Numbered from the stretch's first letter, positions 1-39,090 are shown. The stretch is DNA of 39,090 bases from Spirochaetales bacterium (GCA_027314665.1 DAHVAK010000099.1:1-39090); one strand, 5' to 3'. Notes: a model not told the origin generated them from the letters alone. A program made the numbers and translations.

Positions 1-347
1 GCCTTGCGGGCGATGTTGCGAGGATCGCGGGTATAGTCCTGTCCGGTGATGGGATCCGCGATATTGCAGACCAGCACGAGGGTCTTGTGCACCGTGAAGG
101 GGTCGACGAAGGCGGTCTCCGCGACGGGCTTCACGAGCATGTCCGACTCGTTGATTGCCTGCCAGCCGCGAATGCTCGAGCCGTCGAAGCCGAGGCCCTC
201 GGCGAAGACATCCTCGCTCATCTCGGCAATGGGCACCGAAAAGTGCTGCCACAGTCCTGGAAAGTCCATGAAGCGAAAGTCTACAATCTCCACCTTCTCG
301 CGCTCGATGAAGGCCATCACATCCTTGGGGGTCTTCAGTGAACTCAT
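1..347 (-). CDS. glnA: Glutamine synthetase type I, N-terminal part (cut by window edge)
   Basis: Glutamine synthetase makes glutamine from glutamate, ammonia and ATP in the cytoplasm. Only the first 115 or so residues are in the window. The reading on the minus strand starts MSSLKTPKDVMAFIERE and includes GFDGSSIRGWQAINESDM, the typical N-terminal beta-grasp region of type I enzymes, followed by DPFTVHKTLVLVCNI. The ATG at 347 is preceded by a good ribosome-binding site (GAGGAGTGACGA). The rest of the gene, including the ATP and metal site, lies to the left of the window. It is transcribed divergently from pepT. The family is clear; whether it is the main ammonia-assimilating copy cannot be seen. 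Confidence 0.93.
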   Translation of the reverse strand, partial: MSSLKTPKDVMAFIEREKVEIVDFRFMDFPGLWQHFSVPIAEMSEDVFAEGLGFDGSSIRGWQAINESDMLVKPVAETAFVDPFTVHKTLVLVCNIADPITGQDYTRDPRNIARK

Positions 348-790
348 TCGTCACTCCTCACTTCGCAAAGATTTCTTTCTCAACCCGCCGGGGGCGGTTT
401 CTGTTGACCGAAGCGATTATACCGGCTGAGGGTCGGCGTTTCTACCTGTCAGCGGGGGCCCGGACGATGCCGGCCCTGCACGGGCTTGAGGGGCAAAGCG
501 CCGCCACGCCCGTGCCGCGGCACGCAGACCTACCTGGAATTAAATTACGCAAGGATCATGCCATCCGAGGACCTTCAGCGTATCTCCCGGAATGGACGAG
601 AGTTAGCGTGAGCTTCGGCTCGCCGCGCGGCGTCTCGGAGGCTCGGAGATCCACGGATGCGTAGGTTTGGCTGCAATATCCTACTCCACGGTAGCCCTGT
701 TGCAGCCTTTGTACATCGCGGTGAGGGTGGAAGCGAAAACCGCCGCCGAATCCCGACTCCTTTCAGGGAGGCGGGGGTGCACTCGCCTCT
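348..790. other. Intergenic region between glnA and pepT, no gene seen
   Basis: About 440 bases without a convincing gene. The ORFs reported here (338-664, 657-866 and the N-terminal extension of pepT) have no recognisable protein features and no good ribosome-binding sites. The part near 360-420 should hold the glnA leader. I saw no tRNA, riboswitch or repeat; GC-rich inverted stretches around 470-525 could fold but have no clear identity. Confidence 0.5.
416..421 (-). promoter_or_regulatory. Candidate -10 box for glnA
   Basis: On the minus strand there is a perfect TATAAT about 70 bases before the glnA start. No convincing -35 box sits 16-18 bases upstream, so the site may rely on an activator or be chance. 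A sigma54 site was looked for and not found at correct spacing. Confidence 0.4.
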
Positions 791-819
791 TTACTCCGGC
801 GAGGGCTCTCTACTATTAT
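791..819 (+). promoter_or_regulatory. Candidate promoter for leaderless pepT
   Basis: TTACTC (791-796), 17 bases, TATTAT (814-819), then only six bases to the ATG at 826. A transcript starting at the usual distance from this -10 box would begin at or next to the start codon. The -35 match is poor; the -10 match is 5 of 6. Confidence 0.4.
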
Positions 820-825
820 TCGCAG

Positions 826-2073
826 ATGAACAAGCTCGACCAGTCCTTCCAAGACCAGCTCCTTGAGCGCTTCATCCGCTACGCCCGGATCGAAACGACC
901 TCGGATCGACACGTCCGCGAGATCCCCTCAACCCCGAGCCAGTGGGATCTCCTGAAGCTGCTCGTCAAGGAGCTGATGGACCTGGGCCTCTCGGACGTCG
1001 AGCTGACCAAGAACGGCTACCTCATCGCGCGGATCCCGTCGAACAGCCGTCGGGGGGACCCTCCCCCCATCGGACTGATGGCGCACATCGACACGGCATC
1101 CGACGCCCCCGGCGACCAGGTGAATCCCCAGATCCATCGAAACTACGACGGTGGGATCATCGAGATAGGCGAGGGCTTCCGGCTCGATCCGGCGGAGACC
1201 CCTGAGCTCCGTCGCTACAGCGGGGGGACGATCGTCACGACCGACGGGAGGACCCTTCTCGGCGCCGATGACAAGGCGGGCGTCGCCGAGATCATGACCG
1301 CGGCGGCGTGGCTGCAGCGCCATCCGGAGTTGGAGCACGGCACCCTCGAGATCCTCTTCACCCCGGACGAAGAGACCGGGAAGGGACTCGACCTCTTTCC
1401 GGTCGACAAGCTCACCTCGCGCTGCTGCTACACGGTGGATGGGACCGTTGAGGGAACGGTCGAGGCGGAATGCTTCAACGCCTACCAGGTGAACGCCACC
1501 TTCACCGGGCGCGTGATCCATCTCGGATATGCCCGTGGGAAGCTGGTGAACGCCGTCAGCATGGCCGGGGCCTTCTTGAACATGCTGCCGCAGTCGGAGA
1601 GCCCAGAGGCCACCGACGGGCGCTACGGCTACTACTGCCCGGTGGAGGTGCGAGGAACCCTCGAGACCGCGACCGTCGACGTCTTTCTGCGCGACTTCGA
1701 CGAGCTCGAGATGAGGCGGCGCGTCGATACCCTCCACCACGTGGCCCGGGCCGTCGAGGCCATCTTTCCGGGAGGCAAGGTGGTCCTGACCGAGACCAAA
1801 CAGTACTCCAACATGTTCCAGCGCATCCAGCGCGAGCCGCTCGCAGTCGATCTGGCCTTGGAGGCGATCAAGAGGAGCGGCTGCGAGGCGCGCCTCGAGC
1901 TGATTCGGGGGGGAACCGACGGCTCGAAGCTCACGGAGATGGGCATTCCGACGCCCAATCTCTTCTCGGGGGCGCAGAACTATCACAGCCGCAGCGAATG
2001 GGTGGGGCTCTCCACGATGGTCAAGGCGACCGAGACCATCCTCAATCTGGCGGAGCTGTGGGGAAAGCAGTAG
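826..2073 (+). CDS. pepT: Peptidase T (tripeptide aminopeptidase, M20B)
   Basis: A cytoplasmic zinc aminopeptidase that removes the N-terminal residue from tripeptides, used in peptide recycling. The 415-residue product matches the usual length of about 410. The M20 metal motifs are in order: HIDTA near residue 87, GADDKAG near 146-152, the general-base pair in TPDEETG near 179-185, YTVDG further on, GGTDGS and the last histidine in NYHSRSEW. I chose the ATG at 826 (MNKLDQSFQ) because the ORF-track extension upstream is not protein-like and the family starts here. There is no clear Shine-Dalgarno; a -10 box ends six bases before the start. Its 3' end overlaps the convergent alr gene by 32 bases. 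Confidence 0.93.
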   Translation: MNKLDQSFQDQLLERFIRYARIETTSDRHVREIPSTPSQWDLLKLLVKELMDLGLSDVELTKNGYLIARIPSNSRRGDPPPIGLMAHIDTASDAPGDQVNPQIHRNYDGGIIEIGEGFRLDPAETPELRRYSGGTIVTTDGRTLLGADDKAGVAEIMTAAAWLQRHPELEHGTLEILFTPDEETGKGLDLFPVDKLTSRCCYTVDGTVEGTVEAECFNAYQVNATFTGRVIHLGYARGKLVNAVSMAGAFLNMLPQSESPEATDGRYGYYCPVEVRGTLETATVDVFLRDFDELEMRRRVDTLHHVARAVEAIFPGGKVVLTETKQYSNMFQRIQREPLAVDLALEAIKRSGCEARLELIRGGTDGSKLTEMGIPTPNLFSGAQNYHSRSEWVGLSTMVKATETILNLAELWGKQ

Positions 2074-3199
2074 GGCGCGGCTTCTCCTCGCGGTCGGTGT
2101 AGAGACGGGGCACCCGTTTGTTGATGTCGCAGGTGACCTCGTAGGGGATCGTGCCGATCAGGGTGGCGATGCGCTCGGCGTCGGGACCCTCCGGATCGGG
2201 CCCGAAAAGGGTCACCCGATCGTAGAGCTCCGCGGGGGAGTCGGACCCAAGGTCGACCATCAGCTGGTCCATGCAGATCCTTCCCACAATCGGATAGCGC
2301 CTCCCGCGGACGAGCACCTCGCCTCGGCCCGAAAGGAGGCGGCTATAGCCGTCGCCGTAGCCGATCGGGATCGTGGCGATCGTCGTCTCGCGCTCGGCGT
2401 GATAGGTCATGCCGTAGGAGATGGGGGTACCCTTCGGGACGCGCTTGAGAAAGACGATGCGCGACTCGAGCTCCATCACGGGGAGAAAGGAGAGGCTTCG
2501 CGGCTGCTCTTGGGAGGGATAGTAGCCGTAGAGGAGAATTCCGGGCCTGACCATGTCGAAGTGGGAGGCGGGATAGCCGAGGACCGCACCGGAGTTGGCT
2601 GCATGGATCAGACCGGGATCGATTCCCTGGACGCGAATCGCATCAACCACTGCGGCGAAGCGTCTGATCTGCGCGGTGGTGAAGGGATTGTCCGGAAGGT
2701 CGGCAACGGGGAAGTGGGTGCACACCCCGGCAAGGCGCAGCCAGCGAGAGGCCGAGGTCGCGGCGGCTAGCTCGAGTGCCTCCTGCGGGGTACAGCCGAT
2801 TCGCCCCATTCCGGTGTCGACCTTGAGGTGGACCTCGATGCGCCGGCCCTGTGCGGCGGCAGCCTCCTCGAGAACCTGCAGGAAGAGCCGGTCGGTGACG
2901 AGCGGCGTGAGCCCGTAGCGGATGACCTCGGGGACCTCTTCGGGAAGGGGGAGGCTCAGGAGGAGGATCGGGGCGTCGACACCCTCGGTCCGAATGTCGA
3001 TCCCCTCCTGGACCGTCGCGATCGCAAAGTATTCGACCCCTTCGGAGAGGGCTACCTGTACAACTCTATGTACACCGTGCCCGTAGGCATCGGCCTTGAC
3101 CGCCATGCAGATCCGCTTGTCAGGACCGATGTGGCGGCGGACGAGCCGAATGTTGTGGCGCAGGTTCTCCAGGTGAATGATCGCTTTGGTCGCCCGCAT
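2042..3199 (-). CDS. alr: Alanine racemase
   Basis: A PLP enzyme converting L-alanine to D-alanine for peptidoglycan. The 385-residue product shows the PLP-lysine motif AVKADAYGHG near the N-terminus, the TGMGRIG loop, the glycine-rich phosphate region, the catalytic tyrosine in SYGMTYHAE, IGYGDGYSR, and the C-terminal GRICMDQLMVDLG and TCDINKRVPRLY motifs. The start at 3199 (MRATKAIIHLENL) follows a strong site, GGGGGAAGAG; the longer ORF in the track (to 3319) is not family-like. The last 32 bases overlap the convergent pepT end, so the two genes have no terminator between them. Confidence 0.95.
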   Translation of the reverse strand: MRATKAIIHLENLRHNIRLVRRHIGPDKRICMAVKADAYGHGVHRVVQVALSEGVEYFAIATVQEGIDIRTEGVDAPILLLSLPLPEEVPEVIRYGLTPLVTDRLFLQVLEEAAAAQGRRIEVHLKVDTGMGRIGCTPQEALELAAATSASRWLRLAGVCTHFPVADLPDNPFTTAQIRRFAAVVDAIRVQGIDPGLIHAANSGAVLGYPASHFDMVRPGILLYGYYPSQEQPRSLSFLPVMELESRIVFLKRVPKGTPISYGMTYHAERETTIATIPIGYGDGYSRLLSGRGEVLVRGRRYPIVGRICMDQLMVDLGSDSPAELYDRVTLFGPDPEGPDAERIATLIGTIPYEVTCDINKRVPRLYTDREEKPRPTAFPTAPPD

Positions 3200-3331
3200 C
3201 TCTTCCCCCGATCTGAAGGGGATGCTACCGAAAAGCCGCGATTTCCTCAATATAGCAGCCTTTGCTGCGGCCATCCCGGGCCCCGCGCGACGGTGAGCCT
3301 GTGGACTTTTTCGATCCAATGCGCCCGATAC

Positions 3332-3359
3332 TTGATAACCGTTCTGAGTGTGATATCAT
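3332..3359 (+). promoter_or_regulatory. Sigma70-type promoter for the lipoprotein operon
   Basis: TTGATA (3332-3337), 16-base spacer, TATCAT (3354-3359), in a locally AT-rich stretch ahead of the lipoprotein gene at 3375. The implied leader is very short, with a G-run (GGGGGGG) as ribosome-binding site. Confidence 0.6.
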
Positions 3360-3374
3360 CATTGCGGGGGGGTT

Positions 3375-5255
3375 ATGCTCGGTCGGGCACTCATTGTTCC
3401 AACCATAATCGGAGCGGCGCTCTTCGTCTCATGCAGCGCCAACAGCCTGCTCTCGCCGCTCGGCGACCAGTCGACCAACCAGGTGACGGTCGGCACGATC
3501 TCGGCCGGGACGATGGTCGGCAGCGGGGACCAGATTCCTCTGGCGCTGAAGTACAACCAGAGCCAGGTGAGCCCCAAGGATCTGAAGGTCGAGCTGCTCG
3601 ATGCCCAGGGGAACGTCATTCAGACCGGGGATCTCAAGGGAATAGACTTCAGCGCTCCGCTTCCCCCGGTTCAGCTCCCCTCCCTGAGCTCGGGCACCTA
3701 CACCCTGCGGCTCACCCTCTACGACGCGAACAATCAGGTCATCACCCAGAAGAGCATCACCTTCTTCTATACCCAGGGGACCTATAGCCTCCAGGGGATC
3801 GCCTCCTATCCGCCGACCCTCGCCCCCGGAGGGGCTGGTCTCCTCTACGCGAGCCTTTCGGTTCCCAGCGGGGCAAATCCCTACCTGCGCTGGACCATGG
3901 GCAGCAAGGTGATCGCCGAGGGCTATCTGCAGGACGGCTACGACAAGGTCCAGTGGACCGCACCGGCGAGCTCCGGGGTGTACTCCGTTACGGTGGAGCT
4001 CTTTCCCTTTGGTCCGGCAGCGGGAGGCGATTTTACCTTCACCTCTCCCTACTCCATGCATGTCGAGATCTTCGTAACGAACGGGGCATCCTCGACCGCC
4101 AAGAATCAGCTCGGGCCCGCGAGCGACTACTACAGCCTCTTCCATTTCGGCGGCGATCTCACCGACTCGAGCCCGCGCGGTCAGAGGCTTCAGCTTGCTG
4201 CCGCGCCGATCGGCAGCCCCCAGCTCGGGGTCAACGGGAGCGTCTTCGGCTATCAGCTGAACGGCTCGGCTGGCTTTCGGATTCCGAACCTGATTCTTCC
4301 CCTTTCCGGCTCGACGCTGGCCCCCTTCTCGATCACGATGCGCTTGCGCCTGGACAGCTTCCAGTTCGGCCGCAACTTCCTAACGGCGACCGCCGACCAG
4401 GGCGGCTTCCAGCTCCAGCTCGCCACCAACGCGAAGGGACGGCTCGCGGCGACGGTTGATTCGGTGAGCGAGAGCGGCTCGGTCGAGATACCGACCGGGC
4501 AGCTGACCACGATCACCCTTTCGGTCATTCCGACCAGCCAAGGCCTGAGCCTCCTCTGGTTCACCGACGGGAACATGGTTCTCGCCGACAGCCTTGACAT
4601 ATCCCCTGCGGTCAACGCCCCGGCGAACGGTGAGACGATCATCGGCGGCACGAACGGATTCGTCGGCCTCATCGACGAGCTCGGAGTCTACTATCGCGAC
4701 GGTTCCGGTCAGGCGAGCGTCGATCCCGAGGTCTTTCGCCGGGCGATGAGCGAGGAGTACGGCAGCAGCCTCGTTTTCGCGGAAGGATTCGACGGGATGC
4801 GCCTTCCCGGCGACCTGAAATACGACTCCTCCACCACCGACGGCGACCTGCAGGCCGGAAGCCTCCTTCTCGGGGCGGGATCGTGGGTCTCGCTGCCGTC
4901 GTTCGGGGTCGGCGAGGACGAGCAGACGCTCGCGATCGCCTTCTCGCAGTTTCCGCCGGGGGCGACCGGCGAGGTCGTCTTCTCTGCCAACGGTCGCGAG
5001 CTCGCCAGCTTCGCGCTTGGAGCCGCCTTCGATGCGAGCCATCCCCTTCGCGTGAGGATCTCGAAGGGTGGGACCGGTCTTGAGATTTCCGAGGGAAACA
5101 TCGTCAAGAAGCTCGACGGCAACCCCGGCGATCTCACGGTGCAGGTTTCGAATACCGGAAAGGTCGATTTCGATCTGCGCAGCTTCTTGATCGTGAAGAG
5201 CGGCTCCCGACTCGGATCGGAGGTGGCGGGCGCGACAAAGGCTTCACACTCCTGA
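3375..5255 (+). CDS. Large lipoprotein with LamG/concanavalin-like domain
   Basis: I do not recognise a named family for this 626-residue protein. It begins with a short signal peptide ending LFVSC, so Cys20 is the likely lipidated residue and the protein sits on a membrane of the envelope. Residues about 60-240 read like two Ig-like/filamin-like beta repeats (SGTYTLRLTLYD, SSGVYSVTVELF). Residues about 250-440 resemble a LamG/concanavalin-A-like lectin fold (SITMRLRLDSFQFGRNFL, TIIGGTNGFVGLIDELGVYYR), and a second similar sheet-rich half follows. It heads a co-directional group with the two envelope genes at 5327 and 6594 and has its own promoter. A role in surface binding or scaffolding is inference only. 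Confidence 0.75.
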   Translation: MLGRALIVPTIIGAALFVSCSANSLLSPLGDQSTNQVTVGTISAGTMVGSGDQIPLALKYNQSQVSPKDLKVELLDAQGNVIQTGDLKGIDFSAPLPPVQLPSLSSGTYTLRLTLYDANNQVITQKSITFFYTQGTYSLQGIASYPPTLAPGGAGLLYASLSVPSGANPYLRWTMGSKVIAEGYLQDGYDKVQWTAPASSGVYSVTVELFPFGPAAGGDFTFTSPYSMHVEIFVTNGASSTAKNQLGPASDYYSLFHFGGDLTDSSPRGQRLQLAAAPIGSPQLGVNGSVFGYQLNGSAGFRIPNLILPLSGSTLAPFSITMRLRLDSFQFGRNFLTATADQGGFQLQLATNAKGRLAATVDSVSESGSVEIPTGQLTTITLSVIPTSQGLSLLWFTDGNMVLADSLDISPAVNAPANGETIIGGTNGFVGLIDELGVYYRDGSGQASVDPEVFRRAMSEEYGSSLVFAEGFDGMRLPGDLKYDSSTTDGDLQAGSLLLGAGSWVSLPSFGVGEDEQTLAIAFSQFPPGATGEVVFSANGRELASFALGAAFDASHPLRVRISKGGTGLEISEGNIVKKLDGNPGDLTVQVSNTGKVDFDLRSFLIVKSGSRLGSEVAGATKASHS

Positions 5256-5326
5256 AAGGGCAGAGAGGTCGTTGCACGCAGTTGCTCATCATGACCGCTG
5301 GGACGTGGGCCCGGCTCGGAGGAGTG

Positions 5327-6610
5327 ATGCGCAGGCTCTGGGTGCTCCCGCTGCTTTTCGTCTGTGCCGGCACGCTCTCCGCCGAGATCCCTTCTGCAAA
5401 GACCACGGTGGCCCTCTTCGGCATCTCGGACCTGCCTCTGCCGGCCCCCGAGCTCCAGACAGTCGACCTTCGCATCGCGGAGGTCTTCGCGAGCTCGAAT
5501 CGGGTGCTCCGCCTGCCCTATCGTCTCACTGCGGGCGACCTTTCCCCCTTCATACAGGCAATGAGCCGAGTCAAGTCTGCGGAGGCGACGATCGCGGGGG
5601 CCGTCGAGATCGGCGGCGAGGCCATACCGGCGGCGGAGCTGCGGCGCATCGCGGCCTCCTCCCTTGCGGTGATACCGGACGTCACGAGCTACCTCCGCGG
5701 CTTTTCGGAAGCGGGCGGCTACAACGCACGGCTGGAAACGAGCTTCACGATCGTCGATCTCTCCACGCTCGCGACCCTCGCGCACATCGCCGTGGAGGCC
5801 TTGGGCACGGGAGTGAGTCCGCAGCGGGCGCTCCGCGAGGCCGCCGACCAGATCCCCATCCAGCTCGCCCTCGAAGGCGGGCCCGGCATCGAATCGATTC
5901 CGGGACCCGTGAGCATCGAGGGAAGCACTGCCCTCATCCGCTTTGGTCGAAAGATGGGAGTTCACGTGGGCGAAAAGTTCGCGGTCCTTTCGACGCGTCT
6001 CTCTCCTTCGGGAGGGGCGGTTTCGCGGCAGACGGGGCTTCTCCTCGTGAGCAGCGTGCGCGAGGACTATTCCTACGCGCGCGTGCTCTATGCCGAGCCG
6101 ATCTTTGGCGTCGGAGATCGGCTGCGGGAGATCCCGCAGATCGGCTTCGAATCCACGGCCTACTTCCACGTCATAGCGAACGCCAACGCAGCGGCGGGGG
6201 CGATCGCGCCTCCTTTGGTCTACAGCGTAGGCACCTATGAGTCGGTAACCCGTGGTTTCTACAACTTTCGTCCGCTCATCGGGATTGAGTCTGCGATTGC
6301 GTCGGCGTTCTATGCCGCCGGAGGGGTGCCGCTCAGTCTCTACCTCGGCGCCGAGCTCAACTGGCGCTTCGGTCGCTTCGCGCTGCGCCCGGTTTTCGCG
6401 GGTGGGGTCGGGGGGATGATTCCCCTTCAGTCCGGGGCAAGCTTCACCCTGACGATGGCTGGCGGCTTCGGCCAGCTTTCCTTGAGCTACCTAATCGGCA
6501 ACAACCTTCGCTTGAGCATCGACGGCGGCTACGTGCAGTGGCTGCCGCTCGTGCCCAACGGGGGATTCGGCGGCTACTACGGAGGAATCGGAATTGGGAT
6601 GGATCTCTAA
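5327..6610 (+). CDS. Secreted CsgG/FlgT-like protein with possible C-terminal beta-barrel
   Basis: A 427-residue exported protein with a cleavable signal peptide (MRRLWVLPLLFVCAGTLSA). Residues about 20-200 look like the CsgG/LpoB-type domain shared by curli-secretion and flagellar FlgT proteins. VSIEGSTALIRFGRKMGVHVGEKFAVL resembles the FlgT C-terminal small barrel. The last 150 residues alternate polar and hydrophobic positions, are rich in Gly and aromatics, and end GGYYGGIGIGMDL, like an outer-membrane barrel. I chose the ATG at 5327 because GGAGGAGTG sits right before it; the TTG at 5282 adds a non-signal extension. Its end overlaps the next gene by 17 bases, indicating coupled translation. 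The family assignment is by motif resemblance, not alignment. Confidence 0.6.
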   Translation: MRRLWVLPLLFVCAGTLSAEIPSAKTTVALFGISDLPLPAPELQTVDLRIAEVFASSNRVLRLPYRLTAGDLSPFIQAMSRVKSAEATIAGAVEIGGEAIPAAELRRIAASSLAVIPDVTSYLRGFSEAGGYNARLETSFTIVDLSTLATLAHIAVEALGTGVSPQRALREAADQIPIQLALEGGPGIESIPGPVSIEGSTALIRFGRKMGVHVGEKFAVLSTRLSPSGGAVSRQTGLLLVSSVREDYSYARVLYAEPIFGVGDRLREIPQIGFESTAYFHVIANANAAAGAIAPPLVYSVGTYESVTRGFYNFRPLIGIESAIASAFYAAGGVPLSLYLGAELNWRFGRFALRPVFAGGVGGMIPLQSGASFTLTMAGGFGQLSLSYLIGNNLRLSIDGGYVQWLPLVPNGGFGGYYGGIGIGMDL

Positions 6611-8129
6611 CGCAACCGGGCGCTTCCGCCGAAACGGCGAAAGGTCTCCCGACGGGCGAGCGCAGGGCTCTCCTGCGGCGCGATTGCTATGGGCCGCTTT
6701 TCTGCTGCTCCCTCTGGCCGCTTGCGCCACCCCCGGCGCCCCCCAGGCCCCTCGCTGGGTTTCCGAACCCCCTTCCGCCACGCAGGAGTTCAGCTACTTC
6801 GTCGGGAGCGGCAGCGGCGCAGGCGGGCAGGAATCGCTCGCCCAGCGCGGCGCCGAGCGCTCGCTCGTTGCCGAGATCGCGCGCTTCGTCGGCGAGGGCC
6901 TGGGGGCAAAATCCACCCCGGCTCAGGCTGAAGAGCTCGCGCGGTACGAGCAGCGGCTCGGCGGGCAGGTCGGGCCGGAGCCGGGGACGCAGGCGCGCGA
7001 TCTTGAGGTGGTCGACCGCTTCGTCCGCAAAGAGGGCGCGAAGGTGACGGTATTCCTTCTCGGACGCTGTTCCACCGCGGCCCTCAAAGAGGAGCTCACT
7101 CGGCTCCGCTCCGGCGAGGGGCAGGAACAGGCGGCGGCGGCGCCCAGGGCTTCGGGGGCGGGGAGCGAGGTCGCGGCGAGCACTCCCTTCGAGGCTGCCA
7201 AGGCCTTCATCGCGGCGGCGGCCGCCGCCGGGGCGTCCGGGGGAGCGGGGGCCGGCCCTCAGATCGAACGGGATCTCGGCAGGGCGCGGGAGGCGATCGA
7301 GGGGATCAAGCTCGAGAAGCTCACGGGCGCTTTGAGCGGGCTCATCCGGCATCCGCTCCCGGAAGCCTTCAAGCTGCGCGTTATGACCTCCGGCGGCAGC
7401 CCCCTCCCGGAGGCGGCAATCCGCGCCTCCTACACGACCGCGCAGCCGGATGGAACCCTCGCGACGGCGGTCGAGCATCTGCGCAGCGACGAGTCGGGGA
7501 TGGTCCTCCTCGAGCTGCCGCCGCTCAGCTTCGTCGGACCGGGAACGGTCACGATGGCGCTCGATCTTCAGGGCGAGCTCGCCTCCCTCGGGAGCCTCGG
7601 CGCCGAGTACCGGCCGCTCGCGGCGCAGCTCGACCGGGCCGCTCAAGAGAAGAGCGTGGAGTTCAGCTACTCCGCTACCTCGCAATCGGCGGCAATCCGC
7701 ACCGGCGTTCTCATCGTCGATCTCGATGGGAGCGGCAATTTCATCTGGGGGGACGCGACTACCTCCGGAGTAGTGGAGGCCCTGGCCCCGCTCGGCTTCA
7801 GGCTCACCACGGTGCCGGGAAACCCCTCGGTTGCGGGAATCGACGATCCGGACCTTCTCATGATCGTCCGAAACAACTTCGGCGGGCAGTTTACCCGCGT
7901 CATCCTCGGGCAGGCCGTCATCTCCAGCTTCCGGCAGGAGGCTGGGGGAGGCTACCGCGTCGAGGTGTCCGGGAAGCTCAGGGTAGCCGATCTCGCGACG
8001 GGAAAGGTCCTCGCTACGGCAAGCAGGGTCGCCGCGGGGAAGGGAACGAACGCGATGGGGGCCGTCACTGCGGCTTTTCGGGATCTCGGCGCTCGGCTCG
8101 GGATCGAGATCGCGAACCTCCTTCCGTGA
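6594..8129 (+). CDS. LPP20/FlgP-like outer-membrane lipoprotein
   Basis: A 511-residue lipoprotein. The signal region contains LLWAAFLLLPLAAC, making Cys44 the likely lipid site. PRWVSEPPSATQEFSYFVGSGSG followed by an ERSLVAEIARFVG helix is the LPP20/FlgP pattern. The C-terminal part (AVISSFRQEAGGGYRVEVSGKLRVADLATGKVLA, then GKGTNAMGAVTAAFRDLGARLGIEI) resembles the same or the related FlgT-type domain. The TTG at 6594 is chosen because GGAGGAATCGGAA precedes it and it lies inside the previous gene. The alternative TTG at 6684 has no ribosome-binding site. An Ala/Gly-rich linker lies near 180-220. It probably works with the preceding FlgT-like protein at the outer membrane; a flagellar role is not shown, since no other flagellar gene is nearby. 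Confidence 0.6.
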   Translation: MGWISNATGRFRRNGERSPDGRAQGSPAARLLWAAFLLLPLAACATPGAPQAPRWVSEPPSATQEFSYFVGSGSGAGGQESLAQRGAERSLVAEIARFVGEGLGAKSTPAQAEELARYEQRLGGQVGPEPGTQARDLEVVDRFVRKEGAKVTVFLLGRCSTAALKEELTRLRSGEGQEQAAAAPRASGAGSEVAASTPFEAAKAFIAAAAAAGASGGAGAGPQIERDLGRAREAIEGIKLEKLTGALSGLIRHPLPEAFKLRVMTSGGSPLPEAAIRASYTTAQPDGTLATAVEHLRSDESGMVLLELPPLSFVGPGTVTMALDLQGELASLGSLGAEYRPLAAQLDRAAQEKSVEFSYSATSQSAAIRTGVLIVDLDGSGNFIWGDATTSGVVEALAPLGFRLTTVPGNPSVAGIDDPDLLMIVRNNFGGQFTRVILGQAVISSFRQEAGGGYRVEVSGKLRVADLATGKVLATASRVAAGKGTNAMGAVTAAFRDLGARLGIEIANLLP

Positions 8130-8892
8130 GCGCAAGGAGGGGCGCCGGATCATTCGAGATCAGCCCCGCGACGCCGCGCTCGAGCAGGCGCTCGGCGGTC
8201 TCCGGCTCGTCCACGGTCCACGTGATGACCGGGTAGCCGAGCACTCGCTGGTTGAGGAACATCCCCATCGGGGTGACCTTCCGAAAGTCCGGCTTCAGGA
8301 TCGGACAGCCGGAGATGAAGCGCCCCTCCCCGTGGCGGAGAAAGGGGAGAACCTCCCGGTCGCTGGAGTAGATGATGGCGGTCGGAATCTCGGGGGCGAG
8401 ACGCCGCGCGGCACGGATTGCGTAGGGGTTGAAGGAAGAGATGAGGCAGCGACGCGCGAGCCTCCTGCCGCGAATCAATCCCACCAGCTCCTGCGCGAGG
8501 CCGTCATCCTCCCGCAGGCGGCTTTTTATCTCGATGTCGTAGTAGACCGTGTCCGCGAGCGCGTCGAAGAGCTCGGAGAGCAGGGGCAGCCGCTCGCCGC
8601 GGAAGCGCTCGCCGAACCAGGCCCCGGCGTCGAGGGATTTCAGGGTAGCGATGTCGCACTCCTCGACAAGGAGATCCTCGCCGGTGATGCGCTTCAGGTT
8701 GAAATCGTGCACGACGACGAGCTCGCCTGAGCGGGCGCGGTGGACATCGAGCTCGACTCCGGGGATCGAGGCCGACCGGGCCGCGGCGAAGGCGGCGAGG
8801 GTGTTTTCGGGGGCGCGTTTGGCGTAGCCGCGGTGAGCGAAGAGCAGGGGCAGCTGCGCATCGAGGTGGGCCGAGAGCTGTTCGGGCCTCAC
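8065..8892 (-). CDS. Glycerophosphodiester phosphodiesterase
   Basis: Hydrolyses glycerophosphodiesters, such as deacylated phospholipid head groups, to glycerol-3-phosphate and an alcohol. The 275-residue product has the GDPD catalytic set: AHRGYAKRAPENTLAAF, VELDVHRARSGELVVVHD and YYDIEIKSR, and ends with ITWTVDEPETAERLLERGVAGLISNDP. There is no signal peptide, so it is the cytoplasmic (UgpQ-like) type. It starts with a GTG overlapping the stop of the upstream PspA-like gene by four bases (GTGA), so the two are translationally coupled. Its 3' end runs 65 bases into the convergent lipoprotein gene. Confidence 0.92.
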   Translation of the reverse strand: MRPEQLSAHLDAQLPLLFAHRGYAKRAPENTLAAFAAARSASIPGVELDVHRARSGELVVVHDFNLKRITGEDLLVEECDIATLKSLDAGAWFGERFRGERLPLLSELFDALADTVYYDIEIKSRLREDDGLAQELVGLIRGRRLARRCLISSFNPYAIRAARRLAPEIPTAIIYSSDREVLPFLRHGEGRFISGCPILKPDFRKVTPMGMFLNQRVLGYPVITWTVDEPETAERLLERGVAGLISNDPAPLLALTEGGSRSRSRAERRDPEKPQ

Positions 8893-9338
8893 GTCCCTTC
8901 GTCCTGCCTCTTTTTCAGATCGTCGAGCGCCCAGTCGGCCTCGGCGCTGCGGAACTTCTCGTCGATCTCCGCGTGCTCGCCGACCACCATCTCCATTTGG
9001 GCGAGGAGGAGATCCGCATCGACCCCGCTCAAGCGGGGCCGCGTCTCCATGCTCTTCAGCTGCACGACCATGCGGGCGATCCCGTCGCGATACTCCTGTT
9101 CTTCGCCCTTGAGCTTCGCGATCTGCGGGGAGAGCTCGTCGGCCTTCGCCTGGGCGCCGCTCGCGAGGTCAGGCCTTCCCTTTTCGGTTGCGAGCCGGAC
9201 GCGCGAGAGCCAACTCTCGGACTCCTTCTCTATCTGGATCCGCTTCGCGGTGGTCGTCTTCAGGGTCGTCATGACGGCCGTGACGTACTCGCGGGCGGAT
9301 TCGGGCTCGAGCCCGAGGATGTTGTAGTCGTCTGACAT
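8889..9338 (-). CDS. PspA-like short coiled-coil protein
   Basis: A 149-residue, highly charged, almost wholly helical protein without signal peptide or membrane segment. SWLSRVRLATEKGRPDLASGAQAKADELSPQIAKLKGEEQEYRDGIARMVVQLKSME follows the PspA/IM30 pattern (basic helix, small-acidic 'G-x-DLA' step, long coiled coil), but the protein is much shorter than PspA and lacks its amphipathic N-terminal helix. The ATG follows GGGAGGATGAGCC. It overlaps the GDPD gene, which points to phospholipid or membrane-stress work, though this is inference. It could equally be an unrelated coiled-coil protein. Confidence 0.6.
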   Translation of the reverse strand: MSDDYNILGLEPESAREYVTAVMTTLKTTTAKRIQIEKESESWLSRVRLATEKGRPDLASGAQAKADELSPQIAKLKGEEQEYRDGIARMVVQLKSMETRPRLSGVDADLLLAQMEMVVGEHAEIDEKFRSAEADWALDDLKKRQDEGT

Positions 9339-9421
9339 GGCTCATCCTCCCTCATGCGAAGTATAGTCCCAAGGCTGCCGGTTGAAAAGGAGCGCCCTCG
9401 TTCGCGCAGCTCGTGCGATCA

Positions 9422-9450
9422 TTGCACAAGCGATCGATTCCCGTTATCGT
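9422..9450 (+). promoter_or_regulatory. Weak candidate promoter for mnmE
   Basis: TTGCAC (9422-9427), 17 bases, TATCGT (9445-9450), then eight bases to the mnmE ATG at 9459. Fits a leaderless or near-leaderless start, in line with the lack of a Shine-Dalgarno sequence there. Both boxes are only partial matches. Confidence 0.3.
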
Positions 9451-9458
9451 CCGATCTC

Positions 9459-10823
9459 ATGAATGAGCTTGCCTACGAACTGGATGAGCCGATTGCGGCG
9501 CTCGCCACTCCCTGGGGCGAAAGCGCTCTGGCGGTGATCCGCACCTCAGGGGCAGGATCCATCGAGCGGGTGGCGCAGCTCTTCTCGCGTCCAGAGGCCG
9601 TGCGAGCCGCCTCGGGCAGCACACTCGTCCTCGGGGAGATTCTCGACCGAGCGCACGGGAGCCCGATCGATCAGGTGATGCTTGCCGTCTATCGCGAGCC
9701 GAGAAGCTACACGGGGCAGGACGGGATCGAGCTCTTCTGCCACGGAAATCCCCGCGGGATCGATGCGATTCTGGCCGCCCTGAAGGCGAACGGCTTTCGT
9801 GCTGCTGAGCCAGGCGAGTTCACCCTTCGCGCCTTTCTCAACAAGAAGATGGACCTGACGCGAGCGGAGGCAGTGCAGGAGATCGTCCGCGCGAAGACGC
9901 GCGAGGCGCACAGCCTTGCCCTGCATCGCCTCTCGGGAGCGATCGAGGCCCGGATCAACCGGGCGAAGGCGGGGCTCCTCCGGCTCATGACCGCGATCGA
10001 GATCCAGCTCGACTACCCTGAGGATGAGGTCGCGGGCGATCTCGATGCCTCCCTGCCCGAGCTTGCCGCAATCCGCAGCGAGCTCGCCGCCCTTGCCGCC
10101 ACCTACCGAACCGGGCGCCTCTACCAGGAGGGGGTGCGGGTCGCTCTCTGCGGCAAGACCAACGCCGGGAAATCCTCGCTCTTCAACTATCTGCTCCGTG
10201 AGGAGCGCTCGATCGTCTCGGAGCTGCACGGAACGACGCGGGACTATATCGAGTCGCTCGTAACGATCGAAGGGCTTCCGGTTCTCCTTTTCGATACGGC
10301 GGGCCTGCGAAGCGCCGAGAATCCGGTCGAGGTCGAGGGGATCAGGCGAAGCGAGCGGATCATCGAGAGCGCCGATCTGCTCCTCTACATCGTGGATGGG
10401 ACCCTCGGGCTGACGGCGGAGGATGAGGGCTTTCTCTCCTCGCATCCGGCAGGCGCCCTCATCGGACTTTGGAACAAGACGGATGCGGGCGCCGCCGAGC
10501 CTCCCGCGGGCTTTCTCCCGGTGAGCGCAGCTACGGGCGCCGGGCTTTCAGAGCTCGTCCGCGAGATCAGGCGTCGAGCCGTCGGAGAGGGGGTCGCTCC
10601 GGCAGGAGAAGCGGTCATCGACTCCGCCCGCCAGAAGGAGCTGCTCGAGCGCTGCATCGAGGCGCTTGCCCAGGTCAAGAAGGGGATCGCTGCCGGAATG
10701 CCCGCCGACGCGGTGGCCCTCGATCTGCGGGAAGCGCTCGACGCCCTGGGGGAGATCACCGGAGAGGTGACGACCGCGGACATCCTCAATCAGATGTTTG
10801 CCGGTTTCTGCGTGGGAAAGTAG
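9459..10823 (+). CDS. mnmE: tRNA modification GTPase MnmE
   Basis: With MnmG it builds the 5-aminomethyl/carboxymethylaminomethyl group on wobble uridine 34 of certain tRNAs. The 454-residue product has the folate-binding N-terminal domain (IAALATPWGESALAVIRTSG), the helical domain, and an inserted G domain. Its G1 motif is GKTNAGKSS near 232-240, followed by the switch motif DTAGLR and NKTD for guanine. The C-terminal FCVGK carries the catalytic cysteine. The ATG at 9459 fits the family start; the extension in the ORF track does not. No clear ribosome-binding site precedes it. Its partner mnmG is about 25 kb away in this window. Confidence 0.97.
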   Translation: MNELAYELDEPIAALATPWGESALAVIRTSGAGSIERVAQLFSRPEAVRAASGSTLVLGEILDRAHGSPIDQVMLAVYREPRSYTGQDGIELFCHGNPRGIDAILAALKANGFRAAEPGEFTLRAFLNKKMDLTRAEAVQEIVRAKTREAHSLALHRLSGAIEARINRAKAGLLRLMTAIEIQLDYPEDEVAGDLDASLPELAAIRSELAALAATYRTGRLYQEGVRVALCGKTNAGKSSLFNYLLREERSIVSELHGTTRDYIESLVTIEGLPVLLFDTAGLRSAENPVEVEGIRRSERIIESADLLLYIVDGTLGLTAEDEGFLSSHPAGALIGLWNKTDAGAAEPPAGFLPVSAATGAGLSELVREIRRRAVGEGVAPAGEAVIDSARQKELLERCIEALAQVKKGIAAGMPADAVALDLREALDALGEITGEVTTADILNQMFAGFCVGK

Positions 10824-10873
10824 GGAGCTCCGTGCCGCCACCTGCCTCGCTCACGGGATGCGCATCGCGGCGG

Positions 10874-11671
10874 CTACTGAAGGCGATCGAGGCGCGCGAG
10901 GACGAGGGTGAGTCCGGCGACGCAGGCGCTTTCCGCGCGCAACACCCGCTTGCCGAGGTGGACGAGGAGGAAACCGCTCGCGCGAAGGAGCTCGCGCTCA
11001 GCTGCGGTCCAACCGCGCTCGGAACCCACCGCGAGGTAGACCCGCGGCCCGCTCGCGCGATCGGCTGAATTGCTTCGAGGCGAGGGGGGGGGAGGCTCGC
11101 TTGGCGAGGCATTCGGATGGTGCGGCGCTCGCCAGCCGGCAAGGGGAAGCGAGGCCTCGTAGTTGTCCAGGGCGAGCCTCGCCGACTGAGGAGCGAGGGA
11201 GGCGAGGCACTCCGCAAGCGAGTCGAAAAGGCGAGCCGCCGGAAGGCGGGTGTCGAAGGCCTGCGCGGCCCCGTCGACGAGGTGGCGCCGGTACTCGCCC
11301 GAGCTCCAGAGGCTGCTTGCGCGGTAGGAGGCCTCGCCCCGCTCGGTGGCGGCGAACAGAAGCTCGCCTACCCCCAGGGTGGTTGCGTCGCGAAGGATCC
11401 TCCGCATCGTCTGGGGGCGGGCGAGCCCCACGATGAGCGAGACCGGGGAGGGCGCCGCGGCCGCCTCGTCGGGATCGAGGCGGTAGCCGAGGGAGAGCGA
11501 ACAGTCGTCGCGCTCAGTGATCCAGCCCTTGCCGCGCGGTCCGTCGACGACCCCCAGGTCGAAGGGCTCTCCCACGCGCCGCTTGAGGACTGCGAGGAGG
11601 TGGACCGCCCGCGGATCGTCGAGGGGAAGGGCACGATCGAGCTCGCCGGGCTCGAAGAGGATCAGGTTCAT
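10874..11671 (-). CDS. rsmE: 16S rRNA m3U1498 methyltransferase RsmE
   Basis: A SPOUT methyltransferase that methylates U1498 of 16S rRNA using SAM. The 265-residue product starts MNLILFEPGEL, has the PUA-like N-terminal domain with HLLAVLKRRVGEPFDLG, then LIVGLARPQTMRRILRDATTLGVGELLF, and the knotted SAM site YLAVGSERGWTAAERELLRASGF with LGKRVLRAESACVAGL at the end. A proline/serine-rich stretch of about 25 residues (near 184-208) sits just before the knot and looks like a lineage-specific insertion. It follows the flavodoxin gene on the same strand with a 45-base gap that holds a small hairpin. Confidence 0.93.
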   Translation of the reverse strand: MNLILFEPGELDRALPLDDPRAVHLLAVLKRRVGEPFDLGVVDGPRGKGWITERDDCSLSLGYRLDPDEAAAAPSPVSLIVGLARPQTMRRILRDATTLGVGELLFAATERGEASYRASSLWSSGEYRRHLVDGAAQAFDTRLPAARLFDSLAECLASLAPQSARLALDNYEASLPLAGWRAPHHPNASPSEPPPPSPRSNSADRASGPRVYLAVGSERGWTAAERELLRASGFLLVHLGKRVLRAESACVAGLTLVLARLDRLQ

Positions 11672-11684
11672 AGGTGCATTCGCC

Positions 11685-11700
11685 CCTACCGCCGGGTAGG
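11685..11700 (-). other. Small hairpin between flavodoxin and rsmE
   Basis: CCTACC-GCCG-GGTAGG forms a perfect 6-bp stem with a 4-base loop. On the minus strand the 3' arm GGTAGG runs into GGGG, the only purine-rich stretch ahead of the rsmE ATG, so the hairpin could mask that site. There is no T-run, so a terminator is unlikely. Confidence 0.35.
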
Positions 11701-11716
11701 CTCCCGCCGCGACGGC

Positions 11717-12202
11717 TCAGCGCGAGATCGCCGCAAGGAAGTCCTTCGCGAAGGTCGCGGCCTTTTCGATCTCGTGCTCGGCGAGCGGTCCCTTCATTCC
11801 GGTCACCTCGCAGCGCAGGGTGGACGGGTAGACGGCGAGCCCGAGCCGCTGTGCCCGTTCGTGGAGGATTCCCGCGGCGCCGGGGTCGATCCATTTCTTC
11901 GCGTCGGCGAGCTCCTCGGGTGTCTTCGGGAGCGGTCCGTAGGTGTCGAAGATGGCGACTGGCCTGCCGGCAAAGGAACGCGCGCGGAGCCTCCGGAGGG
12001 CTGCCTTCGCGCTCACGCCTGCGCGAGCCATCCGCGTCGGACAGCCGACGAGCACGAAGTCGACGCCAGCGAGATCGGGGAGCTGCCGGCGGACGTCTTG
12101 AACCGTCGCCGCATGACCGGCGGCCCCCGCCGCTTCCGCGATGGCCTCGGCGACCTGTTTCGTGTTGCCGTAGTGGCTTCGATACAGGACAAGTCCCTTC
12201 AT
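11717..12202 (-). CDS. Flavodoxin family protein
   Basis: A 161-residue FMN-binding protein likely used as a low-potential electron carrier or quinone/protoporphyrinogen-type reductase in the cytoplasm. The N-terminal KGLVLYRSHYGNTKQVAEAI is the flavodoxin phosphate loop; VDFVLVGCPTRMARAGVSAKAALRRL and PVAIFDTYGP follow as in the flavodoxin fold. The ATG is preceded by AGGAGGTAGGCAG. A TTGACA lies upstream at about 12251-12256 on the minus strand but has no good -10 partner. It is followed by rsmE on the same strand. The exact redox partner cannot be told. Confidence 0.85.
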   Translation of the reverse strand: MKGLVLYRSHYGNTKQVAEAIAEAAGAAGHAATVQDVRRQLPDLAGVDFVLVGCPTRMARAGVSAKAALRRLRARSFAGRPVAIFDTYGPLPKTPEELADAKKWIDPGAAGILHERAQRLGLAVYPSTLRCEVTGMKGPLAEHEIEKAATFAKDFLAAISR

Positions 12203-12302
12203 CTGCCTACCTCCTGCTTCTCACCTTAAAAGGATGCGAGAGAACTGCGCTTCTGTCAAACGAGCCTCGGCTCCGAAACGGCGCGGGATCAGCGTCCGCC
12301 CC

Positions 12303-13580
12303 TCAGAAATAGACGATGACATCGAGGGTCGCCGCGAGGCTTGCGGGCAGATTGCCGAACTCGCTTAGGGCCTCCCCGTTTGCCCAGCTCACCGTGAGGT
12401 TGATCGCCGAGTCCTTGACGAACGCCGTGGTGATGCCCCCGGTCGAGAAGAAGGAGAGATCGGTGAGGTTGAGCAGGCAGGTTGCAAGGAAGCCGATCTT
12501 GTCGAAGACCGGATGGCCGCTGTCGGTCACCGTCGGCTGGGAAAGCGAGAGGAAGAGGTAGTCCTGGCCCTGACGCCCCGGTCTTCGCGCGAGCTCGCCG
12601 TACCAGCCATAGGACTGGGCGAGCACGAGAGGATCCGCGGAGTGCAGAGCCTGGTAGACGGCGGACAGCGCACCTGCAGAGAGCCCCTCGGAGAGGTGGT
12701 AGTACTCGGCGAGCAGCATGGTGCCGATGACTGGAAGCTGCGCCGAGCCGCCGGCGAGGAGGGCGTAGTTGGGCCCGCCCGGTTCGCAAGGAAGGAGGGT
12801 TCCGGGGATCGGTCCGGAGACCGGGGTGGCATAGCGTCCCCGGTCGTAAATGCTGCCTTCGATCCAGAGCTGCAGGGTGTCCCATCCGGGGATGTCGTAC
12901 AGCGGGGCCACCGAGGCATTGAGGGCTGCGGTCCAGGATTCGCTCTCGCTCCAGTAGCCCGAGACGGAGAGGTCCGTGTTGGGGATCACGGAGGTGGAGA
13001 GCTTGGAGCCGAAGCCGGTCTGGTCGAGGGCATCGTAGAGGACCGCAAAGCTCATGAGCGACACCGGCTTCGCGATGAGCTCCGCCTTGAGCGCCGTTAC
13101 CCCCTCCCGCACCGCGCGCAGGGCAATGGGGTCCTTCGGGGGGTTCACCGGGTCGGAGGGGTTAAAGATGTAGCCGGCCCCCCATTTCAGACGCTGCTTG
13201 CCGAGGCGGACGAAGAAGGCGTCTCCGAAGTTGACGTCGGCGTACAGCTCGTTCACCGTAAGGGAGAGGCTCTCAAGCTTCGCCCCGTTCAGGTGGTCAA
13301 GCACGTTCGCGGCCTGGAAGGTGAAATCGAAGAGGCCGAGGGTCGTGTAGTGCTTCGAAAGGACGAGCTTCCCGTCGAGGAACCCGGCTGCGGTCACCCC
13401 TTGGATGGGCGAAACCGCGCTGAAGGCCGATGCCTGGTTGGCTGCGGCGTAGACGGCCTGTGCGTCCAGGTCGCCGGAGAAGCTGAACGAAAGCGGTTCT
13501 TCCGCGGACAGAGGTTCGGTGAAGGCGAGGGAGCCGGCGGCCACGACGGCCGCCGCCGCGAGGCGGGCGAGGCGCTTCAT
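12303..13580 (-). CDS. Outer-membrane beta-barrel protein (porin-like)
   Basis: A 425-residue exported protein with signal peptide MKRLARLAAAAVVAAGSLAFTEPLSAEE. The rest is rich in alternating beta strands and ends IVYF, the C-terminal phenylalanine typical of outer-membrane barrels. FFVRLGKQRLKWGAGYIFNPSDPVNPPKDP resembles the 'GRQ-x-WG...NP-D' motif of DUF1302-like and related barrels that often travel with LolA-like proteins and lipid exporters. The ATG at 13580 follows AGGAGGTACC; the longer ORF to 13724 is a translation of the MITE-like repeat and must not be used. It is last in the ABC/FtsX/LolA-like operon and probably is its outer-membrane part. Confidence 0.7.
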   Translation of the reverse strand: MKRLARLAAAAVVAAGSLAFTEPLSAEEPLSFSFSGDLDAQAVYAAANQASAFSAVSPIQGVTAAGFLDGKLVLSKHYTTLGLFDFTFQAANVLDHLNGAKLESLSLTVNELYADVNFGDAFFVRLGKQRLKWGAGYIFNPSDPVNPPKDPIALRAVREGVTALKAELIAKPVSLMSFAVLYDALDQTGFGSKLSTSVIPNTDLSVSGYWSESESWTAALNASVAPLYDIPGWDTLQLWIEGSIYDRGRYATPVSGPIPGTLLPCEPGGPNYALLAGGSAQLPVIGTMLLAEYYHLSEGLSAGALSAVYQALHSADPLVLAQSYGWYGELARRPGRQGQDYLFLSLSQPTVTDSGHPVFDKIGFLATCLLNLTDLSFFSTGGITTAFVKDSAINLTVSWANGEALSEFGNLPASLAATLDVIVYF

Positions 13581-13614
13581 GGTACCTCCTTTTTGGCGCC
13601 AGAAGTCGGAGCGT

Positions 13615-13743
13615 CTATCAGGGTGCTGACGAATGCAAAGGTACCTGCCAAATCGGCGTTTTCTCGAACCAAATTGGAGCAAGAGGCTCAACCGAAAACG
13701 CCGTTTTGGCAGCGGGTCAATCACTTTGTCAGCACCCAGCTAG
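13615..13743 (-). mobile_element. MITE-like palindromic element, copy A
   Basis: A 129-bp unit flanked by TA, with terminal inverted repeats GGGTGCTGAC...GTCAGCACCC (core 13621-13737) and a second, inner inverted repeat CTGCCAAANCGGCGTTTTC with one mismatch. It is the reverse complement of copy B at 25062, with six mismatches in the 117-bp core by eye. It has no coding capacity. TA at both ends fits insertion by an IS630/Tc1-type transposase acting in trans; that is inference, and no such transposase is in the window. Its right end forms the TAG stop of the LolA-like gene. Confidence 0.8.
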
Positions 13744-14501
13744 AAGTCGTAGGGAAAGAGGCGTCCGGATTCGAGGTACTCCTTGGTGAAGAACTGATCC
13801 GGAATCCTGTCGAGCGGGCGGATGTCGTAGAGGCGGAGCCGGCTCGAGTTTTCCGGCTTCAGGGCGTCCACATAGCGCATCTCGACCTCCGTCGCCCTGC
13901 CGTCGCGTAGATCCGTTCGGGTGATCGTGAAGTACTTGAGGGCCATCCCCGAGACCGCAAAGAAGGCCTTCTTTACCGGCATCCGGGTCGCTCGGTCGAC
14001 CCAGAGCTGCACGAGGCTATAGGCGAGCTTTCGATTCTTGGCGCGAAGCTCGAAGCGGTAGCACTCCTTGCCCTCCACGGGGTCGCGCCCGAGATAGCTC
14101 ACCGTGTAGTCGCGATTGGTGTTGAAGCGGGTGAGATCCAGGTTCGAGGTCTCCCCTCCGCGGGCGTTGGCGGTGGCCGAAGTCTTGACCACCTTGTTGG
14201 TCGCCGCGAGCCGCTCGTAGAAGAGGTCCTCGTCGCGAAGGAGGGCGAAGTTCTTCTGAGAGGCGGGGGCAGTCGCGACCCACACAACCCGATTGTTCTT
14301 GCGGATAAAGAACCCGTCGCTCGCGCGGTCCTCTCCGGTGGCAAAGGTGTCGAGCACCGACATTTTCGCCTTGCAGTTGACCGGGAGCATGACCGCATCC
14401 ACCGAGTCTATGTAGGCGGCCAGGTCACCCTCCGGAAAGGTCTCGCCCGCCGCAGGAAGGGCGAGTGCGGCGGCAATCAGGATCACCAGGATCGATTTCA
14501 T
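13740..14501 (-). CDS. Outer-membrane lipoprotein-sorting (LolA-like) protein
   Basis: A 253-residue periplasmic protein with signal peptide MKSILVILIAAALALPAAG. The mature part follows the LolA-like 'outer membrane lipoprotein-sorting protein' pattern seen in transporter clusters: MLPVNCKAKMSV, the DLFYERL and SATANARGGETSNLDL loop, YTVSYLGRDPVEGKECYRFELRAKNRKLAYSLVQLWVD and MPVKKAFFAVSGMALKYFTIT. It would carry a lipid or lipoprotein across the periplasm from the ABC complex encoded upstream to the barrel downstream. The ATG at 14501 is preceded by GGAGGAGAC. The stop codon lies in the end of the MITE-like element. Confidence 0.78.
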   Translation of the reverse strand: MKSILVILIAAALALPAAGETFPEGDLAAYIDSVDAVMLPVNCKAKMSVLDTFATGEDRASDGFFIRKNNRVVWVATAPASQKNFALLRDEDLFYERLAATNKVVKTSATANARGGETSNLDLTRFNTNRDYTVSYLGRDPVEGKECYRFELRAKNRKLAYSLVQLWVDRATRMPVKKAFFAVSGMALKYFTITRTDLRDGRATEVEMRYVDALKPENSSRLRLYDIRPLDRIPDQFFTKEYLESGRLFPYDF

Positions 14502-14530
14502 GTCTCCTCCAAGTCGTCTTTCGCTGTTTT

Positions 14531-15748
14531 CTATCGGCTTGCCATTTGGGCTGCCGCCTGCTTCTCGGTTTCGCGTCCCACGGTTCGCAGGGTCGTGAGC
14601 AGCAGGATCGCGAAGAGGAGCAGGAAGGGAACCGCGAGGGTCACAGCGTTCAGGGTTATCGCCATTCGAGTCATCCCGAACATGTACTGCAGCATCAGAA
14701 GCGGCGGGCGGACGACCGCCGCCTGGAAATAGGCTCCGATCGCCGCGACCGCCCCCACGCCCAAGGCGTAGCCGAAGGCAAGACACGCCAGGGACTCCCC
14801 GACGAAGAGATTGCGCACGGTTGCGCGGGGAAAGCCGAGCGAGCGCAGCGTCCCGATCTCCTCGCGGCGATCGAAGATGTTCGTGAGCATGATCGAGTGG
14901 ATTCCGATGAGGAGCGCAAGAAAGATGATCATCGCCATGGTGCCAAACATGATGATGTTGCTCGTTCCCAAGGAGAGGAGGAAGCGGACGAACTGATCGT
15001 CCCGATAGCCCTTGACCGGGAAATCCTTCACCTTTGCGTGAAGCTCACGCACCATCGCGGGGATGCCGCGCTCGTCCTTGACGTATACCTTATAGAAGGG
15101 AAAGGCGTCGCCGAGCTCGCTCATGGCCGCGTAGTCCTGCGCCCTCACCGTGATTCCCTCGTCGTACCAGGGCGCCGAGGCGCGGTAGATTCCCATGACC
15201 ACGAACTCCATCGCATTGCGGGCGCCGAAGGCCGACGGAATGAAGACCGTGATGCTGTCTCCCACGTTGAGCCCGTAGCGCTCAGCCTCCACCGTGGTCA
15301 CGAGGGCGCCGTATTCGTCGCCGGGTCCCGGGAAAGCTCCTGCCACGAGCTCGGTATGCTCGCGGTACGGGGCATCCTTTTCGAAGTCGGTGGCGGTCAC
15401 CATGACGTAGGAGCGGCTCGTTCCGGCCTGGATCTCGTCATAGGAGACTACCCAGGGAGTAAGAACCGCCGTGTTCGGGTGGCCCTGAAGGTAGTCGCGC
15501 ACCGCCTTCGCCTGCTCCGAGTAGGAAGGGATTTCCTCCTCCTTGAACTCGAAGTCGTCCTTGCGGGAGACCCAGAGGTGTCCAGTCCATTTCGCTATGG
15601 TGTCGGTTCGGATGTGCTCGGTGACTCGCGCCCCGAGGGCGAACGCGAAGACCAAGACTGCGGAGCTCAAGAAACCGGCGATGATGATGAAGGCGGCGCG
15701 CATCGGTCGCCGCAGGATGTTCATCGCAACGTAGCGGATGAGTTCCAC
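14531..15748 (-). CDS. ABC transporter permease, FtsX/MacB-like (second subunit)
   Basis: A 405-residue inner-membrane permease. A first membrane helix (MRAAFIIIAGFLSSAVLVFAFALGA) is followed by a large periplasmic MacB-core-like domain of about 220 residues, then three helices near the C-terminus. REEIGTLRSLGFPRATVRNLFVGES is the coupling helix motif that contacts the ATPase. This topology is that of LolC/LolE, MacB and FtsX relatives, which extract or push lipophilic substrates and do not form a classical channel. It starts with GTG after AGAGGTAGAAAG, four bases after the preceding permease gene. With its partner it should form a heterodimer. Confidence 0.87.
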   Translation of the reverse strand: MELIRYVAMNILRRPMRAAFIIIAGFLSSAVLVFAFALGARVTEHIRTDTIAKWTGHLWVSRKDDFEFKEEEIPSYSEQAKAVRDYLQGHPNTAVLTPWVVSYDEIQAGTSRSYVMVTATDFEKDAPYREHTELVAGAFPGPGDEYGALVTTVEAERYGLNVGDSITVFIPSAFGARNAMEFVVMGIYRASAPWYDEGITVRAQDYAAMSELGDAFPFYKVYVKDERGIPAMVRELHAKVKDFPVKGYRDDQFVRFLLSLGTSNIIMFGTMAMIIFLALLIGIHSIMLTNIFDRREEIGTLRSLGFPRATVRNLFVGESLACLAFGYALGVGAVAAIGAYFQAAVVRPPLLMLQYMFGMTRMAITLNAVTLAVPFLLLFAILLLTTLRTVGRETEKQAAAQMASR

Positions 15749-15752
15749 CTTT

Positions 15753-17015
15753 CTACCTCTTTTCCAGGGTCTTCAGGATCGAGAGCCGTCCCCCGAGGAT
15801 GGCCGGAACCAGGGGAGCGAGGAGCGCCACGGCAAGGAAAACGCTCGTGACCGCAATGATCTTGTCTGCGTGGAAGGACGGCTGAAAGCCGCCCCCAACG
15901 ATCCAGGCGAAGAAGGTCAGGGTGTTGCGCACCCCGGTCGCATGAAAGAGGGCGATTCCCCCCGCTGCGAGCAGGAATCCGGCGAGTGCGCCTGCCGCGA
16001 TGACCAGGAAGCCTTCCGCAGCGAACTGAAAGGTGATGTCGGCGCGCGAGAAGCCGATCGCGCGCAGGGTCCCGATCTCGCTGTAGCGCTCCATGATCGA
16101 GAAGGTCGTGAGCTTCAGGACCAGAAGCACGCAGATGGCGAGGAGGATGCCCTCCATCGCCTTCATCGTCACGTCGAAGCCGAGAACAATCTCGGCAAAG
16201 ATCGGGGCATAGTCCCGCCAGGAGACCACCTTGAGGTCGGGATGCCGCTCTGCGAGAAAGGTCGAGATCTTCGGGAGCACGCGGTTGGCCGAGCGGGCAT
16301 CGCCCAGGAAGCCGACGACCTCGGAGGCGAGGGGCTGGCTGTAGCCCACCAGCTCGCGAAACCCGTCGAGGTCGAAAAAGAGGCTGCTCATCCCCACGAT
16401 GTCGCGAGGCATGGTGCGGTAGTCGATGCCGCCCTTTACGGTGACGAAGCGATCGACGAACTCCCCTTGGCGGTTCGGCAGGAGGAAGACGTAGCGCGTG
16501 CCCACGTCGACGGTCTTGTTGCGCTCGTATTCATACCACGAGGCGGCGCAGGCTTCGCGCTCTCCGGCCTGAACCGCCGAGCCCTTTGCGTAGTAGAGAT
16601 CCGTGAAGTTGTGATCGAAGGTTGACATTCGCATCGCGACGCCGTGGACCGCGCGCTCGGCGTCGTTGGATCCGAAGACCAATCCGTTGAAGATGATGCG
16701 CTCCTCGGCGCCGCTCACCTCGGGAAGGCCGGCAAGGAACTCCTTGACAGAGGTGATCTCTTCCGGCTGCAGCATCTCTTCGGGCTCGTAGTGGTAGTAG
16801 CCGAAGGTGTTAGTCGTCTTGATCGACCGGTTCAGGATCCGAAAGTGACCGGAGAAGGCGCGCCCGAACATATCGGACTGCTTGCGCGAGATGTCCTCGA
16901 TGATATTCTCGCCGACAAAGGTGAGCAGGGCGCCGAAAAGGGCGATGAGGAAGATGATGCGGTTTCGCCAGCCGTGGCGGGCGAGGTTCCGGAGGCAGAG
17001 CTTGAGGCGCTCCAT
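15753..17015 (-). CDS. ABC transporter permease, FtsX/MacB-like (first subunit)
   Basis: A 420-residue inner-membrane permease paired with the next gene. It has one N-terminal helix (RNRIIFLIALFGALLTFVGENII), a long periplasmic domain (about 40-280) and three C-terminal helices. The coupling motif is ERYSEIGTLRAIGFSRADITFQFAAEG. The ATG at 17015 overlaps the ATPase stop by one base (ATGA), so it is translationally coupled to it. It is distinct in sequence from the second permease, so the exporter is probably an asymmetric LolCDE-like complex. Confidence 0.87.
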   Translation of the reverse strand: MERLKLCLRNLARHGWRNRIIFLIALFGALLTFVGENIIEDISRKQSDMFGRAFSGHFRILNRSIKTTNTFGYYHYEPEEMLQPEEITSVKEFLAGLPEVSGAEERIIFNGLVFGSNDAERAVHGVAMRMSTFDHNFTDLYYAKGSAVQAGEREACAASWYEYERNKTVDVGTRYVFLLPNRQGEFVDRFVTVKGGIDYRTMPRDIVGMSSLFFDLDGFRELVGYSQPLASEVVGFLGDARSANRVLPKISTFLAERHPDLKVVSWRDYAPIFAEIVLGFDVTMKAMEGILLAICVLLVLKLTTFSIMERYSEIGTLRAIGFSRADITFQFAAEGFLVIAAGALAGFLLAAGGIALFHATGVRNTLTFFAWIVGGGFQPSFHADKIIAVTSVFLAVALLAPLVPAILGGRLSILKTLEKR

Positions 17016-17692
17016 CAGGCGGCCTCTACCTTGCCGTCGTGCAAGCGGATGATGCGGGCGGCGCGCTGCATGATGCTTGGATCGTGCGAGGAGAAGAGGA
17101 AGGTCGTTCCCCGGGTCCGGTTGATGCGCTCCATCAGCTCGAGCACCTCGTTGCCCGTGACCGAGTCCAGATTCGCGGTGGGCTCATCCGCGAGAACGAT
17201 CAAGGGATGGGTGACAAGGGCCCGCGCGATCGCCACACGCTGCCGCTGACCTCCCGAAAGCTCGAAGGGCTTGTGCCGCAGATGCTCATCGAGCCCCACT
17301 GCCTCGACAAGCTCCATGACCCGAGCGTGCTTTTCCTGCTTGGAGAGCTCCCGGTGAAGGATCAGAGGCAGGTGGATGTTCTCGTAGACCGAGAGGACTG
17401 GAAGGAGGTTGAAGGTCTGAAAGATGAAGCCCAAGGTCCGATTTCGGTAGCGCGTCCGAAGGCGCTCCGAAAGGGCCTGGATATCCGTCCCCCCGACGCG
17501 AACGCTTCCGGACGTGGGCGTGTCGATGAGCCCGATCATGTTGAGGAGGGTCGTCTTGCCGCTTCCGGAGGGCCCGGCCACGCACACGAAGGAATTGCTC
17601 TTGATTTCCAAATCCACGCTCTTCAGGGCGCGCACGACCGTTCTTCCCAGACGATAGTCCTTGCACAGGCCCTCGATTCTGATGCCGTTCAT
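17015..17692 (-). CDS. ABC transporter ATP-binding protein, LolD/MacB type
   Basis: A 225-residue ATPase that powers the two permeases. Walker A is GPSGSGKTTLL, the Q-loop lies in GFIFQTFNLLPVLSVYENIHLPL (the LolD/MacB signature stretch), the ABC signature is LSGGQRQRVAIARAL, Walker B is LIVLADEPTANLD, and the H-loop is FLFSSHDPSIM. First gene of the operon, with AGAAGGGTGAGAAC before its ATG and a strong promoter 35-65 bases upstream. The whole set (ATPase, two permeases, LolA-like carrier, barrel) spans both membranes. Confidence 0.93.
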   Translation of the reverse strand: MNGIRIEGLCKDYRLGRTVVRALKSVDLEIKSNSFVCVAGPSGSGKTTLLNMIGLIDTPTSGSVRVGGTDIQALSERLRTRYRNRTLGFIFQTFNLLPVLSVYENIHLPLILHRELSKQEKHARVMELVEAVGLDEHLRHKPFELSGGQRQRVAIARALVTHPLIVLADEPTANLDSVTGNEVLELMERINRTRGTTFLFSSHDPSIMQRAARIIRLHDGKVEAA

Positions 17693-17711
17693 GTTCTCAC
17701 CCTTCTACCTT

Positions 17712-17795
17712 AATTATTTTGAGCGAAAAGTAAGTAAAATTGATAAATAAGTCAACCGAAATAAAGAAAAACAATACCTGAGTGAATTATTTTGA
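17712..17795. repeat. 11-bp direct repeat flanking the ABC-operon promoter
   Basis: AATTATTTTGA occurs at 17712-17722 and again at 17785-17795, 73 bases apart, with the promoter between them. In this GC-rich sequence two exact AT-rich 11-mers are unlikely to be chance, and the placement suggests a pair of regulator sites. Confidence 0.5.
17727..17755 (-). promoter_or_regulatory. Sigma70 promoter of the ABC/LolA-like operon
   Basis: On the minus strand TTGACT (17750-17755), 17-base spacer, TACTTT (17727-17732), within a 100-base AT-rich stretch. The transcript would start near 17720, giving a leader of roughly 28 bases before the ATPase start at 17692. Confidence 0.7.
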
Positions 17796-18293
17796 TTTCA
17801 ATCTGTCCAAAATCTGCAAAAAGGGGATGAAAAGGGCGCGCTCCGCTGCCGCTTTCGTTCGAGGACTATCACCGCCGCCGGCTCGCCTCCGGTCTCGTGC
17901 CCCATTTCGATGGCCTTGCCCAGCATCCTCAACACCGACGGGTGTCGCTTGCGCTCCCGCGGTTGAGCGCCGTGAGATGAGCTGACAGACCTGAGCATCT
18001 TGAGCCGAATTGCCTTTGAAGAGATTGACCGATCAGCGCAGCCTCGCGCTCGATTGTCGAGCCGATGGACGCGACCCACGCCAAGGGGATATCCCTTGGA
18101 GGGACGTCACCGATCGAGTCAGCGCCTGGCCCACCTGTGCAAGGGAGCCCTTTCAGAGAAACCGCGTGACAACGCCTTCCCTCCACCGACGGTGGGGTTG
18201 CGTGGAGTCTCGGGTCGCAGCACGGGTGTAGAGGGTCTCACAGGAAGGGCCACTGGTTGTGGCAGGTCTTGGTCTTCGCAGGCTGGAGGCCGC
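17796..18293. other. Unexplained gene-poor segment
   Basis: About 500 bases with no convincing gene. Short overlapping minus-strand ORFs (17798-18079, 17929-18186) read Arg/Ser-rich and do not match a family I know, though QPRERKRHPSVLRMLGKAIEMGHETGGEP looks more protein-like than its surroundings and could be a broken gene. A perfect inverted repeat CCAAGGG-GATAT-CCCTTGG lies at 18081-18099. A degenerate mobile element or a structured RNA are both possible; neither can be shown. Confidence 0.3.
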
Positions 18294-18917
18294 CTACCAC
18301 CTTCGCCACCGATCGTCGTCGCGGTGGATGATGATCGGGCGCGGGGGCGGGGTACGGTCGATGATGACCGGCGGCGGCAGGGCTCGATAGACGGGCCAAG
18401 GCCGCTGCATGAGCCAGGAGCCGCTCAGCCAAACCCAGCCGTTGTTCCAATACCAGCGCCCGGGCGTCCAGAAGTAGCCGGGACCGGGGGCCATGGGGAC
18501 TACCTCGACCAAGGGGGCCGGCGGCACCGTCGTGACGATAGTCGTGGAGGTTTGCGCCGGGAGCGGGGTCTCGGAAGGCGCCGCCGGCTGGGATGCAACC
18601 TCACCCTGCGGCTTCTCGATCAGACCCTCGTGGCTCAGGATGGCCGTGATGACGCGAGGCGAAACCTTCGAGTTATTGAGGGCAATGATGTCATCCGTGG
18701 TAAGCGCGAAGGTTTTGTCGGACTTGTCGACGTAGGCGATGATGACGTCATCGCTGACTCCCGCGTCGGCGAGCTTAATGACATCCGCGACGCCCGGGGA
18801 GAGGCTCGCGGAGGAGACGCCCGTCTCGCTCCCGGCCGACGGGCTCGTCTGGGCGTGTGCCGCGGCAAGCGGCGTCGCCGCGAGAAGCACCATCCAAAGC
18901 ACCCTCATGGTCTTCAT
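18294..18917 (-). CDS. Secreted YXWGXW-like protein
   Basis: A 207-residue exported protein of unknown function. A signal peptide (MKTMRVLWMVLLAATPLAAAHA) is followed by a helical segment (VADVIKLADAGVSDDVIIAYV... KVSPRVITAIL) of the kind seen before YXWGXW repeats in other phyla. Then comes a Pro/Thr-rich linker, and a tryptophan-rich tail with FWTPGRWYWNNGWVWLSGSW, a variant of the YXWGXW pattern. The C-terminus is basic and rich in P and R/D (RPIIIHRDDDRWRRW). The ATG follows AAGGGGTGGATTC. It stands alone between two unrelated operons and may have been acquired; it could bind the cell wall or polysaccharide, which is inference. Confidence 0.7.
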   Translation of the reverse strand: MKTMRVLWMVLLAATPLAAAHAQTSPSAGSETGVSSASLSPGVADVIKLADAGVSDDVIIAYVDKSDKTFALTTDDIIALNNSKVSPRVITAILSHEGLIEKPQGEVASQPAAPSETPLPAQTSTTIVTTVPPAPLVEVVPMAPGPGYFWTPGRWYWNNGWVWLSGSWLMQRPWPVYRALPPPVIIDRTPPPRPIIIHRDDDRWRRW

Positions 18918-18968
18918 GAATCCACCCCTTCACCGGAGGCTTGCGCGGGGACCCTGCGGCATCTGCGA

Positions 18969-18991
18969 GGAGCTTTCGCCGGGCGAGCTCC
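18969..18991 (-). terminator. Possible hairpin after the hydroxyacid dehydrogenase operon
   Basis: GGAGCT and AGCTCC form a 6-bp stem around an 11-base GC-rich loop, about 90 bases past the dehydrogenase stop. No T-run follows, so a termination role is weakly supported. Confidence 0.25.
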
Positions 18992-19076
18992 GGAGGCAGC
19001 GGAAAGGCATGATGGCAGGGACACCCCCCCTGACCGCAACCGACTCCGCCTGCCCTAAATGTATCGCGCCCGACCC

Positions 19077-20057
19077 CTAGGAATCAAGCTCCCCGAGCTC
19101 ATTGACGGAGTGCTGCGGCCGTCCGGTCGTGAGGGCCGCAGCGACGTTCTGCGCGGCCCTGGTCTTGAGCTCCGACATGGATTCCTCGCTGTACCACGCC
19201 GCATGGTCCGAAAGGATGACGTTCTCGAGCTGATACAGGGGGCTCTCGGGCGCCGGAGGCTCGGTCTCAAAGACATCGAGCCCGGCGCCTGCAATCCGCT
19301 TCTGCCGCAGCGCCTCGACGAGGGCAGGCTCGTCGATCACCGCCCCGCGCGAGGTGTTGATGAGGATGGCGGTGGGGCGCATCAGGGCGATCTCCCTCGC
19401 TCCGATCAGCCGCCGAGTCGCCTCGTTCAGGAGGGTGTGAAGGGATATGAAGTCCGACTCCTGCAGGAGCCTCGGTAGGTCGACCGGCAGCGCCCCGGCG
19501 GAGAGGATGGTGTCGCGATCGACGAGGGGATCGTGGACAAGGACCTGCCCGAGGTCGAAGCCCGAGAGCTTGCGGTGCAGGCGCCGCCCGATGGTTCCGT
19601 AGCCGACGATCCCGAGCGTCCTTCCTGCGATTCGGTGGCAGGGCTGCTCCTTCTGCAGATCCCAAGCGCCCTCCCGAATCCGCTTGTCGCGGTACGGGAT
19701 CTTGCGGGCGCATCCGAGGAGAAGCGCGACGGCGTGGTCGGTGACCTCCTCGGCCGCATAATCGGGAACGCGGGCAACCCAGATCCCCTTCCGTGTTGCC
19801 GCGGGAACGTCGACGCTGTCGTAGCCCACTCCGTACCGAGAGATGACCCGGCATTTCGGCAGGCTCTCGATGATCTCCGCGGTCAGGGGGAAAAGGTTCG
19901 CGAGAATGGCGTCCGCCTGCGCGAGCTCCCTCTTCGCCTCCGCCGCCGACGCGAGATTGCGGACCAGAAGGCGAGCGTCGACCTCGCCGAGCACACGTTT
20001 TTCCTCTTCGTAGCTTCCGTAGCGATCGTCGGTTACGACGACAGTGAATTTGGCCAT
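19077..20057 (-). CDS. D-isomer-specific 2-hydroxyacid dehydrogenase, CtBP-like
   Basis: An NAD(P)-dependent oxidoreductase acting on a D-2-hydroxyacid or the matching 2-keto acid. The 326-residue product has the Rossmann motif RTLGIVGYGTIGRRLHRKL near 145-160. The catalytic Arg lies in LINTSRGAVIDE, the Glu in AGLDVFETEPP and the His in LSDHAAWYSEESMSEL; the last stretch is typical of the CtBP-like subgroup. I start at 20057 (MAKFTVVVTDDR), after GGGAGAGCTCA. It closes the sugar ABC operon, 46 bases after the second permease, so its substrate is probably derived from the imported compound. Confidence 0.88.
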   Translation of the reverse strand: MAKFTVVVTDDRYGSYEEEKRVLGEVDARLLVRNLASAAEAKRELAQADAILANLFPLTAEIIESLPKCRVISRYGVGYDSVDVPAATRKGIWVARVPDYAAEEVTDHAVALLLGCARKIPYRDKRIREGAWDLQKEQPCHRIAGRTLGIVGYGTIGRRLHRKLSGFDLGQVLVHDPLVDRDTILSAGALPVDLPRLLQESDFISLHTLLNEATRRLIGAREIALMRPTAILINTSRGAVIDEPALVEALRQKRIAGAGLDVFETEPPAPESPLYQLENVILSDHAAWYSEESMSELKTRAAQNVAAALTTGRPQHSVNELGELDS

Positions 20058-20103
20058 TGAGCTCTCCCGCACGGCGCGCATGCCCGGCGGGGGTGTCGGC
20101 GCT

Positions 20104-21072
20104 CTACTTTCTGCGCGTCCGCTCGCCGCCGGCAAAGATGATGGCAAGGATTATGAACCCGGTGATGATGTAGCGCAAGCCGACGGCGATCCCGAGAATA
20201 TCGAGCAGATAGAGAATGAGAAGCAAGAGCAGCGAGGCACCCACGATGCCGGGCACGTTCGAGTTGCCCCCCGCGATGCTGCTCCCTCCGATGACTGGAA
20301 CCGCGATCGAGTTGAGAAGATACTCGTGGCCCATCCCGAGCGTTACGCCGCCGCCGAACGCAGAGAGCAGGATCCCCGTCAGACCCGCGAAGGTCCCGCA
20401 AAGGATGTAGGTCACGAGCTTGTTCGCATCGACCCGAATGGCGGCAAGGGAGGCCGCTTTCGTGTTTTGGCCGATCGCATGAAGATGGCGCCCGAAGCGC
20501 GAGCGCATGAGGACGAAGTGCATCACCACGGCGATCGCGAGGACCAGGAGAAACAGAAGAGGCACGATGCTGAGCCTCATGGTCACGAAGTGGCTGAGGC
20601 TGTCGGGGGGTTTGATCTGAAGGCCTCGGAAGAAGACGATCGCGAGGGTCTGCACAATGAAGCCCGAGGCGAGGGTGGCGATCATGGGTGGGACCCGGAC
20701 CATGCGTATGAGCCCGAAATTGAAGGCACCGACGGCGGCCCCGACGACCAGGCCGGCGAGAATCCCGAGGGCTATCTCGTTGTTCGCTGCGTTCATCACC
20801 TTCATGGCGACGAAGCCGGCGAGTCCGATGGTGTAGGGAATGGAAAGGTCGATGTTTCCCGGTCCCAGGGTGATGACGAGCATCTGGCCCATGCCGACGA
20901 GGATGAAAAAGGAGGCAAAGCTCGCGGAGGCCGTCAGGGTTCCGATTGCATCGGAGGAGACGGCGGTTATGACGAGATAGGCGATGACTACTCCGACATA
21001 GGACCAAAGCCACTTGACCGCAGCCAGTTCCCGAAGGGAGAAGAGGCGGGTATCCTGCCTGAGACTAGACAT
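20104..21072 (-). CDS. Ribose-type ABC transporter permease (second)
   Basis: A 322-residue inner-membrane permease of the RbsC family with about eight to ten helices. Recognisable family stretches are MGQMLVITLGPGNIDLSIPYTIGLAGF, the FRSRFGRHLHAIGQN-like loop (RSRFGRHLHAIGQNTKAASLAAI), and MGHEYLLNSIAVPVIGGSSIAGGNSNVPG. Its start overlaps the end of the first permease by eight bases. Two different permeases indicate a heterodimeric channel, as in the AI-2/Lsr and some other sugar importers. Confidence 0.9.
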   Translation of the reverse strand: MSSLRQDTRLFSLRELAAVKWLWSYVGVVIAYLVITAVSSDAIGTLTASASFASFFILVGMGQMLVITLGPGNIDLSIPYTIGLAGFVAMKVMNAANNEIALGILAGLVVGAAVGAFNFGLIRMVRVPPMIATLASGFIVQTLAIVFFRGLQIKPPDSLSHFVTMRLSIVPLLFLLVLAIAVVMHFVLMRSRFGRHLHAIGQNTKAASLAAIRVDANKLVTYILCGTFAGLTGILLSAFGGGVTLGMGHEYLLNSIAVPVIGGSSIAGGNSNVPGIVGASLLLLLILYLLDILGIAVGLRYIITGFIILAIIFAGGERTRRK

Positions 21073-22021
21073 AGCGGGCCTCTCCCTGCGCCCTGGCGAT
21101 GCCGTTCAAGAACAGGACAACGAGGAGGATGCTGCCCTGGGCCCCAATCTGCCAGTCGGGCGAGAGCTGAAGAAAGGTAAGAAGGGTTCCCACGAGGGTC
21201 ATCGTGCAGGCCCCGAGCACGGCGCCGACCGCGGAGACCTTCCCTCCCGAGAACGAGCCGCCGCCGAGCATGACTCCCGCAACGGAAAGGAGGGTGTAGT
21301 TGGTGGCGACGTTGGCGTCGGCGCTCGTCGTGATTCCCGCGAGGGCGGTTCCCGCAAGGATGCCGAAGAGCCCCACGAGCCCGAAGACGGCGGCATCCAA
21401 CCGCGTTATCGAGTGGCCGGACAGCGAGACCGCTTTCGCGTTGCCTCCGATCCCGCGCAGGAGAATGCCGAAGCTCGTCCGAAAGAGGACCAGGTGGCCG
21501 ATGATTGCGAGAGCCACCAGGAACAACACGGGAAAGGGCACGAGGGGGGTGTTCACGGACACCGCCTTCTGGATGATCCCGGGGACGCTCCCTCCGGGAG
21601 TCGGCTGGATCGTTACGGCAAGCCCGGTCCAGATGAACGACATCCCGATCGTGACGACGATCGAGGAGAGCTTCCGCAGATTGAGGAAGGCTCCAATGAG
21701 CAGGTAGATCGCCACGATCCCGAGGAGAATCGCCAAGCCGAGACCGAGACTCCGCGGAATGACCGTGCCGACGACGCAGGTCACGAGGCTCACCAGATTG
21801 CCCATCGAGAAATCGATCTCCCCGATTGCCATCGCGAACATCTGGCCCATGGTGGCAAGGCTCAAGGGGATGGCCATGTTCAGAAGCAGCTGCAGCCCCA
21901 CGTACTTGAGCACGATCGGGCGAAGCGCGGCGATCGGAATGAGGATCACCAGCACCGAGAGGATGGGAAGGAGGAGGATCTGAAGGTTGTTTCCCCGTCG
22001 CAGGGCGCTCAACGGATTCAT
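21065..22021 (-). CDS. Ribose-type ABC transporter permease (first)
   Basis: A roughly 318-residue RbsC-family permease. Family motifs include ATMGQMFAMAIGEIDFSMGNLVSLVTCVVG, FRTSFGILLRGIGGNAKAVSLSGHSI and YTLLSVAGVMLGGGSFSGGKVSAVGAVLG. I prefer the ATG at 22021, because the GGGAG upstream is ten bases away from it but only one base from the GTG at 22030 given by the ORF track; either is possible. It lies between the ATPase gene and the second permease and is translated in one operon with them. Confidence 0.9.
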   Translation of the reverse strand: MNPLSALRRGNNLQILLLPILSVLVILIPIAALRPIVLKYVGLQLLLNMAIPLSLATMGQMFAMAIGEIDFSMGNLVSLVTCVVGTVIPRSLGLGLAILLGIVAIYLLIGAFLNLRKLSSIVVTIGMSFIWTGLAVTIQPTPGGSVPGIIQKAVSVNTPLVPFPVLFLVALAIIGHLVLFRTSFGILLRGIGGNAKAVSLSGHSITRLDAAVFGLVGLFGILAGTALAGITTSADANVATNYTLLSVAGVMLGGGSFSGGKVSAVGAVLGACTMTLVGTLLTFLQLSPDWQIGAQGSILLVVLFLNGIARAQGEARYV

Positions 22022-22050
22022 CTCTGTCACGCTCCCAAGACTGCTCTTCG

Positions 22051-23520
22051 CTAGAACGAGGACTTGAGGATGTCCTCTTCGGTGGCCTCCTCGCCGGCAA
22101 GCTCGGCAAGGATCTTCCCCGATTTGAAGACGTAGATCCGATCGCAGTATTTCAGCTCATCCATCTCCGTCGTGTACCACACGAAGGCTCTTCCCTTGCC
22201 GGCCTCCTCGAGGATCAGCTTGTAGAGCTCATCCTTGGTGCCGACATCCACCCCACGGGTCGGATCGTCCATGAGCACGAGGGGGGAGGCGGACTCAAGG
22301 CAGCGCGCGAAGAGGACCTTCTGCTGGTTGCCGCCGCTCAAGGAGAGGATTCCGCGTCCGACGGAATCGGTCCTGATGTCGATGATCTTCTTCCACTTGT
22401 TCGCGACCGCGTTCTCGCGCTTCGGGTCGATGAGCAAGAGGCGCCTGAGCTTCTCGTAGACCTGAACGCTCAGGTTCTTGGCGATCGACCAGACCGGGAA
22501 GATCCCGTCCGATTGTCGATCGCCCGGCACGAAGGTGGCAGGCCCTCGAATGCGATAGTCCCGATTGCGCCGGTAGTCGAACAGCCCGAGAAGGAGCCGG
22601 GTCTGCCCGTGTCCCGCGAGTCCCGTCAGGCCGACGATCTCTCCCTCGTGGACGCGGATGTGAAGCTCGCCGTTGTCGGAGGCCGGCTCGACGACCAGCG
22701 GAACTTCGGTGAATCTGTCGGCTCCCCGGCGCGCGCCTGCGGCGCCCGCGCCGCCTTCTTCCTGCTTCAGGGGCTTTGCCTCGCCCATCAGCTCGATGAT
22801 CGTCTGGCGCGAGGCCTGCCGGGTCTCGAGAACGCCGAGATTGCGCCCATCCCGCAGGACGGCGATCCGGTTGGTGCACGCGAGCACCTCGTCGAGGAGG
22901 TGCGAGATGTAGATGACGCTCAAGGGCTCGCCGCGAAGCGAGCGGATGTAATCGATCAGCTGTCGGGAGGTGTGATGGTCGAGCGCGCTCGTGGGCTCGT
23001 CGAGGATGAGGAGCTTCAGCGGCTGCTCCGAGGTCGAAAAGGCCTTCGCAATCTCAACCATCTGACGCTTGCCGAGCGAGAGGCTCTCCACCGCGTCACT
23101 TGCGCGAACCCCATGGCCGGGGAAGATGCGGTCCATCGTCTCCAGGATGATCCGTCCGAGCCTCCTCTGCCATCCGATGCCTCCGAGGGCCGGGTGAAAC
23201 ACCCGCATGTTCTCGACGACCGAGAGGTTCGGACAGAGGCTCAGCTCCTGGAACACCGCTCGGATGCCGAGGGCGTTGGCCGCATGAACGTCGTAGGCTT
23301 CATCGAGCTTTCTTCCATCGATCGAGATCTCCCCGGAAGACGGCAGGTAGCTTCCCGTCAAGATGTTCACGAGCGTGGACTTCCCTGCGCCGTTGTGCCC
23401 CACGATTCCGAGAGCTTCCCCCTCGAAGATCGAAAGGCTGAGGTCGTCGAGGGCGTGAGAGTGGATGAAGTACTTGTGGATGTTCGAAAGCTCTACGATC
23501 GCGCGTCTTTCATTCATCAT
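22051..23520 (-). CDS. Ribose-type ABC transporter ATP-binding protein (double ATPase)
   Basis: A 489-residue protein with two fused ATPase halves as in RbsA/MglA. The first half has Walker A GHNGAGKSTLVN, a modified signature SLSLGKRQMVEIAKAF and Walker B LLILDEPTSALD. The second half lacks a normal Walker A (GLTGLAGHGQTRLLLGLF), as is usual in the family, but keeps LSGGNQQKVLFARCL and LVLMDDPTRGVDVGTKDELY. It energises import through the two permeases. I start at 23520 (MMNERRAIVEL); the ORF-track start at 23598 adds a non-conserved tail. The ribosome-binding site is weak (GGCGGCGAG). Confidence 0.92.
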   Translation of the reverse strand: MMNERRAIVELSNIHKYFIHSHALDDLSLSIFEGEALGIVGHNGAGKSTLVNILTGSYLPSSGEISIDGRKLDEAYDVHAANALGIRAVFQELSLCPNLSVVENMRVFHPALGGIGWQRRLGRIILETMDRIFPGHGVRASDAVESLSLGKRQMVEIAKAFSTSEQPLKLLILDEPTSALDHHTSRQLIDYIRSLRGEPLSVIYISHLLDEVLACTNRIAVLRDGRNLGVLETRQASRQTIIELMGEAKPLKQEEGGAGAAGARRGADRFTEVPLVVEPASDNGELHIRVHEGEIVGLTGLAGHGQTRLLLGLFDYRRNRDYRIRGPATFVPGDRQSDGIFPVWSIAKNLSVQVYEKLRRLLLIDPKRENAVANKWKKIIDIRTDSVGRGILSLSGGNQQKVLFARCLESASPLVLMDDPTRGVDVGTKDELYKLILEEAGKGRAFVWYTTEMDELKYCDRIYVFKSGKILAELAGEEATEEDILKSSF

Positions 23521-23615
23521 CTCGCCGCCGCTGGAGCTGGTCCCGAAGACCGCGCGAGGCGGTTTCACGCCCTTTCGGGATGAAACCGCTCGCGACAATC
23601 CGAGAGCGAGCGCCC

Positions 23616-24701
23616 TTACTCCTCCGCGATGGGATCGGGCGGCTCGGGCTGCCCCGCCGTGGCAGTTGCGATGAGCTGCTGCACCCAGGACTGGGGATAG
23701 AACAGGGTGGCGACTCCGCCCTTCTGGGTATGCGACAGGAAGAAGTCGAGCTTGTCACTCGTGATCACGAGGGGGCGGATGTTCAGCTCCATCGGGACCT
23801 TCTTGCCGTTCAGGACCTCCAAGGCGGTCCAGAATGCAATCTGCACCGACGAGGGCTGGCTGCAGGCGGACCAGGTGTCGTAGCCGTTCTTGTCCTTCAT
23901 CTCCTTCCAGATTGCGAGCTCGTCGTAGCGGTTGCCCATCATGACCATGGGGATGGGGCGACCGGCATCCTTGAAGGCCATGACCGCCCCGTAGCCGTCG
24001 CCGCCCTGGTCCACCACGGCGTCGATCTTGGGAAGGGAGGGCAGAATCCCCGCTACCGCCTTCTGGGCGGTGGCCTCATCCCACTTGCCGTACACCGTTC
24101 CGACGACCTTCAGGTTCGGATATTCCTTCAGCCCCTGGACGATCCCTTCGTGAATCGCGTTGTCCACAAAGGTTCCGGGCAGGCCGCGAATCTCGAGGAG
24201 ATTCCCGGAGGTCGTGAGGTGCTTGGCGATGTACTCCACCTCGTGGCGCCCGTACCACTGGAAATCGATGATGATGCGGTACGCCTTTGGATTGGTCACG
24301 GCGTTGTCGAAGGCCACGACCGGAATCCCCGCGGCGACCGCCTTGTCGACTGCACCGTTGAGCGCGGTGGGGGACGCGGCGTCGAGCAGGATCGCGTTGT
24401 AGCCCTCGAGGATCAGATTCTGAATCTGGGCTGCCTGCTCGGCCGCCGAGCTCTCGTTCGTGGTAAATGCCGCCCCCTCGGCGATGAGCCCCTCGCTCTT
24501 TGCCTTGTCGACCACGAGCTGAAAGTCCCGGAGCATCTGCTGTCGCCACGAGTTTGCGGCATAGTCGTTGCTCAGCGCGATGCGCCATTTGGCCTTCGGC
24601 GCGCCGGCCTGCGCCCCCGTTCCCTGCTCCTTGCCGCCGGCGGCAAAGACACTCGCCGCGACCAGCAGCAACGCGGACACCAACAACGACACTCGCTTCA
24701 T
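23616..24701 (-). CDS. Periplasmic sugar-binding protein (ribose-type ABC importer)
   Basis: A 361-residue type-1 periplasmic binding protein. The signal peptide MKRVSLLVSALLLVAASVFA is followed by AGGKEQ, a pattern frequent in spirochaete binding proteins. The body has the two-lobe fold marks: WRIALSNDYAANSWRQQMLRDF, QAAQIQNLILEGYNAILLDAASPTALNGAVDKAVAAGIPVVAFDN, and DAVVDQGGDGYGAVMAFKDAGRPIPMVMMGN. The ATG at 24701 follows AAGGAGGACCTC. First gene of the importer operon; its promoter carries a GntR-type operator, and the leader is about 250 bases long. The ligand is unknown; polyols, aldoses or sugar acids are all possible. Confidence 0.92.
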   Translation of the reverse strand: MKRVSLLVSALLLVAASVFAAGGKEQGTGAQAGAPKAKWRIALSNDYAANSWRQQMLRDFQLVVDKAKSEGLIAEGAAFTTNESSAAEQAAQIQNLILEGYNAILLDAASPTALNGAVDKAVAAGIPVVAFDNAVTNPKAYRIIIDFQWYGRHEVEYIAKHLTTSGNLLEIRGLPGTFVDNAIHEGIVQGLKEYPNLKVVGTVYGKWDEATAQKAVAGILPSLPKIDAVVDQGGDGYGAVMAFKDAGRPIPMVMMGNRYDELAIWKEMKDKNGYDTWSACSQPSSVQIAFWTALEVLNGKKVPMELNIRPLVITSDKLDFFLSHTQKGGVATLFYPQSWVQQLIATATAGQPEPPDPIAEE

Positions 24702-24953
24702 GAGGTCCTCCTTGACGTACATTTCCTATTCGATACCGACTCCGATATCGTCTTTTTCTCGAGTAGCGCAGCAAGCGCCGAGCTGCAGTGGTGAGGTTTT
24801 TAGCCGAGCGGGGTCTGACGCAGAGGGAGAGAGGCTACGTGTGAGGCAAGCGGAGCTGTCGAGGAAGCGAATCGGCCCTCCTCGAGATGACGACGTTACG
24901 GTGCACCAAATCATTCGCACCTCCGCCGGTGATGCGCCGTGCGACCTTTGTGA
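24702..24953 (-). other. Long 5' leader of the importer operon
   Basis: About 250 bases between the predicted start of transcription (near 24954) and the binding-protein ATG. ORF 24726-24962 on this strand has no recognisable features. I could not identify a known riboswitch; the region has several possible GC-rich stems. The other two promoters of the same regulon give leaders of only about 30 bases. Confidence 0.35.
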
Positions 24954-24960
24954 TGCACTC

Positions 24961-24988
24961 ATTGTATATCGTATACAATAGGTGTCAA
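24961..24988 (-). promoter_or_regulatory. GntR-type operator inside the importer promoter
   Basis: The palindrome ATTGTATA-TCG-TATACAAT (24961-24979, perfect 8-bp arms) overlaps a near-ideal minus-strand promoter: TTGACA (24983-24988), 16-base spacer, TACAAT (24961-24966). A bound repressor would cover the -10 box and spacer. The same operator core recurs at 28480. The GntR gene at 25187-25852 is the obvious candidate ligand. Confidence 0.8.
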
Positions 24989-25061
24989 GGAAAATGTTGC
25001 CCTGCGGGGCGCCGTCCGCCGCGGCGGGATGGCTCGCGCCCTGCAGCGCACGATCCGTAGG

Positions 25062-25190
25062 CTATCAGGGTGCTGACAAAGTGATTGACCCGCTGCCAAA
25101 ACGGCGTTCTTGGTTGAGCCTCTTGCCCCAATTTGGTTCGAGAAAACGCCGTTTTGGCAGGTACCTTTGCGTTTGTCAGCACCCTGCTAG
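25062..25190 (+). mobile_element. MITE-like palindromic element, copy B
   Basis: Second copy of the 129-bp TA-flanked element, inverted relative to copy A. Outer inverted repeats are 13 bp perfect (GGGTGCTGACAAA / TTTGTCAGCACCC; core 25068-25184), inner ones 16 bp perfect (CTGCCAAAACGGCGTT / AACGCCGTTTTGGCAG). It lies right after gntR, whose TAG stop is formed at the element's right end. It separates gntR from the importer promoter. Confidence 0.8.
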
Positions 25191-25852
25191 ACGGCCTCGA
25201 GGAAGCTCAGATGATGCAGGATGTGCTGCTCGAGGAGCTCGTCGATCTCCTGCACTGCGTTCCGCTCGAGGAGGCTCACGAGCATCTCGTGCTGGGCCAG
25301 ATAGGAGGAGAGCTTGTCGGAAGGCAGGTGCTGTTTGAGTCGAACCAGCTGGAACTTCGCATCCAGGGTGGTCAGCATGTTGAACAGCTCCGCGTTGCCG
25401 GTCCTCCGCGCAATCCCGAGATGAATGGCGCTGTCCGCCTCGTGCACGGAGGCGTAGTCGCCCCGCCTGTTCGCCTCGTCGCATCTGGAGGCGAGCTCGT
25501 GGAGGGGGGCGAGGAGCTCGGGGGTCGCCATGGGCGCCACGGTGCGAAAGGAGAGCCGCTCCAGGGCGAGGCGCACGGTCGCGATGTCCCGGGCCTCCCT
25601 CATGTCGATGGAGGCAACGAAAGCGTAGCTCCTCGGCTTGATGACGACGAGTCCGTACTCTGCGAGCTTTCGGATGGCCTCACGGACAGGGGTGCGGCTT
25701 ACCTGGAGCTGCTCGGCGACCCTGCTCTCGGGGATTTTCTCGCCGCCCTCGAGCGCCCCCGAGAGAATCAGGCGCTTGATGTGCTCGTAGACCTGATCGG
25801 AGATGCTTTTTCGCTCGATGATCGCGTCGGGAAGGCTCTCTCGCTCAAGCAT
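25187..25852 (-). CDS. GntR-family transcriptional regulator, FadR/FCD type
   Basis: A 221-residue DNA-binding regulator. The N-terminal winged helix-turn-helix reads SDQVYEHIKRLILSGALEGGEKIPESRVAEQLQVSRTPVREAIRKLAEYGLV (about 18-70). The C-terminal helical FCD ligand domain has the metal-site pattern ADSAIHLGIARRTGN and HEMLVSLLERN. The start at 25852 (MLERESLPDA) overlaps the transketolase stop by eight bases. It is the last gene of an operon whose promoter carries the TATA-rich palindrome, so it probably represses itself, the importer and the dehydrogenase/LarA operon until an intermediate binds. The ORF-track extension to 26170 is not real. Confidence 0.92.
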   Translation of the reverse strand: MLERESLPDAIIERKSISDQVYEHIKRLILSGALEGGEKIPESRVAEQLQVSRTPVREAIRKLAEYGLVVIKPRSYAFVASIDMREARDIATVRLALERLSFRTVAPMATPELLAPLHELASRCDEANRRGDYASVHEADSAIHLGIARRTGNAELFNMLTTLDAKFQLVRLKQHLPSDKLSSYLAQHEMLVSLLERNAVQEIDELLEQHILHHLSFLEAV

Positions 25853-26801
25853 GGCCACGCTCTCGTTTCTTCCGCACGACGGCATGGGCGGTCTCCACGA
25901 TGCGCGAAACTCCCATTCCATAGCTCTCGAGAAGGGTCTCATAGGGGCCGCTCTCGGCGAAGCGATCGGAGATGCCGACCCGAGCGATCGGCACGGGATG
26001 AAGCTCGGCGGTGAGCTCGGCGATCGCGCCCCCGAGACCGCCCACGATGCTGTGCTCTTCGGCGGTGACGAAGGCTCCCGTCTCCCGCGCGGCGGCAAGC
26101 ACCCCTTCGCGGTCGAGGGGCTTGATCGTGTGCACCTCGATGACCCGAGCCGAGACGCCCTCGGCGGCAAGCCGCTCCGCGGCAGCGAGGCTGCGGCTCA
26201 CCATCAGTCCGCAGCACAGGATGGAAAGGTCGCTCCCTTCGCGCAGGGTGATCGCCTTCCCGATTTCGGGGGCGTAGCGTTGGTCGAAGAGGACCGGCAC
26301 CTCGTTTCGATTCAGGCGAAGGTAGACGGGGCCTTCCCAGGCGGCGACCTGCGGCAGCAGCTTTGCCACCGCGACCGGATCGCTCGGCACGACGACCGTC
26401 ATGTTCGGGAGGCTGCGCAGGATCGCGATATCGGTGATCGCGTGGTGCGTGGGCCCGTCGAAGGAGTCGGACAGGCCCGCGTAGGCTCCCATGAGCTTGA
26501 CGTTCGCCCGTCCATAGCAGAGGTGGGTGCGAATCATCTCGAGGGCCCGGGTCGCGAAGAGGAAGGCGAAGGTATTGGCGAAGGGGATGTAGCCGCTGTG
26601 GGCGAATCCCACCGCGACGTCCACCAGCGACTGTTCCGCGATGCCGACGTTGAAGAATCGGCTGGGGAAGGCCTCCTCGAACATGTAGCTGAAATCGGAG
26701 TTCGAAACGTCGGCGCTCAAGGCAACCACCCTTTCGTTCGCCTGGCCGAGGGCGACGAGCGCCTCGCCGTAGGCCTTGCGCATCGACACTACCTCTCCCA
26801 T
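25845..26801 (-). CDS. Transketolase, C-terminal subunit
   Basis: The half of a split transketolase carrying the pyrimidine-binding and C-terminal domains (318 residues). Motifs: NVGIAEQSLVDVAVGFA with the TPP-activating glutamate, FATRALEMIRTHLCYGRANVKLMGAYAGLSDSFDGPTHHAITDIAILRSLPNMTVVVPSD, and EEHSIVGGLGGAIAELTAE. It works with the N-terminal subunit encoded just upstream, which it overlaps by 13 bases. The ATG at 26783 (MRKAYGEAL), which also has a good purine-rich site, is an equally likely start. Split transketolases like this occur in several sugar-specific clusters and need not be the housekeeping enzyme. Confidence 0.92.
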   Translation of the reverse strand: MGEVVSMRKAYGEALVALGQANERVVALSADVSNSDFSYMFEEAFPSRFFNVGIAEQSLVDVAVGFAHSGYIPFANTFAFLFATRALEMIRTHLCYGRANVKLMGAYAGLSDSFDGPTHHAITDIAILRSLPNMTVVVPSDPVAVAKLLPQVAAWEGPVYLRLNRNEVPVLFDQRYAPEIGKAITLREGSDLSILCCGLMVSRSLAAAERLAAEGVSARVIEVHTIKPLDREGVLAAARETGAFVTAEEHSIVGGLGGAIAELTAELHPVPIARVGISDRFAESGPYETLLESYGMGVSRIVETAHAVVRKKRERGHA

Positions 26802-27679
26802 CGCGAAAGCTCCCTCTCCAGCTCCGCCAACCCTGCGGCGAACTGCTCGTCGTTCGGGGGCGAGCCGTGCCAGCGATGGTCGTACTCCATGAAGCTGACC
26901 CCTTTCCCCTTGACCGTGCGCGCGATGATGACGCTCGGGCGGGCATGCACTTCATCGGCGCGATCCAGGGCAGCGAGAATCTCCGCCACGTTGTGGCCGT
27001 GGATCTCCTGGACATGCCAGCCGAAGGCGGCCCACTTGTCCGCGATGGGCTCAGTCGGCATCACATCGGCGGTCGCCCCGGTCTGCTGGATGCCGTTGTA
27101 GTCGAGGATGACGGTGAGGTTCCCCAATCGGAACTTCGCGGCGGACATGATCCCCTCCCAGATCACCCCGGCGTTGATCTCCCCGTCGCCGACGATGACG
27201 TAGACCCGCGCGCCGGCCGCGCGCGCGGAGGGGGCGGACTGGCTGGAGGGCTTTTCGCCCCTCATGCGAAGGGCCAGGGCCATCCCGGTCCCGATCGCTA
27301 TCCCATGGCCGAGCGGACCCGCGGCGATCTCCACCCCCGGGGTCTTCGCCGGATCGGGATGACCCTGCAGGGTGCTGCCGGCCGAGCGAAAGGTCGGCAG
27401 CAGCGCGGGATCGAAAAAGCCGCGATGGGCGAGGACCGCGTAGAGCATGGCGCAGGCGTGTCCCTTGCTGAAGAGCAGGCGATCGCGCTCCGGCCAGTCG
27501 GGCCGCAGCGGGTCGATCAGGAGGTGATGGAAGTACAGGGAGGTGAGGATCTCCGCGACCGAAAAGGCTCCCCCGATATGGCCGCTCTGGATGTTCTTCA
27601 CCATGCGCAGCACATCGATGCGGTAGCGCAGGGCGCGGGCGGTGAGATCTCGAACAAGCTCTTCGCTGTGGTAGTGCAC
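26789..27679 (-). CDS. Transketolase, N-terminal (TPP pyrophosphate-binding) subunit
   Basis: A 296-residue subunit that binds the diphosphate of TPP. It shows GHIGGAFSVAEILTSLYF, LLFSKGHACAMLYAVLA, AGPLGHGIAIGTGMALALRM, and the TPP motif GDGEINAGVIWEGIMSAAKFRLGNLTVILDYNGIQQTG. It starts with GTG after GGGGAGAGAGGCA, 13 bases past the SDR gene. Transketolase moves a two-carbon ketol unit from a ketose to an aldose. No sugar kinase is nearby, so it is not clear whether the ketose here is phosphorylated. Confidence 0.92.
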   Translation of the reverse strand: MHYHSEELVRDLTARALRYRIDVLRMVKNIQSGHIGGAFSVAEILTSLYFHHLLIDPLRPDWPERDRLLFSKGHACAMLYAVLAHRGFFDPALLPTFRSAGSTLQGHPDPAKTPGVEIAAGPLGHGIAIGTGMALALRMRGEKPSSQSAPSARAAGARVYVIVGDGEINAGVIWEGIMSAAKFRLGNLTVILDYNGIQQTGATADVMPTEPIADKWAAFGWHVQEIHGHNVAEILAALDRADEVHARPSVIIARTVKGKGVSFMEYDHRWHGSPPNDEQFAAGLAELERELSRWER

Positions 27680-27692
27680 TGCCTCTCTCCCC

Positions 27693-28445
27693 TCAGTCGC
27701 GGAGGGTTCCCCCGTTGACGTTCATCGTCTCGGCGGTCACGAAGCTCGCACGCGGGTGGGCGAGGTAGGCGACCGCGAAGGCGATATCCTCCGGCGTCCC
27801 GAGCCGCTTCACGATGCTCTTGTCGATGAAGCGCTGATTCTCCTCGGGGGTGACTGAGCCGGACATCTCGGAGGCGATCCGTCCGGGGCAGATGGCGTTG
27901 ACCGTTATGCCGTCGGATCCGACCTGCTGCGCGAGGTTGCGGGTAAAGGCGAGCACCCCGCCCTTCGAGGCGGAGTAGTGCAGGGCGGCGATCGTTCCCC
28001 CGTTCTTGCCGGCCTCGGAGGAGATGTTGATGATCCTGCCGTACCTTCGCCGCCGCATCGCCGGCAGGACGGCCTTGCAGAGGTGGAAGTGCGCCTTGAG
28101 GTTGACGGCGAGCACGAGGTCCCACTCCTCGTCGCTTATCTCCTCGATGGCGTGGAGCGGATGGATGCCGGCGTTGTTGACCAGGATGTCGATTCGAGCG
28201 AAGCGCTCCTCGACCTCGCGCACAAAATCGGAGATCTCCTGCGCTCGGGAGAGGTCGACCCGCCGGGCGAGGATCTGTCCGCTCGCGCTCGCCGCGAGCT
28301 CCTGCGCAAAGGCGGTCAGCTTCTCGCTTCTGAGGTCGCAGATCGCGAGATTTGCCCCCTGGGAGGCCAGCTCCGCGGCGATGGCCCGTCCGATGCCCTG
28401 CGCCGCGCCGGTAACGATGGCGGTCTGCCCCACGAAGTCACCCAT
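27693..28445 (-). CDS. SDR-family NAD(P)-dependent dehydrogenase (first)
   Basis: A classical short-chain dehydrogenase of 250 residues: cofactor motif TGAAQGIG, NNAG, catalytic Ser in INISSEAG, and YSASK, followed by NAICPGRIASEM and the C-terminal NVNGG. The acidic residue in ICDLRSEK suggests NAD(H) use. First gene of the transketolase operon, so it probably oxidises a polyol or sugar to the ketose that transketolase cleaves, or reduces one; direction and substrate are unknown. The ATG follows GGGGTGAG. Confidence 0.92.
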   Translation of the reverse strand: MGDFVGQTAIVTGAAQGIGRAIAAELASQGANLAICDLRSEKLTAFAQELAASASGQILARRVDLSRAQEISDFVREVEERFARIDILVNNAGIHPLHAIEEISDEEWDLVLAVNLKAHFHLCKAVLPAMRRRRYGRIINISSEAGKNGGTIAALHYSASKGGVLAFTRNLAQQVGSDGITVNAICPGRIASEMSGSVTPEENQRFIDKSIVKRLGTPEDIAFAVAYLAHPRASFVTAETMNVNGGTLRD

Positions 28446-28468
28446 CTCACCCCCCGCGCTCCCTCACC

Positions 28469-28507
28469 TTGCGCGAATTATTGTATATCGTATACTGCAA
28501 TCGTCAA
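28469..28507. promoter_or_regulatory. Divergent promoters sharing one GntR-type operator
   Basis: ATTGTATATCGTATACTGC (28480-28498) repeats the operator core of 24961, with three changed bases at one end. On the plus strand TTGCGC (28469-28474), 16 bases, TATACT (28491-28496) faces the alcohol dehydrogenase. On the minus strand TTGACG (28502-28507), 16 bases, TACAAT (28480-28485) faces the SDR operon. Both -10 boxes lie inside the operator, so one bound dimer could silence both directions. Both leaders are about 30 bases. Confidence 0.75.
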
Positions 28508-28533
28508 GCACAAGGATGCGGCGAGGCGGACGG

Positions 28534-29574
28534 ATGAAGGCTCTGGTAAAGTACGCGGAGGGCCCCGGAAACATGGAGATCCGAGAGGTCCCGGAGCCCT
28601 CGGCGGGGCGCGGTCAGGTGAAGATCGCGGTCGCGAAAACGGGAATCTGCGGATCGGATCTCCATATTCTCCACAGCGACATCTCCATTCCGGTGAAGCC
28701 CCCGGTGGTCACGGGCCACGAGTTCGCCGGCACGCTCTGCGAGATCGGCCCGGAGGTCGAGGGCTGGAAGATCGGCGATCGGGTCGTCTCGGAGACCGCG
28801 ATGAGCTACTGCGGGAGCTGCCCTGCCTGCAGGAGCGGTTTCTACAACCTCTGTCCCGAGCGCAAGACCCTCGGCTACTGGTACGACGGGGCCTTTGCCC
28901 CCTTTACCGTGGTGCCCGCGGCCCGGCTCCACCGCCTGCCCGACGGCGTCTCCCTGGAGGATGCGGCGCTCGCCGAGCCCCTCGCCTGCATCACCCATGC
29001 GGTCATGGAGCTGACGACGATTGCGCCCGAGGACGTCGTCCTCGTTTCCGGTCCCGGGGCGGTGGGGCTGGCGACCCTGCAGGTAGCGATGGCCCACGGC
29101 GCTCGGGTGATCGTCGCGGGCACGAGCGCCGACGCCGCTCGCTTGGAGGCGGCGCGGGAGCTCGGGGCCCTTCGGGTGCTGAACGTGGAGAGGGAGCCGC
29201 TTGCCGAGATCGTGCGGGAGCTTACCGACGGGGCGGGGGTCGACGTGGTGCTCGAGTGCTCCGGCAGCGCGCGGGCGGTGGACGCGGGCCTCTCCGCCCT
29301 CAAGCGCCGAGGTCAGTTCACCCAGATCGGTCTCTTCGGCAAGGCGATCACCGTGAGCTTCGAGCTGATCTGCTACCGAGAGCTCCGGGTCACGGGCTCC
29401 CTCGGCTCGCGGTTTTCGAGCTGGGAGAAGGCCCTCGCGCTCATGGCAAGCGGAGCCGTCCGGACCCGCCCCCTCATCTCGCACCTTCTCCCGATGCGGG
29501 AATGGTCGGAGGCCTTCGCGATGTTCGAGCGAAAAGAGGGCTTGAAGCTGTTGCTTGACCCGCACGAAGCCTAA
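28534..29574 (+). CDS. Zinc-dependent alcohol/polyol dehydrogenase
   Basis: A medium-chain dehydrogenase of 346 residues, likely oxidising a polyol, threonine-like or sugar alcohol with NAD(P). The catalytic zinc ligands lie in KTGICGSDLHI and VVTGHEFAG. The structural zinc site is YCGSCPACRSGFYNLC, and the cofactor fold is VLVSGPGAVGLATLQVAMAHGARVIVAGT. The overall look is that of sorbitol/galactitol/threonine dehydrogenase-like enzymes. I start at 28534 (MKALVKYAEG), preceded by GAGGCGGACGG; the ATG at 28516 is the alternative. It leads the four-gene LarA operon. Confidence 0.92.
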   Translation: MKALVKYAEGPGNMEIREVPEPSAGRGQVKIAVAKTGICGSDLHILHSDISIPVKPPVVTGHEFAGTLCEIGPEVEGWKIGDRVVSETAMSYCGSCPACRSGFYNLCPERKTLGYWYDGAFAPFTVVPAARLHRLPDGVSLEDAALAEPLACITHAVMELTTIAPEDVVLVSGPGAVGLATLQVAMAHGARVIVAGTSADAARLEAARELGALRVLNVEREPLAEIVRELTDGAGVDVVLECSGSARAVDAGLSALKRRGQFTQIGLFGKAITVSFELICYRELRVTGSLGSRFSSWEKALALMASGAVRTRPLISHLLPMREWSEAFAMFERKEGLKLLLDPHEA

Positions 29575-29604
29575 GGGTCAGGATCGCAGAGGAGGCGACC
29601 AGAG

Positions 29605-30897
29605 GTGCAGCACGATCGGTGGGACCGCCACGGCGTCATCCAGGCAATGCTTGGTCCGGTTCCGCTGCCGAGAATGGCGCTCGTTCGCCAGCTCTTCGAC
29701 CGCAGCGAGATCGGGGAGGTCGAGCCCGCCGTGGAGCGCGAGCTTTCGCAGCGGTGGGTGGCCGAGGCGGTGAGACCCGGGACGAGCGTCGCCGTCACCG
29801 TCGGAAGCCGGGGGATCGCGAACATCGCCTTGATAACCCGCGCGGTCGTTCGGGGTCTCAAGGCCCTCGGCGTGCAACCCTTTCTCATTCCCGCCATGGG
29901 CAGCCACGGCGGGGCGACCTCGGAGGGCCAGCGAGAGCTGCTCGAGGGATACGGCGTGAGCGAGGAGTCGGTCGGGGCTCCGATTCGCGCGACGATGGAT
30001 ACGCGGATCATCGCCCGCACGGCGAGCGGACAGCCCGTGCACCTCGATCGCTACGCCGCGGAGGCCGACGGGATCGTGGTGGTCGGCCGGGTCAAGCCGC
30101 ACACCGCCTTCCGCGGAGACTACGAGAGCGGGCTCATGAAGATGATGGCCATTGGAATGGGCAAGCAGCGCGGAGCGGAGATCTGCCATGCCGACGGCTT
30201 CGGCAAGATGGCGGAGAGGGTCCGCGAGTTCGGCTCGGCGGTCCTCGCCAACGCGCCGATCCTCTTTGGAGTGGCCATCCTCGAGAACGCCTATGACCGG
30301 ACCGCCCGGATCGAAGCCGTTCCGCGGGAGGCCATCGCGCGCAGGGAGCCGCTCCTGCTCAAGGAGGCGCGGGGCCTCATGCCGCGCATTCTCTTCCCTG
30401 AGTTCGACGTGCTCGTCGTGGATACCATCGGGAAGAACTTCAGCGGCGACGGCGCCGATCCTAACATCACCGGGACCTACTGCACGCCCTTCGCAAGCGG
30501 GGGGCCGAGCTTTCAGCGCTACGTCATCCTCGACGCGAGCGAGGAGACCCACGGGAACTCCCTCGGGGTCGGCATGGCCGACATTACGACGAAGCGGCTC
30601 TTCGACAAGACCGACTTCGATGCGAGCTATCCGAACGCCCTGACGAGTCGCGTCATCAAGACCGTACGGATGCCGATGGTGCTGCAAAGCGACCGTCTCG
30701 CCCTCCAGGCGGCGATCTACACCTGCGTGAGTCTCGGGCCCAAGGGGGCGCGGGTCGTTCGGATTCCGAACACCTCCCATCTCGGCCTCATCGCGGTCTC
30801 GGAGGCCCTTGTTCCCGAGGCACTGGGCAATCCGGCGCTCGAGGTCGTCGAGGCGCCGAGGGAGCTGGCCTTCGATGCGGAGGGAAACCTCTTCTAG
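29605..30897 (+). CDS. LarA-superfamily nickel-pincer racemase/epimerase homologue (first, divergent)
   Basis: A 430-residue member of the lactate-racemase-like (DUF2088) superfamily, cytoplasmic. It shows TVGSRGIANIALITRAVVRGLKALGVQPFLIPAMGSHGGATSEGQ, the His-containing VVVGRVKPHTAFRGDYESGLMKMMAIGMGK, where a lysine like the one that anchors the pincer cofactor in LarA may sit, and FDVLVVDTIGKNFSGDGADPNITG. Family members racemise or epimerise 2-hydroxyacids by hydride transfer. It differs strongly from the second LarA homologue next to it. The GTG start follows AGGAGGCGACCAGAG, 30 bases after the alcohol dehydrogenase gene. LarB/C/E cofactor genes are not in the window. Substrate unknown. 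Confidence 0.8.
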   Translation: MQHDRWDRHGVIQAMLGPVPLPRMALVRQLFDRSEIGEVEPAVERELSQRWVAEAVRPGTSVAVTVGSRGIANIALITRAVVRGLKALGVQPFLIPAMGSHGGATSEGQRELLEGYGVSEESVGAPIRATMDTRIIARTASGQPVHLDRYAAEADGIVVVGRVKPHTAFRGDYESGLMKMMAIGMGKQRGAEICHADGFGKMAERVREFGSAVLANAPILFGVAILENAYDRTARIEAVPREAIARREPLLLKEARGLMPRILFPEFDVLVVDTIGKNFSGDGADPNITGTYCTPFASGGPSFQRYVILDASEETHGNSLGVGMADITTKRLFDKTDFDASYPNALTSRVIKTVRMPMVLQSDRLALQAAIYTCVSLGPKGARVVRIPNTSHLGLIAVSEALVPEALGNPALEVVEAPRELAFDAEGNLF

Positions 30898-30902
30898 CAG
30901 AG

Positions 30903-32189
30903 ATGAAGCTGAAGCTGGCCTACGGAAAAACCGATCTTGCGATAAGCCTCCCGCCGAGCGCGGATGTGACCGTGGTGGAGCCGCGCTTCGTTCCGTCGGT
31001 CGGCGACCAACGGCGAGCGGTGACGGAGTCGCTGCGACGCCCGATCGGCAGGCCGCCCCTTCGCGAAGCGGTGAAGGCGAGCGACACGGTGGCGATCGTC
31101 TTCAGCGACATCACGCGCCCGACTCCGAACGACCTGCTCATCCCCGCGATCTTGGACGAGCTCCGCTCGGCGGGGGTTGCCGAGGAGCAGATCACGCTCT
31201 TCAACTCGACCGGAACCCACCGCCTGAACACACGCCAGGAGCTTTCGGGCATGCTCGGCGAAGAGGTCGTCGGGCGCTACCGGATCATCCAAAACGACGC
31301 GCGAGCGGAGAACGCCCACGCGTCGGTCGGAGTCACCTCGAGCGGCAACGAGATCAAGCTCCTCAAGGACTTTCTCGCCTGCTCCTTCAAGATCCTCACC
31401 GGCTTCATCGAGCCCCACTTTTTTGCCGGATTCTCCGGGGGAGGGAAGGCGGTCATGCCCGGCCTCGCGCATCTCGATACGGTGATGCGCAATCACAACG
31501 CGCGCAACATCGACGATCGCCGCTCGAGCTGGGGCATTCTCGCGGGGAATCCGATCCGCGACGAGGTCGAGGAGGCGGTGTCACTCGTGAGCCCCGATTT
31601 CCTGGTGAACGTCACGCTGAACAAGCACAAGGAGGTGACGCGATCCTTTGCCGGCGACTGGATCACGGCATACCGCGAGGGGGTCGAGTTCGTGAGGAAG
31701 ACCGCGATGAGAAGGGTCGACGCCCTCTTCGACATCGTGATCACCTCGAACTCAGGCTACCCCCTCGACCTGAACCTCTACCAGGCGGTGAAGGGGATGA
31801 GCGCCGCCGCGAAGGTGGCGAGGCCGGGCGGCTCGATCATCGTGGCTGCGGAGTGCTGGGACGGCATCCCGGATCACGGCTCCTTCGGGAGACTCCTTCG
31901 GGAGGCGCGGGACGCCGAGGATCTTCTCGCCCGCATCCGCTCCGAGGGCTTCATGGCCGACGACCAGTGGCAGGCGCAGATTCTCGCCTCGATCGTGCAG
32001 CGCTACGAGGTCTCCGTTTACTCCGGCGGGCTTACCCAAGAGCAGCTTGCGCAGGCTAAGCTTCGGCCCTGCCTCTCGATTGAGGGGAAGGTGGTGGAGC
32101 TCCTCGAGCGCTACGGCTCGAGTGCCCGGATCTGCGTGCTGCCCGAGGGACCGCAGACGATCCCCTACTACTATGAGGAGAACAGATGA
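30903..32189 (+). CDS. LarA-family nickel-dependent 2-hydroxyacid racemase/epimerase (second)
   Basis: A 428-residue homologue close to LarA itself. It contains VAIVFSDITRPTPNDLLIPAILDEL, TLFNSTGTHRLNT (substrate-side histidine), and EPHFFAGFSGGGKAVMPGLAHLDTVMRNHNARNI, which matches the LarA stretch with the lysine that binds the nickel-pincer nucleotide and the nearby metal histidine. The C-terminal part has VNVTLNKHKEVTRSFAGDW and YPLDLNLYQAVKGMSAAAKVARPGGSIIVAAECWDG. It starts five bases after the first homologue and its stop overlaps the next SDR by four bases. It should interconvert stereoisomers of a hydroxyacid or aldonic acid; lactate itself is not implied by the context. Confidence 0.9.
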   Translation: MKLKLAYGKTDLAISLPPSADVTVVEPRFVPSVGDQRRAVTESLRRPIGRPPLREAVKASDTVAIVFSDITRPTPNDLLIPAILDELRSAGVAEEQITLFNSTGTHRLNTRQELSGMLGEEVVGRYRIIQNDARAENAHASVGVTSSGNEIKLLKDFLACSFKILTGFIEPHFFAGFSGGGKAVMPGLAHLDTVMRNHNARNIDDRRSSWGILAGNPIRDEVEEAVSLVSPDFLVNVTLNKHKEVTRSFAGDWITAYREGVEFVRKTAMRRVDALFDIVITSNSGYPLDLNLYQAVKGMSAAAKVARPGGSIIVAAECWDGIPDHGSFGRLLREARDAEDLLARIRSEGFMADDQWQAQILASIVQRYEVSVYSGGLTQEQLAQAKLRPCLSIEGKVVELLERYGSSARICVLPEGPQTIPYYYEENR

Positions 32190-32953
32190 ACCTACGATTC
32201 GACGGAAAGGTGGTCCTCGTGACCGGCGCAAGCACGGGGATCGGGGCCGCAATTGCGAAGGCCTTCGGCGCCGGCGGGGCGAAGGTCGCGGTCCACTACA
32301 ACGCGAGCGAGGCGCAGGCGAGAGCGGTCGCGCGCGAGATCGACGGCGGGCGCGGGGAGGCTGCCGTGCTCGTGCGGGCGGACCTGCTGGACCCGCCGGC
32401 GGCGGAGCGGATGGTGGGAGAGGCGATCGCCCGCTTCGGGCGGCTCGACATCCTCGTGAACAACGCAGGGGGGCTCCTTGCGCGCCGTCCGATCGACGAG
32501 ATGTCCGATGAGGTCTACGCGCGGATCATGGAGCTGAACATGGGCTCGACCTTCCGTGTCTCGAAGGCGGCGATCCCTCATTTGCGCAGGGCCGGCGGCG
32601 GGGCCATCATCAACATGACCTCGATCGCCGCGCGCAGCGGCGGGGGCGGTGGGGCAGTCATCTACGCCGCCTCCAAGGCGGCGGTCTCCACCTTCACGCG
32701 GGGGCTCGCGAAGGAGCTTGCCGCGAACGGGATCCGGGTCAACGCGATCGCCCCGGGGATCGTCCTCACCCCCTTCCACGACAAGTACACGAAGCCCGAA
32801 GCGCTCGCGGCGATGATCGGAGGGATCCCCCTCGGGCGCGGGGCGACGGCCGAGGAGGTCGCGGGCACGGCGCTCTTCCTCGCCTCCGAGGAGCTGTCGA
32901 GCTTCATCACCGGAGAGGTCATCGAAGTGAACGGCGGCGCCCTGATGGCATAG
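32186..32953 (+). CDS. SDR-family NAD(P)-dependent dehydrogenase (second)
   Basis: A 255-residue short-chain dehydrogenase with TGASTGIG, NNAGG, the active-site serine in NMTSIAARSG, YAASK, NAIAPGIVLTPF and the terminal EVNGGALM. It differs from the first SDR and has an HYNASEAQ stretch after the second beta strand, more typical of NADP-preferring FabG/glucose dehydrogenase-like enzymes. The ATG overlaps the LarA stop (ATGA) and follows GAGGAGAACAG, so it is coupled to it and probably acts on the epimerised product. Last gene of the operon. Confidence 0.92.
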   Translation: MNLRFDGKVVLVTGASTGIGAAIAKAFGAGGAKVAVHYNASEAQARAVAREIDGGRGEAAVLVRADLLDPPAAERMVGEAIARFGRLDILVNNAGGLLARRPIDEMSDEVYARIMELNMGSTFRVSKAAIPHLRRAGGGAIINMTSIAARSGGGGGAVIYAASKAAVSTFTRGLAKELAANGIRVNAIAPGIVLTPFHDKYTKPEALAAMIGGIPLGRGATAEEVAGTALFLASEELSSFITGEVIEVNGGALMA

Positions 32954-33033
32954 GGCTCGCAGTGGAAACGATCGGCAACGGTCGAATAGCGGGCCGCCCG
33001 CGCCGATCGCTTGCCTTCCCTCTCACGCAGCTA

Positions 33034-33059
33034 TAAACTTGAGTCAATTTGTAAGTTTA
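33034..33059 (+). promoter_or_regulatory. Inverted repeat upstream of the amidohydrolase gene
   Basis: TAAACTT-(12 bases)-AAGTTTA is a perfect 7-bp inverted repeat in the only AT-rich stretch of this intergenic region. TATAAA at 33032-33037 overlaps its left arm and could be a -10 box (a weak TTGCCT lies 15 bases upstream). It may be an operator for a regulator other than the GntR protein, since the sequence differs from the GntR sites. Confidence 0.45.
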
Positions 33060-33097
33060 ACTGGGCGCAGAGCGTGGATTTGCGGGAGGAAAGCCGG

Positions 33098-34726
33098 ATG
33101 GCCGAGATCGTCCTATTCAATGGTACCGTTATTCCCCTATCGCGGACGGGAGAGCGGCAGAGCGCGGTGCTCCTTCGCGACGGGAAGATAGCGGCGGTGG
33201 GAGGGGATCGCGAGGTCCTTGCCGCGGCGGGGCCGGAGGCTCGGCGCATCGACCTCGCCGGGCGGACGGTCGTCCCCGGTTTCAACGACGACCACCTGCA
33301 CGTCGCGGGGATGGGCAATCACCTCGACACCCCGAATCTCCGCGGCATGAGCAAGGCAGAGATTCTCGCCCATCTCAGCGAGCGCTACCCGGCGCCGCGG
33401 GGCCTCGATCCGATCTTCGGCGTGCAATGGGACTACCCGACCTGTCCCGATCCCCACGCACGCGATCTCGACCGTCTCTTCGACGCTACCCCGGTCATTC
33501 TCTTTCAGTACTCCGGCCACGCGATGTGGGCCAACAGCGCCGCGCTTCGCCTGATCGGCATCGACGAGCGCACGAGGGAGTGGCCCTCCGGCGGTCCGGT
33601 CCGCGACTCGGCGGGGCATCTGACCGGAATCGTGCGGGAGCCCTACGGACATCCGGGGTTTCAGAAGATCTTCCGGCGGCGACAATTCGATGCCGGCTCG
33701 ATTCGCCGCGGCATCCCGGCAGCGCTCGAGCTCCTGCGCGAGAGCGGGGTAACCTCGGTGCAGGACAACACCTGGGTGCGGGCGGGCCTCGCGACCTACC
33801 GGGAGCTGCACCGCGCCGGGGAGCTGACCTGCCGGATCTCCTGTTGGTCGCTCGGGGAGACGCCGAAACCCTTGCGCTATCTGTTCGAGCATGACCGCTT
33901 CGATCCGGAGTGGTACGCGCGCGGACCGCGGAAGTACTTCCTTGACGGCGCCTTTTCCAGCCGCACCGCCTATCTCGTCGAGCCCTACGCCGACGAGAGC
34001 GACACCTCGGGAAAGGGCAAGAGCCCGCAGGAGATCGAACGGCTCATGGCCGACACCGCGCGCTCGGGGCGGCAGATCGCCTGCCATTCGATCGGCGATC
34101 GATCGACCCAGCAGTACTGCGACGGGGTCGAGAGGACGCTCGCGCGCTACCCCGGCGTTCGGGAGATGCGGTGGCGCGTCGAGCACGGTCAGCTGATTCG
34201 CCCCGAGGACATCGAGCGGCTGCGGGGGCTGGGGATTGTCATTTCAGCGCAGCCCCATGCCCTCTCCGACCCCGAGAAGGACCGGCGCCTCCTCGGGGAG
34301 AAGCGGGCGGAGCGCGCCTATCCCTACCGCTCGCTCCTCGACGCCGGGGTCCCCCTTGCCTTCGGGTCCGACTTCCCTGGAGAGGGCACCTACGATCCGC
34401 TGCTCGGGATCCATCTGACGGTCAACCGCGAGGGGCCGGAGGCTATCACCCCCGAAGAGGCACTCGCCTGCTACACCCTCGGAAGCGCCTACGCGCAGTT
34501 CGAAGAGGAGCGCAAGGGGACGATCGAGGTGGGAAAGCTCGCCGACCTGGCGCTCCTTTCGGACGATCCGACCGCGGTGCGCCGGGAAGCCATCCGCGAG
34601 ATCAAGGTCGAGATGAAGATCGTCGCGGGCAGGATTGTCTACGAGCGCTCCCCCGAAGGGCGGGGCGTCAGCTCGCGGGGCGGCCTTCGGCGGGCGCCGG
34701 CAGCGTCTCGTCGCGCAGCACCCTGA
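33098..34726 (+). CDS. Amidohydrolase family 3 (YtcJ-like) metal-dependent hydrolase
   Basis: A 542-residue TIM-barrel hydrolase. The N-terminal small sandwich domain (MAEIVLFNGTVIPLSRTG... VLLRDGKIAAVGGDREVLA) is followed by VVPGFNDDHLHVAGMG with the metal HxH, the lid-type region about 110-200, ACHSIGDRSTQQYCDGVE, RVEHGQLIRPEDIERL and the metal aspartate in PLAFGSDFPGEGTYDP. It ends with GTIEVGKLADLALLSDDP. Related enzymes hydrolyse amide or cyclic C-N bonds of varied small molecules. The ATG at 33098 follows GGGAGGAAAGCCGG. It lies 144 bases after the LarA operon with its own regulatory repeat, so shared function is uncertain. Its end overlaps the convergent lipid-kinase gene by 59 bases. 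Confidence 0.9.
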   Translation: MAEIVLFNGTVIPLSRTGERQSAVLLRDGKIAAVGGDREVLAAAGPEARRIDLAGRTVVPGFNDDHLHVAGMGNHLDTPNLRGMSKAEILAHLSERYPAPRGLDPIFGVQWDYPTCPDPHARDLDRLFDATPVILFQYSGHAMWANSAALRLIGIDERTREWPSGGPVRDSAGHLTGIVREPYGHPGFQKIFRRRQFDAGSIRRGIPAALELLRESGVTSVQDNTWVRAGLATYRELHRAGELTCRISCWSLGETPKPLRYLFEHDRFDPEWYARGPRKYFLDGAFSSRTAYLVEPYADESDTSGKGKSPQEIERLMADTARSGRQIACHSIGDRSTQQYCDGVERTLARYPGVREMRWRVEHGQLIRPEDIERLRGLGIVISAQPHALSDPEKDRRLLGEKRAERAYPYRSLLDAGVPLAFGSDFPGEGTYDPLLGIHLTVNREGPEAITPEEALACYTLGSAYAQFEEERKGTIEVGKLADLALLSDDPTAVRREAIREIKVEMKIVAGRIVYERSPEGRGVSSRGGLRRAPAASRRAAP

Positions 34727-35759
34727 TCCGCGGCTCGAGGACCGTCAGGGTGAGGGGGAAGTCGCTTCCCGAGAGCCAGGAGACCTCCCCGTCGAGCTGC
34801 ATCGGAATCCGGGCGGCGTAGTCGATCTCGACTTGGTCGGCGTGGTAGAAGCTCACGCAGGGAAGCTCGCCGTGCCTTCCCTTGTAGAAGAGCTTCTTGT
34901 TTGCGATTTTCTCCCAGGTGCTCAGCGACGCCACCAGGCACACGTTCTCGCTGCCGGGGAGCACGGGCATGTGGCTTCCGTAGGTCCGGCCTCCGCTGAT
35001 CCCGACCACCACCATGGACGGCAGGAAGGAGCGGAGGTGCGTCGCCGCGCCTGCGCGACGGATGGTGATATCCATGGGAGCGGGCTTCACGGACTGCTCG
35101 TAGAACAGGGATCCGATGTCCACCATCGCTTTGTAGGCTTGGCCGGGGATGGCCCGCTTGAAGCGGTTCGTGAGGTCGGTGATGTAGGCGTCCAGGCCGA
35201 GGCTTCCGATGTTGAAGGAGTAGCGGGGAGCCCCCTCGGCCCCGGCGACGCGAAGGGCGCCGGTCCGCACGGTGTGCTGCGAGCCGAGAATGAGCTCGTA
35301 GGCGTTGCCGAAGGTCCGCGCGTCGGCGACGTCGTTGCCCGATCCCAGCGGTAGGCGCAGCAGCTTCAGCCTGTCGAGCAACCCCGTGTCGGCCTCCATC
35401 AGGGAGGTGCAGATTTCGTTGCTGGTCCCGTCCCCGCCGCAGGCGATGAGCAGGTGCTCGATCCCTGAGGAAACCCGCTCCTCGCGATTGAGGATCTCCT
35501 CGGTGATCCGCCGGGCGTGGCCGGCGCGCTCGGTGAAGCGGACCTCGTTGATCTCCACTCGCCGCCGGGGCGAGCGCCGGCGCAGCTCGGCGAGCCTCTG
35601 CTCTAGGTCGAGGATGAGCTTGCGAATGGTGGAGGTGCGCTTGAAGAAGCCTGCGTGCGGGTTGACGATCACATCGACGACAAGGGGCGCCCTCTCGAGC
35701 GATCGGGAGAAGCTCGCGAGCTCAGAGACGCCGTTCGCGTAGGTTGCGATAAGATCCAC
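34668..35759 (-). CDS. Diacylglycerol kinase-family lipid kinase
   Basis: A 363-residue cytoplasmic or peripheral enzyme of the DAGK-catalytic family, phosphorylating diacylglycerol or a related lipid or sphingoid. Motifs: VVDVIVNPHAGFFKRTSTIRKL, the nucleotide loop LLIACGGDGTSNEI, and LRLPLGSGNDVADARTFG, followed by the beta-sandwich half with SFNIGSLGLDAYITD and PCVSFYHADQVEIDYAARIPMQLDGEVSW. I choose the GTG at 35759 because GGAGGCTCCC precedes it; the upstream GTG at 35795 (MQDYSITS) has no ribosome-binding site. Likely role is phospholipid turnover. Confidence 0.9.
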   Translation of the reverse strand: MDLIATYANGVSELASFSRSLERAPLVVDVIVNPHAGFFKRTSTIRKLILDLEQRLAELRRRSPRRRVEINEVRFTERAGHARRITEEILNREERVSSGIEHLLIACGGDGTSNEICTSLMEADTGLLDRLKLLRLPLGSGNDVADARTFGNAYELILGSQHTVRTGALRVAGAEGAPRYSFNIGSLGLDAYITDLTNRFKRAIPGQAYKAMVDIGSLFYEQSVKPAPMDITIRRAGAATHLRSFLPSMVVVGISGGRTYGSHMPVLPGSENVCLVASLSTWEKIANKKLFYKGRHGELPCVSFYHADQVEIDYAARIPMQLDGEVSWLSGSDFPLTLTVLEPRIRVLRDETLPAPAEGRPAS

Positions 35760-35846
35760 GGGAGCCTCCGGAGAGGTAATAGAATAATCTTGCACGGAGA
35801 TCGCTTCGTCGTCAATTCGATTCCCGAGGAGGGCTCGGGCCCTCGG

Positions 35847-36263
35847 CTACGGCCTCCTCGTTCTCTGCGGAGGAACGAGGAGAAAGGTGAGGACGACGAG
35901 CAGGGCGAAGGCGACATAGGCGACGAGGAAGACCCAGGCCGGAAAATCGTAGAAGATGATGCTGCGCAGGAGCCTTGCGATGAAGGGGATCTGACTCGAG
36001 AGACGCTCGCCGGCAAGGGCGCGCAGGCGATACTCCCAGACCGTGAGGGGGCAACTTGTTCCGGTGACGGCCTCTACGGCGACGAGAACTACGGTCGCGA
36101 GGTGGGTGAGACGGAATGCCAGGTTGCGCACCCAGGACCACCTGAAGAGGCCCCCTGCGAGGACAAGCGCCTCGCCCCCCACGGTGAACCCGACGTAGCA
36201 GAAGTGAACGACGAGGACGATGTTGGCAAGAACGGCATAGAAGGCCACGTGCGCTTCCCTCAT
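35847..36263 (-). CDS. DUF2784-family membrane protein
   Basis: A 138-residue integral membrane protein with four predicted helices: [23 protein letters not shown], the [15 protein letters not shown] stretch, and [24 protein letters not shown] among them. [19 protein letters not shown] is the conserved loop that marks DUF2784. Function unknown. The ATG at 36263 is taken as start; the GTG at 36278 only adds MPPPP and neither has a clear ribosome-binding site. It is divergent from mnmG and lies upstream of the lipid-kinase gene on the same strand, with a gap of 87 bases. Confidence 0.8.
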
Positions 36264-36316
36264 CGGCGGCGGAGGCACCGGGGCCCTACGGTCGCCCGCT
36301 GCTCGGGCGGCTCCGC

Positions 36317-36345
36317 TTACCGAAATCCGACCATTCTGCTATTAT
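36317..36345 (+). promoter_or_regulatory. Candidate promoter for leaderless mnmG
   Basis: TTACCG (36317-36322), 17 bases, TATTAT (36340-36345), then seven bases to the GTG start at 36353. Transcription would begin at or one base before the start codon, and there is no Shine-Dalgarno sequence, so a leaderless message is likely. Confidence 0.5.
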
Positions 36346-36352
36346 AGCCGCC

Positions 36353-38377
36353 GTGGATTTCGACGCAATCGTCATCGGCGGCGGGCACGCGGGGATCGAG
36401 GCCGCCCTTGCCCTCCCGAGGCTCGGCTTCAGCACCCTCCTCATCACCCAGAGCATCGACACGATCGGCAGGCTCTCCTGCAATCCAGCCGTGGGCGGGC
36501 TTTCGAAGGGGAACATCGTGCGCGAAATCGATGCCCTCGGCGGGGAGATGGGTAGGCTCATCGACGCGAGCATGATCCAGTACCGGATGCTCAACAAGAG
36601 CCGGGGACCTGCGGTGCAGGCCCCGCGCGCCCAGGCGGACAAGTTTCTCTATTCGCGTCTCGCGAAGCAGCGCCTCGAGGAGCAGAAGGGGCTCCACCTT
36701 TTCCAGGACACAGTGGTGGATTTCATGCTCGACTCTTCGGGAGCGAGGATCGAAGGAGTGGTGACCGAGCGGCGGCGGCGCTTCACCGCGCGGACGGTGG
36801 TGCTCACCACCGGCACCTTCATGGACGGGAAGCTTTTCATCGGGGAGTGGAGCGCGCCCGGCGGTCGCCTCTCCGAGCCGGCGGCGATGGGGCTGGGGGC
36901 GCGGCTGCGGGAGCTGGGCTTCTCGGTCGGACGCCTGAAGACCGGAACCCCGCCGCGGGTTGCACGCTCGACCGTGGACTTCGGCAGGATGGAGGAGCAG
37001 CCCGGCGACGAGCTGATCGTCCCCTTCTCCTTTCGGAATGCGCGGGTCGACCGCCCACAGGTCTCCTGCTACATCACCCACACGACCGAGGAGACTCACT
37101 GCGTCATCCGCGAGAATCTCCATCGCTCGCCCCTCTACTCGGGCAAGATCGTGGGGCGAGGTCCGCGCTACTGCCCCTCGATCGAGGATAAGGTCGTGCG
37201 CTTCCCGAGCCGAGGCAGCCACCAGCTCTTCGTGGAGCCGGAAGGCCTCGAGTCGGAAGAGATGTACCTGAACGGGATCTCCTCCTCGCTTCCCGAGGAG
37301 GTGCAGCTCGCTGTGCTCAAGACCATCCCCGGGCTCGAGCATGCCGAGATGGTGCGCCCGGGCTACGCCGTGGAGTACGACTTCATGGATCCCCGCCAGC
37401 TCTTCCCCAGCCTGATGTCGAAGCGGATCGAGGGGCTCTTCGTCGCGGGTCAGACCAACGGAACCTCCGGCTACGAGGAGGCAGGCTGCCAGGGGATCGT
37501 GGCGGGAATCAACGCCGCCCGCTACCTCCAGGGCAACGAGCCGGTCATCCTCTCGCGCGCGGAGTCCTATGCCGGAGTGCTCATCGACGATCTGGTCACC
37601 CTCGGCACCGAGGAACCCTACCGGATGTTCACCTCGCGCGCAGAGTATCGCCTATGCCTGCGGCACGACACCGCGGATGTGCGCCTGCTCGAGAAGGGCT
37701 TCGGGATCGGCCTACAGCACCGGGAGGACATGGATCGCCTGGAGGCGAAGAAGCGCGGAATCGAAGAGGTGAAGGAGCTCCTACGCAGGCGGCGCCTGCG
37801 CGAAGCGGATGTGAGCGCGGCCGCCGCCGCTTTGGCGGACGGAGCCGGGGCCTCTGTCGAGCTCCACCTCGTCGCTCCCGACGCGGGCGCCGAAGGCGCG
37901 GAGGAGGCCGAGCCCCCGCTCGCCGAGGGCGCTTCGGACGAAGTGGAGGGCTTCGAGGCCCCGAGCGCCGCGGAGCTTCCGCTTTCTGCCCGCCTTGCGC
38001 GGCACCTCGGAAAGAGCCTCGATCAGCTCCTGAAGACCCAGGAGTTTTCGCTCGCGGAGCTCGGCTCCCTCGAGCCCGGGCTTGCCGGCTGGACCCCGGA
38101 GATCCTCCACTTCGCCGAGCTCGACATCCGCTATGAGGGCTACATCGCGCGCCAGGAAAAGCAGATCCACCGCTTCCGCAAGATGGAGCGGGTGCGCATC
38201 CCTGCCGACTTCGACTACGACGCGATCACGGGTCTTTCCAACGAGGCGCGTGAGAAGTTCAAGCTGATTCGTCCGCTCTCGGTCGGCCAGGCCTCGCGCA
38301 TCTCGGGGGTCCGCTCTGCCGATGTCGCCATCCTCCTCGTCCTCCTTGACCGGGAGAGCCGGAATGGGGCTGCTTGA
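36353..38377 (+). CDS. mnmG: tRNA uridine 5-carboxymethylaminomethyl enzyme MnmG
   Basis: FAD-dependent partner of MnmE in wobble-uridine modification. The 674-residue product starts [20 protein letters not shown] (FAD-binding motif), and has [94 protein letters not shown] and [12 protein letters not shown]. The C-terminal domain ends [38 protein letters not shown]. It is about 45-50 residues longer than usual because of an Ala/Glu-rich, probably disordered insert near 480-545 in the helical tRNA-binding part. It begins with GTG without a ribosome-binding site, and overlaps rsmG at the 3' end. Confidence 0.97.
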
Positions 38378-38999
38378 GGAGGGGCTTGCCCGACTCGGCC
38401 TTCCCGCCGATCCCTCTCGCCTGCGCCGCCTGGAGACCTACCTCGCCGAGCTTGCCCTCTGGAACCGAAGGCTTGGCCTGGTGAAGGCGGAAGGCGATGC
38501 GCTCATCGTCCGCCACCTCCTCGACTCCCTCGCGGGGCTCGCGGTCATCCGCCGCCTGCCCCATGCGACCGTAGCCGATGTCGGCTCAGGAGCGGGTTTC
38601 CCCGGCATCCCGCTCGCCCTCTTCCTCGATGAGGCTCGCTTCACCCTCATCGAGCGCTCGGCACGGAGCGCCTCCTTCCTTCGCAGCGCGGTGCTCCTCT
38701 GCGATCTCACGGAGAGGGTCGAGGTGGAGGAAGCCGAGCTCGCCCGGATCGAGCGCCGCTTCCAGCTCGTTACCTTCCGCGCGCTTTCAGCCCTCCCGGC
38801 GATGATCGAGCCCCTGCTCCGGGCGACCGAGAGAGGGGGCTCGATCGTGGCCTACAAGGGAAAGCGCGCGGCGGCGGAGGAGGAGCTTGCGGCGCTCGCA
38901 AAGGGGCCTTTCGCCGCTAGGTTCAGGGAGATCCGGCTCGAACGGCTGCAGGTGCCCTTCCTCGAGGAGGAGCGGCAGCTCGTGATCCTTGAGGTGTGA
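38364..38999 (+). CDS. rsmG: 16S rRNA m7G527 methyltransferase RsmG
   Basis: Methylates G527 of 16S rRNA with SAM. The 211-residue product has [33 protein letters not shown], the SAM motif [17 protein letters not shown], the [18 protein letters not shown] helix, [29 protein letters not shown] and a final [12 protein letters not shown]. The ATG at 38364 follows GGGAGAGCCGGA and lies 14 bases inside the mnmG end, so the pair is translationally coupled, the gidA-gidB arrangement seen in many bacteria. The longer ORF start at 38322 is not family-like. Confidence 0.95.
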
Positions 39000-39040
39000 G
39001 CGCGATTGTCCTCGCGCGGGCTGTCGGGGCGTCGGCGGGG

Positions 39041-39058
39041 CCGTCGCGCCGGCGACGG
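39041..39058 (+). terminator. Hairpin downstream of rsmG
   Basis: CCGTCGC-GCCG-GCGACGG is a perfect 7-bp stem with a 4-base loop, 42 bases after the rsmG stop. No T-run is visible afterwards, but the window ends 32 bases later. A GTG at 38996 opens a frame ([13 protein letters not shown]) through to the window end, so this could instead lie in a new gene. Confidence 0.3.
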
Positions 39059-39090
39059 GATCGGCGGGGTCCGAGGGCAGGGCGCGCGGT

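Follow-up and report, generated by a model that had tools for sequence, protein, structure and literature searches.

A conserved spirochaete operon encoding a FlgT-type protein with a predicted outer-membrane barrel and LPP20-type lipoproteins

Here, we describe a widely conserved operon of Spirochaetia in which a FlgT-type protein with a predicted fused outer-membrane barrel is encoded together with LPP20-type lipoproteins, and we propose, with a probability of roughly one in two, that its products form a conserved outer-membrane-anchored ring or collar of spirochaetes, most likely serving the envelope, rather than the flagellum, as a scaffold or export gate. The proposal is built on gene order, domain types and conservation, together with a barrel and FlgT/PelC folds obtained by structure prediction. 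The building-block domains are already known, but the operon itself is undescribed, and the open-licence literature searched yielded no account of a FlgT/LPP20 module in spirochaetes. The locus lies in a stretch of 39,090 nucleotides (hereafter the window), from contig C146 of a 3.64-Mb spirochaete assembly in 299 contigs (91% complete, 6.4% contaminated; G000 below).

Three co-directional genes, A, B and C, occupy positions 3375-8129 of the plus strand (Table 1); these genes, the promoter-like site before them and the B/C overlap were all recovered as the initial annotation had described them. The promoter-like site, 15 nt upstream of A, was the single sigma-70-like site found in 5.1 kb, against 0.3 expected from shuffles. 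The listed reading frame of B (5282-6610) opens at a TTG, and the family alignment begins at about codon 5327, an ATG with GGAGGAG upstream; ATG 5327, rather than TTG 5282, is the best start of the gene, and the precursor read from there is 427 aa long and lacks a lipobox, its signal peptide being of the cleavable type. Gene C starts at TTG 6594, inside the last codons of B, or a little downstream, with GGAGG at 6581-6585, and its lipobox cysteine (C23) is invariant. Upstream lie genes for an M20 peptidase (pepT-like) and alr, and downstream a GDPD gene in reverse orientation, a gene for a PspA-like protein of 149 aa, and mnmE. The initial description of the module as lying away from flagellar genes agrees with our scan of the window proteins, among which none was recognised; neither pel nor csg genes were recognised in the flanks examined, and PADLOC defence models gave no match. 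The 149-aa protein (8892-9338, minus strand, between GDPD and mnmE) resembles PspA/IM30 with an E-value of 1.9e-5, below cut-off, and similar-sized ORFs occupy its position in many relatives. In the window, mnmE (9354-10823) and mnmG (36353-38377) are some 25 kb apart, the genes of the insert between them (10823-36353) including those for LarA-like racemases, an ADH, an SDR, an amidohydrolase and an FtsX-like permease; in fetched relatives the apparent mnmE/mnmG homologues are adjacent (ORFs of ~455 and 620 aa).

Table 1. Features of the module in the window, and genes at the position of B in aflagellate families.
Feature	Position	Strand	Description
Promoter-like site	3332..3359	+	Sigma-70-type TTGATA-16-TATCAT, extended -10 (TG); consensus match alone
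Gene A	3375..5255	+	626-aa lipoprotein; lipobox Cys20, Cys codon 3432-3434
A, N-terminal part			Ig/E-set-like
A, LamG-like segment	~4314-4697	+	LamG_3 E 3.4e-5, below Pfam cut-off
Gene B	5327..6610	+	FlgT-like protein with predicted fused barrel; start from family alignment
B, CsgG/TolB-N/FlgT-middle-like domain	5408..5875	+	Alpha/beta; model residues 27-182
B, FlgT_C-like domain	5906..6133	+	Model residues 193-268
B, predicted outer-membrane beta-barrel	6146..6604	+	Eight long antiparallel strands, residues 273-425, pLDDT mostly >90
B/C overlap	6594..6610	+	17 nt; relatives carry X and often Y at this place
Gene C	6594..8129	+	LPP20-type lipoprotein; lipid Cys codon 6723-6725
C, LPP20/SHS2-like domain	6789..7154	+	Model residues 45-166
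C, Ig-like beta domain	7305..7562	+	Model residues 217-302
C, PelC/CsgG/FlgT-like C-terminal domain	7653..8120	+	Alpha/beta; model residues 333-488
B-position genes, aflagellate families	L093:4136-5323, L094:4274-5476, L098:7599-8978, L099:4251-5366

Homologues in the same order, at 25-37% protein identity, occur in dozens of spirochaete genomes, so the module is not a chance grouping. The relatives compared comprised 40 fetched stretches and 61 loci of genome records, all labelled as spirochaetes, and the standard gene order across Spirochaetia is A-B-X-(Y)-C, the genes being closely spaced (median gaps 13-56 nt over the 61 loci); ABXYC was counted 16 times, ABXC 11, BXYC 10 and XYC 9, the other arrangements being truncated or rearranged. 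Used alone as a query, B found matches in 59 and C in 70 of 118 Spirochaetia genomes, over which B co-occurs with X (p 1e-14) and X with C (p 3e-13; both uncorrected for phylogeny). A lipobox is carried by the majority of A, X, Y and C proteins and by few B proteins. The two additional genes encode lipoproteins: X, of ~450 aa, joins an LPP20/FlgP-like N-terminal part to a DUF6175-like part (matched in 13 of 23 members, best E 4.9e-8), and Y, of ~225 aa, has an LPP20-type domain in common with C (hhalign probability 97.8). The profile of X against PDB sequences gave a weak lead to the 52-chain lipoprotein 9YEC (E 0.056), and hhalign detected no signal between B and X.

The "pair" of FlgT- and FlgP-like genes named in the initial annotation is present, but is the remnant of this larger operon, which that annotation had missed. 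Neither X nor Y stands between B and C in the window or was found elsewhere in its assembly (best E for Y 0.015), and a second genome of the window's genus (G001) has A-B and lacks X and C; therefore, X and Y were lost in this genus and the window is a reduced form of the operon. Since X is also missing from G001, an assembly artefact is unlikely for X. No stop codon or frame break suggesting decay was seen in A, B or C of the window, and in this genus A-B-C may either function in reduced form or be decaying. Among cultured spirochaetes, loci of the set were located in Treponema putidum and Rectinema subterraneum. In the record of T. putidum OMZ 758 (L160:8466-11979), however, X appears as two separate ORFs and so does C, both genes being intact in the related G024 and G044, and one relative has gene A broken in two (L118:5568-7511; also L063).

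The window's own B and C sequences matched nothing in Pfam, NCBIfam or the PDB; their assignments rest on family members and predicted folds. B was modelled (pLDDT 84.7) from a 44-row alignment drawn entirely from the window and the fetched loci, and is predicted to run from a CsgG/FlgT-like domain through a FlgT_C-like domain to an outer-membrane barrel of eight strands; the model begins with the CsgG-like domain right after the signal peptide, and the SHS2-type FlgT_N is absent. Against the PDB, the top Foldseek match was FlgT (3W1E, E 1.2e-10), followed by FlgT from the Vibrio LPHT ring (8Z5N, 2.4e-10), with later matches to outer-membrane barrels, including OprF-N (4RLC) and OmpA (1BXW), to CsgG (4UV2) and to PelC (5T0Z); these E-values apply to parts, whole-chain TM-scores being low for the B and C models because the chains are multi-domain. 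Both the CsgG/FlgT-like character and the barrel end that had been suggested for this protein appear in the model, which adds the FlgT_C-like domain. Pfam FlgT_C was matched by 15 of 20 B family members (best E 6.9e-5), the window's B itself remaining unmatched. PF03783 (CsgG) gave no match to the module's proteins in the window or to B and C family members, and searching PDB sequences with profiles of B, C and X gave chance-level matches, with weak leads only for C and X. In other classes of Spirochaetota, outside Spirochaetia, B-like proteins cover residues 5-295 of the model and then have a different end.

C was modelled (pLDDT 88.5) as an LPP20-like domain, a helical hairpin, an Ig-like domain, a helical linker and an alpha/beta domain, in that order, so that structure prediction returned both kinds of fold on which the initial annotation stood, the CsgG/FlgT-like and the LPP20-like. 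Its description of C as LPP20/FlgP-like holds for the N-terminal third, but the remainder, Ig-like and PelC/CsgG-like, makes C something other than a plain FlgP. Pfam LPP20 was matched by 13 of 21 C family members (best E 4.3e-5), and the C profile gave a weak lead to Lpp20 (5OK8, E 0.09). The LPP20 domain carries a 34-residue insert at the position of the FlgP ring hairpin, constant in length in 50 of 50 members and modelled as a lower-confidence helix (residues 88-104, pLDDT ~65-79) where FlgP has a beta-hairpin. The C-terminal domain found fold matches in PelBC (9H80, E 3.1e-7), FlgT (8Z5N, 9.1e-7), CsgG (4UV2, 2.1e-6) and GNA1162 (4HRV, 1.7e-5), and in HpaA too, and hhalign connected the CsgG-like domain of B with that of C only faintly, at their ends (P 5e-4, probability 31).

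With PelC of the PelBC exopolysaccharide transporter, followed by CsgG, as the best match of C, and with a lectin-like lipoprotein in the same operon, the module could be read as an export channel, with C as a funnel-shaped ring at the outer membrane and B assisting the passage of a polysaccharide, or of lipoprotein A, across it. We consider this quite unlikely, as the flanks examined contained no recognisable synthase, PelB-like or curlin-like gene and the eight-stranded barrel of B is OmpA-like. An OmpA-like eight-stranded barrel has no conducting pore. A itself had been annotated as a LamG-like lipoprotein: its lipobox bears out the second half of that name, while the match to Pfam Laminin_G_3 falls short of the gathering score (24.5 against 27.6 bits), and LamG was matched in 4 of 17 A family members (E up to 0.1).

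In the outer-membrane ring or collar that we favour, the barrel of B would insert in the outer membrane and fix the FlgT-type platform to its inner face, with the FlgT-type domains (CsgG-like and FlgT_C) hanging into the periplasm. Lipid-anchored C may pack around or on B through its LPP20/SHS2 and PelC/CsgG-like domains; domains of both kinds are known to oligomerise in ring complexes. Where relatives carry X and Y, as most do, these could contribute further LPP20-type subunits oligomerising around B. A would be a lectin-like partner lipoprotein that may reach the surface, and together these proteins would serve as a collar or gate of the envelope. The membrane topology, ring formation, interactions and function proposed here are inferred. 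FlgP, FlgT and Lpp20 have a common SHS2 fold, and ring formation in this family accompanies a beta-hairpin insert (PMC12222027). Several observations count against the ring reading: (i) PelC/CsgG-like domains are also found in non-ring proteins, HpaA being among the fold matches of C, (ii) the window's set, if functional, does without X and Y, and G001 has only A-B, and (iii) C has an insert at the hairpin position, but it is modelled, at lower confidence, as a helix. A ring-less set for outer-membrane maintenance or tethering, with adhesive lipoprotein modules holding the envelope together, would accommodate the presence of CsgG/TolB-N and LPP20 domains in the non-ring lipoproteins HpaA and Lpp20 (PMC12222027), as well as the subsets A-B, A-C and X-Y-C that stand alone in some genomes, which is odd for one obligate machine. 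Nevertheless, the strong co-occurrence of B, X and C and the ring-type folds in B and C alike speak against such a set, and we regard it as very unlikely.

FlgT- and FlgP-type proteins are known as add-ons of external flagella. Among the 118 Spirochaetia genomes, fliF was found in 97, including G000, and flhA added G088, G095 and, by a partial match, G082, which gave a flagellated set of 100 genomes (fliF or flhA) and an aflagellate set of 18 in families f3, f4, f9 and f17. At presence thresholds of our choosing (B 1e-20, X 1e-15, C 1e-30), the phylogenetic profile against flagellar genes that the initial annotation had proposed was mixed: strong B matches occurred in 58 of 100 flagellated versus 0 of 18 aflagellate genomes (p 1.8e-6; family level p 0.017), whereas X (50/100 versus 6/18, p 0.21) and C (62/100 versus 11/18, p 1.0) were also retained in aflagellate families, X in f3, f4 and f17 and C in all four. 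At the thresholds used, 26 fliF-positive genomes, including the Borrelia-like family f19 (identity inferred), lack B, X and C, and a Treponema pallidum-like genome (G076, identity inferred) lacks B, X and a full-length C, matching C weakly and only over its C-terminal part. A core flagellar role of the module is therefore unlikely, since X and C are kept in families without flagella and motile Borrelia-like and T. pallidum-like spirochaetes do without B, X and full-length C; the absence of these from many flagellated lineages likewise indicates that periplasmic flagella can turn without the module.

A role as a flagellar accessory in particular lineages is kept in play by the confinement of recognisable B to flagellated genomes, which we count against the non-flagellar reading, and by the co-occurrence of B with FlgH. 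Such an accessory would be an H-ring-like collar coupling or shielding the outer membrane over turning periplasmic flagella, and it accords with FlgT being the closest fold to B and with the presence of B in 20 of 21 flagellated genomes with FlgH versus 38 of 79 without (p 4.5e-5). However, beyond the retention of X and C in aflagellate families and the fliF-positive genomes that lack all three genes, no flagellar gene was recognised near the module, the link to FlgH is not significant at family level (p 0.11), the single FlgH locus examined (G001, L168:4774-5547) adjoins genes for a sugar-binding protein and a RibD-like protein with no recognised flagellar neighbour, and FlgH was not found in G000, which has B and fliF; we judge the accessory role unlikely. 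The premise of the initial annotation that spirochaetes need no outer-membrane ring is too simple, as an FlgH-family protein is present in 21 of 118 genomes (G001, G006, G013, G025 and 17 others). FlgH in spirochaetes may have a non-flagellar use, or some spirochaetes may have an outer ring.

G088 was considered as the sole exception to a strictly flagellar B and rejected: it has FlhA, so every strong B match is in a flagellated genome. The idea of a strictly flagellar B is itself weakened by B-like genes in corresponding position in aflagellate f3, f4 and f9, where a signal-peptide protein of 370-460 aa occupies the place of B, before X or C (Table 1). By eye, these proteins have a FlgT_C-like stretch and barrel-like C-terminal strands, and they are candidates for a divergent B, with hhalign against B not significant (best P 0.0016, probability 16).

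The barrel-anchored FlgT-type protein and the LPP20 lipoproteins are conserved where flagella stay periplasmic, and the LPP20 partners persist without flagella. A more far-reaching and tentative possibility is that Spirochaetia possess a flagellum-independent outer-membrane ring machine, its barrel-fused FlgT, LPP20 and PelC-like subunits being kin to the flagellar H-ring and basal-disk proteins; these flagellar rings would then have been recruited from a general envelope ring or share an ancestor with one. Should a ring form, a machine of the spirochaete outer membrane has gone unnoticed, and the question of where flagellar outer rings came from can be put to the test.

Compared to known systems, the module combines familiar parts in a different arrangement. 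The Neisseria lipoprotein GNA1162 (4HRV) shares its ring-type fold with the C-terminal domain of C, but it is a single-domain lipoprotein whose chain has no FlgT_C, barrel or LPP20 domain. PelC of the PelBC exporter (9H80, 5T0Z) and CsgG of the curli pore (4UV2) resemble the C-terminal domain of C and the N-terminal domain of B in fold; yet no pel operon context was recognised around the module, which also has neither a PF03783 match nor csg genes, and B is modelled with a barrel of its own in place of the shared 36-strand barrel of the nonameric CsgG pore. With FlgP/Lpp20 of the Campylobacter flagellar basal disk, C (as also X and Y) shares the lipoprotein nature and an N-terminal LPP20-type domain, and it carries an insert at the ring-forming position; C is, however, about three times longer, adding Ig-like and PelC/CsgG-like domains to what in FlgP is an SHS2 domain only, and the insert is a helix in the model versus the beta-hairpin of FlgP (PMC12222027). 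The flgP operon of H. pylori includes an extra lipoprotein required for the outer-membrane barrier (PMC11756786), and in the Vibrio H-ring FlgO, FlgP and FlgT surround the L-ring (PMC6375700). FlgT of the H-ring/LPHT ring (3W1E, 8Z5N) has, as B does, a CsgG-like middle domain followed by a FlgT_C-like domain. In contrast to FlgT, B lacks FlgT_N and is flanked not by flgO/flgP but by the pepT-like M20 peptidase, alr, GDPD and mnmE genes, and where FlgT is periplasmic and has no barrel, B is predicted to end in an eight-stranded one.
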